Of a stretch of DNA of 64,000 bases, positions 1-64,000 are shown piece by piece. The notes beneath the pieces are model-generated. The model was not told the DNA's origin, did not search any database, and was given only the letters and a program-made list of their open reading frames with translations. The DNA comes from Alphaproteobacteria bacterium (GTDB lineage Bacteria > Pseudomonadota > Alphaproteobacteria > Micropepsales > Micropepsaceae): positions 1-64,000 of the forward strand of contig JANXXU010000030.1 of the NCBI GenBank assembly GCA_025350465.1, written 5' to 3'. Made by a program: the position numbers and the translations under genes. Every line of letters starts with the position of its first letter. Position 1 is the stretch's first letter.

Positions 1-2
1 AC

Positions 3-65
3 CCCGACTTCGACAAGCTCCGGCCTGACGCGCGTTTCAAAGCCTTGTTGAACGAGGTCCGCTGA
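3..65 (+). CDS. C-terminal end of a gene cut by the left edge (TPR-like tail)
   Basis: Twenty codons are open from the left edge to a TGA stop. The peptide runs PDFDKLRPDARFKALLNEVR. A motif of the form DPxFDxLRxDxRFxxLL is the usual last line of TPR-repeat proteins, often adenylate/guanylate cyclases with C-terminal TPRs. Only this tail is visible, so the domain at the other end is unknown and the family call is an inference from a short motif. Confidence 0.45.
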   Translation, partial: PDFDKLRPDARFKALLNEVR

Positions 66-596
66 AGGAGCCTTCAGAGGCTTGCGAACCTTCATCGAGC
101 GCGGTGATCGTGAGGCGGCGGTGAAAGTCCGCTTGGGGCCATGAAGCGTCCCGGCACCAGTTTTGCCGAGTGGCCTAGTCGATCAAAAGCGGACGTTGGT
201 GCCCCATACGGCGCCGCGGCGGGAATTCGCCGGAAAGCAACATTCGCAATGCGACATCGGTTCCGCGGCGAGGCAGCGTGGGGGCTCGCGCCCGTCGGCC
301 CCACGGCGTGGTCGGAGCTGCGTTCTTTGGCGAACCTGCGGCCGGATCGCCGGGTTCGTCATACGCCGTTTCGCTCGACGCCACTTCGGCGGGCAGCATG
401 CAACGGCAAGGCTCGCCCGCTGGCAAGATGTGTATGAGGAGCGCTCTTATGCTCGATTTTTCAAGCCCTTGCCCTGGCGACCGACCGTCGCCAGACTCCG
501 CGAGCCTAGCTGCCACCTGCCTGATGACAACGATGCCTGAGGCCGACAAAGTGATCGCATCGGACACGACCTCATGCCGCGAGGGGACGGCACGGA
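66..596. other. Intergenic region, no gene recognised
   Basis: About 530 bases between the partial gene and the AraC-type regulator. Several overlapping ORFs exist on both strands, but they are arginine/proline-rich and show no recognisable domain, as expected for GC-rich shadow frames. An 8-base inverted pair (GTCCGCTT near 126, AAGCGGAC near 187) is visible, without a terminator-like T tract. I see no RNA gene. Confidence 0.5.
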
Positions 597-1637
597 ATGC
601 ATGAGCCGACGATCTCCGCTGGATTTGCCCGCGGACTGCTTGAGTTCATCGTATCGAGGGGCGCCAGTCGCGCAGAATTGCTGAGACTATCAGCGATCGA
701 CTGCGACGACTTGGAGAACCAGGACAACAGAATTCCGTTCGCCAAGTACATGTCGCTGATGAGAGCGGGCAAGGAGCTCGCGCGCGATCCCGCCCTTGCC
801 CTTCACTTCGGCGAAGCCTTCGACATGGCGGATTTGTCGATCATCGGGTTGATCGTTCGCGCTTCCGAAACCTTCGTCGAGGCGCTGACGCAGATCAACA
901 GATTTCAGCGGTTGGGCGCCGACCTCAACGGCGCCAATGGCGCGGACGGCTTAGTGATCCAACGCGACGGGGCGCAGGTGTGGGTGGTCGACGCACGTGA
1001 GATCCCACCCGATTTTCCGGAGATCACCGAAGCGTTCTTCGCGCGCGTCCTGTGCGGCATTCGCCGCATCGTCGACGCGCCGGTCGCGAAGGCAATTCAT
1101 TTCGTGCACCGTGCGCCGCCATACAGCGAGGAATACGCCCGCACCTTCCGTGCGCCGGTGGTGTTCGAGAGCGACAAGAACGCGGTGCTGATCGACGACG
1201 TTTGGTTGACGTTCAAGAATCCCTTGTCGTCGCGCTACACATTCGGTGTTCTCAGCGAGCGGGCGGAGACACTGCTTCGCGAGTTCGAGGCGTCCGACAC
1301 AACCAGGGCTCGCGTCGAAAGCTTTCTGATGCCCATCCTGCACACCGGTTGCGCCAACATGCGCAAGGTCGCGGACAAATTGGGCGTCAGCAGCAAGACG
1401 CTCTCCCGTAGACTGAGGGCCGAGGGTGTTACATTCGAGCAGGTGCTCGACGAGCTGCGCCACAGGCTCGCGCTCGACTATTTGAACGGGAAGAAGGTCA
1501 CGGTACACGAGACGGCCTATCTTGTCGGATTTTCGGATGCGGCCACGTTCAGCCGCGCCTTCAAACGCTGGACCGGCTCGAGCCCGGGCTCGATGCGAAC
1601 TGCCGGCAGCCGCGCGGAAGGCCGGCGCCGACGGTAA
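597..1637 (+). CDS. AraC-family transcriptional regulator
   Basis: A 346-residue DNA-binding regulator of the subgroup with an 'arabinose-binding domain of AraC, N-terminal' type sensor region (about residues 15-200). A C-terminal AraC helix-turn-helix pair follows at about 235-335. The second helix-turn-helix carries the hallmark stretch ETAYLVGFSDAATFSRAFKR followed by WTGSSPGSMR. Length is normal for this subgroup (330-350). The ATG at 597 has a GAGGGG Shine-Dalgarno-like stretch upstream. The effector is not evident. The two small membrane-protein genes downstream on the same strand are plausible targets, but no operator was recognised. Confidence 0.9.
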   Translation: MHEPTISAGFARGLLEFIVSRGASRAELLRLSAIDCDDLENQDNRIPFAKYMSLMRAGKELARDPALALHFGEAFDMADLSIIGLIVRASETFVEALTQINRFQRLGADLNGANGADGLVIQRDGAQVWVVDAREIPPDFPEITEAFFARVLCGIRRIVDAPVAKAIHFVHRAPPYSEEYARTFRAPVVFESDKNAVLIDDVWLTFKNPLSSRYTFGVLSERAETLLREFEASDTTRARVESFLMPILHTGCANMRKVADKLGVSSKTLSRRLRAEGVTFEQVLDELRHRLALDYLNGKKVTVHETAYLVGFSDAATFSRAFKRWTGSSPGSMRTAGSRAEGRRRR

Positions 1638-1823
1638 ACGCCGGAAAATTCGTCATCAAGCCGTGTCGCCTAAGGTCATGATCTTGACCGCTAGAGCAAT
1701 GTGCACTCAGACACGCCTCATCTATGGTCGAGCGAGTATTTCTCCCTTGTGTTCGAGCGACATCATGAGCTTCGCCGTGCTTTTGGTCCCGGCCGGAACA
1801 GGCCGATCGGCCCCCAGTCGAGC

Positions 1824-2504
1824 ATGATGCACCCAGCGATCTTGAGCGTTCACATCGGCATGGGGACGCTCGGTGCTCTGTCGGGCGCGTCGGCTTTGGT
1901 GTTCCGCAAGGGGAGTGGGCCGCATCGGGTCGCCGGCACGGTCTTCGTCCTGGCGATGCTGTTCATGGCTGCAAGCGCGTCCGTTCTGGCGGCGATGAAA
2001 TCGCTGCCCGATATGGTCATCGGCGGTCTCCTGACGATCTATTTGATCGCGACGGCATGGATGGCGGCCCGCCGCAAGGACGGCGAAACGGGCGCGTTCG
2101 AGATCGGCGCCTTCGTCGCCGCGCTCGCGTGCGGAATCGGCATTTTCACATTCGCCCTGCTGACCGCCTTCGGGGTGATCAAGGCGAAGAACCCGTACAT
2201 CGCGATCGCTTACTATTCCTTCAGCGGCGTGATGGCGCTCGCCGCCGTCGCCGACTTAAGCGTGATCCTGCGGCGCGGCCTTTCCGGCGCCCAGCGCATT
2301 GCGCGGCATTTGTGGCGGATGTGCCTCGGCCTGATCATCGCCGTCGGCTCGTTTGCGGCGCAAGGCTCCAAGGTGTTGCCGCCCGCAGTGCGCGACCCGC
2401 AAGTGCTCTTCGCATCCATGATCGTCGTTCTCATCGTCATGCTCTATTGGCTCGCGCGCGTCCTGTTCACGAACTGGTACAAGCAAACCGAGCAATCACA
2501 GTAA
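1824..2504 (+). CDS. Multi-pass membrane protein, DUF2306-like
   Basis: A 226-residue hydrophobic protein with about six to seven predicted membrane segments (for example ILSVHIGMGTLGALSGASAL and LFASMIVVLIVMLYWLARV). The architecture, with an early small-residue-rich helix followed by a basic loop FRKGSGPHRVAG, resembles DUF2306/YndJ-type membrane proteins. I chose ATG 1824 because the in-frame extension to 1701 is polar and unlike the rest. No strong ribosome site precedes either start. It lies 18 bases before another small membrane-protein gene, so the two probably form an operon. Function unknown. Confidence 0.75.
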   Translation: MMHPAILSVHIGMGTLGALSGASALVFRKGSGPHRVAGTVFVLAMLFMAASASVLAAMKSLPDMVIGGLLTIYLIATAWMAARRKDGETGAFEIGAFVAALACGIGIFTFALLTAFGVIKAKNPYIAIAYYSFSGVMALAAVADLSVILRRGLSGAQRIARHLWRMCLGLIIAVGSFAAQGSKVLPPAVRDPQVLFASMIVVLIVMLYWLARVLFTNWYKQTEQSQ

Positions 2505-2522
2505 GTTCGATAGGGGCCACTT

Positions 2523-2999
2523 ATGTTGAGCCACATTTTCCCGAAGCAGATCGACAACACATATCGCGGGTACCGGCTTGCGATTTGGCTTCTCGTGCCG
2601 ATTGTCGTCGTGAAGATGATCATGGGCTTCAACATGTTGGTCGACGCGCGCGAGTTGGCTCAAACGGCCGATGGGTTACCGTTGGACTCCTTCGGCGCCT
2701 TGCCTGCCGCGATCATCGTGATGGACTTCAAGACAGGGGGGCTCGAGCGTATCGTGCTCGCCACGCTCGCGCTCGTGGCGTTGCTACGCTATCGGGCGAT
2801 GTTACCCTTGATATACCTCCTGCTCGCGTTCGACGCCGTCGGGCTTATGGTTCTCTGGAAGGCCAACCCCTTGCCCATCGTGAGGAGCTCGGGAGGACCG
2901 TCACTCGGTTTCATGATCAACCTGTCCCTTGCCGCGGCGCTGCTCATCGGCTTCGCGCTGTCCTTGGGGAAGACGGATAAAGGCGCAATGTCCGTTTAG
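2523..2999 (+). CDS. Small four-helix membrane protein of unknown function
   Basis: A 158-residue protein with about four hydrophobic helices (roughly residues 20-40, 60-78, 85-115 and 128-148) and a short basic/acidic N-terminus. An AGGGG sequence about 6 bases before ATG 2523 supports the start. It follows the preceding membrane-protein gene by 18 bases, so co-transcription is likely. I do not recognise a family with confidence. The size and helix pattern resemble the DoxX-like group, but no signature motif is visible. Confidence 0.7.
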   Translation: MLSHIFPKQIDNTYRGYRLAIWLLVPIVVVKMIMGFNMLVDARELAQTADGLPLDSFGALPAAIIVMDFKTGGLERIVLATLALVALLRYRAMLPLIYLLLAFDAVGLMVLWKANPLPIVRSSGGPSLGFMINLSLAAALLIGFALSLGKTDKGAMSV

Positions 3000-3100
3000 G
3001 GCCAATTGCGGACATCGGGTCCGCGCGCTCTCATCGGCACCTATTCGCCGATTGAAGACGTTCTCCTTGACGATGTTGCCATTGCTGATGGACTGACTCG

Positions 3101-3235
3101 CTATGCGCTCGCGGGCGGAAACGGCGGCATCTTGGGATAGGTCGGTAAGCCCTCGTGCATTAGGTGCCATGGGACCGCGGAAGCGACATACAGGTGCAGA
3201 GTTGGTCTCAGGTCCGAGCTGTCATCGAGGGCACC
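3101..3235 (-). pseudogene. Decayed C-terminal remnant of a second GFA-family gene
   Basis: About 44 codons on the minus strand read GALDDSSDLRPTLHLYVASA followed by a VPWH...GLPTYPKMPP segment, then stop at 3101. This matches the usual C-terminal pattern of GFA/CENP-V-fold proteins (A-S-L-D-D...P..H.YV.....W....DGLP.YP.MP). No cysteine-rich N-terminal half is in frame upstream, where the sequence is interrupted. The intact GFA gene at 3403-3741 lies immediately upstream in the same orientation. The remnant may be a tandem copy or the displaced tail of a longer ancestor. Confidence 0.55.
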
Positions 3236-3402
3236 CAGCCCACTTGACGCCGACGCGGATAGCGAGCGATCGGATAGCGCAGTCGGAGCGCACCACCGGA
3301 TGAAAGGTCGCGAGCAGCTCGACCATGGTCCGTCGTGCGCGCGGAGCGGATATCTGTCGACGTGGCGGCGGCGAAGAACGAGCGTATTTTGGACGAGCGG
3401 TT

Positions 3403-3741
3403 CTAATCGGGACCGGAGGTTTTGAGCACGCGTGCGGCGGCGAGGACTTCCGGATCCATCATGCGCGCGTTGACGCCCATGCGGTCGAACGTTTTGTCGG
3501 CCGCCGTCCAATGGGTCGAGCACGCGCAAATCTTGCAGCTGTGAAACTCGATCATCTTGTCGCCCCACATGTAAATCGACGTGGCGCCCGACGGCGGGAG
3601 GACGCGCACTTGCTTTGGTGAGTAGTAAGCCCAGAGCGCACCCTTGCGCCGGCAGATCGAGCAAGCGCAATCGTTGACCGTGTCGGGCGCGGTTTCGATT
3701 TCCATCTGGACTGCGCCGCAGTGGCAGGAGGCTTTGATCAT
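3403..3741 (-). CDS. GFA / CENP-V-domain zinc protein
   Basis: A 112-residue protein of the family named after glutathione-dependent formaldehyde-activating enzyme. The metal-binding cysteines are in place: C6 and C8 in SCHCGA, C25/C27/C30 in CACSIC, and C69/C72/C74 in SCKICAC. These are the family's structural and catalytic zinc ligands. Most members have no proven enzyme activity, so formaldehyde chemistry should not be assumed. A GGAG Shine-Dalgarno precedes the ATG at 3741. A GTTC-N7-GTTC element sits 45-59 bases upstream, suggesting possible LexA control. A decayed second copy lies downstream. Confidence 0.85.
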   Translation of the reverse strand: MIKASCHCGAVQMEIETAPDTVNDCACSICRRKGALWAYYSPKQVRVLPPSGATSIYMWGDKMIEFHSCKICACSTHWTAADKTFDRMGVNARMMDPEVLAAARVLKTSGPD

Positions 3742-3785
3742 TGGCTCACTCCGTTTCCCTCATTCCTTGCATCGAACTCTGTTGT

Positions 3786-3800
3786 GTTCTATATATGTTC
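3786..3800. promoter_or_regulatory. LexA-type SOS box (GTTC-N7-GTTC)
   Basis: The sequence GTTCTATATATGTTC is a perfect match to the direct-repeat LexA site of Alphaproteobacteria (GTTC, seven bases, GTTC). Its AT-rich spacer is TATATAT, which could also serve as a -10. It lies 45 bases upstream of the GFA gene start, in the region expected for its promoter. No DNA-repair gene is adjacent. The match is seen directly; regulation is inferred. Confidence 0.55.
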
Positions 3801-3841
3801 TCATGCGTTGTTGACGCCGCGTCGGCGTCGCCGAGCGTTCT

Positions 3842-3864
3842 TTGACATTGTGAATCCGGATTCA
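3842..3864 (+). promoter_or_regulatory. TTGACA element followed by a 14-base perfect palindrome
   Basis: TTGACA at 3842-3847 is followed three bases later by TGAATCCGGATTCA (3851-3864), a perfect palindrome positioned where a promoter spacer would be. No good -10 follows at 17 bases. The wider stretch GTTCTTTGACATTGTGAAT also resembles the boxA-like leader sequences found before alphaproteobacterial rRNA genes, but no rRNA gene follows. Could be an operator or a relic. Confidence 0.35.
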
Positions 3865-4176
3865 ATGGTTGTCGCGACCGAAAGCGCGGTGTGTGCCCCT
3901 TTTTATGCCCCGGCGCGGCCGCGAAGGGTTTGGGGTCTGATTTGAAACACCGATCGGGACCCATCAGTGCAATCCGGCTCGACGGAGTGCGGGCCTGTTG
4001 CAAGAGGGTCGCTGTATTTTTCGATTTTTTACAGCGGGATACAGCGGGACGTTGGCATCGGAGCCACTGTAAGAAAGAGCGGGCGGGTGCCTTAGCGATC
4101 ACTGCCGCGACAGCCTCGCTTTGCGTTCTGACCGGATCAAGAGCGTTGGCTGATCAACTGCCTGCTACCAAAAACC
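3865..4176. other. Gene-poor stretch, nothing recognised
   Basis: No convincing coding region. An ORF of about 114 codons (3891-4235) runs through it, but it has no recognisable domain and ends inside the repeat cluster. A short tandem-like pair TACAGCGGGA occurs twice near 4030-4050. Base composition is less GC-rich than the flanking core genes. Confidence 0.4.
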
Positions 4177-4252
4177 TCAATGGAATCAACGCTGTAACGG
4201 GTTGTAACGGCTGTGTAACGGCAATATCTCAATGAAATCAACGTTGTAACGG
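4177..4252. repeat. Imperfect 24-base direct repeat with clustered TGTAACGG motifs
   Basis: Two copies of TCAATGRAATCAACGYTGTAACGG (4177-4200 and 4229-4252) differ at two positions only. Between them TGTAACGG occurs twice more, giving four copies of the octamer in 76 bases, and a variant TGCAACGG follows. No recombinase, replication protein or CRISPR gene is adjacent. It could be a protein-binding iteron array or a relic of a mobile element. Confidence 0.6.
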
Positions 4253-4434
4253 ATGCAACGGGTAAAGAGGGGGGTGTCATTCGCAATTCGCAACTGGCCT
4301 TTGGCTTTCCTGCGCGGCGCAGACGTTCTTCTTGGCTGTTTTCACGTTGAGCGTTGGTGGCGCCGGTTAGCGCTGATGGGCAGCCAATCTCAACCGACCG
4401 AGGTGGAAAACGGAAAGGCCGCTATGGTGACTGG

Positions 4435-4818
4435 ATGGAAGTTGATCTTGCTCAGTTAGCCGACGACGTCAGGGACGGCCTCGCCGCATATGAGATTCCA
4501 GAGCGCCATCCCGACGCCCTCGGCACACCTCTATCGCCAGAATGGTACAAGGGTCGTCTGGCTGAAATGCGAGCTGCGCTCGTTAATCCTCGTTGGATCA
4601 GGATGCGCGACCAAGACGCCAAGTCCGGTCTGTTGGTGATCCTGGACGTTGTGTTGGTGGCCGATGATGGGGATGGAAGCCTCGTTGTGTTTGATCCGCA
4701 GGCTGATGGCGAGTTCGCGCTCGCGGTCCGTGACCCCGATCAGGTTTTGTCGCGCGGCATCAATGTCGTGTCCTGCGGCGTTCGTGGTGACGCGGTAGGA
4801 TGTTTCCTTTCACGTTAG
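4435..4818 (+). CDS. Hypothetical protein
   Basis: A 127-residue acidic soluble protein starting MEVDLAQLADDVRDGL, with no recognised domain. The middle part has the look of a small alpha/beta fold: a hydrophobic strand-like stretch LLVILDVVLVADDGDGSLVV followed by FDPQADGEFALAV. An in-frame upstream extension to 4354 is possible, but ATG 4435 begins the part that looks protein-like. Ribosome site weak. It lies alone downstream of the TGTAACGG repeats and convergent with radC, which fits an accessory gene in a small island. It could be spurious. Confidence 0.5.
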   Translation: MEVDLAQLADDVRDGLAAYEIPERHPDALGTPLSPEWYKGRLAEMRAALVNPRWIRMRDQDAKSGLLVILDVVLVADDGDGSLVVFDPQADGEFALAVRDPDQVLSRGINVVSCGVRGDAVGCFLSR

Positions 4819-4884
4819 GCTCCCGCCACTCAGGTCGAAAGAGAGCCCACTCCATCCTGCCCACGCTTAACGTGAATTGAGCAT

Positions 4885-5598
4885 CTACATCAGGCCCAAT
4901 TGCTTGAGGCTCGCGTGGCGATCCTTGCCGATGATGAGGTGATCGTGGACCGCGACGCCGAGCAGACGCGCGGCCTCGATGATTTCCTTCGTCATCTCGA
5001 TATCGGAGCGTGACGGCGTCGGATCGCCGCTTGGGTGATTGTGCACGAGGATGATCGCAGAGGCGCCGAGCTCGAGGGCGCGTTTGACGACTTCGCGTGT
5101 ATAGACGGGCGTGTGGTCGACGGTGCCGCGGCCTTGCACCTCGTCCTTCAAGAGCTTGTTCTTGCGATCGAGAAAAAGCACGCGGAACTGTTCGTTGATC
5201 TCGTTTGCCATCTTCTTGGTGCAGTAGTCGATCAGAGCGCTCCACGACGACAAAGTCTCCCGGACGACCGCCTTTTGTTTTGCGGTGCGCGCGAGGAAGG
5301 TGCGGATCAGCGCGATGTGATCGGCAACGGCGTCGCCGACACCCGGAATCTGCTTCAAGCGTTCGCGCGAGGCCGCAAGCAGCGAGGCAAAGTTGCCGTC
5401 GAACTCGTCGAGCAATGTCTTAGCAAGAGGCTTGGTATCTTGGCGCGGGATGATCGCGAACAGAAACAACTCCAAGAGTTCATAATCGGGTAAGGCGTCT
5501 TCGCCGCCTTCGCGCAAGCGCTCGCGCAGGCGGTCGCGGTGGCCGAGGTAATGCGGAGCCTCGGGCGGCGCCGCGTCAGAAAGGCCGCGCTTGGCCAT
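4885..5598 (-). CDS. radC: RadC-family JAB/MPN-domain protein
   Basis: A 237-residue protein of the RadC (YeeS/JAB) family. An N-terminal helix-hairpin-helix-like part ([12 protein letters not shown], residues 84-95) is followed by a JAMM metalloprotease-like domain with H186, H188 and D199 in [14 protein letters not shown]. The family's old link to DNA repair was withdrawn for E. coli, and its true role is unsettled. It starts one base into the stop of map (TGATG overlap), so it is translationally coupled to map, an arrangement common in Alphaproteobacteria. Confidence 0.92.
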
Positions 5599-6419
5599 CA
5601 GGTATAGGGCGGTTTGTTGAGATTGGTCGGCGACGTCGTGAAGATCTCGACGCCCGTGCCGGTCACGCCGACCGTGTGTTCGAATTGAGCGGAGAGCGAG
5701 CGATCCTTCGTGACTGCCGTCCAGCCGTCCGATTTCAGCTTCACGCCGATCTTCCCGGCGTTGATCATCGGCTCAACCGTGAAGATCATGCCTTCGCGCA
5801 GGACGACGCCGCTGCCGGCGCGGCCATAGTGCAGAATGTTCGGCGCATCATGGAAGACGCGCCCGACGCCGTGACCGCAAAAGTCGCGTACGACGGAATA
5901 GGAATGCGCCTCGGCATAGGCTTGAATGGCGTGTCCGATGTCGCCGGTCGTGGCTCCCGGCTTGACCGCGGCAATGCCGCGCATCATCGCCTCATAGGTG
6001 ACGTCGACCAACCGGCGCGCCCGCAACGCCGGGTCGCCAACCAGATACATGCGGCTCGTATCGCCGTGCCAGCCGTCGACAATGGCCGTCACGTCGACAT
6101 TCATGATGTCGCCCTCTTTCAACGGCTTGTCGTTCGGGATGCCGTGACAGACGACTTCGTTGAGCGAGGTGCAGCTCGAATGGCGATAACCGCGATAGAA
6201 GATCGTCGCCGGAATGGCGCCGGAGGCGATGACGAAATCATAGATCATGCGGTCGAGTGCCGCTGTCGTAACGCCGGGCGCCACTTCACGCGCGACCATG
6301 TCGAGACAGGCCGCTGCTATCCGGCCGGCCTTGCGCATGCCTGCAAGACCCTCGGCGCCGTGCAACTTGATCGTGCCTGCGGAGCGGGTTGTGGTGGTAC
6401 CTGCGGGGACATAGCTCAT
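5598..6419 (-). CDS. map: Methionine aminopeptidase, type I
   Basis: A 273-residue cytosolic metallo-enzyme that removes the initiator methionine from nascent proteins. All catalytic residues are visible: H92 (EVVCHG), metal ligands D109 (NVDV) and D120 (HGDTSR), H183 (GHGVG), E216 (VEPM) and E247 (FEHTV). Length fits type I enzymes (about 250-275); the N-terminal 20 residues are a variable extension. It is the first gene of a map-radC pair, and the divergent molybdopterin-domain gene starts 72 bases away. Confidence 0.96.
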
Positions 6420-6490
6420 GCGTGGGAATTCCTGGTGCTCAGAGGCTCGTTCTTGACATATTCCGGCATGATATAGGAGGGGTCTAACAA

Positions 6491-7291
6491 TTGGCTAATG
6501 ACCGGTTTGAACCCGTGATCGAAGCGCAACCGACCCGCCTGCGTGGTGCCGCCGTTCTGGTGATCGGCGATGAGATCCTGTCGGGGCGGACCCAAGACAC
6601 GAACACGGGCTATATCGCGCGGTGGCTCGGCCAGCTCGGCATTCCGGTCCGCGAAGCGCGCACTGTGAGCGACGTCGAGGCTGAAATCGTCGCCGCCGTC
6701 AGGGCGTTGAGCGCGCGCTATGACTATGTGTTCACGACCGGCGGCATCGGGCCGACGCATGACGATATAACGGCCGACAGCATGGCCCGCGCCTTTGAAA
6801 CGGGCATCGACTATCACCCGATCGCGTTCGCCGAGCTTGCCGCGCGTTACACCGCAAGCCAGATCGGCACGTTCAACGAGGCTCGCCAGCGCATGGCGCG
6901 CGTTCCGTTCGGCGCCTCGCTCGTGCGCAACGCGATGTCGGTCGCGCCCGGGTTCCAGATTGGTAATGTCTTCGTGATGGCCGGTATTCCGGCCGTCATG
7001 CAGTCGATGCTTGAGGATATCCGCCCGCGGCTGGTTGCCGGGGCCAAGCTGACATCGCGAACGCTCAGCGTTTACCTTGGCGAGGGGCGTATCGCTAAGG
7101 GGCTTGCCGCGGTTCAGAAGCAATTCCCGGACGTGCCGCTGGGGAGTTATCCCTTTATGCGCGAAGGGAAATACGGGACAAGCCTCGTCGCTCGAGGAAA
7201 CAACGAGGATCGGCTGGCCGCGGCCGCAGAAGCACTGAAGTTAATGGTCCGGGAAGCCGGCGGAGAGCCCCTGGAAGGCGAACCGGTGTGA
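6491..7291 (+). CDS. Competence/damage-inducible-type molybdopterin-binding domain protein
   Basis: A 266-residue protein with a MoCF/MoaB-like molybdopterin-binding fold (COG1058). The signature stretches are VLVIGDEILSGRTQDTNTGY near the N-terminus and TTGGIGPTHDD around residue 80. It lacks the C-terminal CinA deamidase domain, so it belongs to the short form common in Alphaproteobacteria, whose substrate is uncertain. The start is TTG at 6491: an AGGAGG Shine-Dalgarno at 6475-6480 is 10 bases upstream, and the only nearby ATG (6498) is out of frame. It is divergent from map. Confidence 0.88.
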   Translation: MANDRFEPVIEAQPTRLRGAAVLVIGDEILSGRTQDTNTGYIARWLGQLGIPVREARTVSDVEAEIVAAVRALSARYDYVFTTGGIGPTHDDITADSMARAFETGIDYHPIAFAELAARYTASQIGTFNEARQRMARVPFGASLVRNAMSVAPGFQIGNVFVMAGIPAVMQSMLEDIRPRLVAGAKLTSRTLSVYLGEGRIAKGLAAVQKQFPDVPLGSYPFMREGKYGTSLVARGNNEDRLAAAAEALKLMVREAGGEPLEGEPV

Positions 7292-7342
7292 CGGGAAAGT
7301 CGCCGTTTTCCTGCCACCTGTCGCAAAAATGTTGATGATTTT

Positions 7343-7431
7343 CCCCGCCGCTTCGCTACAGTCGAGGCGGGGATATCGTGCGAAGGGACCAACCCCGGGT
7401 GGAGATGGGTCCCAGACGCCTCACGATGAGG
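7343..7431 (+). other. Structured leader with three hairpins upstream of a small secreted-protein gene
   Basis: Three successive inverted repeats lie in the 170 bases before ATG 7461. They are CCCCGCC/GGCGGGG (7343-7349 with 7366-7372), GGGACC/GGTCCC (7385-7390 with 7408-7413) and CCTCA-CGA-TGAGG (7419-7431). None has a T tract. I do not recognise a known riboswitch. The region could stabilise or regulate the short mRNA. Confidence 0.4.
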
Positions 7432-7460
7432 GGCATCGGTTCTTAGGGAGTGAAACGACA

Positions 7461-7715
7461 ATGAAATTGCATTCGGTTCTCGGGCTTAGCGCGGCGGCGA
7501 TGATCGCTGTGACCAGCATTGCAGCGGCGGCGGGCTTGGACGCTGACCGCGCGAACTACTTCAAAGCGGGCAAGCACCAGGTTTACGTTTGGTGCACCGG
7601 CGGTGCGGCCGACTCTTCTGTTTCGGTCGATGCGGCGAACGCTTCAGACGCGATCAAGAAGGCAGTCGCCGGCAAAGCGAATTGCTGGGGCGTCTGGCAA
7701 GGCTTGAACACCTAA
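7461..7715 (+). CDS. Small secreted protein of unknown function
   Basis: An 84-residue protein with a clear Sec signal peptide (MKLHSVLGLSAAAMIAVTSI, cleavage probably after AAA around residue 24). The mature part has about 60 residues and two cysteines (VWCTGG and ANCWGVW) that could form a periplasmic disulfide. GGGAG lies upstream of ATG 7461, and the gene ends at a strong terminator, so it is monocistronic. No family recognised with confidence. The tight WC/CW spacing and high small-residue content suggest a compact periplasmic fold. Confidence 0.75.
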   Translation: MKLHSVLGLSAAAMIAVTSIAAAAGLDADRANYFKAGKHQVYVWCTGGAADSSVSVDAANASDAIKKAVAGKANCWGVWQGLNT

Positions 7716-7754
7716 CCTCGCGCGTCGCTGATTGAAGCGAAGCGGGACGAGTTT

Positions 7755-7782
7755 GCGGCGGCTGGCGACGGCCGCCGCTTTT
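7755..7782 (+). terminator. Rho-independent terminator after the small secreted-protein gene
   Basis: Stem GCGGCGGC (7755-7762) pairs with GCCGCCGC (7771-7778) around an 8-base loop and is followed directly by TTTT. Confidence 0.8.
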
Positions 7783-7874
7783 CTGCGTTCGAAAATTCAT
7801 CTGGGGCTCGGCGAGCCGCGCGGCTTGCGCGGGCGATGCGTCTATCCCAACTTGCCGCCATTCGCGCGCGTCGG

Positions 7875-7963
7875 GCCCTCTTGGCGGAACTGGTAGACGC
7901 AACGGACTTAAAATCCGTTGTTCTGAAAAGGACGTGCCGGTTCGAGTCCGGCAGAGGGCACCA
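7875..7963 (+). tRNA. tRNA-Leu (anticodon UAA)
   Basis: Acceptor stem GCCCTCT (7875-7881) pairs with AGAGGGC (7953-7959), followed by A and an encoded CCA. The D-arm contains the conserved GGTAGACGC, the anticodon arm is CGGACTTAAAATCCG with UAA, a long variable arm follows as expected for leucine tRNA, and the T arm is CCGGTTCGAGTCCGG. It is complete, with no sign of an integrated element at its 3' end. Confidence 0.97.
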
Positions 7964-7976
7964 ACGGGCGCTCGCG

Positions 7977-10900
7977 CTACGCGGCGACGACGCCTCTTTC
8001 GGCCAAGCCTCGGCGATACGCCGCAAATAGTGCTGCGAGTTCTTGCGAATCGGCTTGGCTAGCCTGTTCGGTTTCGGCAAGGCGCGCTTCGGCTCGCGCG
8101 GCTTGGTCTGCCAGGGCGGGTGCGCCCGCCAGCGCCGCGGCGCTCTTGAGCGAATGCGCGATGCGCAGAGCGTCAGGGGAGGGCGCGCCCGATCGCGCGA
8201 GCTGCGCGAAACGCTCAAGCTTCTCGGCCGCGTCGTCGAGAAACGTATCAATCAGAAGGCGGAACAGTTCTTCACCGGACTCCGCGCGAAATGTTTCGAT
8301 CGCCAGCCAATCGACGTTTGGCCGGTCTCGGCGGAAGCTTACATTTTCACTGCGCACCGGTGTTTTTGCGTTGCCTTGAATGGCATCGACGAGCGCGACC
8401 AACAACTCTTCCTTGCGGAAGGGCTTGGCAACACAGGCATCCATTCCAGCTGCGATGCATCGCGCGATCTCGTCTGCAAATACGTTGGCGGTCAGGGCTA
8501 TGATGGGTACGCGCGCTTGCGCGCCTGGTAGAGCGCGGATCGCCCGTGTTGCTTCGATGCCGTCCATCTCCGGCATCTGTACGTCCATGAGCACGGCGTC
8601 GTAGGGCGTGCGCTTAATGGCGTCGATTGCCTCAAGGCCGTCGCCAGCGACGTCGGAGAGGAAGCCGTATTTGGATAGGACCGATTTCGCGACCAGCTGA
8701 TTTGTCGCGTTGTCCTCGACAATCAGAACGTGCGCGCGCCGCCCCAGTTTCTTGAGCGCTGCCAAGGCCTCTTTGACTCGTGCAACGGGCACGGCGGGCG
8801 CGACCGCTTCGAGATCACCGGCGTTCGAGATTCTTAATCCCAACTCAAACCAGAATGTCGAACCGCGGCCGGCGGGGCTGTCCACGCCAATCTGCCCACC
8901 CATTCGTTCGACGAGTTTTTTCGAGATCGCCAGTCCGAGGCCTGTACCGCCGAAGCGCCGGGATATCGATGCGTCGGCCTGGCTGAAGCTCTGGAATAGG
9001 CGATCGAGCCGGTCGGGCGGTATGCCGATCCCCGTGTCGGTGACCTGAAGGCGGACGATAGCGCTGCCGGGCGTGTCCGCGCGCGCTGAGAGTGCGACTG
9101 TCACGCCTCCTACATCGGTGAATTTCACTGCATTGCCGAGCAAGTTTAGCAAAACTTGGCGAATGCGACCCGGGTCGCCGCGGACGACGGTCGCCACATC
9201 CTCGTTCTTGACGACCCTGAGCTCGAGCGACTTTGCCTGGGCCCTCGCCGCCACGAGTGCCACCGCACCGTCGACGAGCGCGTGAAGATCGAACGCCACG
9301 TCTTCGATTTCGATTGCGCGGGCCTCGAGTTTCGAAAAATCCAATATGTCGTTGATGATGCACAACAGGTTTTCGCCGGAGTCCCGGATTGTCGAGACGT
9401 TGCGCTTTTGCTCCGGCGTCAGGGACGAGTCGAGCAGCAAGCCCGACATGCCCAATACGCCGTTCATGGGTGTGCGGATTTCATGGCTCATCATCGCCAG
9501 GAACTCCGACTTGGCCTTGCTCGCGGCCTCGGCTGCGTCACGCGCGGCGGAAAGCGCGACCTCGACTTCCTTGCGTTCGGTAATGTCGAGCGAGAAGCCC
9601 TCGATGATCTGTGGCTTTCCGTTGGTGTCGAATTCGGTGGCCTGGCCGCGCTCCAGGACCCATCGTGTGGTACCCGAAGGCAGAACCATCCGGAATTCAA
9701 CTTCGTAAGGACGGCGCGCGCGCAATGCCGACTTAACCGTCGCGAAGTAGCGTTCACGATCGTCCGGATGCGTCAGGCGAATGCCGATTGACGGTTTTCC
9801 GACAAGCTCGCTTGCCGGAATGCCGACGAGTTTTTCGATTCCGGGACTGTAGTATTCCATGATCGGCGGCGTGCCGTTGCGGGCGCGAAACATAATGCCG
9901 TCGATGTTTGCCGCGAGCGTTGCAAATCGACGCTCGCGCTCGACCAATTCTTCCTTCAGTCGATGCTGTTCGGTGACGTCGAACAGCAATCCGTCGATCA
10001 TCGCGGCGTCGCCGTCCTCGGTGTAAGCGCTGATCGTGCCGCGCTCCAAGATCCAGCGGATTGTTCCGTCTGGCAGGAGAAGTCTGTGTTCGGATTCATA
10101 GGGCCTGCGCTCTCGAATTGCGGCGGCGATGGCGCTGCGATAGGCGGGCACGTCGTCGGGGTGGCGGAAGTTGAGGGTCTCCGGCACGGCGCCGAGCAGC
10201 GCACTTGCCTCGATGCCGACAATCTTCTTGATGCCCGGGCTGATGTATTCAATCGCTGGATTAGCGCCTCGGCGCACGCGGAAAATTGCGCCTTCGAGGT
10301 TGGTTGCCAGCGCCGAAATGAGGCGCTCCCTCGCTTCCAGCTCATCGCGCAAGCGCCGTTGCTGCGTGATGTCGAGCACGATGCCGTCGACGTACTGCGC
10401 GATTCCGTGATTGTCGGGTTCAGCCGGAGAACCCCGTTCCAGCATCCAACGCGTTTGGCCGTCCCGATCGGTTACACGGTATTCGATCTCGTAGGGTCGC
10501 ATTTCGCGGCAGGCCTGCGCGATCTGATGGACGTAGCGGCTCAGATCTTCCTTGTCCATCATGTCGAATGTGGGCGGTGGCTTGCCGAAGCAACTGACGA
10601 GTTCGGACGGCGAAACGCGGCCGCGGTAAATGCTGCCGTTCAGGTTTCGCGCCAGCATTTCGAGACGTTGATTGCGGTCGTTGACGGTATCCTCAAGGCG
10701 TTTCATTTCCGTGATGTCAGTCATGAAGCCGGAAATCACATCTTCGCCCGAATTCGCGTTCTGAGAACGTCGGCCGCGCTCATAGACCCATCTCACCTCG
10801 CCGGACTTCGTGATGATGCGATAGGTCAGCTGAAACTCGTCTCCGCTCAACTCGTCCCCCAGCGGCTTGGTGCGCTCTCGGTCATCTGGATGAATCAAGT

Positions 10901-11828
10901 CGGCGAGGGAAAGGATGCGGCTGCCGATGACCTCGTCGACGGCGTAACCTGTCATTCTCTCGAAGGCGGGACTTAAGAATACGGCTGTCCAATTTTCATC
11001 TACGTGGCACGTGTAAAAGACTTCGTCGATCGTATCGATCAGCGTGCCAATTCGACTCTCGACCTCCTTGAGCTTGCTCGCTGCTTCCTGGTGGTCCTGG
11101 GCGCGCATGGCACGAGTAGTCGCGAGCGCGCGGCTTGAAGCTCTGAGACGCGACTGCGTGAAGTGGCCAAAGGCGGTGAGGAAAACTACCAGGCCCATCA
11201 GGGCGATGGCGATTGCGGCTCCGGATGTTTGCCTTTGCGTCAGGGCAAGGGTGTGCCCTTCTCGCGACACGCGTTGTATCTCTGCCGCTAGGTTGCGAAC
11301 CAGAACCAGCTTCGCGCTCGCGACGTCGTATGCTTGCGCCAAAGAAGCAACGGCTGAGCGCGTCAACCCGTTATCTCTGCGTTCGACCGCATCGAGCAGA
11401 GCGATGGCGCTCCGGTGCACTTGGTCGGCCGCGACCTTGGTCTCCTGAAGAGACGCCATGACATGCGCTAGTTCGGGGTTGAACTCCTCGGCCGCGATGT
11501 TGCGCAACAGTTTTGACATCGTCCGCCGGAGTCGGCCCATTGTCTTTTCGACGTTCACTCGACGGTTGGCGATTTCGTCGCCCTCAAGACCCCAGTCGCC
11601 CGTCGCTCGAACCTCGGAGAGGTCGTCGGACAGCGTGGCGCTCGCGGCCAAGTAGCCGGCCCACTCCTCGGAATCGTCGATCGCGTCGTGGAAATCGGTG
11701 ACGAGCGATCCGCTCAGCCAAAGGCCGGCGCCGAGGGTTAAGAGCGTGATCGCCGCCAGTACATAGTGGAGTGCGGGGACAATTCGCGAGCCCCGTTCGT
11801 AGTGCTCGGGGTCATCGCTACTGGTCAT
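7977..11828 (-). CDS. Multi-PAS hybrid sensor histidine kinase with receiver and Hpt domains
   Basis: A 1283-residue inner-membrane sensor. Membrane segments lie at about residues 20-42 and 202-222, flanking a helical periplasmic region. Four PAS/PAC modules follow at roughly 258-375, 388-490, 503-627 and 636-755, each with the R(W/I)xxERG-type PAC signature. The HisKA H-box is FLAMMSHEIRTP with H782. The ATPase carries N, G1 (DTGIGIPPDR) and G2 (GGTGLGLAISK) boxes to about 1000. A receiver has D1082 (VLMDVQMPEMDG) and an Hpt domain has H1225 (IAHSLKSA). All phosphorelay residues are present, so it should work as a complete His-Asp-His relay. The response-regulator gene 21 bases upstream is probably co-transcribed. 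Signal unknown. Confidence 0.95.
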   Translation of the reverse strand: MTSSDDPEHYERGSRIVPALHYVLAAITLLTLGAGLWLSGSLVTDFHDAIDDSEEWAGYLAASATLSDDLSEVRATGDWGLEGDEIANRRVNVEKTMGRLRRTMSKLLRNIAAEEFNPELAHVMASLQETKVAADQVHRSAIALLDAVERRDNGLTRSAVASLAQAYDVASAKLVLVRNLAAEIQRVSREGHTLALTQRQTSGAAIAIALMGLVVFLTAFGHFTQSRLRASSRALATTRAMRAQDHQEAASKLKEVESRIGTLIDTIDEVFYTCHVDENWTAVFLSPAFERMTGYAVDEVIGSRILSLADLIHPDDRERTKPLGDELSGDEFQLTYRIITKSGEVRWVYERGRRSQNANSGEDVISGFMTDITEMKRLEDTVNDRNQRLEMLARNLNGSIYRGRVSPSELVSCFGKPPPTFDMMDKEDLSRYVHQIAQACREMRPYEIEYRVTDRDGQTRWMLERGSPAEPDNHGIAQYVDGIVLDITQQRRLRDELEARERLISALATNLEGAIFRVRRGANPAIEYISPGIKKIVGIEASALLGAVPETLNFRHPDDVPAYRSAIAAAIRERRPYESEHRLLLPDGTIRWILERGTISAYTEDGDAAMIDGLLFDVTEQHRLKEELVERERRFATLAANIDGIMFRARNGTPPIMEYYSPGIEKLVGIPASELVGKPSIGIRLTHPDDRERYFATVKSALRARRPYEVEFRMVLPSGTTRWVLERGQATEFDTNGKPQIIEGFSLDITERKEVEVALSAARDAAEAASKAKSEFLAMMSHEIRTPMNGVLGMSGLLLDSSLTPEQKRNVSTIRDSGENLLCIINDILDFSKLEARAIEIEDVAFDLHALVDGAVALVAARAQAKSLELRVVKNEDVATVVRGDPGRIRQVLLNLLGNAVKFTDVGGVTVALSARADTPGSAIVRLQVTDTGIGIPPDRLDRLFQSFSQADASISRRFGGTGLGLAISKKLVERMGGQIGVDSPAGRGSTFWFELGLRISNAGDLEAVAPAVPVARVKEALAALKKLGRRAHVLIVEDNATNQLVAKSVLSKYGFLSDVAGDGLEAIDAIKRTPYDAVLMDVQMPEMDGIEATRAIRALPGAQARVPIIALTANVFADEIARCIAAGMDACVAKPFRKEELLVALVDAIQGNAKTPVRSENVSFRRDRPNVDWLAIETFRAESGEELFRLLIDTFLDDAAEKLERFAQLARSGAPSPDALRIAHSLKSAAALAGAPALADQAARAEARLAETEQASQADSQELAALFAAYRRGLAERGVVAA

Positions 11829-11849
11829 GAGGCCGCGCGAGACGAGGCT

Positions 11850-12257
11850 TTAAGATGCGGCGGACTGTGCGAGCGCCTGGCGATCGGCTAGCGCCTGATC
11901 GATTCCTGCAGCGAGCTCGGAGAGCGGAAACGGTTTTTTGAAGGAGAGGTCGGCGCCCAACAATTCAGCGAGGTCCAGGACATCGACGTTACCGGCCTGT
12001 ACGGGGCTCAATCCTCCTGAAATTGCGACAATCGCGACTCGCTCGTTCAGACGACGAATCTCTCGAATAGTTTCGATGCCTTCGCGATCAGGCATGACGA
12101 TGTCGCAAACGACGCCGTCGAACTCACGCGATTTGAAGCACTCGACGCCCTCACGACCGTCCAAGGCAAATGAAACCTCATGTCCGCGCTGCTGCAAAAA
12201 GGCGGTGATCAACTTGGCGAAGACCTTGTCGTCGTCGATCACCAATAGTCGTGACAT
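11850..12257 (-). CDS. Single-domain response regulator (receiver only)
   Basis: A 135-residue CheY/Spo0F-like receiver without an output domain. The acidic cluster is D8-D10 (VIDDDK), the phospho-acceptor is D52 (VVCDIVMPD), the switch serine is in AISGG and the conserved lysine is in FKKPFP. It sits 21 bases upstream of the hybrid kinase in the same direction. The kinase ends in an Hpt domain, so this receiver is the obvious next phosphate acceptor or a feedback sink. No DNA-binding region, so its output must be protein-protein contact or phosphotransfer. Confidence 0.92.
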   Translation of the reverse strand: MSRLLVIDDDKVFAKLITAFLQQRGHEVSFALDGREGVECFKSREFDGVVCDIVMPDREGIETIREIRRLNERVAIVAISGGLSPVQAGNVDVLDLAELLGADLSFKKPFPLSELAAGIDQALADRQALAQSAAS

Positions 12258-12394
12258 TGGATTGCCTCACCGTGCCGAACTTCTCCATTCGCATGGCCCC
12301 TCTTAATTTGGCGTAAGGGAATGGGTGCGGGGTTCGGTTTACAGAGTCCTAATCCGGCATCGGGCGGCCTTTTTCGGACACGTGGGCGAGACGG

Positions 12395-12706
12395 CTATTC
12401 GCGACTGTCCAGCACGACGTCGTAGTGCGTCACCGCTGGGTCGTAGCTCGTGAGCGCGGCCTGGGCCTCTGGCTCGACGATGGCGCGCGATATGTCGGCA
12501 TCGGCGAAGGCGCGGATCGCGCCGAGGGAAGCCCATTTTGTCAGCACCAGAAACTCGATCTCGCCCGAGCGTTCGACGCGCGGCAGCGAGGCGCCGCGAA
12601 AGCCTTCGATTGTTCGCAACTCGGGCAAGACGTTGGCTGCGAAATGCTCGACATATTTCTGCGCGTGCGAAGGTGAGGCGCGACCGCGCCAAGTTCTAAT
12701 GATCAT
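12395..12706 (-). CDS. ABM (antibiotic biosynthesis monooxygenase)-domain protein
   Basis: A 103-residue protein with the dimeric alpha-beta barrel pattern of the ABM superfamily: MIIRTWRGRASPSHAQKYVE at the N-terminus, then LPELRTIEGFRGASLPR and FLVLTKWASLGAIRAFA. Members include quinone- and haem-degrading monooxygenases and many uncharacterised proteins, so the substrate cannot be stated. It stands alone, divergent from the MFS transporter. Confidence 0.8.
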   Translation of the reverse strand: MIIRTWRGRASPSHAQKYVEHFAANVLPELRTIEGFRGASLPRVERSGEIEFLVLTKWASLGAIRAFADADISRAIVEPEAQAALTSYDPAVTHYDVVLDSRE

Positions 12707-12867
12707 TTTGTGCTCTCAGCTCCTACGACCCGTCGAACGACGGCCGGAAAAATACACCAATTCGTGCGGGTTTAAGCGGGTTGGCGGACGGCGTGAACTG
12801 TGTCCATAGTCGTCTCACAGAGGGCCGACTAAGGCTCCACCGTTCGTTTCCGGAGGAAGCCCGCATC

Positions 12868-14307
12868 ATGGCAAAGACAGTTGCGCCCGAAGACCGCGTC
12901 AGAGGATCTTGGCTCTTCGCTTATGCGTTGCCCGGTCTGCCGATCGCGGCCCTTGGTCTGCCGTTGGCGGTGCATTTGCCGAATTTCTATGCCGTGGACG
13001 TGGGATTGGGTTACGCCGCAGTTGGCACGATCTTCGGCTTAGCGCGATTTTTGGATGTCTTCCTGGACCCCATCATGGGTGTCGTTTCGGATCGCACGCG
13101 AACGCGGTGGGGGAGACGGCGCATCTGGATGGTGCTTTCCATTCCGATCATGATCGCGGCGGCGGTGCTCGTCTTCATGCCGTCGCCCGGCGTTTCGTTC
13201 GAGCATGTCGTCGAATCGATCGTCTTCCTGTTTGTCGGCTGGACGATGCTGACAATCTCGCACTTGGCGTGGGGCGGGGAAATGACGGGCGACTATCACG
13301 AACGATCGCGCGTCACCGCATCGCGCGAGGCGGCGTATGTCATCGGCATGATCGCGGTTCTGCTGCTGCCGGTGATCATTCAAGGTCAGGGTGGCGATCG
13401 CTTTGCGCAAATCGCCTCGATGGGGTGGTTCATCATCGTGACCATGCCCATCGCAGTCGGCATCGCGGTGTTCACAATCAAAGAGCGCAACATTCCGCCG
13501 GCCGCGCATCTGCCGCTGAGACTGGCGTTTGCAGCGATTTGGAACAATTCGGCGCTTCGCTATGTCTTGGTTTGCGACCTGATTGGGGGAATCTCGGGCG
13601 GCATCGTCGCGACGTTGTTTATCGCCATGGCGACTGTCGGGCTTGGCCTGGGCAAGCAAGCCAATCTCCTGCTGTTGATCTATTTCTTAATGGGCGTGGT
13701 GTTCATTCCGCCGATGGTGCTGCTGAGCCGATTTCTGGGCAAGCATCGCACGCTGGTGCTCAGTTCCATCGTCAACGCGATCCTGCTGCCATTCATTCTC
13801 TTTGTGCCAAAGGGTGATTTTATGATGGCGACGGTCTTGTTCGTCCTTCTCGGTATGAACATGTCGGTCGGGCCTTTCTTGTTTCGCGCGATAATGGCGG
13901 ATGTCGCCGATCACGATCATGTCGAGACCGGCCAGCCACGGGCGGGCATCTATTTCTCACTGCTCGCGCTGACCAATAAGCTTGGCTATTCGTCGGCGAT
14001 CGTTGGTTCGTTTTGGACGCTGGACTTCATCGGCTTCACCGAAAAGGGCGTGAACAGCGCTGCGACAGTCCAGAATATGATGCTGCTATACGTGGTGCCC
14101 GCCACTGTCGTCAGCGTGATCGTTGCCGTGGTCATGTGGCGCTTCCCGTTGGGCGAAGCGAAGCATCGCGAAATCCGACGTATCCTCGAGGAGCGTGGCG
14201 TTGCGGGGTCGGCGATCGGCGCCCGTACAGGCCTCGATCTTGAGGGCTCGACGGACGAAGAGGCCGAAGAGGCGTTGGGCGGCGCTGTCGCGAAGCCCGC
14301 GGAGTAA
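12868..14307 (+). CDS. MFS transporter, GPH (glycoside-pentoside-hexuronide) cation symporter type
   Basis: A 479-residue inner-membrane transporter with 12 predicted helices. The motif DPIMGVVSDRTRTRWGRRR after helix 2 is the hallmark of MelB-like GPH symporters (D-P-x-x-G-x-x-x-D-x-T-x-x-x-x-G-R-R-R). The start is ATG 12868, preceded by GGAGGAAG at 12852-12859; the longer upstream frame has no support. Substrate is probably a sugar or glycoside, not determinable here. The C-terminal 40 residues are acidic and cytosolic. A hydrolase gene follows after 8 bases, so they form an operon. Confidence 0.9.
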   Translation: MAKTVAPEDRVRGSWLFAYALPGLPIAALGLPLAVHLPNFYAVDVGLGYAAVGTIFGLARFLDVFLDPIMGVVSDRTRTRWGRRRIWMVLSIPIMIAAAVLVFMPSPGVSFEHVVESIVFLFVGWTMLTISHLAWGGEMTGDYHERSRVTASREAAYVIGMIAVLLLPVIIQGQGGDRFAQIASMGWFIIVTMPIAVGIAVFTIKERNIPPAAHLPLRLAFAAIWNNSALRYVLVCDLIGGISGGIVATLFIAMATVGLGLGKQANLLLLIYFLMGVVFIPPMVLLSRFLGKHRTLVLSSIVNAILLPFILFVPKGDFMMATVLFVLLGMNMSVGPFLFRAIMADVADHDHVETGQPRAGIYFSLLALTNKLGYSSAIVGSFWTLDFIGFTEKGVNSAATVQNMMLLYVVPATVVSVIVAVVMWRFPLGEAKHREIRRILEERGVAGSAIGARTGLDLEGSTDEEAEEALGGAVAKPAE

Positions 14308-14315
14308 CCTCAGCG

Positions 14316-15086
14316 ATGCCTACACTCGACGTTGACGGCGCAGCGATCGCGTATTCGGACCAGGGCGAAGGCGACGCGGTCGTTCTCCTGCACGGCTTTG
14401 CCGCGAGCATTGCCGAGAACTGGGAACGCAGCGGCTGGATTTCGATGCTGGCGCGGGCAAAGCGGCGCGTAGTCGCCATCGATCTGCGCGGCCACGGCAA
14501 GTCGGCCAAGTTCTACGATCCGGGTGACTACTCGCTCGACATATTCGCGCTCGACGTTGTCGCGATCGTCGAGCATTTGCAGCTTAAGAAACCCGACCTC
14601 ATCGGTTTCTCGCTCGGCGCGCGGGTTGTGCTGCAGGCTTTGCTGCTGCGGCCCGAGCGGTTTCTGCTCGGTGTGTTGTGCGGTGCCGGTGAATTGTTGC
14701 TGAACCCACGCGCGGATCGCGATCCAGAAGAGTTCGCACGCGCCATGGAAGCGCCCAATGCAGAGGCGATCGGCGATGACATGGCGCGGCGTTTTCGCCT
14801 CTTCGCCGAGGGACAGGGTCAAGATCTCAAAGCGCTGGCGGCGGTATCACGCGGTCTCAACGCGAGCGCACGCGGATGGAGTGCGGCGGAGCTTGGCGGC
14901 ATCAAGCACGAGACGCTGGTCGTCGCGGGCACCGGCGACGACCTTGCGGGTGCGCCCGAGCCGCTTGCCCGTGCGCTTCACAATGCGAAGGCCGTGCGCG
15001 TGCCCGGGTGTGGCCACATGGATTGCCTGATTCAGCCGATGTTCAAGGGTGCCGTAATGGATTTTTTGGCTGGGATGCCGTCCTAG
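14316..15086 (+). CDS. Alpha/beta hydrolase
   Basis: A 256-residue alpha/beta-fold hydrolase. The oxyanion-hole motif is LLHGFA (residues 24-29), the strand-4/helix region is VVAIDLRGHGKS, the nucleophile elbow is GFSLGA with S99, and the likely catalytic histidine is in GCGHMDC near the C-terminus. No lid domain is obvious. It starts 8 bases after the GPH transporter. It is clearly related to the hydrolase at 16501-17262 (shared DLRGHG block and closing region), suggesting local duplication. Substrate unknown. Confidence 0.88.
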   Translation: MPTLDVDGAAIAYSDQGEGDAVVLLHGFAASIAENWERSGWISMLARAKRRVVAIDLRGHGKSAKFYDPGDYSLDIFALDVVAIVEHLQLKKPDLIGFSLGARVVLQALLLRPERFLLGVLCGAGELLLNPRADRDPEEFARAMEAPNAEAIGDDMARRFRLFAEGQGQDLKALAAVSRGLNASARGWSAAELGGIKHETLVVAGTGDDLAGAPEPLARALHNAKAVRVPGCGHMDCLIQPMFKGAVMDFLAGMPS

Positions 15087-15161
15087 CGGGAAAATCGCCT
15101 CAATCACGTCCGACTAGATTGTTGGTTTTCTGTACAAGTATTTTGGTTGTACTGCGGGCGT

Positions 15162-16424
15162 TCAGCGACACCCGCAAGCACCCGCGCCGGCCATCAGGAT
15201 TCCGTCCTTGTGATATGCGGAGGCGACCGCGGCACGCGAGAGATCGCGGCTCTTGGCAAAATCCATCTTCGCTTGCTCGCGCAGCTCGGCACTGGCGAAG
15301 AAGTCGAGTGTCGTCATTGCGAGAGCCTTGGCGCCGTCGACAACGGCCTGGTCGCCGCGCGGCGAGTTGGCATGAGTCGCGAACTCCGCGTTGTGGATCA
15401 CGACGTGCGGCGGAGAGACTTGGATCATCGGGTGGATCGAGGGAACGCGGTGGCTGACGTTGCCCATGTCGGTCGAGCCGGCGAGGCCCGCGGGTAAGTT
15501 TGAGGGATCCATCAGCTCGCGGCCGAGCGCTTTGGCGTTTGCCTCATAGGCATTTGCGAGCGGCCAACTGGTTTTTAGATCGAGACAATCGCAACGTCCC
15601 CAGAGCGCCTCGAGACGCGCGCCTGTCGCCAGCGCGCCTGCTTCGAAGCAAGCGGCAACTCGCTTCTTCAATGCCGCGAGCTCGACGCCGTCGCGTGCGC
15701 GTACGTAGAAGCGTCCGCTGGCGCGCTCGGGCACGATGTTCGGGGCTTGCCCGCCGTCGACGATGATGCCGTGAATACGTTCCGTATGCTGAATGTGTTG
15801 ACGCAGCTGGGCAATCGTCTGATAGGCGGTGACGAGGGCGTCGAGCGCATTCAATCCGCGATGGGCCATGGCGGAAGCATGCGCGGCGCGGCCGTGATAA
15901 ATGACCTCGACCTCCGCCAGCGCGATGCAGGGCATCGTCACCATGTCGAAGCCGGCGGGATGCACCATCATGGAGGCATCGACGCCTTCGAAGGCGCCGC
16001 CCTGCGCCATGATCTCCTTGCCGCTGCCGCGCTCCTCGGCGGGCGTGCCCATGTAGCGCACGCGGCCCGTCAGCTTTGCGCCAAGCTTCGACAAGCCGAG
16101 CGCCGCGCCTAGACCGGCGGAGGCGATGATGTTGTGGCCGCAGGCGTGGCCGATGCCTGGAAGGGCGTCGTATTCGGAAAGGATGCTCATAACACCGGAG
16201 CCGGGCCGGCCGAACTCGGCGGCGTAAGCGGTTTCGACGCCGTAGGCGCCGCGCGTCACGTCGAGCCCATGTTTTTCCACGGTCTTGGTCAGAAGGTCGG
16301 CGGCGAATTTTTCCTCGAAGGCCAGTTCCGGGCGAGCGTGGATCGCGTGGCTGACCGCGATCAACTCCGCACGCATGTTGTCGATTGCGCCGCAGGCGTC
16401 GCGCTTCAAAACCTCGAGGGTCAT
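15162..16424 (-). CDS. M20-family amidohydrolase / aminoacylase
   Basis: A 420-residue metallopeptidase-like enzyme of the M20 amidohydrolase group (hippurate hydrolase, IAA-amino acid hydrolase, p-aminobenzoyl-glutamate hydrolase relatives). Visible features are SEYDALPGIGHACGHN with D86, H93, C95 and H97, the GTPAEERGSGK segment with E130/E131, and MVHPAG with H155. A dimerisation domain lies at about 170-300. The ALPG-IGHACGHN form is typical of the PaaJ/AbgB-like subgroup. The gene is on the opposite strand between two paralogous hydrolases. The last residues are GAGACGCR, an unusual cysteine-containing tail. Exact substrate not determinable. Confidence 0.9.
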   Translation of the reverse strand: MTLEVLKRDACGAIDNMRAELIAVSHAIHARPELAFEEKFAADLLTKTVEKHGLDVTRGAYGVETAYAAEFGRPGSGVMSILSEYDALPGIGHACGHNIIASAGLGAALGLSKLGAKLTGRVRYMGTPAEERGSGKEIMAQGGAFEGVDASMMVHPAGFDMVTMPCIALAEVEVIYHGRAAHASAMAHRGLNALDALVTAYQTIAQLRQHIQHTERIHGIIVDGGQAPNIVPERASGRFYVRARDGVELAALKKRVAACFEAGALATGARLEALWGRCDCLDLKTSWPLANAYEANAKALGRELMDPSNLPAGLAGSTDMGNVSHRVPSIHPMIQVSPPHVVIHNAEFATHANSPRGDQAVVDGAKALAMTTLDFFASAELREQAKMDFAKSRDLSRAAVASAYHKDGILMAGAGACGCR

Positions 16425-16500
16425 GGGTCTCTCCGGGTCGCAGTGTCGACCTGTTTTGCGCTAGCCTGGACCGGAACTATCCCAACGCTCAAGAGGCAGT

Positions 16501-17262
16501 ATGGCGTTCTTCGAAGTTCCAGGACCGGCGTCCACCGTTCTGCGGCTCGCCTACGACGTCGAGGGCGACGGACCGCCGATCGTGCTGGTGCACGGGTTCG
16601 CCTCGAATCGCGCGATCAATTGGAGGGCGCCCAATTGGTACACGACGCTCGTGCAAGCCGGCCGGCGGGTCATCGGCCTCGACGTGCGCGGGCACGGCGA
16701 GAGCGACAAGCCGCATGATGCAACAGCCTACGACGAAGGCGAACTCTCGCGCGACGTCGTACGGCTCATGGATCATCTGGGCATCGAGCGCGCGGATGTG
16801 ATGGGCTATTCCATGGGCGGTTTTATCGTCTTGCGCCTGCTTGCGGATGCGCCGCAGCGGCTGAACAAAGCAATCGTCGCCGGGGTCGGCGAGAATTACT
16901 ATCGCCGCACAAGCGCCAACAGCGAGGCGATTGCCGCTGGTCTGCGAGCGCCCAGCGCACGCGAGGTGAAAGATGCCGTGTCTCGCCAGTTTCGTTTGTT
17001 TGCCGAACACGGAAAGAACGACCTTGAGGCGCTGGCGCTGTGCATGCTTCGGCCGCGCGAGCGGATCGCGTCGTTTCCCGACGCTGGTGTGCCGGTCGTG
17101 ATCGTTGTGGGGGCGACGGACACGATCGCGGGCGATCCGCAAGTCTTGACGCAAGCTGTAACGAATTCGCGGGTCGTCGTCGTGCCGAACCGCGATCACA
17201 TGCTCACGGTGGGGGATAAACTTTACAAGGAAGCCGTGCTTGCGTTTCTGGACGAGGCGTGA
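16501..17262 (+). CDS. Alpha/beta hydrolase (paralogue of the 14.3 kb hydrolase)
   Basis: A 253-residue alpha/beta hydrolase with oxyanion motif LVHGFAS (29-35), block RRVIGLDVRGHGESDKPHD, nucleophile S104 in GYSMGG, and catalytic histidine in PNRDHMLTVG. The similarity of the HGFA, RGHG and nucleophile blocks and the equal length point to a common origin with 14316-15086. It is divergent from the M20 gene, whose start is 77 bases away. A hairpin lies just past its stop. Confidence 0.88.
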   Translation: MAFFEVPGPASTVLRLAYDVEGDGPPIVLVHGFASNRAINWRAPNWYTTLVQAGRRVIGLDVRGHGESDKPHDATAYDEGELSRDVVRLMDHLGIERADVMGYSMGGFIVLRLLADAPQRLNKAIVAGVGENYYRRTSANSEAIAAGLRAPSAREVKDAVSRQFRLFAEHGKNDLEALALCMLRPRERIASFPDAGVPVVIVVGATDTIAGDPQVLTQAVTNSRVVVVPNRDHMLTVGDKLYKEAVLAFLDEA

Positions 17263-17275
17263 GGCCGCAGCAAAG

Positions 17276-17300
17276 AAAAAACCCCGCGGGTTGCGCGGGG
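17276..17300 (-). terminator. Rho-independent terminator for the porin gene
   Basis: Stem CCCCGCG (17282-17288) pairs with CGCGGGG (17294-17300), loop GGTTG. On the minus strand the hairpin is followed directly by TTTTTT (complement of 17276-17281), so it serves the minus-strand gene ending at 17329. On the plus side the tail is only CTTTGC. Confidence 0.8.
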
Positions 17301-17328
17301 CTTTGCAATTTGGATATTAGCGTCGCCG

Positions 17329-18099
17329 TTAGCCGGGTAGCGCGACCGTCACTGTGCCGACGAAGCCGCCTTCGCACCAATTGAGGCCGCCGCCACAATC
17401 AGCCTTGCTTATATCGGTAGCAACATAGCGTACATCAAACGAGAAGATGCCTGCCGTGGCCGTCAGGCCGATATCGCCGTAGAGGTAGTCGGGCGTGCCG
17501 AATTGAGCGTTATCCTCGATCCACTGGTAGCCGACGTGGCCCGAGGCGGCGAGGCCGCCATCGAAGAACCAAAACTCCTTGAGCAGCGGAACGGTAGCGG
17601 TGCCGAACACGTTGACGCCGGTGCCCGATTCAAAGAAGTAATCCGGACTCCAATCAACTTCCGCGGCGAGCGCGAATTTGCCGAAGTCGTGTTTGACGTG
17701 GCCCTGAAGCTCAAAATAGTCGTAGGTCGCGGTGCCTGAGAAGCTCGAGTCGGGATACCAGTAGTAACGAGCTTGGAGGCCAATCTCCGTTGTCTCGCTC
17801 CACGCGTAGTTATAGCCGCCGTAAATGTCGACTTCGGCCGGTGCGTTTTTATTCGTGTCGTCTTCGAAATCGACATTCGACGCCCAGACGCCGGCGAACC
17901 ATCCGTTGCTGGCAAAATCAATTCCGCCTTGAACGGCGGCGCTGCGATCGGTTTGGCTTATGCCGCGAAAGCGATAGTCATTGGTCAACTCGATATTTGC
18001 CGTGAACGGGCCCCAGGCACCGTCGGCGCGCGCGACGCCGCTTACGCCCATCAACGATACCGCCGCGAACAATCCGGCCTTCCATGCTGCGATTCTCAT
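17329..18099 (-). CDS. TorF-family putative porin
   Basis: A 256-residue outer-membrane beta-barrel protein with signal peptide MRIAAWKAGLFAAVSLMGVS and cleavage near ARA-DG. The mature part opens with the family signature FTANIELTNDYRFRGISQTD (TIGR02001/Gcw_chp). Alternating aromatic strands such as QARYYWYPDSSF and DYFELQGHVKH follow, and it ends in a short strand with C-terminal PG. The start is ATG 18099, because the longer frame to 18234 lacks a signal sequence at its start. Presumed to form a passive outer-membrane pore; substrate unknown. Confidence 0.85.
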   Translation of the reverse strand: MRIAAWKAGLFAAVSLMGVSGVARADGAWGPFTANIELTNDYRFRGISQTDRSAAVQGGIDFASNGWFAGVWASNVDFEDDTNKNAPAEVDIYGGYNYAWSETTEIGLQARYYWYPDSSFSGTATYDYFELQGHVKHDFGKFALAAEVDWSPDYFFESGTGVNVFGTATVPLLKEFWFFDGGLAASGHVGYQWIEDNAQFGTPDYLYGDIGLTATAGIFSFDVRYVATDISKADCGGGLNWCEGGFVGTVTVALPG

Positions 18100-18462
18100 T
18101 TGCCCTACCTCGCTCAGTGACCAAAACTCATATTCGTCGCCGGGCTGCCCGTTGTCTCCGGCGAATCGCGTTCGTTGCAACGCACAACGCAGCGCTGTCA
18201 TCGCAGTAATGTCTTGAGCCAAGTTGGTTGACAACGGGTTAATGCGCGAAGTCAGTGATTAAATCGCAACAACGATTGCAAAAATCCGGAGTGAAACTTT
18301 TGCGAGCATCGACTTTGATTTTTTCGCCTATTTGCAAGGCAATATGCTGCTTTTTCGCGCTTCGCACGGACTAATTTTTGTGCGGCGAATCAGAGCGCGC
18401 GAGCGGAACGATACGCTTGCGATGCCTACCAAGGGGCGCGAGAGAGACCAGCGCGAGTGTAT
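18100..18462. other. Intergenic region with AT-rich blocks
   Basis: 363 bases between the porin start and the SDR stop. It is locally AT-rich, with several short A and T runs (18260-18350) unlike the flanking genes. An imperfect inverted repeat CGCTTCGCAC/GTGCGGCG lies near 18358-18395. It probably holds the porin promoter on the minus strand, but I cannot place -35/-10 boxes with confidence. Confidence 0.4.
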
Positions 18463-19254
18463 TCAGCGCCGCGTTGCGCCGGCAATCGTCAGATGGTGAC
18501 CCGCGTCGCTCAGCAATGTTTCGCCGGTGATGTGCTGGGCACCTTCGGCGCACAGGAACACGACGGCGTCGGCGACATCGTCGGGTGTTCCGGCCCGGGC
18601 GAGTGGCGTCGATTGCTTCGTATGCTCGATGATACGCGCATAGGTCTCTTCGCCGAAGCGCTCCGAAAACCAGCGCGTGCCGATGAAGCCGGGGCACACG
18701 GCATTGACCCGAATTTCCGGCGCGAGCGAGCGGGCAAGCGATTTCGTCAGGGTGTTGAGCGCGCCTTTCGATGCTGCATAGGCGACCGACGAGCCGATGC
18801 CCGTGACAGCTGCGATCGAGGAGACATTGACGACGGCACCGTACCCTTGCGCTTTCATATGAGGCATGCAGGCGCGGATCATCTGATAAGCGCCGACAAC
18901 GTTCACTTTATAGATGTTGAGGAAGTCGTCGGCCGTCAGCGCTTCGAGATCGGCATGGTCGGCGAATTTCGTCGTACCGGCGTTGTTGACGAGAATGTCG
19001 ACGCGGCCCCATTTCGCGTGCGTGTCCCTGACGATGCGGCGGCAGTCGGCGTCGTTTCCGACATCGCCTTGCAGCAACAGAGCTTCGATGTCCTTGGCTT
19101 TCGCTAGCGCCGCAGTAGCCTCGGCTTCCTTCAGACTCTTCGTGTAGTTGATGACGATCTTAGCGCCACGGCCGCCGAGTTTTAGCGCGACGGCGGCGCC
19201 GAGGCCGGTCGCAGAGCCGGTAACAATCGCGACTTGGCCTTTGAGATCCATCAT
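18463..19254 (-). CDS. Short-chain dehydrogenase/reductase
   Basis: A 263-residue classical SDR oxidoreductase. The cofactor motif is TGSATGLG (12-19), the NNAG motif is at 90-93, and the catalytic S145/S146, Y159 and K163 sit in VSSIAAV and YAASKGALN. The INYTKS after strand 2, without an acidic residue at its end, leans towards NADP(H). Length and C-terminal ETLLSDAGHH are typical of the FabG-like group. It lies 41 bases downstream of a crotonase gene in the same direction, so a joint role in acyl-CoA or acid metabolism is plausible. Substrate not assigned. Confidence 0.9.
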   Translation of the reverse strand: MMDLKGQVAIVTGSATGLGAAVALKLGGRGAKIVINYTKSLKEAEATAALAKAKDIEALLLQGDVGNDADCRRIVRDTHAKWGRVDILVNNAGTTKFADHADLEALTADDFLNIYKVNVVGAYQMIRACMPHMKAQGYGAVVNVSSIAAVTGIGSSVAYAASKGALNTLTKSLARSLAPEIRVNAVCPGFIGTRWFSERFGEETYARIIEHTKQSTPLARAGTPDDVADAVVFLCAEGAQHITGETLLSDAGHHLTIAGATRR

Positions 19255-19295
19255 GGCGCTTCTCCCATTCTTGTCGGCGTTACTCTAGCGCGGCG

Positions 19296-20078
19296 TCACT
19301 TGCCCTGAAACTGCGGTTTGCGCTTGGCCATGAAGGCGCGGCGGCCTTCTTTGTAGTCCTCGCTTGCCATGCAGGCGGCGAAACGGCGTTCTGCTTCGGC
19401 GCGAATGCCGGGGTCGTGGCTCAGCGTTGCACGAATCCCTGCCTTTGACGCGGCGAGGGACAGCGGCGCATTCTCGCTCAACATGGTAATGTAGTTTTCG
19501 ACGAGCCCTTCAAATTCGCGCGCTGGTGCAACGCGCTGAACAATGCCGCGCGCTAAAGCTTCGGCAGCCGAATAGACTTGGCCGGTGAACAGAATATCGG
19601 CGGTCGTAGCGGGACCGAGGCGTTGAACCAGCGCGGTGGTCGCTCCCTGTCCGTAACCGATGCCGAGCTTGCCAGCCGGAATGCAAAAGCGCGCGTCATC
19701 GCTTGCGAGCCTCAAATCGCAGCCGAGCGCGAGAGCGAATCCGCCGCCGAAACAGATGCCTCGAATTGCAGCAATGACCGGCTTCTCGCAGCGGTAGAGG
19801 CTTTGCACGGCGGCTTCGGTAGCACCGTCATATGCGTTGGCGGCCTGATCGCTCGCGCGATTGTGGTCAAATTCGCTAATATCGGCGCCGGCGGAGAAAG
19901 CTTGTGTGCCTTGGCCAGCCACGACCACAACGCGGACTTTGGGGTCCTGGGCAAAGCGCTCTATGATGGGGGTGATGCCGACCCACATTTCGAAGTTGAG
20001 GGCGTTGCGCCTGTCCGGCGCGTTCAGAATCAGGTAGCCAGCGGAGCCACGGATTTCGGCAATGAGCTTTGAGGTCAT
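19296..20078 (-). CDS. Crotonase-superfamily protein (enoyl-CoA hydratase/isomerase-like, catalytic glutamates absent)
   Basis: A 260-residue crotonase fold. The oxyanion-hole blocks are present: FSAGADISEF (61-70) and RGICFGGGFALALGCDLRLA (106-125). At the two positions where enoyl-CoA hydratases carry catalytic glutamate, this protein has alanine: GGGFA instead of GGGxE, and PAGKLG instead of PE..LG. Water addition by the usual mechanism is therefore unlikely. It may be an isomerase, dehalogenase, thioesterase or decarboxylase type member. The start overlaps the divergent phosphatase gene. The SDR gene follows after 41 bases. Confidence 0.88.
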   Translation of the reverse strand: MTSKLIAEIRGSAGYLILNAPDRRNALNFEMWVGITPIIERFAQDPKVRVVVVAGQGTQAFSAGADISEFDHNRASDQAANAYDGATEAAVQSLYRCEKPVIAAIRGICFGGGFALALGCDLRLASDDARFCIPAGKLGIGYGQGATTALVQRLGPATTADILFTGQVYSAAEALARGIVQRVAPAREFEGLVENYITMLSENAPLSLAASKAGIRATLSHDPGIRAEAERRFAACMASEDYKEGRRAFMAKRKPQFQGK

Positions 20079-20712
20079 GGAGAGTCAGACGTCCCGGATG
20101 CCACGGCGCCGCAGAAAGAACGCGCCCGCACCGCAGGGCCAGCGCGCTCCCATCTCAGTCGTTTTGATCCGCCACGGCAAGCCCGCGATCGGCAAGGGAC
20201 GTCTGCTGGGTCATCGCACCTTCCAAGACTATATCGAAGCCTACGAGCGCGCCGGGCTCGACCCGCGCGATCCCCCGCCCGGGTGGCTCGTTGAATTGAT
20301 GAGGAAAGCGCGCCGGGTGTTCGCATCAGACCGGCCGCGGGCGCGCGAAAGCGCGAGGGCGCTGGCGCCGCACGCCGACGTGTTGCCGGATGCCCTGTTC
20401 ATGGAGGCGCAGCTGAAGTCGCCCAAGGTGCCGCTGGTGCGCATGAACGCTCCTGCGTGGGCCGTCGTCGCGCGGCTCGCGTGGCACGTCGGGCATCACG
20501 GCGGTATCGAGGATTATCGTGACGCGAAAGCTCGGGCATCGAAGGCGGTCGAGATTTTGCGGGCAACGGCGGAGAAGGACGGCATCGCGGTGCTCGTCGC
20601 GCATGGCTATTTCAATGCGATGATCGGCCGGATGCTGTCGCGTCAGGGTTGGCGCAAGCACGGGCGCCATCGGGCCAAATTCTGGAATGCAGTCACCTAC
20701 GAATTGGCCTGA
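20077..20712 (+). CDS. Histidine phosphatase family protein
   Basis: A protein of about 211 residues of the phosphoglycerate-mutase-like (branch 1) superfamily. The RHG motif is in VVLIRHGKPAIGKGR, a second arginine is in ASDRPRARESA, and the second catalytic histidine is in VLVAHGYFNAM. A basic leader MPRRRRKN precedes the fold. Start is uncertain: ATGs at 20062, 20077 and 20098 are in frame, and none has a strong ribosome site. Substrate unknown. It overlaps head-to-head with the crotonase gene. Confidence 0.82.
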   Translation: MESQTSRMPRRRRKNAPAPQGQRAPISVVLIRHGKPAIGKGRLLGHRTFQDYIEAYERAGLDPRDPPPGWLVELMRKARRVFASDRPRARESARALAPHADVLPDALFMEAQLKSPKVPLVRMNAPAWAVVARLAWHVGHHGGIEDYRDAKARASKAVEILRATAEKDGIAVLVAHGYFNAMIGRMLSRQGWRKHGRHRAKFWNAVTYELA

Positions 20713-20722
20713 CTCTTCGAAT

Positions 20723-21328
20723 CTAAAGAGACGGCGTCCATTCTTGCGCGACGTCTTCGAAGCGCGGTCTTGGACGGTCGACGAGAGGTTCGACGGGGTG
20801 GCCGAGGTAAATGAAGCCGGCGACGCGTTCGCCTGATGTCAAGCCGAGTGCTTCACGCACGATCGGATGATAGGCGGGCCATTCCGTGATCCAGTTGGCG
20901 ACAAACCCCATCGCGTGCGCGCCGATACAGAGAGTTTGGCACGCCGCGCCACACGATAGAATTTGCTCCCATTCCGGAATCGGGATTGCTTCGCGCACGC
21001 GGCTGACGACCGCGATCACGACGGGTGCGCGCAGGAACCGGCGGCGCTCGATTGCGAGGCGCTCTTCGCCGGCATCGGGCTCGGACGATTTGAGCGCGCC
21101 GACCAGAACGTCGCCGAGCGCAGCGCGGGCGTCGCCTTTCAGAATCAAGAAGCGCCAGGGCGTAAGTTTGCCATGGTCGGGCACACGCGTTGCGGCCGCG
21201 ACCAAAGTTCTGATCTGATCGTCGCTCGGACCCGGACCTTTCATTGCTTTGGCGGAACCGGACCTTCGGCTCAGCAGCAGATCGAGGGCGTGTGGTGCGG
21301 CAATGTTTAATGGCGGCATTTGCGACAT
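20723..21328 (-). CDS. Nitroreductase family protein (YdjA-like)
   Basis: A 201-residue FMN-dependent nitroreductase-fold protein. The N-terminal FMN-contact stretch is LLLSRRSGSAKAMKGPGPSD with conserved RRS. It is followed by VPDHGKLTPWRFLILKG, which is diagnostic of the short YdjA/TdsD-like branch, then AACQTLCIGAHAMGF and GFIYLGHP near the C-terminus. Start taken at MSQMPPL (21328); an in-frame ATG at 21367 would add 13 residues. Physiological substrate unknown. It is convergent with the phosphatase gene. Confidence 0.88.
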   Translation of the reverse strand: MSQMPPLNIAAPHALDLLLSRRSGSAKAMKGPGPSDDQIRTLVAAATRVPDHGKLTPWRFLILKGDARAALGDVLVGALKSSEPDAGEERLAIERRRFLRAPVVIAVVSRVREAIPIPEWEQILSCGAACQTLCIGAHAMGFVANWITEWPAYHPIVREALGLTSGERVAGFIYLGHPVEPLVDRPRPRFEDVAQEWTPSL

Positions 21329-21459
21329 TCTTGGAGCTTCCGAGCCTTGGCCCTTAACAAATTTCACACCAGGTTTCGTATTAACCGGCGCAGGGTTCGC
21401 TTGAAAGACTAACCCGGGAACACAATTTCATCTAAGGTGGAACAACTTCGCGGGGTCAC

Positions 21460-22296
21460 ATGGAACGGCCGTTGCCGACGATTGCCGAAAAGTTTGCGAT
21501 TTGCGATCCAGTCTGGTCGCAAATGCGCGAGGAGGCATTGCGCATCTCGCGCACCGAGCCGGCGATCGCCAGCTTCGTGCATGCGACCGTGCTGAATCAC
21601 GAACGGCTCGAGGACGCGCTCACTTTCCATTTGGCTCAGAAGCTCGGCAACAGTGACGTCGGCCCGATGGTCGTGCGCGAAGTCTTCCAGTCCGCGCTCG
21701 ACGACGAGCCTTCGATCAGCGACGCGGTGCGGGCGGACTTGTCGGCCGTCTATGAGCGCGATCCGGCCGTCAACACCTACGTCGAGCCGTTCTTGTTTTT
21801 CAAGGGCTTCCTCGCGCTGCAGGCTTATCGCATCACGCACTGGCTGTGGGCGAAGGACCGCACGACGTTTGCGCTGCATTTCCAAAGCCGCATCTCGGAA
21901 GTGTTCGGCGTCGACATCCACCCGGCCGCGCAAATCGGGCGCGGCATCATGATGGATCACGGCACGGGCATTGTGATCGGCGAAACGGCGGTCGTCGAAG
22001 ACGACGTCTCGATGCTGCACGGCGTGACGCTCGGCGGCACCGGCAAAGAGCAGGGCGATAGGCATCCCAAGATCCGTCGCGGGGTCATGCTGGGCTCGGG
22101 TGCGAAGGTGCTCGGCAATATCGAGGTCGGCGCGTATAGCCGTGTCGGCGCGGGTTCCGTGGTCTTGGCGCCGGTGCCGGAGCGTTGCACCGTCGCGGGC
22201 GTACCGGCGCGCGTGGTGGGTTGTGCCGGTTGTCCGCAGCCGGCACACGAGATGGACCAGCTCATCCAAGACGCGGACAACGACTACCAAATCTGA
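21460..22296 (+). CDS. cysE: Serine O-acetyltransferase
   Basis: A 278-residue enzyme that makes O-acetylserine from serine and acetyl-CoA, the first step of cysteine synthesis in the cytosol. An N-terminal helical SATase domain (about 10-150) with the block FLFFKGFLALQAYRITHWLW precedes a left-handed beta-helix acetyltransferase domain. The latter contains DIHPAAQIGRGIMMDHGTGI, GVTLGGTGKEQGDRHPKI and GAGSVVL. The C-terminus ends in NDYQI; a C-terminal isoleucine is the feature CysK uses to dock on CysE. It is monocistronic. Confidence 0.96.
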   Translation: MERPLPTIAEKFAICDPVWSQMREEALRISRTEPAIASFVHATVLNHERLEDALTFHLAQKLGNSDVGPMVVREVFQSALDDEPSISDAVRADLSAVYERDPAVNTYVEPFLFFKGFLALQAYRITHWLWAKDRTTFALHFQSRISEVFGVDIHPAAQIGRGIMMDHGTGIVIGETAVVEDDVSMLHGVTLGGTGKEQGDRHPKIRRGVMLGSGAKVLGNIEVGAYSRVGAGSVVLAPVPERCTVAGVPARVVGCAGCPQPAHEMDQLIQDADNDYQI

Positions 22297-22307
22297 GTTT
22301 GCGGCCG

Positions 22308-22343
22308 GCAAAAGCAAAGAAGGCCGCCCCGAGGGGCGACCTT
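22308..22343 (-). terminator. Terminator hairpin at the end of the 22.4 kb small-ORF transcript
   Basis: Stem AAGG-CCGCCCC with GGGGCGA-CCTT (22320-22343) contains one C-A mismatch. On the minus strand it is followed by CTTTGCTTTTG. It therefore fits termination of a minus-strand transcript carrying the 26-codon ORF. It may also slow transcription leaving cysE, but the plus-side tail is not T-rich. Confidence 0.65.
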
Positions 22344-22388
22344 CCGTGAGACTGGCTGTCGAACAGCCGAGATTTAGATCTCAGACCG

Positions 22389-22469
22389 TTATGCCGACAC
22401 CAGAGGTTGCTCCAGAGTCTGCAAGACGTGCCCGTGAACCTTCGACAGCACCATGATCTCACTCGACAT
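22389..22469 (-). CDS. Predicted 26-residue small protein with an extreme Shine-Dalgarno sequence
   Basis: A minus-strand ORF of 26 codons starting MSSEIMVLSKVHGHVLQTLE and ending PLVSA with TAA. Five to six bases before the ATG is AGAAAGGAGGTGATCC (22470-22485), complementary over its full length to the 3' end of 16S rRNA. This is far stronger than any other site in the window. Downstream the transcript would form hairpins GAGAT/ATCTC (22370-22383), GGCTGT-TCG-ACAGCC (22354-22368) and the terminator at 22320-22343. The FAD oxidoreductase ends 60 bases upstream. It could be an independent small gene, a leader peptide, or part of a small RNA. Family not recognised. Confidence 0.6.
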   Translation of the reverse strand: MSSEIMVLSKVHGHVLQTLEQPLVSA

Positions 22470-22529
22470 AGGATCACCTCCTTTCTGAAGTTGACGACGC
22501 ACTATATTTGCATGTGCCGCGCGCAAAGT

Positions 22530-23807
22530 TCAAGGCAAGCGATCGCGCAGCGCGTACCACATCATTCCCAAGGTTAAGAGCGGGCGGCGAAGCATTGCGC
22601 CGCCTGCGATTGCGGGCACGGCGAGGCTTTCGTAGACGGCGAATTTCTCTGCCTCGCCGGCGATGGCATCGGCAATTAATTTGCCCATCTGTGTGGCTAT
22701 AGCGACACCTTGGCCGGAGTAACCTTGCGCGAAATAGATGTTCGAGCCGAGCTGGCCAACATGGGGCAGGCGCGGCAACGTGATGGCCAGAGTGCCGTCC
22801 CAAGCGTAGTCGATGCCGATGCCACTAAGCTGCGGGAACGTACGCTCCAGATAAGGCCTGACGAATTCGCCGATGTCGCGCGGGCCGGCGCCGTAGGTTT
22901 CGCCGCCGCCGAAAATCAATCGGCCATCCGAAGATAGCCGATAGTAGTCGAGAACGAATTTCGTGTCCGCGACCGCGGCGCGCGACGGGATCAGAGCGCT
23001 CGCGCGCGCTTCGCCGAGCGGCTCGGTGGCGACGATATAGTTGCGGATTGGCAGGATTCGGTTTTCGATATCAGGCACTAAGCGCTCGACATAACCGTTG
23101 CAGGCGACGACCGCGAACTCGCATTCGATGCTGCCGCCGCTCGTGCTCAGGCGTATTTTCTTGCCGCGATCGATGCCGATGACACGCGTATTCTCGAAGA
23201 TTTTCGCGCGCGCGGTTTCGGCTGCTCTTGCGAGGCCAAGAGCATAGTTCAGCGGGTGAAGGTGAAAGGCGTCGGTATCGAAATAGCCGCCGAAATAGCG
23301 CTCGCTGGCGACCAGCGAGGGCATTTCTTCGCGCGGCACGTAGCGGCCGTGGCCATAGCCATAGCGGGTGGCGAGATGATCGGTGTATGCTGAGAGATGT
23401 CGGGCGTGGCTTGGTTTTGCCGCGGCGGCGATGTGGCCAGACGTGACGTCGCAAGAGATCGCATGCTCGGCGATCAGAGCGCGGACAAGGTATTTCGCTT
23501 CCTGAGCGAGATCCCACAACGCGCGGGCGCGCCCATCGCCGTAGTTTTTCTCAAGCGTGTCTTGATCGACGCGCTGACCGGTGATCACCTGTCCACCGTT
23601 GCGCCCGGAGGCGCCGGCGCCCACGCGCCCGCGTTCGAGAACGGCGACGCGAAGGCCGCGAGCGCGTAGGTGCAGTGCGGCCGACAAACCGGTGTAGCCG
23701 GCACCGATCACGCCAACATCGAAACGTTGGTCGCCTTTCAGCGGGGCGCGTTCGCGTTCGCGACGCACCGTCGCCTCATAGTATGAATCTTCGAACCGCG
23801 CCGGCAT
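22530..23807 (-). CDS. FAD-dependent amine/amino-acid oxidoreductase (DAO fold, PuuB-like)
   Basis: A 425-residue DAO-superfamily flavoenzyme. The N-terminal leader MPARFEDSYYEATVRRERER resembles gamma-glutamylputrescine oxidase and related proteins. It is followed by the dinucleotide motif VGVIGAGYTGLSAALHL (about 32-48), LERGRVGAGASGRNGGQV with the GASGRNGG block, and the C-terminal FAD contact FAQGYSGQGVAIATQMGKLI. Likely oxidises a secondary amine or a polyamine derivative; substrate not determinable. An agmatine deiminase is encoded 28 kb away, so a polyamine link is only suggestive. The small-ORF gene lies directly downstream. Confidence 0.88.
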   Translation of the reverse strand: MPARFEDSYYEATVRRERERAPLKGDQRFDVGVIGAGYTGLSAALHLRARGLRVAVLERGRVGAGASGRNGGQVITGQRVDQDTLEKNYGDGRARALWDLAQEAKYLVRALIAEHAISCDVTSGHIAAAAKPSHARHLSAYTDHLATRYGYGHGRYVPREEMPSLVASERYFGGYFDTDAFHLHPLNYALGLARAAETARAKIFENTRVIGIDRGKKIRLSTSGGSIECEFAVVACNGYVERLVPDIENRILPIRNYIVATEPLGEARASALIPSRAAVADTKFVLDYYRLSSDGRLIFGGGETYGAGPRDIGEFVRPYLERTFPQLSGIGIDYAWDGTLAITLPRLPHVGQLGSNIYFAQGYSGQGVAIATQMGKLIADAIAGEAEKFAVYESLAVPAIAGGAMLRRPLLTLGMMWYALRDRLP

Positions 23808-23897
23808 CGATTCCCATCAGACCTTGTCGGTTGAAAATCGCAAGAGGGTCGTGCTCCTCTTGTCAAATGCTCACCAACTGTGCCTAGTCATGGGTCC

Positions 23898-24689
23898 ATG
23901 ATGGAAAAAGCTGGCGCCGTTCTCGATTCACACGCCGCGCACTGGGCCTCGATCTATCCCGATGCGCCGGATGCGATTCGCGCGCGCATCAAATCCATTG
24001 CTGCGAAGTCTTCGATCATCGCGCAAGTCGAGCTTGCTGAAGCACGCGCAATGCCGAACGGGCACACCGCCGATATGCTGACCGCAATGGCGGAAGCGGA
24101 CGGCGACGTGCGCCACATGGTCTTGCTGCTGACTGAATCGGAATCGTCATCGGGGTGTGTCTTGTCCGCGTTTCCATTCGCCGCCGGCGCCATTGCGCAT
24201 GCGGTTACGATCGAAGCGCTGGAGTGCGACGGCAGCGGCACCGAAGGTTTGGTGCGCGGCCGTACTGAAGATGGTGCCGAGCTTTCGTTCTTCGACGCGT
24301 TGTTCTTCAAGAACGGCGGCGAATACGAAGTCGGTGAGAGCTATCAATTCGCTCTCTCAGCGTTTGCCTATTCACTACGTCCGCAAGGATTGAAGCTGGT
24401 GCATGGCGGCGATCAAGCAGCGTCCCATCCGCTTGACATGCTACGTCCGGCGCGTAGCGGTGGGCCGGATGACTACGACTATCGCGCGACAGTGCAACAT
24501 GCCTATCCCATGCGCTTTTGCGGCGGCACGTTGTATCGCATGCGGGTCACGGTCGCTCGCAACGGCCAAAACATGGTCGACGTGGCCCTTTATGCCGCAG
24601 AACACGTTCTTCCCCAGGGATATCGGCCGAAACCCGGTGACGAGATTACGGGGCGCTTGTGGCTGCAGGGCTATTTGGTGGAAGATTAG
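23898..24689 (+). CDS. Hypothetical protein with a helical N-terminus and a beta-rich C-terminal half
   Basis: A 263-residue soluble protein. Residues 1-60 look helical (SIIAQVELAEARAMPNGHTA), then two stretches that look beta-rich. No signal peptide or membrane segment. Features include AFPFAAGAIAHAVTIEAL and a C-terminal VALYAAEHVLPQGYRPKPGD block that looks like an OB-like or barrel strand set. I do not recognise the family. A GTG at 23880 would add six residues. A DUF3126 gene follows after 29 bases, so they may be co-transcribed. Confidence 0.75.
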   Translation: MMEKAGAVLDSHAAHWASIYPDAPDAIRARIKSIAAKSSIIAQVELAEARAMPNGHTADMLTAMAEADGDVRHMVLLLTESESSSGCVLSAFPFAAGAIAHAVTIEALECDGSGTEGLVRGRTEDGAELSFFDALFFKNGGEYEVGESYQFALSAFAYSLRPQGLKLVHGGDQAASHPLDMLRPARSGGPDDYDYRATVQHAYPMRFCGGTLYRMRVTVARNGQNMVDVALYAAEHVLPQGYRPKPGDEITGRLWLQGYLVED

Positions 24690-24718
24690 GGCCTTCAACA
24701 GCCGAAGGGCCCATTTCA

Positions 24719-24952
24719 GTGGACAAAATTGAACTCTTGCGCGTCGAAAAATATCTGCGCTCGCTCTTTCGGCTAGACACGATCCGCATCGAGGCTCGGC
24801 CGACGAAAAAAGACTCCGCCGAAGTCATGGTCGGAGACGAGTTCGTCGGGGTCATCTTCAAGGATACCGAAGATGGCGAAACGACGTATCATTTCGAAAT
24901 GGCAATTCTGGAAATGGACCTGCCGCCGGCGTCGGCGGTTATGAAAAAATAG
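24719..24952 (+). CDS. DUF3126 family protein
   Basis: A 77-residue alphaproteobacterial protein of the DUF3126 family. The diagnostic start is MDKIELLRVEKYLRSLFRLD, then SAEVMVGDEFVGVIFKDTED and FEMAILEMDL. I chose GTG 24719 because the family begins exactly there and a GAAGGG ribosome site precedes it; the longer frame to 24659 overlaps the preceding gene. Function unknown for the family. Confidence 0.88.
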   Translation: MDKIELLRVEKYLRSLFRLDTIRIEARPTKKDSAEVMVGDEFVGVIFKDTEDGETTYHFEMAILEMDLPPASAVMKK

Positions 24953-24960
24953 CCGGCGGT

Positions 24961-25716
24961 CTATTTCGGCGCCTTGCTGCGAAATTCGGCAACGAGCTTC
25001 GTAATTCCTGAATCAATTGTCTGCCATTCGGCAAGATGGGCGCGTTTGAAGCGGTAAGTCAGGCCAATGCCGTCGGGCGTGCGCATCTGACGAATGCAGC
25101 TCGCACCGAATGTGGGGTCGCCGGTCTTGTCGCATCGCAAGACTAGAAGCGCCTTCGTTTTCGCGTCTAGAAGCGCCGTGAAAATCTGTGTGTCGTCGTA
25201 GCCAAGGCCTTGCGGAAAATCGAATTGCGTCAAGGCATATGGGCCGGGCACACCATCGGGGTTCGTCGTTTGCGGCCGCAACGCGCGCTCGAAACGCTGA
25301 TCTTCGGTCAATGTCTGACGGTCGGGCTTAAGGACGAAGTGGACGACGCGCGCATCTGGGGCGTTGCTTGCGAACGCCGACTGGTCGGTCAGTGTCCAGG
25401 GATGCAAATCGGGAAGGAGTACGTGCAGGTCGACCTCGTCTTGGTCGCCGCCCCCCCGCGCCGCCCGCGATTCGGTGTAGTGCGCGGGAATACGATAGGC
25501 GATGCCATCGACCTTCAGGTCGACCGGTTCTGCCGACGCGGTCGGCGAGGGCGTCGTGCCGGCCAAATCTTGGACGGTGGGACCCGTCAGATAAAAGAAG
25601 ATGCCTATGCCGATCGCCGCGGTGATCAGAATCAGAATGGCCGGCATGGTCCAGCTCGAGTGACGATGGACGTCACTGCCTAGGGCCGCATCGGCGTCGC
25701 GTTGGTCGATCTTCAT
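24961..25716 (-). CDS. Hypothetical single-pass membrane protein
   Basis: A 251-residue protein with a cytosolic N-terminus of 22 residues, one membrane helix (about 24-44, MPAILILITAAIGIGIFFYL) and a periplasmic domain of about 200 residues. A proline/threonine/serine linker TTPSPTASAEP precedes the globular part. Two cysteines, in LRCDKTG and GASCIRQMR, could form a disulfide. No family recognised. It is convergent with the DUF3126 gene, with an 8-base gap. Confidence 0.75.
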   Translation of the reverse strand: MKIDQRDADAALGSDVHRHSSWTMPAILILITAAIGIGIFFYLTGPTVQDLAGTTPSPTASAEPVDLKVDGIAYRIPAHYTESRAARGGGDQDEVDLHVLLPDLHPWTLTDQSAFASNAPDARVVHFVLKPDRQTLTEDQRFERALRPQTTNPDGVPGPYALTQFDFPQGLGYDDTQIFTALLDAKTKALLVLRCDKTGDPTFGASCIRQMRTPDGIGLTYRFKRAHLAEWQTIDSGITKLVAEFRSKAPK

Positions 25717-25971
25717 CGGTGTAAATTGTCGGAATGGCGGACCATCCCGCCCGCCGCGCTTGGTCTTAACCTGCCTTGCGCTGCGCTGCGTCGCAATAGG
25801 GTGTGGCCCTTGATCGCATCAAAGCGACCCACGCCGACGCAATTTTCTGTTCCTGATTGAGACAGTGGACCAAGAGTGACGATGGGGCAGGCCAGAATTC
25901 CGCCGTTCCTGCCTGGCCTCTCCATTGCGTTCGAGCAACTGCTCGTACTCTCGAACCCAAGCGACCGACCG

Positions 25972-26283
25972 ATGAACGATCCACTCCTCTGGTTTGCCTT
26001 CGCCATCGCCATCGGTTTCACCATCTCGGCAATCGTGTCGCACTCCTTCGCAGCGGTGACCAAGACAGAGACACCGTTTAGAATGGACGTTACCTCCGAC
26101 GTGCAGCGTGTTGCGATGGTTGGTCTCCTGCTTTTGGCAGGCCCGCATATCCTGTTTCGAGCGGCCAACAAATCGCGAATCATCGGTGACTGGCCGGCAG
26201 TCTATGTCTGGGCGAGCTATGGTTTGGGTGCGATGTGGAGCTTTGTCCTAGGGTTCGCATTGCTGAGCGTCTTCGCAATCTGA
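25972..26283 (+). CDS. Small membrane protein (DUF6949-like)
   Basis: A 103-residue protein with three predicted helices (about 5-25, 45-60 and 77-101). It contains the loop SAIVSHSFAAVTKTETPFRM and the block GPHILFRAANKSRIIGDWP, a pattern I associate with small alphaproteobacterial membrane proteins of the DUF6949 type. ATG 25972 starts right at the first helix; the frame extends to 25876 without support. Followed by a second small membrane-protein gene. Confidence 0.65.
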   Translation: MNDPLLWFAFAIAIGFTISAIVSHSFAAVTKTETPFRMDVTSDVQRVAMVGLLLLAGPHILFRAANKSRIIGDWPAVYVWASYGLGAMWSFVLGFALLSVFAI

Positions 26284-26399
26284 GGCGACAATTAGTAAAT
26301 TGGTGACGCTGGCGTCACTTATGTCTTGAAACAAGCGTTTGAAATCGCTATCTCGGTCTCGCAGTGCAGCATATTGCATCGCAAAAACGAGAGACCGCC

Positions 26400-26693
26400 A
26401 TGCTATCCGCGCTCTGGAACCTGACTTTAGCTGCTGCCGCGGTTGCCGTTGCGGCCGTCTTCCAACTTGGCTTAATCGCGCCAGGGGACGCATTCTTCTT
26501 AGCTGTCGCCATCGTTCTTGTGTTCACCGGACAACAGCTGATTGCGCGCGAAGACATGGGTCTTGCCGCCGCCGCCCATTCGCTGGTGACGCAGCCGGAA
26601 AGTTATCGCAGCCGCTTGGGCTACCTTTCCTATGTCGCGTGCTTGGCGCTTGGCACGCTCGTCGCGGTGCAAGTGGCCGCGCTTGCCGTCTAG
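26400..26693 (+). CDS. Small membrane protein of unknown function
   Basis: A 97-residue protein with helices at about 3-28, 32-48 and 75-97, ending in VAVQVAALAV. I took ATG 26400 because the twelve preceding in-frame residues are polar; ATG 26364 is the alternative. It may be co-transcribed with the membrane-protein gene 116 bases upstream, and it ends just before a strong bidirectional terminator. No family recognised. Confidence 0.65.
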   Translation: MLSALWNLTLAAAAVAVAAVFQLGLIAPGDAFFLAVAIVLVFTGQQLIAREDMGLAAAAHSLVTQPESYRSRLGYLSYVACLALGTLVAVQVAALAV

Positions 26694-26715
26694 GCGAGAG
26701 AAATCCAGTGCGGCA

Positions 26716-26741
26716 AAAAGGGGCCAACGTTGGCCCCTTTT
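26716..26741. terminator. Bidirectional rho-independent terminator
   Basis: A 26-base perfect palindrome: AAAAGGGGCCAACG followed by its complement ending GGCCCCTTTT, with T tracts on both strands. It separates the convergent small membrane-protein gene (plus) and phoH (minus). Confidence 0.92.
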
Positions 26742-26751
26742 CTTTCGCTTT

Positions 26752-27498
26752 TCAGAGAACAGTGAGCATTGCGGCGACCAGCGGGTGTCGCACAATGTCG
26801 CGATCATCGAGTCTAATCACCGCGATGTCATCAAGTGTCGACAAGCGATCGGCGACCTGAGCTAAGCCCGAAAGGCCCGGCAGCAGGTCGGTCTGATCGG
26901 GGTCGCCCGTCATCACCATTGTCGAGTGCCAACCCAAGCGCGTGAGCAGCATCTTCAATTGGCCATACGTGCAATTCTGCGCTTCATCGATGACGATAAA
27001 AGCGTTGTTCAGGGTGCGCCCACGCATGTAGGCGACGGGTGCGATTTCGATCGTTCCTTCGGCAAGCAATGTCTTTAGCCGCTTGTTGCCCAAGCGGTCG
27101 GAGAGCGCGTCGTAGAGCGGGCGTAGATACGGCGCGAGCTTGTCTTCGAGTGCCCCCGGCAGATAACCGAGGCTCTCGCCCGCTTCGACAGCGGGACGCG
27201 AGAGCATGATGCGGCCAACCTTGCCGTCGTCGAGCGCCTCGACCGCCTTGGCGATGGCAAGGTAGGTTTTGCCAGTGCCGGCGGGGCCAGCGGCCACAAC
27301 CAAATTACGTTTGTCGATCGCCTCAAGGAGTTTGCGCTGGTTGTCGGAGCACGGCCTGACGTGGCGGGTATAGCTGCGTTCGCGATCGTCGCGGTCGTGC
27401 GGGGACCAGCCGCTGCCGCCGGAAAATAAGGCACGGACTTTAGCCGGCGGTTCCTGAATGTCCTCCCTCAAGCGGCGGCGTGCGGACCTTTTTCCCAT
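26752..27498 (-). CDS. PhoH family ATPase
   Basis: A 248-residue cytosolic P-loop ATPase of the PhoH family. The Walker A motif is GPAGTGKT (71-78) and Walker B is IVIDEAQN with D170/E171. SRPAVEAGESLGYLPG and TGDPDQTDL complete the family pattern. It is shorter than the YbeZ type (about 320) and begins with a basic leader MGKRSARRRLRED. A GGGGAAGAGG ribosome site precedes the ATG. PhoH proteins are linked to RNA metabolism and stress, but the biochemical role is not settled. It is not next to ybeY here, so I avoid the ybeZ name. Confidence 0.92.
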   Translation of the reverse strand: MGKRSARRRLREDIQEPPAKVRALFSGGSGWSPHDRDDRERSYTRHVRPCSDNQRKLLEAIDKRNLVVAAGPAGTGKTYLAIAKAVEALDDGKVGRIMLSRPAVEAGESLGYLPGALEDKLAPYLRPLYDALSDRLGNKRLKTLLAEGTIEIAPVAYMRGRTLNNAFIVIDEAQNCTYGQLKMLLTRLGWHSTMVMTGDPDQTDLLPGLSGLAQVADRLSTLDDIAVIRLDDRDIVRHPLVAAMLTVL

Positions 27499-27615
27499 TG
27501 CCTCTTCCCCTCGCTAAGGCGGACGGAGCGATCCCGTGGCGGGCGACCGGCCGCGTACTGAACACTGGCATGTGGGCAAATGCGTCTTGGGCCGGCGTAG
27601 CTTGTGCATCCGGTC

Positions 27616-27635
27616 TTGCGCGTTCCTTCGCGCAA
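27616..27635. repeat. Short inverted repeat in the phoH-PAP2 intergenic region
   Basis: TTGCGCG (27616-27622) and CGCGCAA (27629-27635) flank a 6-base loop TTCCTT. No T tract follows, so it is not a typical terminator. The remaining 289-base interval holds nothing I recognise. Confidence 0.35.
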
Positions 27636-27787
27636 TCCCTCTGACGTCCCGTTTCCCCGCGACCATCAGGCACTGACGCAGCAACTCCTTCGAATCACTC
27701 AAGTGAACTCAAGGTACGCTCAACCCGAGTCGCTGTGTGTGTGAGTAACGTGACAATCCCCGACCGTGGCGGGGTTGCATCAAATCG

Positions 27788-28675
27788 TTAAGGCGCGGCC
27801 GGACGCGATACGCGGCCAATGCTGAACAGGAAGGGCACGAGCGCGGTCGCGTAGAAACCGATGATTGCCGACAGGATCCATGAGGCGGCCATCTTGGTAA
27901 GGCCGGCGCCCAGCAGCAATTGCTCCAGAGGTTTGTAGCCCAAGACCAACACCGCCGCTGCGGCAACGCTCGCGACGATGGCAACAATCCAATTCTGCGG
28001 CTTGCCGAAGCGGATCCAGTTGCGCTCGACGATGACGCCCGACCACCAGCCGAACAAAAATCCAAAGAGCGCGAACGACACGCCGGGACCGCTGGAACCC
28101 GGCCAGGCGAACCAAACCACAGGCTGGATCGCCAGTATCACAGCAAGCTGCAGCAACGGATTGGCATCGTGCCAAAACCTGAATTCGTCGGAGACGAGCG
28201 TGCGATAGGCAACGACAGTCGCGAGACCTATGAGCACGCCGGCCAAGACGTCCTCGATATCATGCACGCCGAGATAGAGCCTGCTCAAACAAACGCCGAC
28301 AGCAATCGCGATCGCGACCGGCCAGGCCCACCAGCGTTTGATCTCATAGGCGATCCACAGCCACATCGCGGTCGCAACCTGCGCGTGGCCTGAGGGTAGT
28401 CCATAGGAATCGCCGACACGCGGGTCGAGCGCGAATTGGAACGGCGGTCGCGGATCGTGGAAGAGATCCTTCAAGAACGCGTTCAAGACGCCGGTGATGA
28501 TGATCAGCACAGCAAGCCGCGTGAACATATGCTTGTTCCACAGCCAGTAACCGATCGGCAGAGCAATCAGAAAGAACGTCGAATAGCCGAGCCAGGTGAG
28601 GGCATTGAAGAAGACGGTGAGTTCCGGCGTGCGCAACGGCGGCACCCAAGAGATGTCGTGCAAGAAGGTTTCCAT
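27788..28675 (-). CDS. PAP2-superfamily membrane phosphatase
   Basis: A 295-residue inner-membrane protein with the three PAP2 motifs: KDLFHDPRPP (69-78), YGLPSGHAQ (91-99) and SRLYLGVHDIEDV (131-143), the last two carrying the catalytic histidines and the arginine. About seven to eight hydrophobic helices follow. Such enzymes dephosphorylate lipid phosphates such as undecaprenyl or phosphatidyl-glycerol phosphates, or sphingoid phosphates; which one cannot be told here. The C-terminal half adds four helices beyond the core domain. Confidence 0.9.
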   Translation of the reverse strand: METFLHDISWVPPLRTPELTVFFNALTWLGYSTFFLIALPIGYWLWNKHMFTRLAVLIIITGVLNAFLKDLFHDPRPPFQFALDPRVGDSYGLPSGHAQVATAMWLWIAYEIKRWWAWPVAIAIAVGVCLSRLYLGVHDIEDVLAGVLIGLATVVAYRTLVSDEFRFWHDANPLLQLAVILAIQPVVWFAWPGSSGPGVSFALFGFLFGWWSGVIVERNWIRFGKPQNWIVAIVASVAAAAVLVLGYKPLEQLLLGAGLTKMAASWILSAIIGFYATALVPFLFSIGRVSRPAAP

Positions 28676-28723
28676 GTGCGCCTATAGCACGGAATTTGTC
28701 CGTGTACTGCGTATCCAGAAAAA

Positions 28724-28747
28724 ATGCCGGAGCGATGGCTCCGGCAT
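28724..28747 (-). terminator. Rho-independent terminator for the zinc-ribbon gene
   Basis: ATGCCGGAGC (28724-28733) pairs with GCTCCGGCAT (28738-28747) around a GATG loop. On the minus strand it runs into TTTTTT (complement of 28719-28724). Confidence 0.85.
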
Positions 28748-28775
28748 CATCGCAACGGCTTAGCGTTTGGTGGTG

Positions 28776-28949
28776 TCAGCTTTCGCGTCTCGGGCGGCGG
28801 CGGAAGAGCGAGACGATGGCTGCAGCAAGGTGGTGCACGCCGGGCGCGATCGAGTGACCGCAGTGATCGCATTTGGCGTGGGCCTTCTCAGTCTCGTGGC
28901 CGCAGTGCGGGCATTTGATCGTGTCGTGATGGTCGTCGTGCTTGCTCAT
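28776..28949 (-). CDS. 57-residue zinc-ribbon protein
   Basis: A very small protein starting MSKHDDHHDTIKCPHCGHET, with two CPHCGH/CDHCGH knuckles 14 residues apart that form a zinc ribbon. A short hydrophobic/amphipathic stretch VHHLAAAIVSLFRRRPRRES with an arginine-rich end follows. A GGGACAG sequence precedes ATG 28949, and a good terminator follows 29 bases after the stop, so it is a complete monocistronic gene. The basic tail might bind membrane or nucleic acid. Function unknown. Confidence 0.8.
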   Translation of the reverse strand: MSKHDDHHDTIKCPHCGHETEKAHAKCDHCGHSIAPGVHHLAAAIVSLFRRRPRRES

Positions 28950-29091
28950 TTCAGACTGTCCCTTGGTACGTTGCACCGCGGTGACGAGACCACACGTGAT
29001 TTCTTGAGTCAAAGAGGCACGTGAGTTTCCCCAGTCTTTTCGAAAGGCGATTCGCGCGACACGCGAAACGGACAGCGGCAATTTTCCCGGA

Positions 29092-29112
29092 CGGAAGTCC
29101 AGCGGACTTCCG
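29092..29112. repeat. Perfect 9-base inverted repeat upstream of mccB
   Basis: CGGAAGTCC (29092-29100), AGC, GGACTTCCG (29104-29112). There is no T tract, and it lies 128 bases before the mccB start in a 290-base intergenic region. A second inverted pair TTCGCG/CGCGAA (29051-29067) lies nearby. Could be an operator for the acyl-CoA gene. Confidence 0.45.
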
Positions 29113-29239
29113 GTCCAATTTCGGTCGCGGGATAGCGCAAGGTGTGCGGCCCTTGCCGCTTTCAAGACTTGAGCGCCGTTGCGACTCGCGAGCGCCCATG
29201 CTTGTTTGCGCCAGGCGCAAACAACGAGGCCGCCGGGCA

Positions 29240-30847
<1,608 letters not shown>

Positions 30848-30858
30848 GCGATGCGGTT

Positions 30859-32748
30859 CTAGATTTCCACCTTCGTGCCCACTTCAATGACGCGGTCGGC
30901 GGGGATGTTGAAGAAGTCGGGGGCGCTTTGGGCGAGGCGCATCATCATGATGAAGAGATTCTCGCGCCAGATCATCATGCGCGGATGGACTGACGGCACC
31001 AACGTTTCGCGGCCCAAGAAATACGAGGTGAGCATGGGCTCCATGGGAAGGCCTTGCGCTCCGGCGTTGGCGAGCGCTTCGGGGACGTTTACGCGTTCGA
31101 CAAAACCGTAGCGCAAGATCACCCGCCAAAAACGCTTGCTCAGCGGTATGACCTCGATGCGCTCTTCGTCGGGTACGCGCGGTGTCTCTTCGACCGTCAC
31201 GGTCAAGAACACGACGTGTTCGTGCAGAACCTGATTGTGTTTCAGATTGTGCAGCAGCGCATGCGGCACGCCGTCGGTCGCCGCCGTCATGTAGACGGCC
31301 GTGCCTTTGACGCGATGGACGGACGAGGCGCTGATATTCTTGATGAAGGCGTCGAGCGGCATGGCGCTTTCGCGTCGAATGGCGAGAATGATTTCGCGCC
31401 CCTGACGCCAGGTCATGATCAGCAACGCGACGGCGAAGCCGACTGTCAGCGGCAGCCAACCACCTTGCGCGAACTTCAAGAGGTTGGCGCACAGGAAGGT
31501 GATGTCGACAATGAGAAAGCCGCCGGTCACCAACAACGTCTGCCACATCGGCCATTTCCAAACGTCGCGCGTTACGAAGAAGGACAGCATCGTCGTCGCG
31601 ACCATCGTGCCGGTCACAGCGATCCCGTAGGCGTTGGCGAGCGCCGACGATGAGCGAAAGCCAACGACCACCAGAGCAACGGCGACAAGCAGAATCCAAT
31701 TCACCGCCGGCATGTAGATCTGACCGCGCGCGCTTGCCGACGTATGGGTCACCTGCATGCGCGGCACGAGGCCGAGCTGAATGGCCTGGCGGGTGAGCGA
31801 AAAGGCGCCCGAAATCACCGCTTGCGAAGCAATGACCGTGGCGAGCGTCGCCAGCACGATCAATGGCACCAAGAGCGCGCCCGGCACCATGCGATAGAAC
31901 GGATTCTCCGCTGCCTCGGGATGTCCGAGAACGAGCGCGCCTTGCCCGAAATAGTTGATGATGAGTGCCGGAAAAACGAAGGCAAACCAAGCGATCCGAA
32001 TCGGTAGCCGTCCGAAATGCCCCATGTCGGCATAGACGGCCTCTGCTCCGGTGACGGCGAGGAACACGCTGCCCAAGGTCAAGAAACCGATATGCGGACT
32101 GGCAAGAGCGAATGTCAGGCCATAGGCAGGATTGGCCGCTAACAACACCACCGGGTTCTGGACGATCTGAACGGCGCCGGCGATCGCGATCACCAAGAAA
32201 TAGACCGCCATTACCGGGCCGGACAGCAAACCGATGGTCTCTGTGCCGCGCGCCTGAATCGCGAAGAGCAGGACGAGAATAATCAGCGCCGCCGGCACGA
32301 CCACTGTATCAAGCGAGGGCGCAAACACCTCGAGACCTTCGACAGCCGAAAGCACGGAGATTGCCGGCGTGATTATGGAATCGCCGTAGAACAACGCGGC
32401 CCCTACCATCGCCAATCCCAGGATGATGTTTCGCCGCCGTGCGTCATGGGGCTTTGCCTGGGCGCCCATCGCCATCAACGCGAGGATACCGCCTTCGCCC
32501 TTGTTCTCCGCGCTCATGATGAAGAGGACGTATTTGATCGAGACGATGATGGTGACGGCCCAAAAGACGAGCGACAGAACGCCGTAGACCGCGCCCGTCA
32601 TGTCGCCGGCGGGGGCCGCCGCATGGAGCGACTCCCGAATGGCGTAAAGCGGACTCGTGCCGATATCTCCGAACACCACACCGAGCGCACCGAGTGCGAG
32701 CGCGGGCGTCGAACTGCGCGCCACGTGGCTCGTATTCATCTTCAACAT
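30859..32748 (-). CDS. kup: Low-affinity potassium transporter Kup
   Basis: A 629-residue potassium uptake permease with about 12 membrane helices and a cytosolic C-terminal domain. The family start ALGALGVVFGDIGTSPLYAI is present, as are EGGILAL, GDSIITPAISVLSAVEGLEV and NPFYRMVP. Start placed at MLKMN (32748), because the longer frame to 32799 runs into the upstream gene, which ends at 32777. Length agrees with Kup proteins (620-635). It lies on the opposite strand inside what is elsewhere a continuous leucine-degradation operon. Confidence 0.95.
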   Translation of the reverse strand: MLKMNTSHVARSSTPALALGALGVVFGDIGTSPLYAIRESLHAAAPAGDMTGAVYGVLSLVFWAVTIIVSIKYVLFIMSAENKGEGGILALMAMGAQAKPHDARRRNIILGLAMVGAALFYGDSIITPAISVLSAVEGLEVFAPSLDTVVVPAALIILVLLFAIQARGTETIGLLSGPVMAVYFLVIAIAGAVQIVQNPVVLLAANPAYGLTFALASPHIGFLTLGSVFLAVTGAEAVYADMGHFGRLPIRIAWFAFVFPALIINYFGQGALVLGHPEAAENPFYRMVPGALLVPLIVLATLATVIASQAVISGAFSLTRQAIQLGLVPRMQVTHTSASARGQIYMPAVNWILLVAVALVVVGFRSSSALANAYGIAVTGTMVATTMLSFFVTRDVWKWPMWQTLLVTGGFLIVDITFLCANLLKFAQGGWLPLTVGFAVALLIMTWRQGREIILAIRRESAMPLDAFIKNISASSVHRVKGTAVYMTAATDGVPHALLHNLKHNQVLHEHVVFLTVTVEETPRVPDEERIEVIPLSKRFWRVILRYGFVERVNVPEALANAGAQGLPMEPMLTSYFLGRETLVPSVHPRMMIWRENLFIMMMRLAQSAPDFFNIPADRVIEVGTKVEI

Positions 32749-32776
32749 GTGCACTCCGTTGGATCGATGTAGACGG

Positions 32777-33148
32777 TCAATTGGTCGCCGAGACCGCAAT
32801 CTTGTAATGTATCGGCGCCGCGCATCCGTTTTGGGTGTCTTGCGATGCGCATTCGACGTCGAGTGCCGTTGTGCCCGAGAGTGTTCTGGCCGGTCTGATC
32901 GCGCACACTTTGGTGCAAGCTTCCCCGGCCGCCTTGATCAACGCGCCGACGGCGTCATAGCGCGCAGACGGAAGTTCCATTCGGACGAGCTGTTCCTCGG
33001 TCGCGCTGTTCAGCGGCCCATAGTTGGCGATGATGACAACGATCGCGAAGACGCTGACGATGGCTGCAACCCCAATACCCCAAGCGAGTGGCGGACCGAT
33101 TCCTTGACGGCCTGCATTGGTGAACCAGCGCTTCAAGTGATCGCTCAA
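32777..33148 (-). CDS. Hypothetical single-helix membrane protein
   Basis: A 123-residue protein with a basic cytosolic start, one membrane helix (about 22-44, LAWGIGVAAIVSVFAIVVII) and a periplasmic part with four cysteines (EACTKVC, DVECAS, NGCAAP) likely forming two disulfides. It sits 28 bases upstream of kup on the same strand, so the two are probably co-transcribed. Family not recognised. Confidence 0.7.
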   Translation of the reverse strand: MSDHLKRWFTNAGRQGIGPPLAWGIGVAAIVSVFAIVVIIANYGPLNSATEEQLVRMELPSARYDAVGALIKAAGEACTKVCAIRPARTLSGTTALDVECASQDTQNGCAAPIHYKIAVSATN

Positions 33149-33281
33149 GTCAAGCGGCTGCCTTCGTCGTCGCGCTTTCGCGCACTGTCGCCAGATCGTA
33201 GCGGGGTCTGGTGTAAGGCGTCCGTTGGGAATTCGGCGGCGGCGAGTAAGGAATGTGTAAAGTCTGGCCGCGTGTGAGGTT

Positions 33282-34082
33282 CTAAACGTCTTTCAGGAAG
33301 GCGATCATCGCGGGAAACGCCTCGCGGTCTTGCAGCATGAACAGGTGCCCGCCCTCAAAGAAGCGCAACACCGAACCTGGAATGCGTGACGCCATCGTCT
33401 CCTGCGTCTCGGGCGTCGCGATGCCGTCGAATTTGCCGGCGCAGATCAATGTCGGACAGGCGATACGGTTCAGGCGGTCCCAGGTGCTGTGATGAGAGCG
33501 CGCTTCGATCTGGCGGCGCGCGCCCATTGCGTGGCCGGGTTCGTCGGCGAACGGGTCAGCTGAGGCCATAGTCAGCTGCTGCGCATACTGCTCCGGGTGC
33601 GCCTTTGCCCACGCCGCGTCGTGACGGCGGTCGGAGATGGGGATCATGTGGCGGGCCCGCTCATCGCGCGACATATGCTCTATTTCGTTGAGCGGATAAG
33701 AAGCGCCGCCCGCGCCGCCGGGCGAGGTGCAGGCGAGCACCAGACGCGTCACCATCTTCCCATGTCGGATCGCCAATTCCTGCGCTACCATCCCGCCGAA
33801 CGAAACGCCAACGACCAATGCCTTCGTCCAGCCGATGTTGCTCAAGAGGCGAGCCGCATCGTTGGCGTAGTCGGCCATTGTGTATGTGCGGTCGGGCCTT
33901 GCGCTGCGGCCGAGGCCGCGTTGATCAAAGGCGAGCGTATCGAAATGCTTGGGGAGCGGGCCGTCGAAAACGTTCGGGCTGTTGCGCAAATCGCCACCGG
34001 TGCCGGAGATGAAGAGGAGTGGCGGCCCCTCACCGTTGCGCTCGTAGTAGAGGTCAAGGTCGCCAGCACGAAGGATGGGCAT
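33282..34082 (-). CDS. Alpha/beta hydrolase
   Basis: A 266-residue alpha/beta hydrolase with block AFDQRGLGRSARPD, nucleophile S94 in GVSFGG, acid residue probably in CAGKFDGIATPE, and histidine in EGGHLFMLQD. The oxyanion region is FISGTGGD instead of HG, as in 3-oxoadipate enol-lactonase-like and related esterases. Not closely similar to the two hydrolases at 14-17 kb. Monocistronic on the minus strand. Substrate unknown. Confidence 0.88.
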   Translation of the reverse strand: MPILRAGDLDLYYERNGEGPPLLFISGTGGDLRNSPNVFDGPLPKHFDTLAFDQRGLGRSARPDRTYTMADYANDAARLLSNIGWTKALVVGVSFGGMVAQELAIRHGKMVTRLVLACTSPGGAGGASYPLNEIEHMSRDERARHMIPISDRRHDAAWAKAHPEQYAQQLTMASADPFADEPGHAMGARRQIEARSHHSTWDRLNRIACPTLICAGKFDGIATPETQETMASRIPGSVLRFFEGGHLFMLQDREAFPAMIAFLKDV

Positions 34083-34337
34083 TGGCTTGTTCCTCGGATC
34101 GAGTGTCGCGGACTACTTTGGATCTTTTCACAAGACGGCGGCATCGGCGCAACATCGCCCTTTTCCCGGCCCCTTGGGCCTCATTGGCGGCGCTGCCGAG
34201 TTCCCCTTGATCGCGAGCAGTTGGGCCGGCGTTTGGCACGAAGTCTCTTCGCGTCTGCAGCGTGAGTCCGTCAACGACTTGGGCTAGGCTTGCTCCACGT
34301 ACCGCGGGGGCGGTCGACCAAAATAAGGAATGAGATC

Positions 34338-34676
34338 ATGTGGGCAACCGTGCAACCTTGGATCGATTGGATTTGGGAGTATTTTCGTACCGGCTTTCAC
34401 GACGTGAACCAGGTCTTGGGTTTGCTGATTGCGATCGCTGCCGCGTATCTCCTGAGCAGATACAGCCGCATCTTCGTCATCGCGCTCGGCGCGCTCGTCT
34501 TCTATGTGATCGCCGAGGTGATGATTCCGGTGGTGGCGAATCACGCGCAATTTCAACTGCCGAATATGGTCGAACAGGGATACTGGCAGCGTCTGGCGGC
34601 GATCTACGCCGGCTTTTTGCTGATCATCACGGTGTTCTACGTCGTGAAGCGGATGCTGCTGCGTAGCGGGCACTAG
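34338..34676 (+). CDS. Small membrane protein of unknown function
   Basis: A 112-residue protein starting MWATVQPWIDWIWEYFRTGF, an aromatic amphipathic leader, followed by three hydrophobic helices (about 24-40, 43-65 and 87-105) and a basic end. The frame extends to 34290, but the leader methionine at 34338 is preceded by the more likely ribosome site (AAGGAATGAG). Position upstream of liuC on the same strand is the only context. Family not recognised. Confidence 0.65.
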   Translation: MWATVQPWIDWIWEYFRTGFHDVNQVLGLLIAIAAAYLLSRYSRIFVIALGALVFYVIAEVMIPVVANHAQFQLPNMVEQGYWQRLAAIYAGFLLIITVFYVVKRMLLRSGH

Positions 34677-34800
34677 ATCGAGCCTAAGGCTGCGTCCTTG
34701 CACAGGATTGTTCACAGCCTGCCCCTCGCCGTGCATGCGGCGAGAGGCTAGGGTGCTGGCTCGTCCGCGCTCGGCGCGCGGCCAGCTGATGAGGGCACCC

Positions 34801-35604
34801 ATGGCCGACGAAGGCGAAGAACTCGTCCTGCTGAACACGACGCGCGACGGTGTTGCCGTCATCACGTTGAACCGGCCACGCGTGCACAATGCGTTCAACC
34901 CGGACGTGATCGAGCGACTCTCGGCCATCTGCGAAGACTTGCGGCATGACGCCGACCGCATCCGAGCGGTTCTCATCGAGGGTGCAGGTCCGAGCTTTTC
35001 GGCGGGCGCCGATCTCGCCTGGATGCGCGCTGCCTCCGATTACACAACCCACGACAATCGCGAGGACGCCGGCGGCATGGCTGAGATGCTGCGCCGCTTG
35101 AGTACGCTGCCACAGGTGACCATTGCCTTGGTTCACGGCGCGGCGATGGCGGGAGGATGCGGGATCGTTGCGGCTTGCGACATCGCGGTGGCGACGAGGA
35201 CAGCGAGCTTTGCGCTTTCCGAAGTGAGACTCGGCATCATTCCAGCGGTCATTTCGCCCTATGTGATCGGCGCGATCGGGCAGCGTGCGGCGCATCGCTA
35301 TTTCCTGACTGCGGAACGCTTCGATGCGGCCCAGGCTCATGCCATAGGGCTCGTCCACATCGTGGTTGAGGATCAGCCGGCGCTGGCCCAGGAATCGGAA
35401 CGCTTGGTGCAGCAGATCTTCACCTGCGCGCCGGGCGCTGTCGCGGCGGCGAAGCAGCTGATCGCCGCAGTTGCTGGCAGGCCGGTCGATTCGCATTTGA
35501 TTGCGGACACGGCACGGCGCATCGCCGAGCGCCGCGCGAGCGACGAAGCGAAAGAGGGGCTCGCTGCGTTCCTCGAAAAGCGCAAGCCGAAGTGGGCGAG
35601 TTGA
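34801..35604 (+). CDS. liuC: Methylglutaconyl-CoA hydratase-type enoyl-CoA hydratase
   Basis: A 267-residue crotonase-fold enzyme of leucine/isovalerate degradation (3-methylglutaconyl-CoA to HMG-CoA). Oxyanion blocks are FSAGADLAWM and HGAAMAGGCGIVAACDIAVA. One catalytic glutamate, E141, is kept in FALSEVRLGIIPAVISPYVI, a stretch typical of the LiuC/AUH group. The other glutamate position is glycine, as in that group. AGGG lies 5 bases before ATG 34801; an ATG at 34789 is an alternative. mccA starts 25 bases downstream, so the pair is an operon. Closest rival call is a generic enoyl-CoA hydratase. Confidence 0.86.
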   Translation: MADEGEELVLLNTTRDGVAVITLNRPRVHNAFNPDVIERLSAICEDLRHDADRIRAVLIEGAGPSFSAGADLAWMRAASDYTTHDNREDAGGMAEMLRRLSTLPQVTIALVHGAAMAGGCGIVAACDIAVATRTASFALSEVRLGIIPAVISPYVIGAIGQRAAHRYFLTAERFDAAQAHAIGLVHIVVEDQPALAQESERLVQQIFTCAPGAVAAAKQLIAAVAGRPVDSHLIADTARRIAERRASDEAKEGLAAFLEKRKPKWAS

Positions 35605-35629
35605 CGGTGCATTCGGTTCTGCAACCTTG

Positions 35630-37615
35630 ATGTTTTCGACACTGCTGATAGCTAATCGAGGCGAGATCGCGTGCCGCATCATGCGCACGGCGCATCGGAT
35701 GGGTCTGCGGACTGTCGCCGTCTACTCAGACGCCGATGCAACCGCCCCGCATGTGGCGATGGCCGATCAAGCAGTGCGCATCGGCCCAGCCGCCCCGCGC
35801 GAAAGCTACCTCAACATCGACACTGTCATCGCAGCGGCAAAATCAGCCGGCGCCGATGCGGTTCATCCGGGTTACGGTTTTTTGTCGGAGAACGCTGCCT
35901 TCGCTGAGGCGTGCACCAAAGCCGGGCTGACATTCGTCGGGCCGCCGCCGAGCGCAATCCGTGCGATGGGCTTGAAAGACGCGGCGAAGGCCTTGATGTC
36001 GAAGGCCAAGGTGCCCGTCGTGCCGGGCTATCACGGCGACAACCAAGCGCCGAACCATCTTGAGGCGGAAGCCGTGCGCATCGGCTATCCAGTGCTCATC
36101 AAGGCGGTGGCCGGCGGCGGCGGCAAAGGCATGCGCCGTGTCGATCGCGCGAGTGATTTTTCCGCCTCGCTCGAAGGCGCGAAACGCGAGGCGCTGTCGG
36201 CGTTCGGCGACGCGCGCGTGCTCGTCGAAAAATATGTCGAGCGTCCGCGCCACATCGAAATTCAGATCTTTGCCGACGCCCACGGCAATGCCGTCTACCT
36301 CTTCGAGCGCGACTGCTCGCTGCAACGGCGCCATCAAAAGGTGATCGAAGAGGCGCCGGCGCCCGGCATGCCGACCGAGATGCGCCGCGCGATGGGTGAA
36401 GCGGCGGTCGCGTGCGCCAAAGCGATCGGCTACGAGGGCGCGGGGACGGTCGAATTCATCGTCGACACTTCGCGCGGCCTCAAAGCCGACAACTTCTATT
36501 TCATGGAGATGAACACGCGTCTGCAGGTCGAACACCCGGTAACCGAGATGATCACGGGGCTTGATCTCGTCGAATGGCAATTGCGCGTGGCAGCCGGTGA
36601 GAAACTGCCTCTCGGGCAAGATCAACTCAAGATCAACGGACACGCGGTTGAAGTGCGCCTCTATGCCGAAGATCCGGCGACCGGCTTCCTGCCGTCGAGT
36701 GGCCGGTTGGCGCGCCTTAAATTGCCGGAAACGTCGGCGCATATCCGGGTCGATGCCGGCGTCGTGGAAGGCGGCGAGGTGTCGACGTTCTACGATCCGA
36801 TGATCGCGAAGGTGATCGGATGGGATCAGACGAGAGAGGGCGCGCTCGCTCAGCTTGCGGACTCGCTTGAGACTGCGGAAGTCGCAGGCGTGCGTTGCAA
36901 CTTGGCGTTCCTGATTGCGACGTTGAGGCATCGATCGTTCATCTCCGGTGAAATCGATACCAGTTTCATCGAGCGGCACAGGGACGAACTCATTCCGGCC
37001 GCAGGTATCCCCGACGATGGACTGATGCTGGCGGCGTTGTTCGTGCTGAACGAGCGGCGGGTGCGGGCACGGTCCGGATCGCCGTGGGACGTGCTCGACG
37101 GCTGGCGTGTCGGAGGGGCGCAGAAGGAGAGTCTGCGCTTCGACCATTCCGGCGGCGCCCTTTCCGTCGGCGTGACCTATCAGCGGGATGGCTTCCGCCT
37201 GTCGGTCGGGCCTCAGACTCACGGCGCGGATGTCGCGGCCAACGCGGACGGTTCGCTCGTCGCCGTGATCGACGGCCGGCAGGTGCATGGCCGCGTGCTC
37301 AGACTTGGCGACGACCTCGTCGTCCTGCTGCGCGGTAGCGCCTTCACACTGACACCGTTCGATCCTCTAGAAGCAGCAGAGCATAGCGATTCAGGAACGC
37401 ACGATCTTGTTGCGCCGATGCCGGGGAAGATCATTCAGGTCATGGTCAAGCCCGGCGACGCAGTGAAGCGCGGGCAAGCGATTGCAATCCTCGAGGCGAT
37501 GAAGATGGAGCACACGTTGAGCGCGCCCAGCGACGCGGTGATCGACAAGTTGCCGTGGGCCGCCGGCGACCAGGTCAGCGAAGGCACGGTTATCGCGAGC
37601 TTTGCGGCGCCATGA
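35630..37615 (+). CDS. mccA: Methylcrotonoyl-CoA carboxylase, alpha (biotin carboxylase) subunit
   Basis: A 661-residue biotin-dependent carboxylase subunit. The biotin carboxylase domain spans about 1-450, with start MFSTLLIANRGEIACRIMRT, GYGFLSENAAFAEAC, glycine-rich AVAGGGGKGMR and MEMNTRLQVEHPVTE. A linker/BT region covers about 450-580, and a C-terminal biotinyl domain carries K625 in EAMKMEH. The ATP-grasp and biotin motifs are intact. With liuC upstream and mccB at 29240, the leucine-degradation assignment is favoured over propionyl-CoA carboxylase. It overlaps nothing and ends 10 bases before a DUF1489 gene. Confidence 0.93.
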   Translation: MFSTLLIANRGEIACRIMRTAHRMGLRTVAVYSDADATAPHVAMADQAVRIGPAAPRESYLNIDTVIAAAKSAGADAVHPGYGFLSENAAFAEACTKAGLTFVGPPPSAIRAMGLKDAAKALMSKAKVPVVPGYHGDNQAPNHLEAEAVRIGYPVLIKAVAGGGGKGMRRVDRASDFSASLEGAKREALSAFGDARVLVEKYVERPRHIEIQIFADAHGNAVYLFERDCSLQRRHQKVIEEAPAPGMPTEMRRAMGEAAVACAKAIGYEGAGTVEFIVDTSRGLKADNFYFMEMNTRLQVEHPVTEMITGLDLVEWQLRVAAGEKLPLGQDQLKINGHAVEVRLYAEDPATGFLPSSGRLARLKLPETSAHIRVDAGVVEGGEVSTFYDPMIAKVIGWDQTREGALAQLADSLETAEVAGVRCNLAFLIATLRHRSFISGEIDTSFIERHRDELIPAAGIPDDGLMLAALFVLNERRVRARSGSPWDVLDGWRVGGAQKESLRFDHSGGALSVGVTYQRDGFRLSVGPQTHGADVAANADGSLVAVIDGRQVHGRVLRLGDDLVVLLRGSAFTLTPFDPLEAAEHSDSGTHDLVAPMPGKIIQVMVKPGDAVKRGQAIAILEAMKMEHTLSAPSDAVIDKLPWAAGDQVSEGTVIASFAAP

Positions 37616-37625
37616 TGGGGATGGA

Positions 37626-38054
37626 ATGACACTGAACTTGATCAAGCTCTGCGTCGGTTGCGATTCGATCGATCATCTCGCGCGTTGGCAGAAGGAGCGG
37701 GTGCAGGCGCTGAAGAAGCGCGGCGCGAAACTTGAGCTTACGCATACAACGCGCATGGTGCCCAAGCGTGTCGACGAACTGCTCGACGGCGGCTCGCTCT
37801 ACTGGGTAATCAAGGGCATCGTTTCGGTGCGCCAGCGCTTTATCGACATTCGGCCGTTTCGCGACAAAGAGGGGGTCGCGCGCTGCCATTTGGTTTACGC
37901 GCCGGGACTCGTTGTCGTTACGCCGCGGCCCAAACGGGCCTTCCAAGGCTGGCGCTATCTGACCGCCAAGGACGCGCCACCGGATATGGGCAAGTTCGAC
38001 AAGAAAATGCCTGGAAAGCTGCAGCGAGAGCTTGCGGAGCTCGGGTTGTTGTAG
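37626..38054 (+). CDS. DUF1489 family protein
   Basis: A 142-residue protein of the DUF1489 family (COG5458), nearly confined to Alphaproteobacteria. The diagnostic opening is MTLNLIKLCVGCDSIDHLAR, with SLYWVIKGIVSVRQRFIDIR in the middle and LVVVTPRPKRAFQGWRYL near the end. Start at ATG 37626 fits the family. It is 10 bases downstream of mccA, so probably on the same transcript, though its role is unknown and is not obviously linked to leucine breakdown. Confidence 0.9.
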   Translation: MTLNLIKLCVGCDSIDHLARWQKERVQALKKRGAKLELTHTTRMVPKRVDELLDGGSLYWVIKGIVSVRQRFIDIRPFRDKEGVARCHLVYAPGLVVVTPRPKRAFQGWRYLTAKDAPPDMGKFDKKMPGKLQRELAELGLL

Positions 38055-38145
38055 CGGGCTCTTGGCTTGCTCTCGCGCTCTTGCAATTCCGGCGGAGACG
38101 GGAATGACAACGGGGATTTCGACAAGCGGCGGCAATCGCGTGCGT

Positions 38146-39006
38146 CTAAACCGCCATATTGTCGATCAGGCGTGTCTTTGCGATCCGAACGGCGGCGAGG
38201 ATACGCTTGGGCAACGCCCGATCCGTTACCGGACGCAGTGTCGTGGCGTCGCGGATTTCCAGATAGTCGATGGAATCGAAGCCTGCTTTCGAGAGTTCCG
38301 CTCGGCCTTTTGAAAGCGCGTCACCGATGTCGGCACCACGCGCGACCGCGACGGCGGTGTCGCGCATGATGACGTTGAGCGACCCGGCGACCTTGCGCGC
38401 GCGCGTGTCGAGGTAAGCGTTGCGCGAAGACAGCGCCAACCCGTCGGCCTCGCGCAGCGTCGGGCCGGGCACGATATCGATGGTCAAGTCCAGGTCGCGC
38501 ACCACCTGCCTGATCACCTGCAGCTGCTGATAATCCTTCTCGCCGAAAATAGCGAAGTCCGGCCCGACTTGCGCGAAGAGCTTTGTCACAACGGTCGCGA
38601 CGCCGGCGAAGAAGTGCGGACGGAAGTCGGTCTCGAGGCCTTCTGCCGCGCCCTTGGGTGCGACGGTGGTGGCAAAACCATCGGGATACATTTCGCCTGC
38701 CGTCGGGGCGTAGACCAATTTGGTCGCCCCACTGGCGGCTAGCATTGCAACATCGTTCGCTTCGTTGCGGGGATAGGTGGCGAGGTCTTCGTGGGGTGCG
38801 AACTGCGCCGGGTTCACGAAGATCGAGACGACGACGAACGGCGCCCGTTCGGCGGCGATCCGGCAGAGCGATAAATGACCCTCGTGGAGCGCGCCCATCG
38901 TGGCCACGAGTGCGAGGCGTTCGCCGGGGCGACGCATCGCGGCCAAAGCAGCGCCTAGGCTGGCGACACTGCGGACAATCGGCAAGCTTTGGCGGTCAGA
39001 AGGCAT
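38146..39006 (-). CDS. panC: Pantoate-beta-alanine ligase
   Basis: A 286-residue cytosolic enzyme that joins pantoate to beta-alanine with ATP to make pantothenate (coenzyme A route). Signature blocks are LVATMGALHEGHLSLCR (HEGH, adenylate-binding HIGH-like), SIFVNPAQFAPHEDLATYPR, FGEKDYQQLQVIRQVVRDL and DGLALSSRNAYL. I placed the start at 39006 (MPSDRQS), matching the usual length of about 283. The frame extends to 39078 with a basic leader. It is divergent from putA, 83 bases apart. Confidence 0.94.
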   Translation of the reverse strand: MPSDRQSLPIVRSVASLGAALAAMRRPGERLALVATMGALHEGHLSLCRIAAERAPFVVVSIFVNPAQFAPHEDLATYPRNEANDVAMLAASGATKLVYAPTAGEMYPDGFATTVAPKGAAEGLETDFRPHFFAGVATVVTKLFAQVGPDFAIFGEKDYQQLQVIRQVVRDLDLTIDIVPGPTLREADGLALSSRNAYLDTRARKVAGSLNVIMRDTAVAVARGADIGDALSKGRAELSKAGFDSIDYLEIRDATTLRPVTDRALPKRILAAVRIAKTRLIDNMAV

Positions 39007-39089
39007 CCAACTCTCAAGTATGGCGCGCTGCAACATAGCGCGTTTCGTGGCCTTGCGGCGAGCGGGGTGGCACATCATTCTCCCGCGAT

Positions 39090-42000
39090 ATGGCTGGTTC
39101 GCCCGCGCGCGCCCGAATGGCGCAACTCTATCTGGCCGACGAGACCGAGGTCATCAACGGGCTTGTCGATTTGGCGCGATTGACGACGCTGGAGCGGGCG
39201 CGAACGGAATCGGTGGCGCGCGACCTTGTGCAAAAGGTGAGGGCGGGACGCCGGCGCGGCGGGCTCGACGCCTTCCTTCATCAATACGCGCTGACGACGG
39301 AAGAAGGCGTGGTGCTGATGTGCCTCGCCGAAGCGCTGCTGCGTGTGCCGGACGCGGAGACGGCGGACAAGCTCATCAAGGATAAGGTGGGCCAAGCACA
39401 TTGGGAAAGGCACCTCGGCCAATCGCCCTCGCTCTTCGTCAACGCCTCGACATGGGGGCTGATGCTGACGGGGCGCGTGGTGCGGCTTGGAGAGGATCGG
39501 CGCGATTGGACATCGGTGTTCGGTCGGATCGTCGCGCGCTCCGGCGAACCCGTGATCCGTCAGGCGATGAATTTCGCCATGCGCATCATGGGTGGCCAAT
39601 TCGTGCTGGGGCGCTCGATCGAGGAGGCGCTGTTGCGCGGCGAAGAGTGGGCGAAGCGCGGCTTTCGCTTTTCGTTCGACATGCTGGGCGAGGCGGCGGT
39701 CACGGCGGACGACGCAGAGCGCTATTTCATTGCTTATCGCCAAGCCATTGCTGTCATCGGCGCACATGCGGATCCGCGCCACGATATTTTTCAACGCAAT
39801 TCCATCTCGGTGAAATTGTCGGCGCTTCATCCCCGCTTTGAGTATCTTAAACGTGATCGCGTCCTTGCCGAGATCGGCCCGCGCGTGGTTGCGCTGGGCC
39901 GCGCGGCGCGGGAAGCCGGCATCGGCTTCACGATCGACGCGGAGGAAGCGGACCGTTTGGATCTGCAGCTCGACGTGTTTGAGGCTGCGGGTGCGCACAG
40001 CGATCTCAAGGGTTGGGAAGGTCTGGGGCTCGCGGTGCAGGCTTACGGCAAGCGCGCGATGGTGGTGATCGATCAATTGGCCGAGATCGCACGGATCCAA
40101 GAGCGGCGTATCCCGACGCGTCTTGTTAAAGGTGCTTATTGGGACAGCGAAATCAAGCGCGGCCAGGAGCAAGGCTTGGACGGGTATCCGGTGTTCACGC
40201 GTAAGGCATCAACGGACGTGTCCTTTCTCGCGTGTGCGCGGGCGCTGTTGGCGCAGCCCCAAGCCTTCTTTGCCATGTTTGCCACCCACAACGCACATAC
40301 GCTGGCGGCCGTGCGCGCGCTCGCGGGTGAGCGGATCGACTACGAATTCCAACGCCTGCACGGAATGGGCGAGGCGCTTTACGACGAGGCCGTCGGCGCG
40401 GATAAGCTTGGCATTTCCTGCCGCATCTACGCGCCGGTCGGGGCGCACGAAGATCTGCTCGCTTATTTGGTGCGCCGCTTGCTCGAGAACGGCGCCAATA
40501 CGTCGTTTGTCAATCGCCTCGCGGACGACGAAGCGCCCATCGCCGACATCATCGCCGATCCCGTCGAACAGGTCGAAGCCATGAACCCCAAGCCGCATCC
40601 TCGCATTCCCTTGCCGGTCGATCTGTTTGCGGACCGCAAGAATTCACGCGGACTCTTGCTCAGCGACCCGGCACGGTCCGAGCCCTTCCTCAAGGACATC
40701 GCGCGCGCGCTTGGCAATGGAATTGCCGCGCAACCGATCGTTGACGGCGAGTTGCTGAACGGAAGGCCAGAACCGATTTTCGACCCAGCTGATCGACGGC
40801 GGCAAGCAGGCACCGTCGTCACGGCGACACCGGCACACGCGCTCAAGGCGCTTGAGAGCGCGCGGGCGGCGCAGTGGTCTTGGGACGCGATGGGCGGCGT
40901 GAAGCGCGCGGCGATCCTCGATCGCGCGGCCGACCTTTTCGAGCGCGATATGGCACTGCTCGTCGGGTTGTGCGTTCGCGAGGCCGGGAAGACCGTAGCA
41001 AACGGGCTCTCCGATGTCCGAGAGGCTGTCGATTTCTTGCGCTACTACGCGATGCTCGCGCGATCCGAATTTGAAGGTGCGACCGCGCTCGCAGGACCAA
41101 CAGGCGAGCGCAACGAGCTTTCGCTGCACGGGCGGGGGACCTTTGCCTGTATCAGTCCGTGGAATTTTCCCGTCGCCATCTTCACCGGCCAAATCGCCGG
41201 CGCCTTGGCGGCAGGCAATTGCGTCATCGCAAAGCCGGCCGAGCAAACGCCGCTGACTGCGTTTGCGGCGATGCGATTGTTACATGAGGCGGGCGTGCCC
41301 GGCGACGTCTTGCATCTGCTGCCCGGAGATGGCGCCACAATCGGCGGCGCGCTGACACGCGATGCGCGTGTCGCAGGAATTGCGTTCACCGGCTCGACGG
41401 AAGTGGCCCAGCTCATCAATCGAACGCTGGCGGCGCGCGAGGGTCCGATCGCGACGCTGATCGCGGAGACCGGCGGTCTCAACGCGATGATCGCCGATTC
41501 AACCGCGTTGCCCGAGCAATTGGTCAAGGACGCGGTGACGTCGGCCTTCGACAGCGCCGGTCAGCGCTGCTCGGCGCTGCGTGTGTTGTTCTTGCAAGAG
41601 GACATCGCCCCGCGCGTCTTGAATCTGCTCGCCGGTGCAATGGCAGAGCTTAAGCTCGGCGATCCCATGCGGCTTGATACCGACATCGGGCCGGTCATCG
41701 ACGCGGAGGCGTTGAAGAACCTCGAGACACACGCTCAGCGGATGATGCGCGAGGGCAAACTCATCGCGCAGACGCCGCTTGGTCCCGAAGCGGCCAACGG
41801 CACATTTTTCGCGCCCCGCGCCTTCGAGATCGACAAGATCGACCGGCTGAAGCGCGAAGTGTTTGGCCCGATCCTTCACGTGGTGCGTTACGAGGCCGCG
41901 CGGCTCGAGCAGGTGTGCGAGGCGATCAACGCGACAGGCTACGGCTTGACGCTGGGCATTCACACGCGCATCGAAGAAACGGCTGACTTCATCCAGGCGC

Positions 42001-42215
42001 GGGTGCGCGTCGGCAATTTCTATGTGAATCGTAACCAAATCGGCGCGGTCGTCGGCGTGCAGCCGTTCGGCGGCGAAGGCCTGTCCGGCACCGGGCCTAA
42101 AGCCGGCGGGCCGCATTATCTGCACCGTTTCGCTGTCGAGCGGGTTGTCGCTACGAACACGACGGCAGCGGGCGGCAATGCTAGCTTGCTGTCGCTGGAC
42201 GAATCTGGAACCTAG
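39090..42215 (+). CDS. putA: Bifunctional proline dehydrogenase / L-glutamate-gamma-semialdehyde dehydrogenase
   Basis: A 1041-residue enzyme that oxidises proline to glutamate. The FAD-dependent PRODH barrel covers about 80-470, with SIKLSALHPR-like NSISVKLSALHPRFEYLK, RLVKGAYWDSEIKRGQE and the helix-8 GMGEALYDEA. The aldehyde dehydrogenase domain covers about 540-1030, with catalytic E793 (AETGGLNAM) and C827 (SAGQRCSAL), 34 residues apart as in known PutAs, and NFPVAIFTGQIAGALAAGN. At 1041 residues it is the short type without the N-terminal ribbon-helix-helix DNA-binding domain, so it cannot autoregulate like E. coli PutA. ATG 39117 is an alternative start. mipZ begins 5 bases after its stop. 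Confidence 0.96.
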   Translation: MAGSPARARMAQLYLADETEVINGLVDLARLTTLERARTESVARDLVQKVRAGRRRGGLDAFLHQYALTTEEGVVLMCLAEALLRVPDAETADKLIKDKVGQAHWERHLGQSPSLFVNASTWGLMLTGRVVRLGEDRRDWTSVFGRIVARSGEPVIRQAMNFAMRIMGGQFVLGRSIEEALLRGEEWAKRGFRFSFDMLGEAAVTADDAERYFIAYRQAIAVIGAHADPRHDIFQRNSISVKLSALHPRFEYLKRDRVLAEIGPRVVALGRAAREAGIGFTIDAEEADRLDLQLDVFEAAGAHSDLKGWEGLGLAVQAYGKRAMVVIDQLAEIARIQERRIPTRLVKGAYWDSEIKRGQEQGLDGYPVFTRKASTDVSFLACARALLAQPQAFFAMFATHNAHTLAAVRALAGERIDYEFQRLHGMGEALYDEAVGADKLGISCRIYAPVGAHEDLLAYLVRRLLENGANTSFVNRLADDEAPIADIIADPVEQVEAMNPKPHPRIPLPVDLFADRKNSRGLLLSDPARSEPFLKDIARALGNGIAAQPIVDGELLNGRPEPIFDPADRRRQAGTVVTATPAHALKALESARAAQWSWDAMGGVKRAAILDRAADLFERDMALLVGLCVREAGKTVANGLSDVREAVDFLRYYAMLARSEFEGATALAGPTGERNELSLHGRGTFACISPWNFPVAIFTGQIAGALAAGNCVIAKPAEQTPLTAFAAMRLLHEAGVPGDVLHLLPGDGATIGGALTRDARVAGIAFTGSTEVAQLINRTLAAREGPIATLIAETGGLNAMIADSTALPEQLVKDAVTSAFDSAGQRCSALRVLFLQEDIAPRVLNLLAGAMAELKLGDPMRLDTDIGPVIDAEALKNLETHAQRMMREGKLIAQTPLGPEAANGTFFAPRAFEIDKIDRLKREVFGPILHVVRYEAARLEQVCEAINATGYGLTLGIHTRIEETADFIQARVRVGNFYVNRNQIGAVVGVQPFGGEGLSGTGPKAGGPHYLHRFAVERVVATNTTAAGGNASLLSLDESGT

Positions 42216-42220
42216 CGCTC

Positions 42221-43033
42221 ATGACTGCGGGCACACCCGTTATCGTCGTCGGAAACGAGAAGGGCGGCTCGGGCAAGACGACCGTCGCCATTCATCTTGC
42301 GGCCGGGCTGTTGCATGCCGGCGTCCGGGTGGGCTTGATCGATCTCGATGCGCGCCAACAGAGTCTCACAAAATTTTTTCTCAACCGCGCAGCATGGTCC
42401 GAGCGCCAAGGCGGCAAGTTAGTGCTGCCACGCGTCATGACACTCACGGCAGGCGGTGGCCAGGACGCGGAAGAGCGCCCTCGACTCGAGAGCGTGATCG
42501 CAGAGTTTGCCGGCGAATGCGACGTTTTGCTTGCGGATTGTCCGGGCGCCGATACGGCGCTTGCGCGCGTCGCGCATGCAAGAGCGCACACAATAGTGAC
42601 GCCGCTGAACGACAGCTTCGTCGACTTCGATCTCTTGGCCGGTGTCGACGCGGACACCAACGAAGTCAAAGCGCCGAGCGTTTATGCCGAGCGGGTGTGG
42701 GACAGCCGTAAGCGGCATATGATGGAAACGCGTCGGAATATCGACTGGCTGGTCGTGCGCAATCGCGTCGCGCCGCTGGAGACGCGTAATCAGCGCAAGG
42801 TCAACGATGCTCTGTTGAAGTTAAGCCAGCGGATCGGCTTTCGCCTGGTACGGGGCCTGACCGAACGTGTGGTTTTTCGCGAACTCTTCCCAAAAGGGTT
42901 GACCGTTCTCGACCTGATGGAAGGCAAGTCAAAAGGAATAACCATGTCGCATCTGGCCGCGCGCCAAGAGGTCCGCGCGCTCGTCGGCGCGTTGAGGTTG
43001 CCAATCCAAATAAGGGCAGCCGCAGTGGGCTGA
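42221..43033 (+). CDS. mipZ: MipZ, cell-division site positioning ATPase
   Basis: A 270-residue ParA/MinD-type P-loop ATPase. The deviant Walker A is VIVVGNEKGGSGKTTVAIHL (about 7-26), with LIDLDARQQSLTKFF (switch) and LADCPG (Walker B). The blocks VTPLNDSFVDFDLL, VWDSRKR, IDWLVVRNR and RVVFRELFPKGLTVLDL are those of Caulobacter MipZ. It inhibits FtsZ polymerisation near the ParB-bound origins and so places the division plane mid-cell. Found only in Alphaproteobacteria. Here it follows putA by only 5 bases, so its expression may depend on read-through from putA unless an internal promoter exists. Confidence 0.94.
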   Translation: MTAGTPVIVVGNEKGGSGKTTVAIHLAAGLLHAGVRVGLIDLDARQQSLTKFFLNRAAWSERQGGKLVLPRVMTLTAGGGQDAEERPRLESVIAEFAGECDVLLADCPGADTALARVAHARAHTIVTPLNDSFVDFDLLAGVDADTNEVKAPSVYAERVWDSRKRHMMETRRNIDWLVVRNRVAPLETRNQRKVNDALLKLSQRIGFRLVRGLTERVVFRELFPKGLTVLDLMEGKSKGITMSHLAARQEVRALVGALRLPIQIRAAAVG

Positions 43034-43036
43034 TGC

Positions 43037-44506
43037 CTAACGGAGCGCGACCGGAAGTACCGCGCGGCTTGAGGCTTCGTTCCACGCGCCATCGGTGACG
43101 GTCAGGCAACTGATGCCGCGCCCTTGAAGCTTCTTGCACAGATCTTCGGCCTTGGCGGGCGTGAAGGCTCCAAAACGCACACGGAAGAATGATTCGCCCC
43201 GAACGTCGAGGGCGACGATGGCGCTCTTCGCGGTGCCGATTAGGTCGGCCGCTTTGCTGCGGACGATCTTCAGCTGATCCTCGGCCTGATGCCTGTCTGA
43301 ATAGGCGCCGACCTGAATTCCCCAGGCGTTCGTGTCGAGATCGCGCCGCGCACGCTGGTCGCTGCTTGTGTCACCTTGGCCGGTGTCCTCGCGCGCTGGT
43401 ACGGCGGTCGCTAACACTGGCTTGGTGTGAGGGTTGACGGTCGGCTGGTCGTCGGGGACCGGTGTCGAGGAGCGTACCGTTGCATTTGGCGCGGCGTGCG
43501 CGGGAGCGATCGAGGCAATTGGCGTCGAGTCAGGCCTTGTTTCAGTGGCGCTCTCAGCCTGCTGGGCGACGGCGGTCTCGTCGTCGTCCGGCACGAGCGG
43601 TGACATCGAGACGAGGACCGGTGCCTGTCGGCCCAAGCCGAGCTTGCTGAATTGATCTTCCAACAAGTCAGCCATCGCAACATCGCGGTAGTGCGCGGTC
43701 TGACCGCCCATAACGATCGCTATCAGGCGAACACCCCGCCTCACGGCGGAGGTCGCCAAGTTGTACCCTGACATTCGCGTGTAGCCGGTTTTCAACCCAT
43801 CCGCACCGTCGAAGAATTTAAGCAGCGTGTTGTGGCCCTCGTAGTTTCGCCCGTTCCACACAAAGCTCAATGTGTGGAAGTAGGGATAAAACTGCGGGAA
43901 ATCGGTGATGAGGTGGCGGCCGAGGGTCGCCAAATCGCGCGCTGTCGTTTGCTGACTATCGTCCGGCAAGCCGGAGGCATTCACGAACGAGCTATGAGTC
44001 ATGCCGAGTTCGCGTGCTTTAGCGGTCATACGCGTGGCGAAAGCAGACTCTGATCCGCCCAGGTGTTCGGCGATTACGACGGCCACATCGTTGGCCGAAC
44101 GTACGACAAGAGCTTTGATCGCATCTTCAACGCTGAGGGTGTCGCCGGCATTGAGCCCAAGCTTGGTCGGGTCTTGATCGACCGCATAGGCCGATGCCGT
44201 CATCGTCGTGGAAAGGCTGACCGATCCCTTCTGCAAGGCTTCAAAGAGCAGATACAGCGTCATCATTTTGGTTAGAGACGCAGGGTAGCGAGTTTCGTCG
44301 GCGTAACGCTCGTAGAGGACGTTGCCGGTCGCCTCGTCGAGGACGATCGCCGCATCCCGGTCACGGCGCGGCGTGGGATCGATGTAGACGACGCGATGGA
44401 CGCGGCGATGGTGTCCGCGTTTTCGCGCGTCCGCGGGCCCCGTCACCAGCACGAGTGCCGCCAACAGAACCAACAGAAGCTTCACCGGCTGTACGCGCCA
44501 CGCCAT
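43037..44506 (-). CDS. D-alanyl-D-alanine carboxypeptidase (PBP5/DacF type) with SPOR domain
   Basis: A 489-residue periplasmic serine peptidase that trims peptidoglycan stem peptides. Signal peptide MAWRVQPVKLLLVLLAALVL is followed by a basic stretch RKRGHHRRVHRVV. The catalytic motifs are S77-x-x-K80 (SLTK), S137-A-N (SAND) and K239-T-G (LKTGYTR). A serine/proline/threonine-rich linker (about 300-400) leads to a C-terminal SPOR domain (about 405-480, GIQVGAYSDRHQAEDQLK) that binds denuded glycan at division sites. Convergent with mipZ (3 bases), matching a role at the septum. Confidence 0.94.
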   Translation of the reverse strand: MAWRVQPVKLLLVLLAALVLVTGPADARKRGHHRRVHRVVYIDPTPRRDRDAAIVLDEATGNVLYERYADETRYPASLTKMMTLYLLFEALQKGSVSLSTTMTASAYAVDQDPTKLGLNAGDTLSVEDAIKALVVRSANDVAVVIAEHLGGSESAFATRMTAKARELGMTHSSFVNASGLPDDSQQTTARDLATLGRHLITDFPQFYPYFHTLSFVWNGRNYEGHNTLLKFFDGADGLKTGYTRMSGYNLATSAVRRGVRLIAIVMGGQTAHYRDVAMADLLEDQFSKLGLGRQAPVLVSMSPLVPDDDETAVAQQAESATETRPDSTPIASIAPAHAAPNATVRSSTPVPDDQPTVNPHTKPVLATAVPAREDTGQGDTSSDQRARRDLDTNAWGIQVGAYSDRHQAEDQLKIVRSKAADLIGTAKSAIVALDVRGESFFRVRFGAFTPAKAEDLCKKLQGRGISCLTVTDGAWNEASSRAVLPVALR

Positions 44507-44523
44507 GACATCGAGCCTGTGGT

Positions 44524-44652
44524 CTAGAGGTGGCTAGTCGCCACCGGCATGGCAGCAAAAAGCGCACCACGCTTTAGGCTGCCGCCCCCCGCTGACATCG
44601 CCAACAGAATCAGCAGTTTCTCACAATTTGGCCGGTTGAGAAGCGGCAACAT
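44524..44652 (-). CDS. Possible 42-residue small ORF before the carboxypeptidase gene
   Basis: A minus-strand ORF starting MLPLLNRPNCEKLLILLAMS and ending ATSHL, with a strong GGAGGAGG ribosome site 5 bases upstream of ATG 44652. The stop is 17 bases before the carboxypeptidase start. The central hydrophobic stretch could be a short helix. It could be a leader peptide coupled to the downstream gene, or a chance ORF; only the ribosome site and spacing support it. Hairpin GGTGGC/GCCACC at 44529-44545 overlaps its 3' end. Confidence 0.35.
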   Translation of the reverse strand: MLPLLNRPNCEKLLILLAMSAGGGSLKRGALFAAMPVATSHL

Positions 44653-44826
44653 GACATCCTCCTCCGGTTTTGCTGCGATTTGGACAAGTCGGTCCCCAAA
44701 ATCCCGTCTGCCGGAAACCAGGTCCAAATACAGTGCGTTTGGCCAGTGTGCCGGGCGTTCGTTGCACATTGGTTAATCGTTCAGTATGCGGAACCCGACT
44801 TTTTTTGTGCGCCGCACAATTTTCAC

Positions 44827-44855
44827 TTGACGATTTCACTGTCCTGCCTCATATA
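44827..44855 (+). promoter_or_regulatory. Promoter of the phasin gene
   Basis: -35 TTGACG (44827-44832) and -10 CATATA (44850-44855) are separated by exactly 17 bases. This is upstream of the phasin ATG at 44965. The -10 runs into ATATATG, giving good AT content. Confidence 0.6.
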
Positions 44856-44860
44856 TGCGT

Positions 44861-44877
44861 ATGTTGCGCTGCAGCAT
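44861..44877 (+). promoter_or_regulatory. PhaR-like operator
   Basis: ATGTTGCGCTGCAGCAT is an imperfect palindrome built from TGC/GCA triplets, the pattern of the PhaR repressor sites found upstream of alphaproteobacterial phasin genes. It begins six bases after the -10, covering the expected transcription start, a suitable place for repression. PhaR itself is not in this window. Confidence 0.5.
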
Positions 44878-44964
44878 AATCAGGCGAAATCTGTATACGC
44901 TTGGTTAACGGCAGCCGTACCCCAGTTTCCTCCCCCAAGGGTCAACGACAGGGACTTGAAGACT

Positions 44965-45438
44965 ATGGCGACGAAGACAACCAGAACAAACGGCGGCGAG
45001 GCCGTCGAACAGGCGATGAAGACAGGAGCGGAAGCGATGAAGAGTGGGCTGGAGCAGGCCGCGAAGGGCTATGAGCGCTTTGCCGGCTTCGGTAAGGAGA
45101 ACATGGAAGCCTATATGAAGGCTGCCACGACGATGACGAAGGCCTTTGAGCAGATCAACGGCGAAGTCATGACGTTTTCCAAGCAACAGGTGGAAGACGG
45201 CATGTCGGCGTTCAAAGCCGTGTTGGGCGCCCGCAGCTTCCAGGAAGCGTGGGAAGTTCAGTCGGACTTTGCGAAGACCGCGCTCGATTCCTACATCTCT
45301 CAGGCGTCGAAGCTGAACGAATTGTGGCTGTCAAGTGCGAAGCAGGCGGCTGAGCCGCTCAACGCGCGCTTTGCGGAACTGGCGGAAGCCGTGCAGAACG
45401 TGCGACCCGCCTATCCGTTCTCGCAAGCGGCCGAGTAA
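44965..45438 (+). CDS. phaP: Phasin (polyhydroxyalkanoate granule-associated protein)
   Basis: A 157-residue, almost wholly helical protein. Family signature stretches are GYERFAGFGKENMEAYMKAA, VMTFSKQQVEDGMSAFKAVL and VQSDFAKTALDSYISQASKL. Phasins coat polyhydroxyalkanoate granules in the cytosol and control their size. No cysteine, no signal peptide. Start at ATG 44965. A sigma-70-type promoter and a PhaR-like operator lie upstream, and a terminator follows, so it is a self-contained unit. Its presence implies PHA storage, but the synthase genes are not in this window. Confidence 0.88.
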   Translation: MATKTTRTNGGEAVEQAMKTGAEAMKSGLEQAAKGYERFAGFGKENMEAYMKAATTMTKAFEQINGEVMTFSKQQVEDGMSAFKAVLGARSFQEAWEVQSDFAKTALDSYISQASKLNELWLSSAKQAAEPLNARFAELAEAVQNVRPAYPFSQAAE

Positions 45439-45468
45439 TTATCCACATTCTGACTCTCGAATATGACG

Positions 45469-45502
45469 GGCCCGGCGGGAAACTGCCGGGCCTTTGGTTT
45501 TC
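45469..45502 (+). terminator. Rho-independent terminator of the phasin gene
   Basis: GGCCCGGC (45469-45476) pairs with GCCGGGCC (45485-45492) around an 8-base loop, followed by TTTGGTTTT. Confidence 0.85.
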
Positions 45503-45603
45503 CGCCAGGCGTTAGGCCTGCCACCAGCCAATTATGGCGCTTTTCATTCCTGCCCGGCATCATATCTAATGTCCTCGCATGAGACATTCGATGCAGCGGC
45601 GGG

Positions 45604-45933
45604 ATGAGTAAGCAGAACGGCGACAATAACGGGCAAGGGCCTTCCACCGGCTTGGTCACCAAGACCAGGCCGAAGACCAAACGACCCAGCCTTTACAAGG
45701 TGCTGATGCTCAACGACGATTACACGCCGATGGAGTTCGTCGTGCACGTGCTAGAGCGCCATTTCAACAAGGCCCGCGCCGATGCCGAACGCATCATGCT
45801 GCAGGTCCATCGCCAAGGTGTCGGGATCTGCGGCGTTTACACCTACGAAGTCGCCGAAACGAAAGTAGCGCAAGTCATCGATTTTGCCAGGCGGCACCAG
45901 CATCCGTTGCAGTGTACACTGGAGAAAGAGTGA
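45604..45933 (+). CDS. clpS: ClpS, N-end rule adaptor of ClpAP
   Basis: A 109-residue adaptor that binds N-degron substrates and hands them to ClpA. Conserved blocks are [20 protein letters not shown] (NDDxTPMxFVV), [19 protein letters not shown] and [15 protein letters not shown]. The N-terminal 30 residues are a flexible lead-in as usual. It is upstream of clpA by 32 bases and co-oriented, the normal clpS-clpA order. Confidence 0.96.
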
Positions 45934-45965
45934 GCCGGCCTGTTGCCGGGGAGAGAGAGCGTTAA

Positions 45966-48320
45966 GTGGCGAGTTTTTCCAAAGCCCTTCAGAACACGCT
46001 GCATCGTGCGATGGCGTTCGCGAACGAGCGCAATCATGAATATGCGACGCTCGAACATTTGCTGCTGGCGTTGACGGACGATCAGGACGCGGCTGCGGTC
46101 ATGCGCGCTTGCAACGTCGACGTCGACGTGTTGCGCCGCAATCTGACTGCCTATGTGGAAAACGATCTGGCGACGCTTGCGGTCAACGACGGCGAAGACG
46201 CCAAACCGACGGCGGGCTTCCAGCGCGTCGTGCAACGCGCGGTCATTCATGTTCAATCGTCAGGCCGCGAAGAGGTGACCGGCGCCAATATCCTGGTCGC
46301 GATCTTCGCCGAGCGCGAGAGCCACGCCGCGTATTTCCTGACCGAGCAAAATATGAGCCGGTACGATGCGGTGAGCTATATCAGTCACGGCATTGCGAAG
46401 CGGCCCGGCGCTGCCGAATCACGCCCCGTGCGCGGTGCGGAAGACGAGGGCGAGGACAGCGAGAAGGTCGTCAAGCAAGGCACCGAGGCGCTTGAGGCCT
46501 ATTGCGTCAATCTCAACAACAAGGCGAAGCAAGGGAAGATCGATCCTTTGATCGGCCGTGATCCGGAGATCGAGCGCACGATCCAGATCCTCTGCCGCCG
46601 CCAGAAGAACAACCCGCTGTTCGTCGGCGACCCCGGAGTCGGAAAGACGGCGATCGCGGAAGGACTGGCGCGCAAGATCGTCAACGGCGAAGTGCCGGAA
46701 GTTCTCAGGGAATGCACAATCTTCGCGCTCGACATGGGCGCCTTGATTGCCGGCACGCGCTATCGCGGCGATTTCGAAGAGCGGCTCAAGAACGTCGTCA
46801 AAGAGCTCGAGCATTTCAAAGGCGCCATCCTTTTCATCGACGAGATTCACACCGTGGTCGGCGCGGGCGCAACCAGCGGCGGGGCGATGGACGCGTCGAA
46901 CCTGCTCAAACCTGCGCTGCAGTCGGGCGGTCTGCGCTGTATCGGCTCGACGACCTACAAAGAGTATCGTCAACATTTCGAGAAGGATCGGGCGCTGGTG
47001 CGCCGCTTCCAGCGCATCGACGTCGAAGAGCCGACGGTGCCGGACGCGATCAAGATCCTGAAGGGGCTCAAACCCTATTTCGAGAGCTATCACAAAGTCC
47101 GCTACACCGGCGATGCGATTAAAGCGGCGGTGGAGCTTTCGGCGAAATATATCAACGACCGCAAGTTGCCCGACAAAGCAATCGACGTGATCGACGAAAC
47201 GGGCGCATCGCAGATGCTTTTGCCCGAGGCGAAGCGCAAGAAGACGATCGGCGTCAAAGAGATCGAAGATGTGATCGCCAAAATGGCGCGCATTCCTCCC
47301 AAGAGCGTTTCGAAGAACGACGCGGAAGCGTTGCGCGACCTCGAAACGAATTTGAAGCATGTCGTCTACGGCCAGGATCATGCTATCAGCGCGCTGGCGG
47401 CGGCTGTGAAGATGTCGCGCGCGGGTCTGCGCGATCCCGAGAAGCCGATCGGCTGTTACCTGTTCTCAGGACCGACAGGCGTCGGTAAAACTGAAGTCGC
47501 GCGCCAGCTCGCCAAGATCATGGGCGTGGAGCTCATGCGCTTCGACATGTCCGAATATATGGAGCGCCATTCGGTTAGCCGTTTGATCGGCGCGCCGCCC
47601 GGCTATGTCGGCTTCGATCAAGGCGGATTGCTGACCGATTCCGTCGATAAGACGCCGCATTGCGTCGTGTTGCTCGACGAAATCGAGAAGGCCCACGTCG
47701 ATCTCTTCAACATCTTGTTGCAGGTGATGGATCACGGCAAGCTGACGGACAACAACGGCAAGAAGGTCGATTTCCGCAACGTCATCTTGATCATGACGAC
47801 GAACGCGGGCGCGGCCGAAGGGGCGAAAGAATCGATCGGGTTCGGCCGCGGGCGCCGCGAAGGCGAGGACGCCGAAGCGATCAAGAAGATGTTTACGCCG
47901 GAGTTTCGCAATCGCCTCGACGCAACGATCGCCTTCTCTGCCCTCTCCCTCGAGATCATCGAGCGCGTGGTCGAGAAGTTCGTTATGCAGCTTGAAGCGC
48001 AACTGGCCGACCGCAATGTGACGTTCGAACTCGCACCCGAGGCAACGCGCTGGCTCGCAGATCACGGCTACGATGAACAATTTGGCGCGCGGCCGCTGGC
48101 GCGCGTCATTCAGGAGCACATCAAAAAGCCGCTTGCCGACGAGATCCTTTTCGGGCGTCTGGCCCGCGGTGGCACGGTGCGTGTGCTTCTGAAGCCCGAC
48201 AAATCGGGCCTCACGTTCGAGCTGATCGAGGCGCCGCAGCTGCCCTCACGGTCGCGGCCGAAGGACGATCTCGACGGCGAAGAAGACATCGAGCCCAACG
48301 AGCCGGAGCTTGTGAAGTGA
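45966..48320 (+). CDS. clpA: ClpA, ATP-dependent unfoldase subunit of ClpAP
   Basis: A 784-residue AAA+ unfoldase that feeds proteins into ClpP. An N-domain (about 1-145) precedes the first AAA module with Walker A GDPGVGKT (221-228) and the second with GPTGVGKT (502-509). Pore loops and the second-module stretch HSVSRLIGAPPGYVGFDQGG are typical. The C-terminus is extended by an acidic tail (DDLDGEEDIEPNEPELVK). Start is GTG 45966, in the spacing expected after clpS. It shares a GTGA overlap with the next gene. Confidence 0.96.
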   Translation: MASFSKALQNTLHRAMAFANERNHEYATLEHLLLALTDDQDAAAVMRACNVDVDVLRRNLTAYVENDLATLAVNDGEDAKPTAGFQRVVQRAVIHVQSSGREEVTGANILVAIFAERESHAAYFLTEQNMSRYDAVSYISHGIAKRPGAAESRPVRGAEDEGEDSEKVVKQGTEALEAYCVNLNNKAKQGKIDPLIGRDPEIERTIQILCRRQKNNPLFVGDPGVGKTAIAEGLARKIVNGEVPEVLRECTIFALDMGALIAGTRYRGDFEERLKNVVKELEHFKGAILFIDEIHTVVGAGATSGGAMDASNLLKPALQSGGLRCIGSTTYKEYRQHFEKDRALVRRFQRIDVEEPTVPDAIKILKGLKPYFESYHKVRYTGDAIKAAVELSAKYINDRKLPDKAIDVIDETGASQMLLPEAKRKKTIGVKEIEDVIAKMARIPPKSVSKNDAEALRDLETNLKHVVYGQDHAISALAAAVKMSRAGLRDPEKPIGCYLFSGPTGVGKTEVARQLAKIMGVELMRFDMSEYMERHSVSRLIGAPPGYVGFDQGGLLTDSVDKTPHCVVLLDEIEKAHVDLFNILLQVMDHGKLTDNNGKKVDFRNVILIMTTNAGAAEGAKESIGFGRGRREGEDAEAIKKMFTPEFRNRLDATIAFSALSLEIIERVVEKFVMQLEAQLADRNVTFELAPEATRWLADHGYDEQFGARPLARVIQEHIKKPLADEILFGRLARGGTVRVLLKPDKSGLTFELIEAPQLPSRSRPKDDLDGEEDIEPNEPELVK

Positions 48321-48961
48321 GATTGGCGGCGGCCGTTGTCGCCGTCGCCGTGGCGCTGATCGCAACCGCTTTCGCCGACGATGAGGAAGACGTGCGCGTG
48401 CGGGGCGATATCCCGCATATGCTGGCGCAAGGCGAGACCAGCATTCAGCTTGCCCAACGCATCGCGCAGACCATCGGTGTTCTGGACCGTCGTATCGCGC
48501 CGCCGTGCGGAATGCAGCGCGTCTTCGAGCTGGCGGGCGCCGAGCATTTCGACGTTGACGATCTGACCAAGCCCGTGGATCCCAACCGACCTGGCGTATG
48601 GCGCATCGCCGTCTACGGCAAAGGCTGTTGGACGACGCGGTTGCTCAACGTGTTTCTGTTTCCACGGGGTGCTTCACCGGCGGCGCTTCGTGCCGGCGTG
48701 CCGGGGCGATCCATCGCGGGCGTCAAGCATCAACAGAGCGCGACCGTTCTCGTGCTGCGCCAGGCAAACGGAATTGCCTCGCGCTTGCATTGCAGCTCGC
48801 CTTCCTTTCTCACAGATTCGCAAGTGCCATTTGCGCGCGTCCCCGGCAAAGCGTGGAACGAGAGGTGGTCGGCGCAGGCCTGCGGCATCACCCGCGCTTT
48901 CGACGTGACGTTCACCCCGCAAGGTTCTCAGATGCGAATAGCGGTCGTTTTGGCTGACTGA
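48317..48961 (+). CDS. Secreted or periplasmic protein of unknown function
   Basis: A 214-residue protein with a Sec signal peptide MRLAAAVVAVAVALIATAFA and probable cleavage after AFA. The mature part holds four cysteines (PPCGMQ, GKGCWTTR, LHCSS and QACGITR). No lipobox or membrane helix follows. Start GTG 48317 overlaps the clpA stop by four bases, so it is translationally coupled to clpA. Family not recognised. Confidence 0.75.
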   Translation: MRLAAAVVAVAVALIATAFADDEEDVRVRGDIPHMLAQGETSIQLAQRIAQTIGVLDRRIAPPCGMQRVFELAGAEHFDVDDLTKPVDPNRPGVWRIAVYGKGCWTTRLLNVFLFPRGASPAALRAGVPGRSIAGVKHQQSATVLVLRQANGIASRLHCSSPSFLTDSQVPFARVPGKAWNERWSAQACGITRAFDVTFTPQGSQMRIAVVLAD

Positions 48962-49004
48962 AAGCATATCGAGCTTGAGCTTCGACGGCGGGCGACAGAG
49001 GCCG

Positions 49005-49424
49005 TCATTTGATCGCGGCGGCGATTTTTGCCGCAAGCGCCTTCAGTTGCTCGAAGTTCGCTGTCTCTTTCGCGTGGAGCTTGAGGTCGATTCCACCGGA
49101 CCTCGGGATGATATGGAAATGAACGTGGAAGACGGTTTGCCCAGCGGCGGCACCATTCAATTGAGCAAGCATGACACCGGGTGTTTTGACGACGCTCTTG
49201 ACCGCCGCTGCCACCTTTTTCGTTGCCTTGATCAAGGCGGCCGTTGACTCGTCGCTCAGCTCGAAAATCGTCTCCCCAGCTTCCTTTGGTATGACGAGCA
49301 CGTGGCCTTCGGCCTGGGGCATGATGTCCATAAAGGCGATCGTGTGCGCGTCTTCGTACACTTTGAAGCATGGCGCCTCGCCACGCACTATCTTGGCGAA
49401 GATGTTGTTGGGGTCGTAAGCCAT
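49005..49424 (-). CDS. HIT family protein (Hint/PKCI-type)
   Basis: A 139-residue nucleotide-binding protein of the histidine triad family. The triad is HVHFHIIPR near residue 100, with MAYDPNNIFAKIVRGEAPCF at the start and IPKEAGETIFEL in the middle, as in bacterial Hint-like proteins. Enzymes of this type hydrolyse AMP-lysine-like or adenosine phosphoramidate substrates; the natural substrate is unclear. Start at 49424, with a GGGAGGACG ribosome site. It lies 16 bases after the GNAT/FemAB-like gene. Confidence 0.93.
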   Translation of the reverse strand: MAYDPNNIFAKIVRGEAPCFKVYEDAHTIAFMDIMPQAEGHVLVIPKEAGETIFELSDESTAALIKATKKVAAAVKSVVKTPGVMLAQLNGAAAGQTVFHVHFHIIPRSGGIDLKLHAKETANFEQLKALAAKIAAAIK

Positions 49425-49440
49425 CGTCGTCCTCCCGTTC

Positions 49441-50622
49441 TCAATCCGGCGCGTTTTCCTTGCGGAACGGACCATGCTCGCTCAGGGCCTCGATTTCTTC
49501 CGCGATCGCGCGGCGCTCTTCTCGCAGGTAGTGCTCGACTGCCTGTCGTAAACCTGAGTGCGCAATCCAATGTAGTGAATATGTTTCGACTGGCATGTAG
49601 CCGCGCGCAAGTTTGTGCGCCCCTTGCGCGCCCGCTTCGACGCGCGCCAGCCCCTTGGCAATCGCAAACTCGATGGCCTGGTAGTAGCACAGCTCGAAAT
49701 GAAGGAAGCGGTGATGTTCGATTGCGCCCCAGTTGCGGCCATAGAGCGCATGCGAACCGATGAAGTTCAAAGCACCGGCGATGTAGCGGCCGTCGCGTTT
49801 GGCCATGATGAGAAGAGTTCGGTCGGGCATGGCGGCGCCGACCAAACTGAAAAACGCGCGCGTCAAATAAGGTGAGCCCCATTTGCGCGAGCCGGTGTCC
49901 ATATAGAATTCGTAGAATGCGTCCCAATGCGCTTCCTTGATGTCGCCGCCGGTGAGCCACTCGACCGTGATGCCGGCTTGCAACGCCTCGGCGCGTTCGC
50001 GGCGCAGATTCTTGCGCTTGATCGAGGAGAGCGCGGCGAGGAAGGCGTTGAAATCGGCGTAGCCGTGGTTCTCCCAGTGAAATTGCTGATCGGTGCGTTG
50101 GAGAAAGCCAAGTTTCTGCAACGCGTCACATTCCGCTCGCTCGGCAAAGGTGATGTGGAGCGAGGAAACGCGCATACGCTCGGCGAATTGCATCAAGGCT
50201 TGTGCCAATGGAAGGCGGGCGCCCAGGTTTGCGCCCACGAGCAGGCGCGGGCCGGTTGCGGGCGTGAACGGCACCGCGATCTGGAGCTTGGGATAATACT
50301 GCCCGCCGGCGCGCTGAAACGCGTCGGCCCATTGATGATCGAAGACATATTCGCCGTAGGAATGAGCCTTCACATACATCGGCGCGGCGCCGATGACCGC
50401 GCCATTGTCTTCGAGCAACGCGTGCGCGGGACGCCAGCCAACGGCCGCACATACCGAGTCGCTGTCCTCAAGGGCTTTGAGGAAGGCATGGGAAACGAAG
50501 GGGTTGAATTCTCCGCCCGGCGGGTTGGCAAGCGCATCCCAATTTGCGGCCGGCACTTCCGCGATGTGGTCGATCAATCGTGCGCGCGGACCTGACGATT
50601 TCATCGCAAGCTCGGGCGCCAA
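49441..50622 (-). CDS. FemAB/GNAT-type N-acyltransferase (DUF482, PF04339)
   Basis: A 393-residue cytosolic protein of the 'peptidoglycan biosynthesis / acyl-CoA N-acyltransferase' family. Typical blocks are NPFVSHAFLKALEDSDSV near the start, YGEYVFDHQWADAFQRAG, then HWENHGYADFNAFLAALSSI and AIEFAIAKGLARVEAGAQG-AHKLARGY near the end. Two GNAT-like halves are expected. Role unproven; acyl transfer to a nitrogen is inferred. An in-frame ATG at 50604 is an alternative start. Co-directional with the HIT and RidA genes, 6 bases apart from the latter. Confidence 0.88.
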   Translation of the reverse strand: MAPELAMKSSGPRARLIDHIAEVPAANWDALANPPGGEFNPFVSHAFLKALEDSDSVCAAVGWRPAHALLEDNGAVIGAAPMYVKAHSYGEYVFDHQWADAFQRAGGQYYPKLQIAVPFTPATGPRLLVGANLGARLPLAQALMQFAERMRVSSLHITFAERAECDALQKLGFLQRTDQQFHWENHGYADFNAFLAALSSIKRKNLRRERAEALQAGITVEWLTGGDIKEAHWDAFYEFYMDTGSRKWGSPYLTRAFFSLVGAAMPDRTLLIMAKRDGRYIAGALNFIGSHALYGRNWGAIEHHRFLHFELCYYQAIEFAIAKGLARVEAGAQGAHKLARGYMPVETYSLHWIAHSGLRQAVEHYLREERRAIAEEIEALSEHGPFRKENAPD

Positions 50623-50628
50623 GTTGGT

Positions 50629-51096
50629 TTAGGCAATCTCAAAGATCGCATCTACTTCAACCGCAACATTGCGCGGCAGCGAACCGGCGCCGACAGCCGC
50701 GCGCGCATGCTTGCCCGCGTCACCGAAAACTTGGACCATCAAATCGGAGGCTCCGTTGATGACCTCGGGATGTTGCGCAAAGCCCGGGATGGCATTGACG
50801 AAGCCTGTCAACTTGACACAACGGTTCACGCGATCGAGGTCGCCGCCGCAGGCTTCACGCAGCTGCGCGATCAGGTTGAGAGCACACAGACGCGCCGCAG
50901 CTTGCCCTTGTTCGACCGTAAAGTCCTTGCCGACGTGCCCGACAAATTCGAGACCCGCCGGCCCGAGCGTCACTTGGCCGGAGATGAAGACCAGCTTGCC
51001 GCTGATCACATAGGGCACGTAGTTGGCCACCGGCGCCACCGGCTTCGGCAAACTGATCCCAAGATCTTTGAGCTTGGCTTCGACGCGTCCCGTCAT
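50629..51096 (-). CDS. RidA / YjgF family protein
   Basis: A 155-residue protein of the RidA family, whose best known activity is hydrolysing reactive enamine/imine intermediates. Family blocks are VISGKLVFISGQVTLGP, QAAARLCALNLIAQLREACG and VKLTGFVNAIPGFAQHPEVI. The usual catalytic arginine of RidA (PLNP.TG..V....QTRQ) is replaced by AVGAGSLPRNVAVEVDAIFE at the end, so it is a RidA subfamily rather than true RidA. Start at MTGRVEAK (51096); the frame extends to 51183. Confidence 0.88.
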   Translation of the reverse strand: MTGRVEAKLKDLGISLPKPVAPVANYVPYVISGKLVFISGQVTLGPAGLEFVGHVGKDFTVEQGQAAARLCALNLIAQLREACGGDLDRVNRCVKLTGFVNAIPGFAQHPEVINGASDLMVQVFGDAGKHARAAVGAGSLPRNVAVEVDAIFEIA

Positions 51097-51186
51097 TGCG
51101 ATTTGTTCCCTTTGAAAAGCTTCGCGGCCGTGCGAGAACCGGCTACCGAAGTTCGCAAATTGAGCGCGTCCGCGCAACGCCAACTC

Positions 51187-52266
51187 ATGTCATCAAAACG
51201 CCTTGACGCCGACGACACGTGCCCCGTTCGCGACGGTTTTGCCATGCCCGCCGAATGGGCCCCGCACGCTCGAACATGGATGGCATGGCCCTGCCGGCTC
51301 GAGCCCTGGGGTTCGGTGGAAGGTTTGCTCCGCGCGCGAGTGGGTTTTGCCAATGTTGCGCGGGCGATCTCGGGCTTTGAAAAAATAACAATGGCCGTAC
51401 GCCCGCAAGACCGCGAAGAGGCGCAATTGGCTTGCGGCAAGGGCATCGATTTCTTCGAAGTGGCGATCGATGACTCTTGGGCACGCGATATCGGTCCGCT
51501 ATTTGTCACAGACGACAAGGACGGTGTTGCCGGGGTGCATTGGCGTTTCAACGCCTGGGGCAACAAATATATTGGCTTCGAGGCGGATGCGGCATTCGGC
51601 CGGCGCGTCTTGGAAGCGGTGGATATGCGTCGTTACGACGGGCCGATGGTGCTTGAGGGTGGTTCGATTTGCGTCGATGGACGAGGTTCGCTGTTGACGA
51701 CCGAGCAATGTTTACTCAATCCGAACCGGAATCCCGGGTTAGCGCGGCAACAGATCGAAGAGCGCTTGGCGCTGTATTTGGGTGTTGGCAAGATCGTGTG
51801 GCTCGGTGAAGGCCTTGTGGACGACGAGACCGACGGGCACGTCGACAACATTGCCTGCTTTGCCGGATCAAGTCGTGTGCTCGTACATATGCCGAGCGAC
51901 ACCGGTAGCGCGAACTATCGCAGCATGCGGGACAACGTCGTTCGCTTGCGCGCGGCGCGCGATGCGGTAGGCAATGGATTTGAGGTCATCGAGCTTCCTG
52001 AGCCCGCGGCTCGCGAGCGTCACGACGGACGCCGGCTCGAAATGAGCTACATCAATTTCTATTTCACGAATTACGGCGTCGTCATGCCGTCGTTCGACGA
52101 TCCGGCGGATAGCGCAGCCGCTGCGATCATGGCAAAGACCTTCCCGGACCGACGTATCGTTCAAGTCCCGGCGATCGATATCGTGCAAGGTGGCGGCGGA
52201 ATCCACTGCATTACGCAACAACAGCCTGCGGGACCGATCGTGACGCCGGTTCGCGTGCGTCGCTAA
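51187..52266 (+). CDS. aguA: Agmatine deiminase
   Basis: A 359-residue enzyme converting agmatine to N-carbamoylputrescine and ammonia, on the plant/bacterial putrescine route. Features are GFAMPAEWAPHARTWMAWPC at the start, DSWARDIGPLFVTD, VLEGGSICVDGRGSLLTTEQ, DDETDGHVDN and the catalytic C341 in GGGGIHCITQQQP. No N-carbamoylputrescine amidase (aguB) is adjacent, although it usually is. The start at ATG 51187 excludes the long shadow extension over the RidA gene. It is divergent from the RidA gene, 90 bases away. Confidence 0.95.
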   Translation: MSSKRLDADDTCPVRDGFAMPAEWAPHARTWMAWPCRLEPWGSVEGLLRARVGFANVARAISGFEKITMAVRPQDREEAQLACGKGIDFFEVAIDDSWARDIGPLFVTDDKDGVAGVHWRFNAWGNKYIGFEADAAFGRRVLEAVDMRRYDGPMVLEGGSICVDGRGSLLTTEQCLLNPNRNPGLARQQIEERLALYLGVGKIVWLGEGLVDDETDGHVDNIACFAGSSRVLVHMPSDTGSANYRSMRDNVVRLRAARDAVGNGFEVIELPEPAARERHDGRRLEMSYINFYFTNYGVVMPSFDDPADSAAAAIMAKTFPDRRIVQVPAIDIVQGGGGIHCITQQQPAGPIVTPVRVRR

Positions 52267-52269
52267 GGC

Positions 52270-53523
52270 TCAAAGTGCGCGGCCTTTGCGAATGGCGGCG
52301 CGACCGAACTTCTCGCGAACGCGATCCATGGCGCGCTCGGCCGCGTCGCCGCGCGCGCCTTTCTTATCGAACATGTCGGTTTCGTCGCAGCGTTCGCTCG
52401 GCACAAGATCGGCAAGCCCGATGCCGATCAACCGAAAGCGCGGACCGGTCAACTCCGGCTTGAGGAGCGAGAGACCCGCCTCGAAGATACGATGCGCAAG
52501 TTGCGTCGGCGGATGCAGTGCGTGGCGTCGGGTAATGATCTTGAAGACCGAAGTTTTCAGCTTGAGTTGCACGGTACGCCCGCCCAACTCTGCCGCTTTA
52601 GCGCGTGCGGAGACCTTTTCGCTCAATGTCCAAAGGATGCGGCTGAGTTGCGCTTCATCCGAAAGATCGCGATCGAACGTGGTTTCCGCAGATATTCCTT
52701 TGGCAGGCAGGCGTGGTTCGATCTCGCGCGTGTCGTCGGCGTGTGCGAGCCGCCAAAGCCACAGGCCAGAGGATCCGAAACGCGCCGAGAACGCTTTGAC
52801 GTTCTGCCGGCGGATGTCGGCGATCTTGAAGATGCCCTCGCGGGCCAGCGACGCGGCGAACGCCTTGCCGACGCCCGGAAGCAGTGTGACTGGGCGCGGC
52901 GCCAGAAAATCCATCGCGTCCGCGCGTCCCACGATCGCAAAGCCACGCGGCTTGTCGATGTCGGAGGCAACTTTTGCCAGGAATTTGTTAAAGCTCAGAC
53001 CGATCGAAAACGTTATCCCGATCTCGCCCTCGACGCGCTTGGCTAGACGAGCCAGCGTTTGTGCGGGCTTCATTTTGTGAAGACGCTCAGTGCCGGTCAG
53101 ATCGAGAAAGGCCTCATCGAGCGATAGCGGCTCGACCAATGGCGTGGTCTCTAGCATCAGTTCTCTCACTTGGCGGCCAACGGCGACATATTTTGCCATG
53201 TCGGGCCGTATCACGACGGCGTGTGGGCAGGCTTTGAGGGCCTTGAACATCGGCATGGCCGATTTGACGCCGAACGTGCGCGCGACATAACAGCAGGTTG
53301 AGACAACGCCACGTTTGCCGCCGCCGACGATCACCGGTTTGTCTGCCAGCGATGGGTTGTCGCGCTTTTCGATCGTCGCATAAAACGCATCGCAATCGAT
53401 GTGGGCAATGGAGAGGGCGGCAAGCTCCGGATGGCGAACAATGCGGGGGCTCTTACAGCTCTTGCACCGCTGCGGCTCGTCTGCGTCGTCTATTGCCAGA
53501 CAGTCGCGGCATAGAACGGTCAT
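52270..53523 (-). CDS. dinB: DNA polymerase IV-type Y-family polymerase with N-terminal zinc ribbon
   Basis: A 417-residue Y-family error-prone polymerase. Catalytic carboxylates: D43 in HIDCDAFYAT and D136/E137 in SLDEAF; fingers/palm blocks VIVGGGKRGVVSTCCYVAR and GLSFNKFLAKVASDIDKP. A helix-hairpin-helix LPGVGKAFAASL and a little-finger domain complete the fold. Residues 1-30 are a four-cysteine zinc ribbon (C5, C8, C20, C23) not found in E. coli DinB. No beta-clamp motif of the usual QLxLF form is visible at the end, which is REKFGRAAIRKGRAL. It overlaps the ROK gene by four bases (ATGA), so it is coupled to it. Confidence 0.93.
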   Translation of the reverse strand: MTVLCRDCLAIDDADEPQRCKSCKSPRIVRHPELAALSIAHIDCDAFYATIEKRDNPSLADKPVIVGGGKRGVVSTCCYVARTFGVKSAMPMFKALKACPHAVVIRPDMAKYVAVGRQVRELMLETTPLVEPLSLDEAFLDLTGTERLHKMKPAQTLARLAKRVEGEIGITFSIGLSFNKFLAKVASDIDKPRGFAIVGRADAMDFLAPRPVTLLPGVGKAFAASLAREGIFKIADIRRQNVKAFSARFGSSGLWLWRLAHADDTREIEPRLPAKGISAETTFDRDLSDEAQLSRILWTLSEKVSARAKAAELGGRTVQLKLKTSVFKIITRRHALHPPTQLAHRIFEAGLSLLKPELTGPRFRLIGIGLADLVPSERCDETDMFDKKGARGDAAERAMDRVREKFGRAAIRKGRAL

Positions 53524-54425
53524 GAGGCCGGCACCGGCCAAAGCCATGCCGCTCCGCGTACGCCACTCGAGTCTCCCCAGTGATTGCGGACGATCGGCGT
53601 CCTGAGCGTGTCGGAAAATGCATAGCGCGCGAGCTGCGGCGAAACGTTCGTATACAGACGATCGAGATTGGAAAGGCCGCCGCCGAGGACGATGATATCG
53701 GGATCGAGAACGTTGATGAGATGAGCCAGGGCCTTGGCCAAGCGCGTCTCATAGCGTGCCAAAGCTGCTTCGGCCTCGACATCACCATGGCTTGCCGCGT
53801 TCGCGATTTCGGCAGTGATGATTTGGCGTCCTGCCGCCCGCGTGAAATCCGCCGCCACGCCGGGCCCGCTGAGCCAGGTCTCGATGCAGCCGCGTTTGCC
53901 GCAAAAACAGGCTGGGCCGGGCGTCTCGCTCGGGTCGGGCCAGGGCAGGGGATTGTGGCCCCACTCGCCGGCAACGGCATTCGGGCCGGTTAAGATCCGT
54001 GCGTCGACCGCGACACCCCCGCCCACGCCGGTTCCCAAGATCGCGCCGAAGACGACGCGCTTGTCTCTGCCGGCACCGTCTGCCGCTTCGGAGAGCGCAA
54101 AGCAATTCGCGTCATTGGCCATGCGGATGGGACGTTGCAAGGCTTCGGCCACGTCCGCATCGAAGGGCTTGCCGTTGAGCCATGTCGAATTCGCATTCTT
54201 GACCAAACCAGTCGCCGGCGAAATCGTGCCGGGAATTCCGAGGCCGACGGTGCAGATCGCACTCAGCTCGGCTTCCGCCTTTAAGACGCCGTCGCGCACG
54301 CCTCGGACTGTAGCGTCGTAATCCCCGAGCGGGCTTGGGAAACGCTCACGCAAGACAATCCGGCCGTCAGCGTGGAGCGCCGCGATTTCGATCTTCGTGC
54401 CTCCCAGATCTACGCCGATGCGCAT
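53520..54425 (-). CDS. ROK-family sugar kinase (NagK/fructokinase-like)
   Basis: A protein of about 301 residues with the ROK fold. Phosphate motif MRIGVDLGGTKIEIAALHAD, GTGVGGGVAV, and the zinc-binding signature PACFCGKRGCIETWLSG (CxCGxxGCxE). Acceptor-site residues NDANCFALSEA fit N-acetylglucosamine or fructose kinases; the exact sugar is not determinable. GTG 54434 would add three residues and overlap the HAD gene stop. Co-transcribed upstream of dinB and downstream of the HAD gene. Confidence 0.88.
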   Translation of the reverse strand: MRIGVDLGGTKIEIAALHADGRIVLRERFPSPLGDYDATVRGVRDGVLKAEAELSAICTVGLGIPGTISPATGLVKNANSTWLNGKPFDADVAEALQRPIRMANDANCFALSEAADGAGRDKRVVFGAILGTGVGGGVAVDARILTGPNAVAGEWGHNPLPWPDPSETPGPACFCGKRGCIETWLSGPGVAADFTRAAGRQIITAEIANAASHGDVEAEAALARYETRLAKALAHLINVLDPDIIVLGGGLSNLDRLYTNVSPQLARYAFSDTLRTPIVRNHWGDSSGVRGAAWLWPVPAS

Positions 54426-54430
54426 GTTCG

Positions 54431-55063
54431 TCACCGCAGGATCACAGATTCAATCCAGATCTTCGCGTTCGGCCAATCGTCGATGCGGCGATGCGCGTCG
54501 CGTGCCGGCTCAAGCAAGCGTGCGAGCCGTCGGTCGGCGACAAAGTGCAGCCGATGAACGCGTGGCGCCTCTTCGGCAACCGATGTCAGATGAGGTGGCA
54601 GGTCGTCGATGAAGACAATGGGTGCGCTGACTCCCTCGATAAGTTCGCGAACGATTGGGCCTTTTGGTCCTTTCCCAGCAATCACGGGATAGTCCATGCC
54701 GTGCGATGCGAGGTGTGCGCGCCGCGCGTCGCGGCTTGTTTCCGGCAGGTTGGTGAGAATGACGATTTGCGCGGATTTGCGTAGTTCGCCGAGTGCCTGT
54801 GCGGCGCCGGGCACCGGATCGAGGCGTTCGGTGTCGTGCTCGAAGAAATCCTTAAGCAATTGGGTGACTTCGTCGTGGGTGACCGTTTCGCCGGAGACCG
54901 TATCAAACACGTTGCCGTGGATGGCGAAGGTCTTCAGCACGATTTTGCGGTTGCGGCGCAGGAGGAAGCGCTCAAGCCCTACCAGAAACTGGACAAGCAC
55001 TTCATCGGCATCGCAAATGACAAGCGGAACCGTTGGATTGAGTTGGAGGCCGTGCGTCACCAT
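54431..55063 (-). CDS. HAD-superfamily hydrolase-like protein
   Basis: A protein of about 210 residues. Motif I is VICDADEVLV (DxDEV, where HAD enzymes have DxD), motif II is VILTNLP, and the later block IAGKGPKGPIVRE with FIDDLPPH provides motifs III and IV. All HAD motifs are visible, so phosphatase or phosphotransferase activity is plausible; substrate unknown. Start taken as MVTHGLQL (55063), overlapping the DUF3572 stop by seven bases; the frame extends to 55096. It lies between DUF3572 and ROK genes on one strand. Confidence 0.75.
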   Translation of the reverse strand: MVTHGLQLNPTVPLVICDADEVLVQFLVGLERFLLRRNRKIVLKTFAIHGNVFDTVSGETVTHDEVTQLLKDFFEHDTERLDPVPGAAQALGELRKSAQIVILTNLPETSRDARRAHLASHGMDYPVIAGKGPKGPIVRELIEGVSAPIVFIDDLPPHLTSVAEEAPRVHRLHFVADRRLARLLEPARDAHRRIDDWPNAKIWIESVILR

Positions 55064-55332
55064 GACGACGATCCGTGGGGGTCGAGCACCGCGCAAATGT
55101 TCAAGAGTTGGCCGGGTTTGAGCCGTTCCTCCTCGGAGAACTCCTTGGCAAGAATCTCGTTGGCCGCGACAAAGCCAAGGGCCGCGCTCAGAATTTCCGA
55201 ATCTTCGGCCCGGGCCATGAGTTGGCTTGCGTCAAGTCCGGACGCGGTTAAGAATTGCTGAAGGTTTTCCGGTCGGTTGGCGAGAAAAGTTAAAGCGCGT
55301 TCAGCAATTTGTTCAGCTTGCGGCTTCTTCAT
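55057..55332 (-). CDS. DUF3572 family protein
   Basis: A 91-residue helical protein of the DUF3572 family. Features: EQIAERALTFLANRPENLQQ, FLTASGLDASQLMARAEDSE and FVAANEILAKEFSE. The family is confined to Alphaproteobacteria and is often divergent from divK-pleD, as here (162 bases). First gene of the run DUF3572-HAD-ROK-dinB on the minus strand. Function unknown. Confidence 0.88.
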   Translation of the reverse strand: MKKPQAEQIAERALTFLANRPENLQQFLTASGLDASQLMARAEDSEILSAALGFVAANEILAKEFSEEERLKPGQLLNICAVLDPHGSSSW

Positions 55333-55521
55333 GTTGGAATCTCAGATCAATCGGGCTGCGAAGGCTGCAATTTGGGTCACAAAGCGGCCACATGGGCAAA
55401 GGATTATTTAACGATATTCGGTTGAACTAGCACGCGACAACAGGGCGATTCCGCGCGCTCATAGGCAACCGTTTCGACGAAAGATTTTCCGCCCATGACG
55501 ACCCTGGTTCAGGATTCCAAG

Positions 55522-55902
55522 ATGGACGCCAAAGCAAAGACGAAGACCGTCCTCATCGTGGAGGACAACGAGCTCAACATGAAGCTCTTCCACGATTTGT
55601 TGGACGCGCATGGCTACAAGACTATTCAAACGCGCGACGGACTGGAAGCGCTCGACCTCGCGCGCAAGCACCGTCCCGATCTCATCCTGATGGATATCCA
55701 GCTTCCGGAAGTGTCGGGCCTGGAAGTCACGAAGTGGTTGAAGGAAGACGACAATCTCAAAGCCATCCCGGTCATTGCCGTCACGGCGTTCGCGATGAAG
55801 GGCGATGAGGAAAAGATCCGCGAAGGCGGATGCGAGGCTTACATTTCTAAGCCGATCTCGGTCGTGAACTTCCTCGAGACCGTTCGCCGCTTCCTGGCTT
55901 GA
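55522..55902 (+). CDS. divK: DivK, cell-cycle response regulator
   Basis: A 126-residue single-domain response regulator that controls asymmetric division through PleC/DivJ in Caulobacter relatives. The match is extensive: [40 protein letters not shown] with D58, [20 protein letters not shown] and [20 protein letters not shown] prefer ATG 55522 because AGGA lies 8 bases upstream and the Caulobacter protein starts at the same point; the ATG at 55495 would add nine residues with no ribosome site. pleD follows after 7 bases. Confidence 0.95.
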
Positions 55903-55909
55903 GGGCGCC

Positions 55910-57283
55910 ATGACCGCGCGCGTTCTCGTCGTCGACGACATCCCAGCCAACGTCAAGCTGCTCGAAGCGAAACTCGGTGCGGAATATTTCGACGTCGTGA
56001 CCGCCGGCTCTGGACCGGAAGCACTGCGTAAGGTCGAGGAAGATCGCCCCGACATCATCTTACTCGACGTGATGATGCCGGGTATGGACGGCTTTGAAGT
56101 CTGCCAGCGCATCAAGACAAATCCGGCGACAGCGCATCTGCCGGTAATCATGGTGACGGCGCTCGATCAAGTGAGCGATCGCGTGCAAGGTCTCGAGTCC
56201 GGTGCGGACGACTTTCTCACCAAGCCAGTCAACGACGTCGCTTTGTTCGCGCGCGTGCGCAGCTTGGTGCGGCTGAAGACCATGGTGGACGAGCTGCGCT
56301 TGCGCCAAGCGACCGGCGAAAGCATGGGGCTCGCGGACGGCAACGAGGCGTCGTTTTTGGAAAACCCCGGACGCGGCCGCATTCTGATCGTCGAAGATCG
56401 TGAGCAGAGCGCGCTACGTTTGGCAGAAACTTTGTCGCGCGATCACGATGTCGAAGTCGTCGGTGATGTCAACGAAGCGTTGATCCGGGCAAAAGGCGGC
56501 GATTACGATCTGGTCATTCCGAGCCTATCGCTCGATCGGCAAGACGGCTTGCGGTTCTGCGCGACGCTGCGCAGTCTCGACGCCACGCGCCAGACGCCAC
56601 TTCTTACGATCGTCGACGAAGGCGATATGAAGCGGCTCGTGCGAGCACTCGATATCGGCGTCAACGACTATTTAATGCGCCCTGTTGAGCGTAGCGAACT
56701 GGTGGCGCGCGTGCGTACACAATTGCGCCGCAAGCGCTACGCCGACCGTTTGCGCCACTCGCTGCAGCTCAGCCTCGAGATGGCGATCACGGACCAGCTG
56801 ACGGGTCTGTTCAATCGCCGTTATATGTCGCGGCACCTCAGCACGCTCATCTCGAATGCCGGGACAACCGGCAAGCCGGTGGCGTTCCTTATTCTCGACA
56901 TCGATTTCTTCAAGAAGATCAACGACTCCTACGGTCATGACGTGGGCGACGAGGTCCTGCGCGAGTTTGCCAACCGCGTTTCACACAATGTGCGGGGGAT
57001 CGACCTTGCCTGCCGTTACGGCGGCGAGGAGTTCGTAGTCGTCATGCCGGACACGGACATGACGTTTGCATACATGGTCGCCGAAAGGTTGCGTCAATCG
57101 GTGGCCGATATTCCGTTCAAGATCGGCGTGCCGCCGGGTCAGATTACGGTCACGATCTCGATCGGTGTCACGGTGAGTGAAGGCACGGGCGACACGGCCG
57201 AGGCGTTGTTGCGGCGGGCCGACCAAGCGCTCTATCGCGCCAAACGCGACGGCCGAAATCGCGTCGTTGCAGACGCCGCGTAA
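55910..57283 (+). CDS. pleD: PleD, diguanylate cyclase response regulator
   Basis: A 457-residue enzyme making cyclic di-GMP, working downstream of DivK/PleC in polar development. REC1 has D53 in LLDVMMPGMD. REC2 starts RILIVEDREQS, and its phosphoacceptor site reads VIPSLSLDRQ, so it is a degenerate adaptor as in Caulobacter. The C-terminal GGDEF domain has the active-site GGEEF (371-375) and an intact inhibitory RxxD site RGID (362-365), five residues before it. Thus it is catalytically competent and product-inhibited. It is followed by a strong terminator. Confidence 0.96.
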   Translation: MTARVLVVDDIPANVKLLEAKLGAEYFDVVTAGSGPEALRKVEEDRPDIILLDVMMPGMDGFEVCQRIKTNPATAHLPVIMVTALDQVSDRVQGLESGADDFLTKPVNDVALFARVRSLVRLKTMVDELRLRQATGESMGLADGNEASFLENPGRGRILIVEDREQSALRLAETLSRDHDVEVVGDVNEALIRAKGGDYDLVIPSLSLDRQDGLRFCATLRSLDATRQTPLLTIVDEGDMKRLVRALDIGVNDYLMRPVERSELVARVRTQLRRKRYADRLRHSLQLSLEMAITDQLTGLFNRRYMSRHLSTLISNAGTTGKPVAFLILDIDFFKKINDSYGHDVGDEVLREFANRVSHNVRGIDLACRYGGEEFVVVMPDTDMTFAYMVAERLRQSVADIPFKIGVPPGQITVTISIGVTVSEGTGDTAEALLRRADQALYRAKRDGRNRVVADAA

Positions 57284-57290
57284 AAAATTA

Positions 57291-57313
57291 GGCGCCAAGG
57301 GGCGCCCTTTTTT
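57291..57313. terminator. Bidirectional terminator between pleD and rpmG
   Basis: GGCGCC-AAGG-GGCGCC (57291-57306) followed by CTTTTTT on the plus strand. On the minus strand the hairpin runs into TAATTTTTT, so it also serves rpmG. Confidence 0.88.
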
Positions 57314-57335
57314 ACGTGCGAGAATGGCGCTGCGC

Positions 57336-57503
57336 CTATTTGATCTTACCTTCGGTGTATTCCACGTGCTTGCGCACGACCGGATCGTATTTCTTGACCT
57401 TGAATTTCTCGGTCATAGTGCGCGTGTTCTTTTTGGTCACATAGAAGTGACCGGTGCCGGCCGAACTGTTGAGCCGGATTTTGACGGTCGTTGGCTTGGC
57501 CAT
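57336..57503 (-). CDS. rpmG: 50S ribosomal protein L33
   Basis: A 55-residue ribosomal protein, found by reading the minus strand between pleD and the MFS remnant. The sequence begins [20 protein letters not shown], continues [20 protein letters not shown] and ends [15 protein letters not shown]. It is the zinc-free (C-minus) type, with no cysteine. The bidirectional terminator lies just downstream. The rpmG-MFS-NUDIX order is common in Alphaproteobacteria. Confidence 0.96.
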
Positions 57504-57585
57504 TGGGGCCTCTCATGCGCTGGGCCGCAGAGCGGCCGCTAAGTCATATTCGGGAGCGCGGAACCTACCGATCGGGAGCCTTAAG

Positions 57586-57945
57586 TCAAGCCGTGTGGGT
57601 GGTCCGGATAGGCCTGCGAACGGTCAGAATCCGTGTTGCCACGACGGCAATGAGGCCGGTCGCGATCAGACCCACCGCGACGAGCAAACCAAAGGGCCTC
57701 CAGGCGTCGATGGCAAATCCGCCAAGACCGGGCCCTGCCATCGTGCCGGGGGCCGCGATCAAGCCGAAGGCGACATTCAAGCCGTTGACCGCGCCCGATA
57801 CGCCGTTGCGCTCCAAGATAAGCGACAAGAGTGGGAGCGATAAGCCCATGCCCAAGCCGTTGGCGAAGATGCAGGCATAGACGGCGCCGAGGCTGAGCCA
57901 TCTTTGGCGCGGCGTCAGCGCGGTCGCGTCGACGCGCTCAGGCAT
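57586..57945 (-). pseudogene. MFS transporter with a large internal in-frame deletion
   Basis: A 119-codon ORF. Residues 1-57 match the first two helices of an MFS permease (SLGAVYACIFANGLGMGLSL, then PLLSLILERNGVSGAVNGLN). Residues from about 64 match the last two helices (GTMAGPGLGGFAIDAWRPFG, then a hydrophobic helix). A normal member has about 390-400 residues, so some 270-280 residues are missing, with the reading frame kept. The remnant cannot form a 12-helix transporter. It starts eight bases inside the NUDIX stop, as an intact gene would. A functional four-helix protein is less likely but possible. Confidence 0.6.
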
Positions 57946-58606
57946 CTGCGCTTTTGGCCAACGGACGATTGCGGCGATAGCGGAAGAAGGGTGTCGTGCG
58001 GGCGCGCCCGTCTTCCTCGGCGGCGATTTCGGCGAGCACGAATTGCGTTACGTCGATGATCGGCAGGCGTTGTGCATCGGCGAGAGGGTACCAATCAAGA
58101 TCGCTGAGTTCACCGTTGCTCTTGAGTACGCCGTGCATGGGCTCTGCGTGCGCCGTGAAGAAGCGGGCATGAAAGCGGATCGGCGACGAGGTCGGCGTAA
58201 TCGCGCGGCCGAGAAAGCGTAGGCGCTCATGCGCTGGCGCCCAGCCTCGTGCTTTGAATTCTGCCCAGGCACCGTCGCTGCGCCCGGGATCCCCGTGCGC
58301 GACGAGCGCGATGCCCGTCTCTTCAAACGTCTCACGGATGGCTGTGGTCGCCAGCGTACGGGCGAGCGCCGGCGTGCAGCCCCCGCGCGCGCAAAGGTCC
58401 TCTACGACGTGGATAGTGAGCGGTGCCGACGGGCGAACGAAGGCATCGCCCGGATCGAGGCGGCCGCCGGGAAAGACAAACGCGTCGGGAATGAAAGCGG
58501 CCTTCTTCGGCCGCCTTCCCATCAAGATTTCTGCGGTGCCGTTCGTGCGACGAACAAGCACTAGGCTCGCCGCATGACGCGGACGGACGGGACGTGATGG
58601 CGACAT
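57938..58606 (-). CDS. NUDIX hydrolase (NUDT19/CoA-diphosphatase-like)
   Basis: A 222-residue NUDIX protein. The box is split: FPGGRLDPGD (first half) is separated by about 34 residues from AIRETFEETGIALV, which holds the RExxEExG core. This insertion is typical of the NUDT19-type branch. The start has HAASLVLVRRTNGTAEILMG and the end IDVTQFVLAEIA. The likely substrate is an acyl-CoA or nucleoside diphosphate derivative. A basic N-terminus MSPSRPVRPR precedes it. Co-directional with the MFS remnant and rpmG. Confidence 0.88.
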   Translation of the reverse strand: MSPSRPVRPRHAASLVLVRRTNGTAEILMGRRPKKAAFIPDAFVFPGGRLDPGDAFVRPSAPLTIHVVEDLCARGGCTPALARTLATTAIRETFEETGIALVAHGDPGRSDGAWAEFKARGWAPAHERLRFLGRAITPTSSPIRFHARFFTAHAEPMHGVLKSNGELSDLDWYPLADAQRLPIIDVTQFVLAEIAAEEDGRARTTPFFRYRRNRPLAKSADA

Positions 58607-58652
58607 GGGGCGCTTCTAGGGCGGCGACGCGCGAAAGGCAACGGTTTCGCCG

Positions 58653-59516
58653 TTACGCGTTCGCCGATGTCGTTGGTATGACCGGCTGAGCGCCCTCATC
58701 GCTCAACAGCACCATCATCATATTGGTTACGAGGTTGGCGCGATGCGGTTGCGCGAGTTCCACACCCTCTGCCTGGAAGCGATCGAGCGCCATCTTCACC
58801 ATGCCGATCGCGCCCTCGACCATTTTCTCGCGCGCCTGGATCAGCGCTTCCGCCTGCTGGCGGCGCAGCATGATCGAGGCGATTTCAGCCGCGTAGGCCA
58901 GGTGCGTGATGCGCATGTCGCGCACTTCGATACCGGCGATTTCAACGGAGCCTTGGAGCGAGCTTCTCAACAAATCAGACACGGCCAGTGTGTTGCCGCG
59001 CAGAGAAACCACCTCGTCACGCCGTTCGTCGTAAGGATGTGTGGAGACGACGTCGCGTAGCGCGATCTCGCATTGGGTCTTGATGTAACTTTCGAAATCA
59101 TTGACGTCGAAAGCCGCTTGCGCCGTGTCCTTGATGATCCAGACGACAACTGCGGCGACGTCGATTGGATTGCCGACTTTATCGTTCACTTTGAGCGTCG
59201 GCGTGGTGAAATTGCGGACACGCAGCGACAGTCTCTGCTTTGAATAAAATGGATTGACCCAATGAAAACCATCGCGGCGGATCGTGCCGACGTAGCGTCC
59301 AAAGAACGTCAACACAACCGACTCGTTGGGCTTCAGCACAATGAAGCCGGCAGATGCGATCGCCGCAATGACAAGGAGTGGGATGCCGATGATGCGGGCC
59401 GCCAGAACGCCGCCGACAATAAAAAGCGTCAGAACGACGACCAACATGAGCCAGCCGCTTGTCGTCTCGTTGAGGGGGCGTTCGCGCGATGGTGAATGGG
59501 GATGGATGTCGGTCAT
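58653..59516 (-). CDS. SPFH / band-7 domain membrane protein
   Basis: A 287-residue membrane-anchored protein. Two hydrophobic helices at about 20-58 (WLMLVVVLTLFIVGGVLAAR) precede the SPFH domain with VLTFFGRYVGTIRRDGFHWVNP, CEIALRDVVSTHPYDERRDE and RDMRITHLAYAAEIASIMLR. A coiled tail RRQQAEALIQAREKMVEGAI follows. Such proteins form membrane ring or cage scaffolds, often with proteases; no nfeD-like partner is adjacent. It closes a minus-strand group with NUDIX upstream at 46 bases. Confidence 0.9.
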   Translation of the reverse strand: MTDIHPHSPSRERPLNETTSGWLMLVVVLTLFIVGGVLAARIIGIPLLVIAAIASAGFIVLKPNESVVLTFFGRYVGTIRRDGFHWVNPFYSKQRLSLRVRNFTTPTLKVNDKVGNPIDVAAVVVWIIKDTAQAAFDVNDFESYIKTQCEIALRDVVSTHPYDERRDEVVSLRGNTLAVSDLLRSSLQGSVEIAGIEVRDMRITHLAYAAEIASIMLRRQQAEALIQAREKMVEGAIGMVKMALDRFQAEGVELAQPHRANLVTNMMMVLLSDEGAQPVIPTTSANA

Positions 59517-59694
59517 GGCTCCCTTTCGCGGCCTTTGTCCGAGGCCGGTCTATGTTGCTCCAAAATATTGGGTGTCATTGCCACATCGTCAGGCCTTGAC
59601 GGCGGGATTCCGAGCTCCTATGGCCGTCGCCCGTGAAACGCGTGGGACAACGCGGCGCATCGAACTCGAGCGATCGTGCGCGTATTTTTGTTGC

Positions 59695-60060
59695 ATGAGT
59701 CGCCCAGGCACAGCCAACAGACCGCGCGATCCCGTGCGAGCGCTTTTCTTGTGCTTTGCCGTCCTGGCTCAATTGTTGTTGCCGGCGACATTCGGGCGAG
59801 CGCAAGCGGCGGTGGCCAACGGCTGTTTCGCTCTTGGCGCTGCCGACAGCGGCAAATCGCCGACCCATGGCCACAATCAGCAATGTGCGCATTGCCGTCC
59901 GCAGGTTATCGCGCTGACGGCACCGATCGCGTACCCGCAAGTCGCTGTCGCCACGGTTTCTGAAGCGATAGCGCAACATGCTCACCATGCAATTGTCGAA
60001 GCGGTGCTGCGTACATTGCCACCGCCGACCGGTCCGCCGCTCCCCGCGCTCGTCGTCTAG
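59695..60060 (+). CDS. Small secreted protein with CxxC, DUF2946-like
   Basis: A 121-residue protein. A hydrophobic segment (about 15-37, DPVRALFLCFAVLAQLLLPA) is likely a signal peptide or anchor. The mature part contains HGHNQQCAHCRPQ, a His-rich CxxC, and ends in a proline-rich PPPTGPPLPALVV. Such His/Cys layouts are common in the small periplasmic copper-binding DUF2946 type, and the two following genes are copper-delivery proteins. Start ATG 59695 is chosen because the frame to 59326 covers the SPFH start region on the opposite strand. The copper role is an inference from context. Confidence 0.6.
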   Translation: MSRPGTANRPRDPVRALFLCFAVLAQLLLPATFGRAQAAVANGCFALGAADSGKSPTHGHNQQCAHCRPQVIALTAPIAYPQVAVATVSEAIAQHAHHAIVEAVLRTLPPPTGPPLPALVV

Positions 60061-60141
60061 TCATCGCTCGGCCTTGAGCTGAGCAGTCGCGCGTTCGGCC
60101 GAAGGGTCAAACGTATCGTCGTCGCACATTGAAAGAATAAA

Positions 60142-60630
60142 ATGATGAACGCCAGAACGATCCGCGTAGCTTTGTCGAGTGCCGTTGTCCTGTTGCTCGT
60201 CAATCTCATCTCGGCCGCCGTGGCGCACGACTACGCGCTTGGCGAGCTCAAGATTGTCCGTCCTTGGACCCATGCGACGCCGACCGGCGCAACAACCGGC
60301 GTCGCCTATATGAGCCTCACCAACACGGGTTCAGTCCCGATCCGTTTGACCGGCGCTTCGACGCCGGCGGCGCAGCGCGTCGAGATCCACATGATGTCGG
60401 TCGAAGGCGGCGTGATGCGGATGCGGCTTGTACCGGGCTTCGACATTGCGCCAGGTGCGACTGTCGAACTGGAACCCGGCGGCATGCATCTCATGCTGGT
60501 CGGCCTTAACCGGCAGCTTCATCAAGAAGACGCGATTCCCTTGACGCTGGCGTTTGGGAATGGCGCAACGATCTCCATCGATCTTCACGTTGAAGCGATC
60601 GGTGGCGGCCCGAGCGCTCACAACCACTGA
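60142..60630 (+). CDS. PCu(A)C copper chaperone
   Basis: A 162-residue periplasmic Cu(I) chaperone for cytochrome c oxidase assembly. Signal peptide MMNARTIRVALSSAVVLLLV. The metal-binding motif H-x10-M-x21-H-x-M is complete: H83, M94, H116 and M118. The block VRPWTHATPTGATTGVAYMS is typical. It ends in HNH. It overlaps the SCO gene start (TGATG), so the two are coupled. Confidence 0.93.
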   Translation: MMNARTIRVALSSAVVLLLVNLISAAVAHDYALGELKIVRPWTHATPTGATTGVAYMSLTNTGSVPIRLTGASTPAAQRVEIHMMSVEGGVMRMRLVPGFDIAPGATVELEPGGMHLMLVGLNRQLHQEDAIPLTLAFGNGATISIDLHVEAIGGGPSAHNH

Positions 60631-61253
60631 TGGGAACGTCCATGCGTACTGCAAGACTTGTTGCATTGACGGCCGTCAGCCTGCTGATCGCGCTGACGCT
60701 GATCGCCAGACTGGGCGTGTGGGACGCGCTGTTTCCGCCTTCCATCCCGACATTCGGCGCAAGCATGGTAAGGCCGTTCAATCTTACGGATACGAACGGG
60801 CACAAGGTGACTGAGCACGACATGCTGGGGCGGCCGGCCGTCGTATTCTTCGGTTTCACCTATTGTCCCGAAGTGTGCCCTACCACGCTCGCCGATTTGA
60901 CGAACTGGCTCGCCGAATTGGGACCGGATGCGGATCGGTTGGGTGTGTTCTTTGTCAGCGTCGATCCGGCGCGCGACACGCCAACCGAACTCGGCAAATA
61001 TCTCTCATCCTTCGATCCACGCATCCGGGGACTTACAGGCAACGCCGCCGATATCGACGGGATCGCCAAAGCTTTCGGGATTTATTATCAGCGCGTTGAG
61101 ATCGAAGGCGGCGGTTACACGATGGATCATACCGCATCCGTTCTGCTGCTTGATTCCTCAGGACGTTTTGCGGGCACGATTAGCTATCAAGAGGCGAAGG
61201 AGGTCGCCGTCGCGAAACTCAAGCGTCTTGCCCATAGCGCCGACGGCGCGTGA
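60630..61253 (+). CDS. SCO1/SenC copper metallochaperone
   Basis: A 207-residue membrane-anchored thioredoxin-fold protein that supplies copper to the CuA site of cytochrome oxidase. N-terminal anchor about 7-30; conserved GRPAVVFFGFTYCPEVCPTT with C79 and C83, and H167 in YTMDHTASV, the usual copper ligands. The start shares bases with the PCu(A)C stop. With the small CxxC protein upstream this forms a three-gene copper cluster, although the first gap is 81 bases. Confidence 0.94.
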   Translation: MGTSMRTARLVALTAVSLLIALTLIARLGVWDALFPPSIPTFGASMVRPFNLTDTNGHKVTEHDMLGRPAVVFFGFTYCPEVCPTTLADLTNWLAELGPDADRLGVFFVSVDPARDTPTELGKYLSSFDPRIRGLTGNAADIDGIAKAFGIYYQRVEIEGGGYTMDHTASVLLLDSSGRFAGTISYQEAKEVAVAKLKRLAHSADGA

Positions 61254-61334
61254 TCGGGTCGTCGCCCGTTGCTGGTTGGGTTCGCTTTGCCGGACTTTGG
61301 CGTGACTAGGTCTGCAGCGCAGAGAAACGCGATC

Positions 61335-61946
61335 TCAATGCGCGCTGCAGTCGATGGAGCTGTCGACCCAGGAGCACGATCTTTCCGAGCGCGGCATTGC
61401 GTCCTTTGGCTTTGCGACGCCGGCAAGACTTTGACCTAGCGAGCGCCAAGTTGCAGCCTCACGCTCTTGGGCGTCCGCCATGTCTTGTTTCGCTTGTTCG
61501 GTCAGCTTGTCCGATGCTTCGAGCGACGCTTGGCGATAGAGACGATTTGCGTTGCCGTAACTCATATTTCGCTTAAGCAGCTCGGCAGTCACCAGATCAA
61601 GCTTCATGTTCAATTCTTCACGCGTCGCCAGTTGCGCCGGCTCGTGCGCCTGCATCACGGCGCGCAGTCGCTGGCGGCATGCGCGCTGATCGCGCGACAA
61701 AACCTTGACCGCCTCGAGTTCGGTGTCGGTCGGCCGGGCGTCGAGGGCGAGCATCTCCGGGCTGATCTCGTCGGGGCTTGCGATCGGAAGCTTGCCGGCG
61801 ATGGGCCGAAGCGCCGGATCCGACCGGCTCTGTTCGCAGAAGGCGTTGGCGTCGTCTAAATCGGACTTCGAGAAGTAGGAATGCACGTAGGTGCAACCGC
61901 CCAGTGAGGCCGCGAACGCCAAGAAAAGCGGAACCTTGAAATTCAT
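61335..61946 (-). CDS. Predicted lipoprotein
   Basis: A 203-residue protein with a lipobox: MNFKVPLFLAFAASLGGC, where the cysteine would be acylated and +2 is T, so outer-membrane sorting is expected. The remainder is helical and highly charged (for example ELNMKLDLVTAELLKRNMSY and LYRQASLEASDKLTEQAKQD). A C-terminal CSWVDSSIDCSAH may hold a disulfide. Function unknown. ATG 61946 begins the lipobox. Confidence 0.8.
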   Translation of the reverse strand: MNFKVPLFLAFAASLGGCTYVHSYFSKSDLDDANAFCEQSRSDPALRPIAGKLPIASPDEISPEMLALDARPTDTELEAVKVLSRDQRACRQRLRAVMQAHEPAQLATREELNMKLDLVTAELLKRNMSYGNANRLYRQASLEASDKLTEQAKQDMADAQEREAATWRSLGQSLAGVAKPKDAMPRSERSCSWVDSSIDCSAH

Positions 61947-62151
61947 GGGTCCCCACACACCCGATCAAACGCTGTGCCCCACATCCATCAAACGCCAAGA
62001 TATTTCCCCGGACAAGGGCCCGCCGCCGCAAGCGCGTTGCAGTAAGGCATGACTGCAACCGGCGGTTTATGACACTGGGAACGGGATCAAATTCTCGTTT
62101 CAGGTGCGATGCGCCGGCGGCCGCCCGGAATCGTGCGGTAAACTCGCGCTG

Positions 62152-63300
62152 ATGTTGCAGGCCGTGACATGGGACTCGATCGTTGCAGGCGGAGGGCTGG
62201 CCGGCGCGGCTTTCGCCCTCGAGCTCGCCCGCAACGGGCGACGCGTTGCCCTTATCGAGCGCACGCAATCCGCTCACCATAAGGTTTGTGGCGAGTTCTT
62301 GAGTCTCGAGGCGCAAGACCTCCTGACGTATTTCGACTTGGACATCTCGGCGCTCGGCGCAACAGCGATCAACGAATTTCGCCTAGCGACTGGCGAGCGG
62401 CACGCGACAATATCCCTACCGTTTCGCGCGGCCGGTCTTTCTCGCTGGAGTCTGGACGAGGCGTTGTTGACGGCTGCGGAACGCGCGGGCGTGCATGTGG
62501 TGCGCGGTGCTCGAGTGACGAGCGTTGAGCCCTTAGGTGCGGCGACCGTCGTGAAGACTGAAACGATGGCTTGGCGTGGTAAGGCGGTTGCGCTTGCCAC
62601 CGGCAAACACTCTTTGCGCGGACTAACGCGCCCTCTCGGCTCAATGGTCGGTTTCAAACTTCACCTATCATCCGACAGTGCGGCGCGGACTCTTCCCGGC
62701 ATCGTTCAACTCGTCTTCTTTCGTGGCGGGTATTTCGGTGCGTGCCTCGTGGAGGAAAATATTCTGAGCATCGGCTGGGTGATGGAGGCGGAGCTTGTCC
62801 GAAGAATCGGCGCCGATTGGCCGGCGCAAAAATCGTATCTTGCAGGACAATCGAGCTTTGCGAGCTACCTCCTGGAAGGTTCCCAACCGCTCTTCGCGAA
62901 ACCCGTTTCGACAGCAGCCATACCTTACGGTTTCCTGCGCACGGCGCCGATCGGTCCAGCAATCTATCCGCTCGGCGACCAGCTTGCCGTTGTGCCGTCG
63001 TTTACGGGCGACGGCATGGCGATCGCGCTGTGCTCCGGTATTGTCGCGGCGCGCGCGGTGCTTGAAGGGAAATCGGCGCCAGTTTTCCAGCGCGAATTCA
63101 TCCGCCGCCTGAGGCAGCAATTTCGCATTGCCGGTGCGCTAGGGCGAATTCTGCAGACGCCCGCATCCTGTGCCGTCAGCGTTGCCGCGGCTAACTTCCT
63201 GCCGCGTATTGCAACCAAGATGGTCTCAGCGACCCGGCTGCGGGGGGTCGAGAGTTTGACCCGGCGCGGTAAGTTGCAGGCGCAGGCAATTGCTGGATGA
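62152..63300 (+). CDS. FAD-dependent oxidoreductase (geranylgeranyl-reductase-like)
   Basis: A 382-residue flavoprotein. Dinucleotide motif DSIVAGGGLAGAAFALELAR (about 8-27), then ALIERTQSAHHKVCGEFLSL, a block found in geranylgeranyl reductase-like and polyketide-associated monooxygenases. The DG motif AVVPSFTGDGMAIALCSGI is near residue 285. In other bacteria this type is often next to a type III polyketide synthase and a methyltransferase, which are not seen here. Start at ATG 62152. The right-hand neighbour is convergent. Confidence 0.82.
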   Translation: MLQAVTWDSIVAGGGLAGAAFALELARNGRRVALIERTQSAHHKVCGEFLSLEAQDLLTYFDLDISALGATAINEFRLATGERHATISLPFRAAGLSRWSLDEALLTAAERAGVHVVRGARVTSVEPLGAATVVKTETMAWRGKAVALATGKHSLRGLTRPLGSMVGFKLHLSSDSAARTLPGIVQLVFFRGGYFGACLVEENILSIGWVMEAELVRRIGADWPAQKSYLAGQSSFASYLLEGSQPLFAKPVSTAAIPYGFLRTAPIGPAIYPLGDQLAVVPSFTGDGMAIALCSGIVAARAVLEGKSAPVFQREFIRRLRQQFRIAGALGRILQTPASCAVSVAAANFLPRIATKMVSATRLRGVESLTRRGKLQAQAIAG

Positions 63301-63324
63301 TGCTCGTACCGTTCGCTTGTTTTT

Positions 63325-64000
63325 CTATTTCACTGGCGCTGGCACAGGCGCGCTTTGTGGCGCCGCTTCCGGCCCGCCCTGCCATTGGCAATCGAGGAAT
63401 TTCGGTTCGAAGATTGCGCCGATGAGCAAGCGCTTGTTTAAGGCGGCGCCTACGCTTGCGGCGGAAATTTCCTGACCAAGGTTCACGTAAACGCTTGCGA
63501 CAGAATAGCTGCCGCGCCCGTCGGGCGTAAGCCGGAGGATGTGGCTCGGCGAGGGATGAGTTGGATCGCTAAGGTTTTGGAGGAGATCCAGAATCTTCGA
63601 GTGCACGCCAACAAGCAGACCGCCATCGGGTAGTAGCTCGATGTTGTCTGCGTAACCGGGTACATCGACGGCAGCCCGCTGGCTTATCTGACCGGTCGTC
63701 AAGTTGCGATCGTAGACGTAAACCTTCTGCTCGGATCCCGCCGAGAGGTAGAGCGTCGAGCCGTCGGCGGTCGCATTGATGCCGTTGGAGCCGCCAATGT
63801 TGGTGAGCGCCGGATAGAATTTGGCACCGTCATAGTAGGAAACCGTCGTAAGTTTCAGCCGTAGATAATCCTCGAGCTGGCGCTGAATACCTTCGCGGTT
63901 CGCATGATCGTTGGTGACGAAGAATTGGTCGGGGCCGACGCCGACGAGATCGTTGGGCGAGATCAACTCGGGTCCGGTCACGGTGCGTCGATGTGTGAGC
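63325..64000 (-). CDS. Paraoxonase/arylesterase-like beta-propeller protein, cut by the right edge
   Basis: About 225 residues of the C-terminal part; the frame stays open to position 64000, so the N-terminus lies outside. Motifs are GPELISPNDLVGVGPDQFFV-TND, a calcium-site pattern, NGINATADGSTLYLSAGSEQ and YADNIELLPDGGLLVGVHSK, which match the PON/SMP-30-like six-bladed propeller. The end is GAIFEPKFLDC. A GTG within the frame at 63981 is not the true start. Likely a lactonase or esterase. Confidence 0.85.
   Translation of the reverse strand, partial: LTHRRTVTGPELISPNDLVGVGPDQFFVTNDHANREGIQRQLEDYLRLKLTTVSYYDGAKFYPALTNIGGSNGINATADGSTLYLSAGSEQKVYVYDRNLTTGQISQRAAVDVPGYADNIELLPDGGLLVGVHSKILDLLQNLSDPTHPSPSHILRLTPDGRGSYSVASVYVNLGQEISAASVGAALNKRLLIGAIFEPKFLDCQWQGGPEAAPQSAPVPAPVK

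Follow-up and report, generated by a model that had tools for sequence, protein, structure and literature searches.

The 64,000-nucleotide stretch of alphaproteobacterial DNA analysed here (the window) carries on its minus strand a real, conserved element of a known though little-studied kind, which is probably a stand-alone small mRNA with an extended Shine-Dalgarno (SD) sequence, akin to rreB, rreR and the Rfam family CC2171. The contact between RNA and ribosome would itself be the function of such an RNA, and translation would gate its folding and decay. The anatomy of the element (Table 1) and its conservation are established, its distribution is taxonomically restricted, the length of its open reading frame (ORF) is constrained, and the two strands of its closing helix, P1, covary between lineages.

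Table 1. Anatomy of the element, in window coordinates.
Feature	Position	Strand	Details
Likely promoter	22504..22533	-	-35-like TTGAAC at 22533-22528 and extended -10-like TGcAAATAT at 22512-22504
Whole transcribed element, about 178 nt, CC2171 homologue	22316..22493	-	cmscan match to RF01867 at 22493-22321
Extended SD, complement of the full 16S 3' end	22471..22486	-	AGAAAGGAGGTGATCC
26-codon ORF	22389..22469	-	MSSEIMVLSKVHGHVLQTLEQPLVSA and stop TAA; ATG at 22469-22467, TAA at 22391-22389
P1, 5' strand	22456..22462	-	GUGAGAU, codons 3-5; partner 22352-22346; covaries between lineages
P1, 3' strand	22346..22352	-	GUCUCAC, immediately 5' of the terminator; partner of 22462-22456
Internal imitation of the 16S 3' end	22402..22413	-	GGA-GCA-ACCUCU, complementary to the element's own SD (GGAGGU..UCC)
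Hairpin A	22369..22382	-	GAGAU/AUCUC; in the consensus fold of 8 genus members
Hairpin B	22354..22368	-	GGCUG/CAGCC; competes with an extension of P1; in the consensus fold of 8 genus members
Intrinsic terminator	22316..22345	-	GC-rich stem at 22345-22318 (12 pairs, 4-nt loop) and T-rich tail

The hidden gene of 26 residues, the full-length anti-16S site and the three downstream hairpins of the original prediction are all present, and the unit that they form is found in relatives. A single base separates the extended SD from the ATG. All 16 nt of the SD pair perfectly with the 16S 3' end as found in the same genus: the 16S antisense end of genome G092 (locus L208) has exactly the same 16 letters as AGAAAGGAGGTGATCC. 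The site had also been called far stronger than any other in the window, and so it is: when the window's 16-mers that contain GGAG, GAGG or AGGA are compared, predicted pairing with the 16S tail is -28 to -29 kcal/mol at the element and -18.2 kcal/mol at the next unrelated site. Within the window AGAAAGGAGGTGATCC is the sole match with two or fewer mismatches, and one other site has three; shuffled sequences hold a mean of 0.34 sites with three or fewer. The 4.06-Mb assembly has this one exact copy and thus shows no 16S end carrying the motif. The uniqueness in the window, the pairing energy and the taxonomic distribution of the pattern rule out a chance SD. An antisense copy of a 16S gene is ruled out as well, since the sequence departs from 16S right after GATCC, unlike the 16S antisense at L208.

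The 5' end of the element is placed where the RF01867 model begins. A scan for the sigma-70 consensus upstream of the element found no promoter. Judged by eye, eight genus members have a promoter-like block of CTYGAM followed after about 17-18 nt by TGnnAATMT, which makes a dedicated promoter likely; in the window its -35-like TTGAAC overlaps the stop codon of the upstream gene. The predicted fold of 22500-22310 is better than that of 200 out of 200 shuffles (z -3.87), and in the minimum-energy structure the long-range helix P1, joining codons 3-5 to the strand before the terminator, takes the place of the second hairpin. The start codon of the window is predicted to be open (0.88 unpaired). 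The SD is no more buried in the window's lineage than in shuffled sequences (0.37 unpaired vs 0.31), which counts against the internal pairing of the SD described below, whereas its accessibility is much lower than in shuffles in Rhodobacterales (0.03 vs 0.32) and lower in Bradyrhizobium (0.11 vs 0.25).

The comparison with relatives that the original prediction had proposed found conservation at several depths. With up to three mismatches the unit is present in 8 of 11 genus genomes, including all six of good quality, and related units occur across the class. The lack of conservation that the original prediction gave as part of its refutation is not observed. The pattern GAAAGGAGGTGRTCNNRTG is found in 35 of 96 family genomes, which are also everything returned for the order; the 28 loci fetched from the family outside the genus, with one further pattern-bearing genome (G095) left out, all have VSHC-type ORFs and lack the window's MSSEI type. 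When genomes were drawn evenly across the phylum and assigned to classes by a hand-made list, the exact SD-start pattern GAAAGGAGGTGATCNNRTG occurred in 65 of 135 alphaproteobacterial genomes and in none of the 263 from other Pseudomonadota; a reversed control pattern is absent among the matches listed. The match is single in 64 of the 65 genomes. One genome has two matches to the extended SD and start on different strands, at G106:C1 805112 (+) and 2922051 (-).

A pattern scan of public genomes gave at least 119 stretches (L043-L161), and among the matches listed 80 titled stretches are from Alphaproteobacteria or unspecified Proteobacteria bins. The ORFs fall into peptide groups, named from peptide and record titles rather than from a tree: a 14-aa group VS...KRCHLAGIAR (Bradyrhizobium where a title is given), an 18-aa group VSR/VSG (Rhodobacterales), MSHG, mostly of 18 aa (Sphingomonadales), MSSDF/MSSEF, the MSSEI group of the window, and many of type (M/V)SHC/R. 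The 14-aa and 18-aa ORFs with GTG starts presumably correspond to rreB and rreR, whose lengths they fit. On an Azospirillum contig (L114, 6757-6777, +) the same full-length SD precedes a 59-aa ORF resembling a secreted small protein.

The RF01867 (CC2171) model aligns to the element over its full length (positions 1-159 of 159), with 43.7 bits and E values of 4e-8 in 351 bases and 1.1e-7 in the genome. This score is below the curated 75-bit cut-off, which is reached in 0 of 11 genus genomes. Beyond the full-length alignment, the two share the CAAC start, GAAAGGAGGUGAUCC, the start codon, the closing helix, a GGA and the terminator. They differ in the ATG of the window as against GTG, in the MSSEI-type ORF as against an SHC-type reading of the model consensus, in the P1 strands GUGAGAU/GUCUCAC, in the score below cut-off, and in the filing of CC2171 by Rfam as an sRNA. 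Matches with E ≤ 0.01, weak ones included, number 96 of 385, and 13 are over the cut-off. In control genomes 2 of 14 match at E ≤ 0.01, one of them being Caulobacter itself, and 6 of 14 at E ≤ 1, so the spread of the element was judged from the pattern counts instead. A gathering-level Rfam scan of 18 loci without SHC-type ORFs, seven of them window-type, returned no RF01867. In Rfam 15, RF01867 is listed with the families for which R-scape brought an improvement, here the addition of one covarying pair (PMC11701678).

The statistics below are based on 149 elements: 6 (L002-L007) found by an SD-fixing pattern, 27 (L013-L042) by Rfam search, and 116 (L043-L161) by a pattern fixing the SD, the spacing and TC after the start. 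L015, L024 and L028 were left out because they misfit the SD expression, and L054, L076 and L082 as incomplete stretches. Of 146 elements tested, all but one (L160) yielded a terminator-like hairpin, which scored as strong in 140; the 145 are what remained after the filter of ≤30 aa had dropped L099, L114 and L135 and the terminator caller had missed L160. The p values take no account of relatedness among the elements.

The length of the ORF is constrained. In frame 0, 146 of the 149 elements stop after 14-26 codons, none earlier and three later, while only 22 and 25 stop at 14-26 codons in frames 1 and 2, where 65 and 55 stop earlier; of shuffled bodies, 24% stop in that range. Translation thus appears to be under constraint. 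The length constraint would also suit a functional small-protein gene with an unusually strong ribosome site, an account that we nevertheless consider unlikely. Uncapped BLOSUM scoring favours frame 0 in the 26-aa window-type group (p 0.005) and in all but one of the six SHC/R length groups (p 0.005 or less), but not in the 25-aa window-type group (p 0.425). When scores are capped, which stops single tryptophans dominating, and with codons 1-6 excluded, only three SHC/R groups stay favoured in frame 0 (p 0.005-0.01); the window-type values become 0.365 (25 aa) and 0.055 (26 aa) for frame 0 and 0.015 and 0.125 for frame 2, and frame 2 comes out ahead of frame 0 in three groups, namely the 25-aa window-type one (p 0.015), Rhodobacterales (p 0.040) and Sphingomonadales (p 0.005). 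Variability is highest at the third codon position of the 26-aa window-type group (1.29 vs 0.94 and 1.21 bits), an excess that is not consistent over groups. Some VSHC-type subgroups do give an in-frame signal, and a LEQP or PEQP block is common to the genus members seen; however, P1 pairing accounts for the first residues, other frames preserve the EQP block at the RNA level, and between lineages the peptides of 14-26 aa have nothing in common past the start. Searching the family with the peptide gave one clear further match (G088) besides three weak ones, and the peptide is thus of little use for tracing the element. The abundant small protein of the original prediction is weakly supported: the peptides diverge between lineages, and the full-score signal in one of two window-type length groups weakens with capping. 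An RNA in contact with the ribosome, or a dual-function RNA, would fit better. Conservation seems to bear on the RNA and its ribosome contact more than on the encoded peptide.

The partners of P1 change together between lineages. Its strands are CAUUGUC/GACAAUG, CAUCGC/GCGAUG, CAUGGUU/GACCAUG, GUGAGAU/AUCUCAC or GUCUCAC, and AUGAGAUU/AAUCUCAU, depending on the group, with GUGaUUUC/GGAAaCAC holding one mismatch. In a terminator-anchored test of 140 elements, the 5' strand scores 14.7 with its cognate partner and 10.3 with non-cognate ones, compared with 10.8 and 10.3 when the same strand is set against a neighbouring stretch; a point against the explanation preferred here is that deeper ORF windows also fit their own pre-terminator strand better (14.8 vs 11.9). 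The signal is strong in SHC/R, in Sphingomonadales and in the window's group, weak in Rhodobacterales and not seen in Bradyrhizobium, the fraction of non-cognates doing as well being 0.343 and 0.582 in the last two. The conclusions on P1 rest on this anchored test and not on an earlier one with unrestricted duplex energy, which was noisy and significant overall, as were two ORF control windows (mean rank 0.33 in the window's lineage, 0.46 in Rhodobacterales, and 0.89 in VSDR with three elements). Like RF01867, the window has a closing helix just before the terminator, and the helix has partial support inside the lineage. In the 14 sequences of the window's group, 83.9% of the P1 cells are paired and the inner end often fails; two well-paired columns have changed on both sides, and a third such change lies in a column with 9 of 14 unpaired. 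P1 is absent from the alignment consensus folds of this group, which have the SD paired back to a site inside the ORF instead; the two pairings cross, so one nested fold cannot hold both.

That site is the internal imitation of the 16S tail. In most members of the MSSEI group, GGAGCARCCUC lies at a near-constant distance from the start and varies little in an otherwise variable ORF. Over nine pairs and 14 lineage members, 124 of 126 cells of the pairing between copy and SD are standard pairs, and of the 20 cells with a change, 18 still pair, as G-U or G-C; 7 of these 18 belong to an A/G column that doubles as the last position of the Gln codon where EQP is in frame. RNAalifold picked this pairing unprompted in the 14 members and also in the 8 genus members, where the covariation term of the fold gave no gain. 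The same letters stand in another frame in L108 and L140, and a similar GGAUC...GCCUC of the SHC types in yet another, so there are simpler explanations of the copy than a peptide motif. Against codon shuffling, the motif, whose expression was written after it had been noticed, is found in 11 of 14 MSSEI elements (0.6 expected), 7 of 13 SSDF (0.4), 10 of 48 SHC/R (1.5) and 7 of 24 further family SHC loci (0.9), and in 1 of 10 others. It is absent from 28 Sphingomonadales, 17 Rhodobacterales, 7 Bradyrhizobium and 3 SDR-type elements; other anti-SD stretches, for example CCACCUCCU and UCACCUC, occur in Rhodobacterales and Bradyrhizobium. The recurrence of a 16S-tail imitation inside the ORF in different frames is suggestive.

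Forced folds of the window give -78.1 kcal/mol with P1 and -75.4 kcal/mol with the SD pairing. P1 comes within 0.1 of the minimum in 12 of 16 members; two members (L041, L197) have the SD-paired state as their minimum. The fraction of shuffled regions that pair back to the SD as well as the real one is 0.22 in the window's lineage, 0.31 in SHC/R, 0.11 in SSDF, 0.14 in Rhodobacterales, 0.42 in Sphingomonadales, 0.28 in SDR types, 0.06 in Bradyrhizobium and 0.17 in other elements; with shuffled SDs the values are, in the same order, 0.19, 0.37, 0.15, 0.09, 0.45, 0.46, 0.08 and 0.23. SD back-pairing is therefore suggestive, and absent in Sphingomonadales.

If the element is a small mRNA of this kind, a 30S subunit would dock on the 16-nt SD through its whole 16S tail and start at the ATG one base on. 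The ORF would have to be translated, with only a loose constraint on the peptide. P1 would close the RNA onto the terminator stem, and because codons 3-5 are its 5' strand, a docked ribosome and P1 would be mutually exclusive. In the window's lineage the internal copy could re-pair with the SD in competition with the ribosome, and translation through the ORF would keep the copy off the SD. Without ribosomes, the RNA would close by P1 or by SD back-pairing. The RNA would then switch between being bound by a ribosome and being folded in one or two ways, and ribosome occupancy would set its fold, presumably its lifetime, and the strand it exposes if it acts in trans. A bolder and less probable proposal is that the element is throughout the class a cis-acting sensor of free 30S subunits and not a coding gene, in which the RNA's own copy of the 16S tail would vie with the ribosome's for the SD, with P1 as the readout. 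The imitation, placed in the ORF or before the terminator of several lineages in varied frames and places, would tentatively be read as part of such a device.

Among the other accounts, an RNA that titrates ribosomes or stores 30S subunits, its 16-nt SD parking them and its ORF being incidental, seems slightly less likely again than a small protein. The complementarity is maximal and the site exceeds every other in the window by about 10 kcal/mol, the Caulobacter relative is filed as an sRNA in Rfam, and the RF01867-annotated candidate MH_s33 of Mesorhizobium huakuii is given with sequenced ends in the available part of its source (PMC5596092). A single match in 64 of 65 genomes would, however, require very high expression, and the constraint on ORF length implies that translation matters. 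The element might instead be transcribed as the tail of the upstream mRNA for an FAD-dependent oxidoreductase, forming its 3' untranslated region and terminator and perhaps being processed to an sRNA, but this is improbable. The oxidoreductase gene (22530-23807, named from its translation) is on the same strand with its stop 43 nt from the SD, and it adjoins the element at all six genus loci examined (L002-L007, L007 being the window's; L194 and L197 were left out), but the recurrent neighbours in Rhodobacterales and Sphingomonadales are other genes, and the promoter-like block lies 5' of the element in the 8 genus members.

The short ORF, alternative folds and terminator would also suit the leader peptide of an attenuator for a neighbouring gene, as would an ArfB-like gene downstream on the same strand in 13 Rhodobacterales loci. 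For the window this account is very improbable. The next gene downstream, cysE for serine acetyltransferase (21460-22296, +; named from its translation), which is found at four of the six genus loci (L002, L004, L006 and L007), is convergent and leaves nothing to attenuate; an attenuator of cysE is thus largely refuted there by gene order, as no same-strand gene comes next downstream. The ArfB-like gene, a ribosome-rescue release factor from its translations, lies for example about 800-1500 nt after the SD in L043 (cluster median 199-660) and possibly hints at a link with ribosome rescue. A VUT/YhhQ-like transporter gene, likewise named from translations, lies upstream in 17 Rhodobacterales-type loci.

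The small mRNAs rreB of Bradyrhizobiaceae and rreR of Rhodobacter/Roseobacter, described by Hahn et al. 2017 (RNA Biol 14:1353), reportedly have an SD of at least 16 nt and a very short ORF (peptides said to be of 14 and 18 aa, with an rreB transcript of about 165 nt), and rreB RNA is said to co-sediment with 30S and to be stabilised when its start codon is changed to a stop. The mechanism proposed above agrees with these rreB data. The window resembles both in that a short ORF directly follows a stretch of at least 16 nt able to pair with the 16S 3' end. Its peptide differs, with 26 aa, an ATG start and an unrelated sequence that is neither of the 14- nor of the 18-aa type, and its start codon is open, whereas the predicted folds of the rreB- and rreR-type loci hide the start codon and the SD (0.11 and 0.03 unpaired). 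Of the features that a short transcript of its own would need, the element has a terminator and a putative promoter suggested by conservation. The literature found on this RNA comprises a citation of Hahn et al. 2017 (PMC7298713) and the mentions of RF01867 (PMC5596092, PMC11701678), and no priority is claimed for the link between CC2171 and rreB or for the internal 16S copy.

The window thus adds a variant, and the comparison adds the covariation of P1, the link between CC2171 and extended-SD mRNAs and the suggestive internal copy of the 16S tail. If this is right, CC2171, the small mRNAs of Bradyrhizobium and Rhodobacter and a large further set including Sphingomonadales would be a single alphaproteobacterial RNA whose design centres on touching the 16S tail. 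In the available passages of Schrader et al., 75.4% of Caulobacter coding sequences have no SD, and two earlier Caulobacter ncRNAs are translated while most are not (PMC4117421); with most Caulobacter genes lacking an SD, a conserved RNA with a maximal one is a pointed exception. The dual-function RNA rnTrpL of Sinorhizobium, as described in the passages available (PMC10117765), is likewise a short RNA with a translated short ORF, but the SD of the window spans the whole 16S tail and no trans target is known for the element. The extended SD motifs of Staphylococcus aureus are also longer than the usual core and, by the title of the paper, are a general feature of translation (PMC13009471), whereas here one alphaproteobacterial small RNA is concerned. 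The passages available on Zymomonas (PMC7566282), on B. japonicum transcription start sites (PMC4842269) and on a B. japonicum sORF (PMC5082802) hold nothing specific to this RNA.

Two Bradyrhizobium loci (L083, 7030-7100; L093, 3346-3416) have a tRNA gene on the strand opposite to the element, some 150-230 nt upstream. The sole RNA gene of the window over the Rfam gathering or ARAGORN thresholds is a tRNA-Leu (TAA) at 7875-7963 (+).
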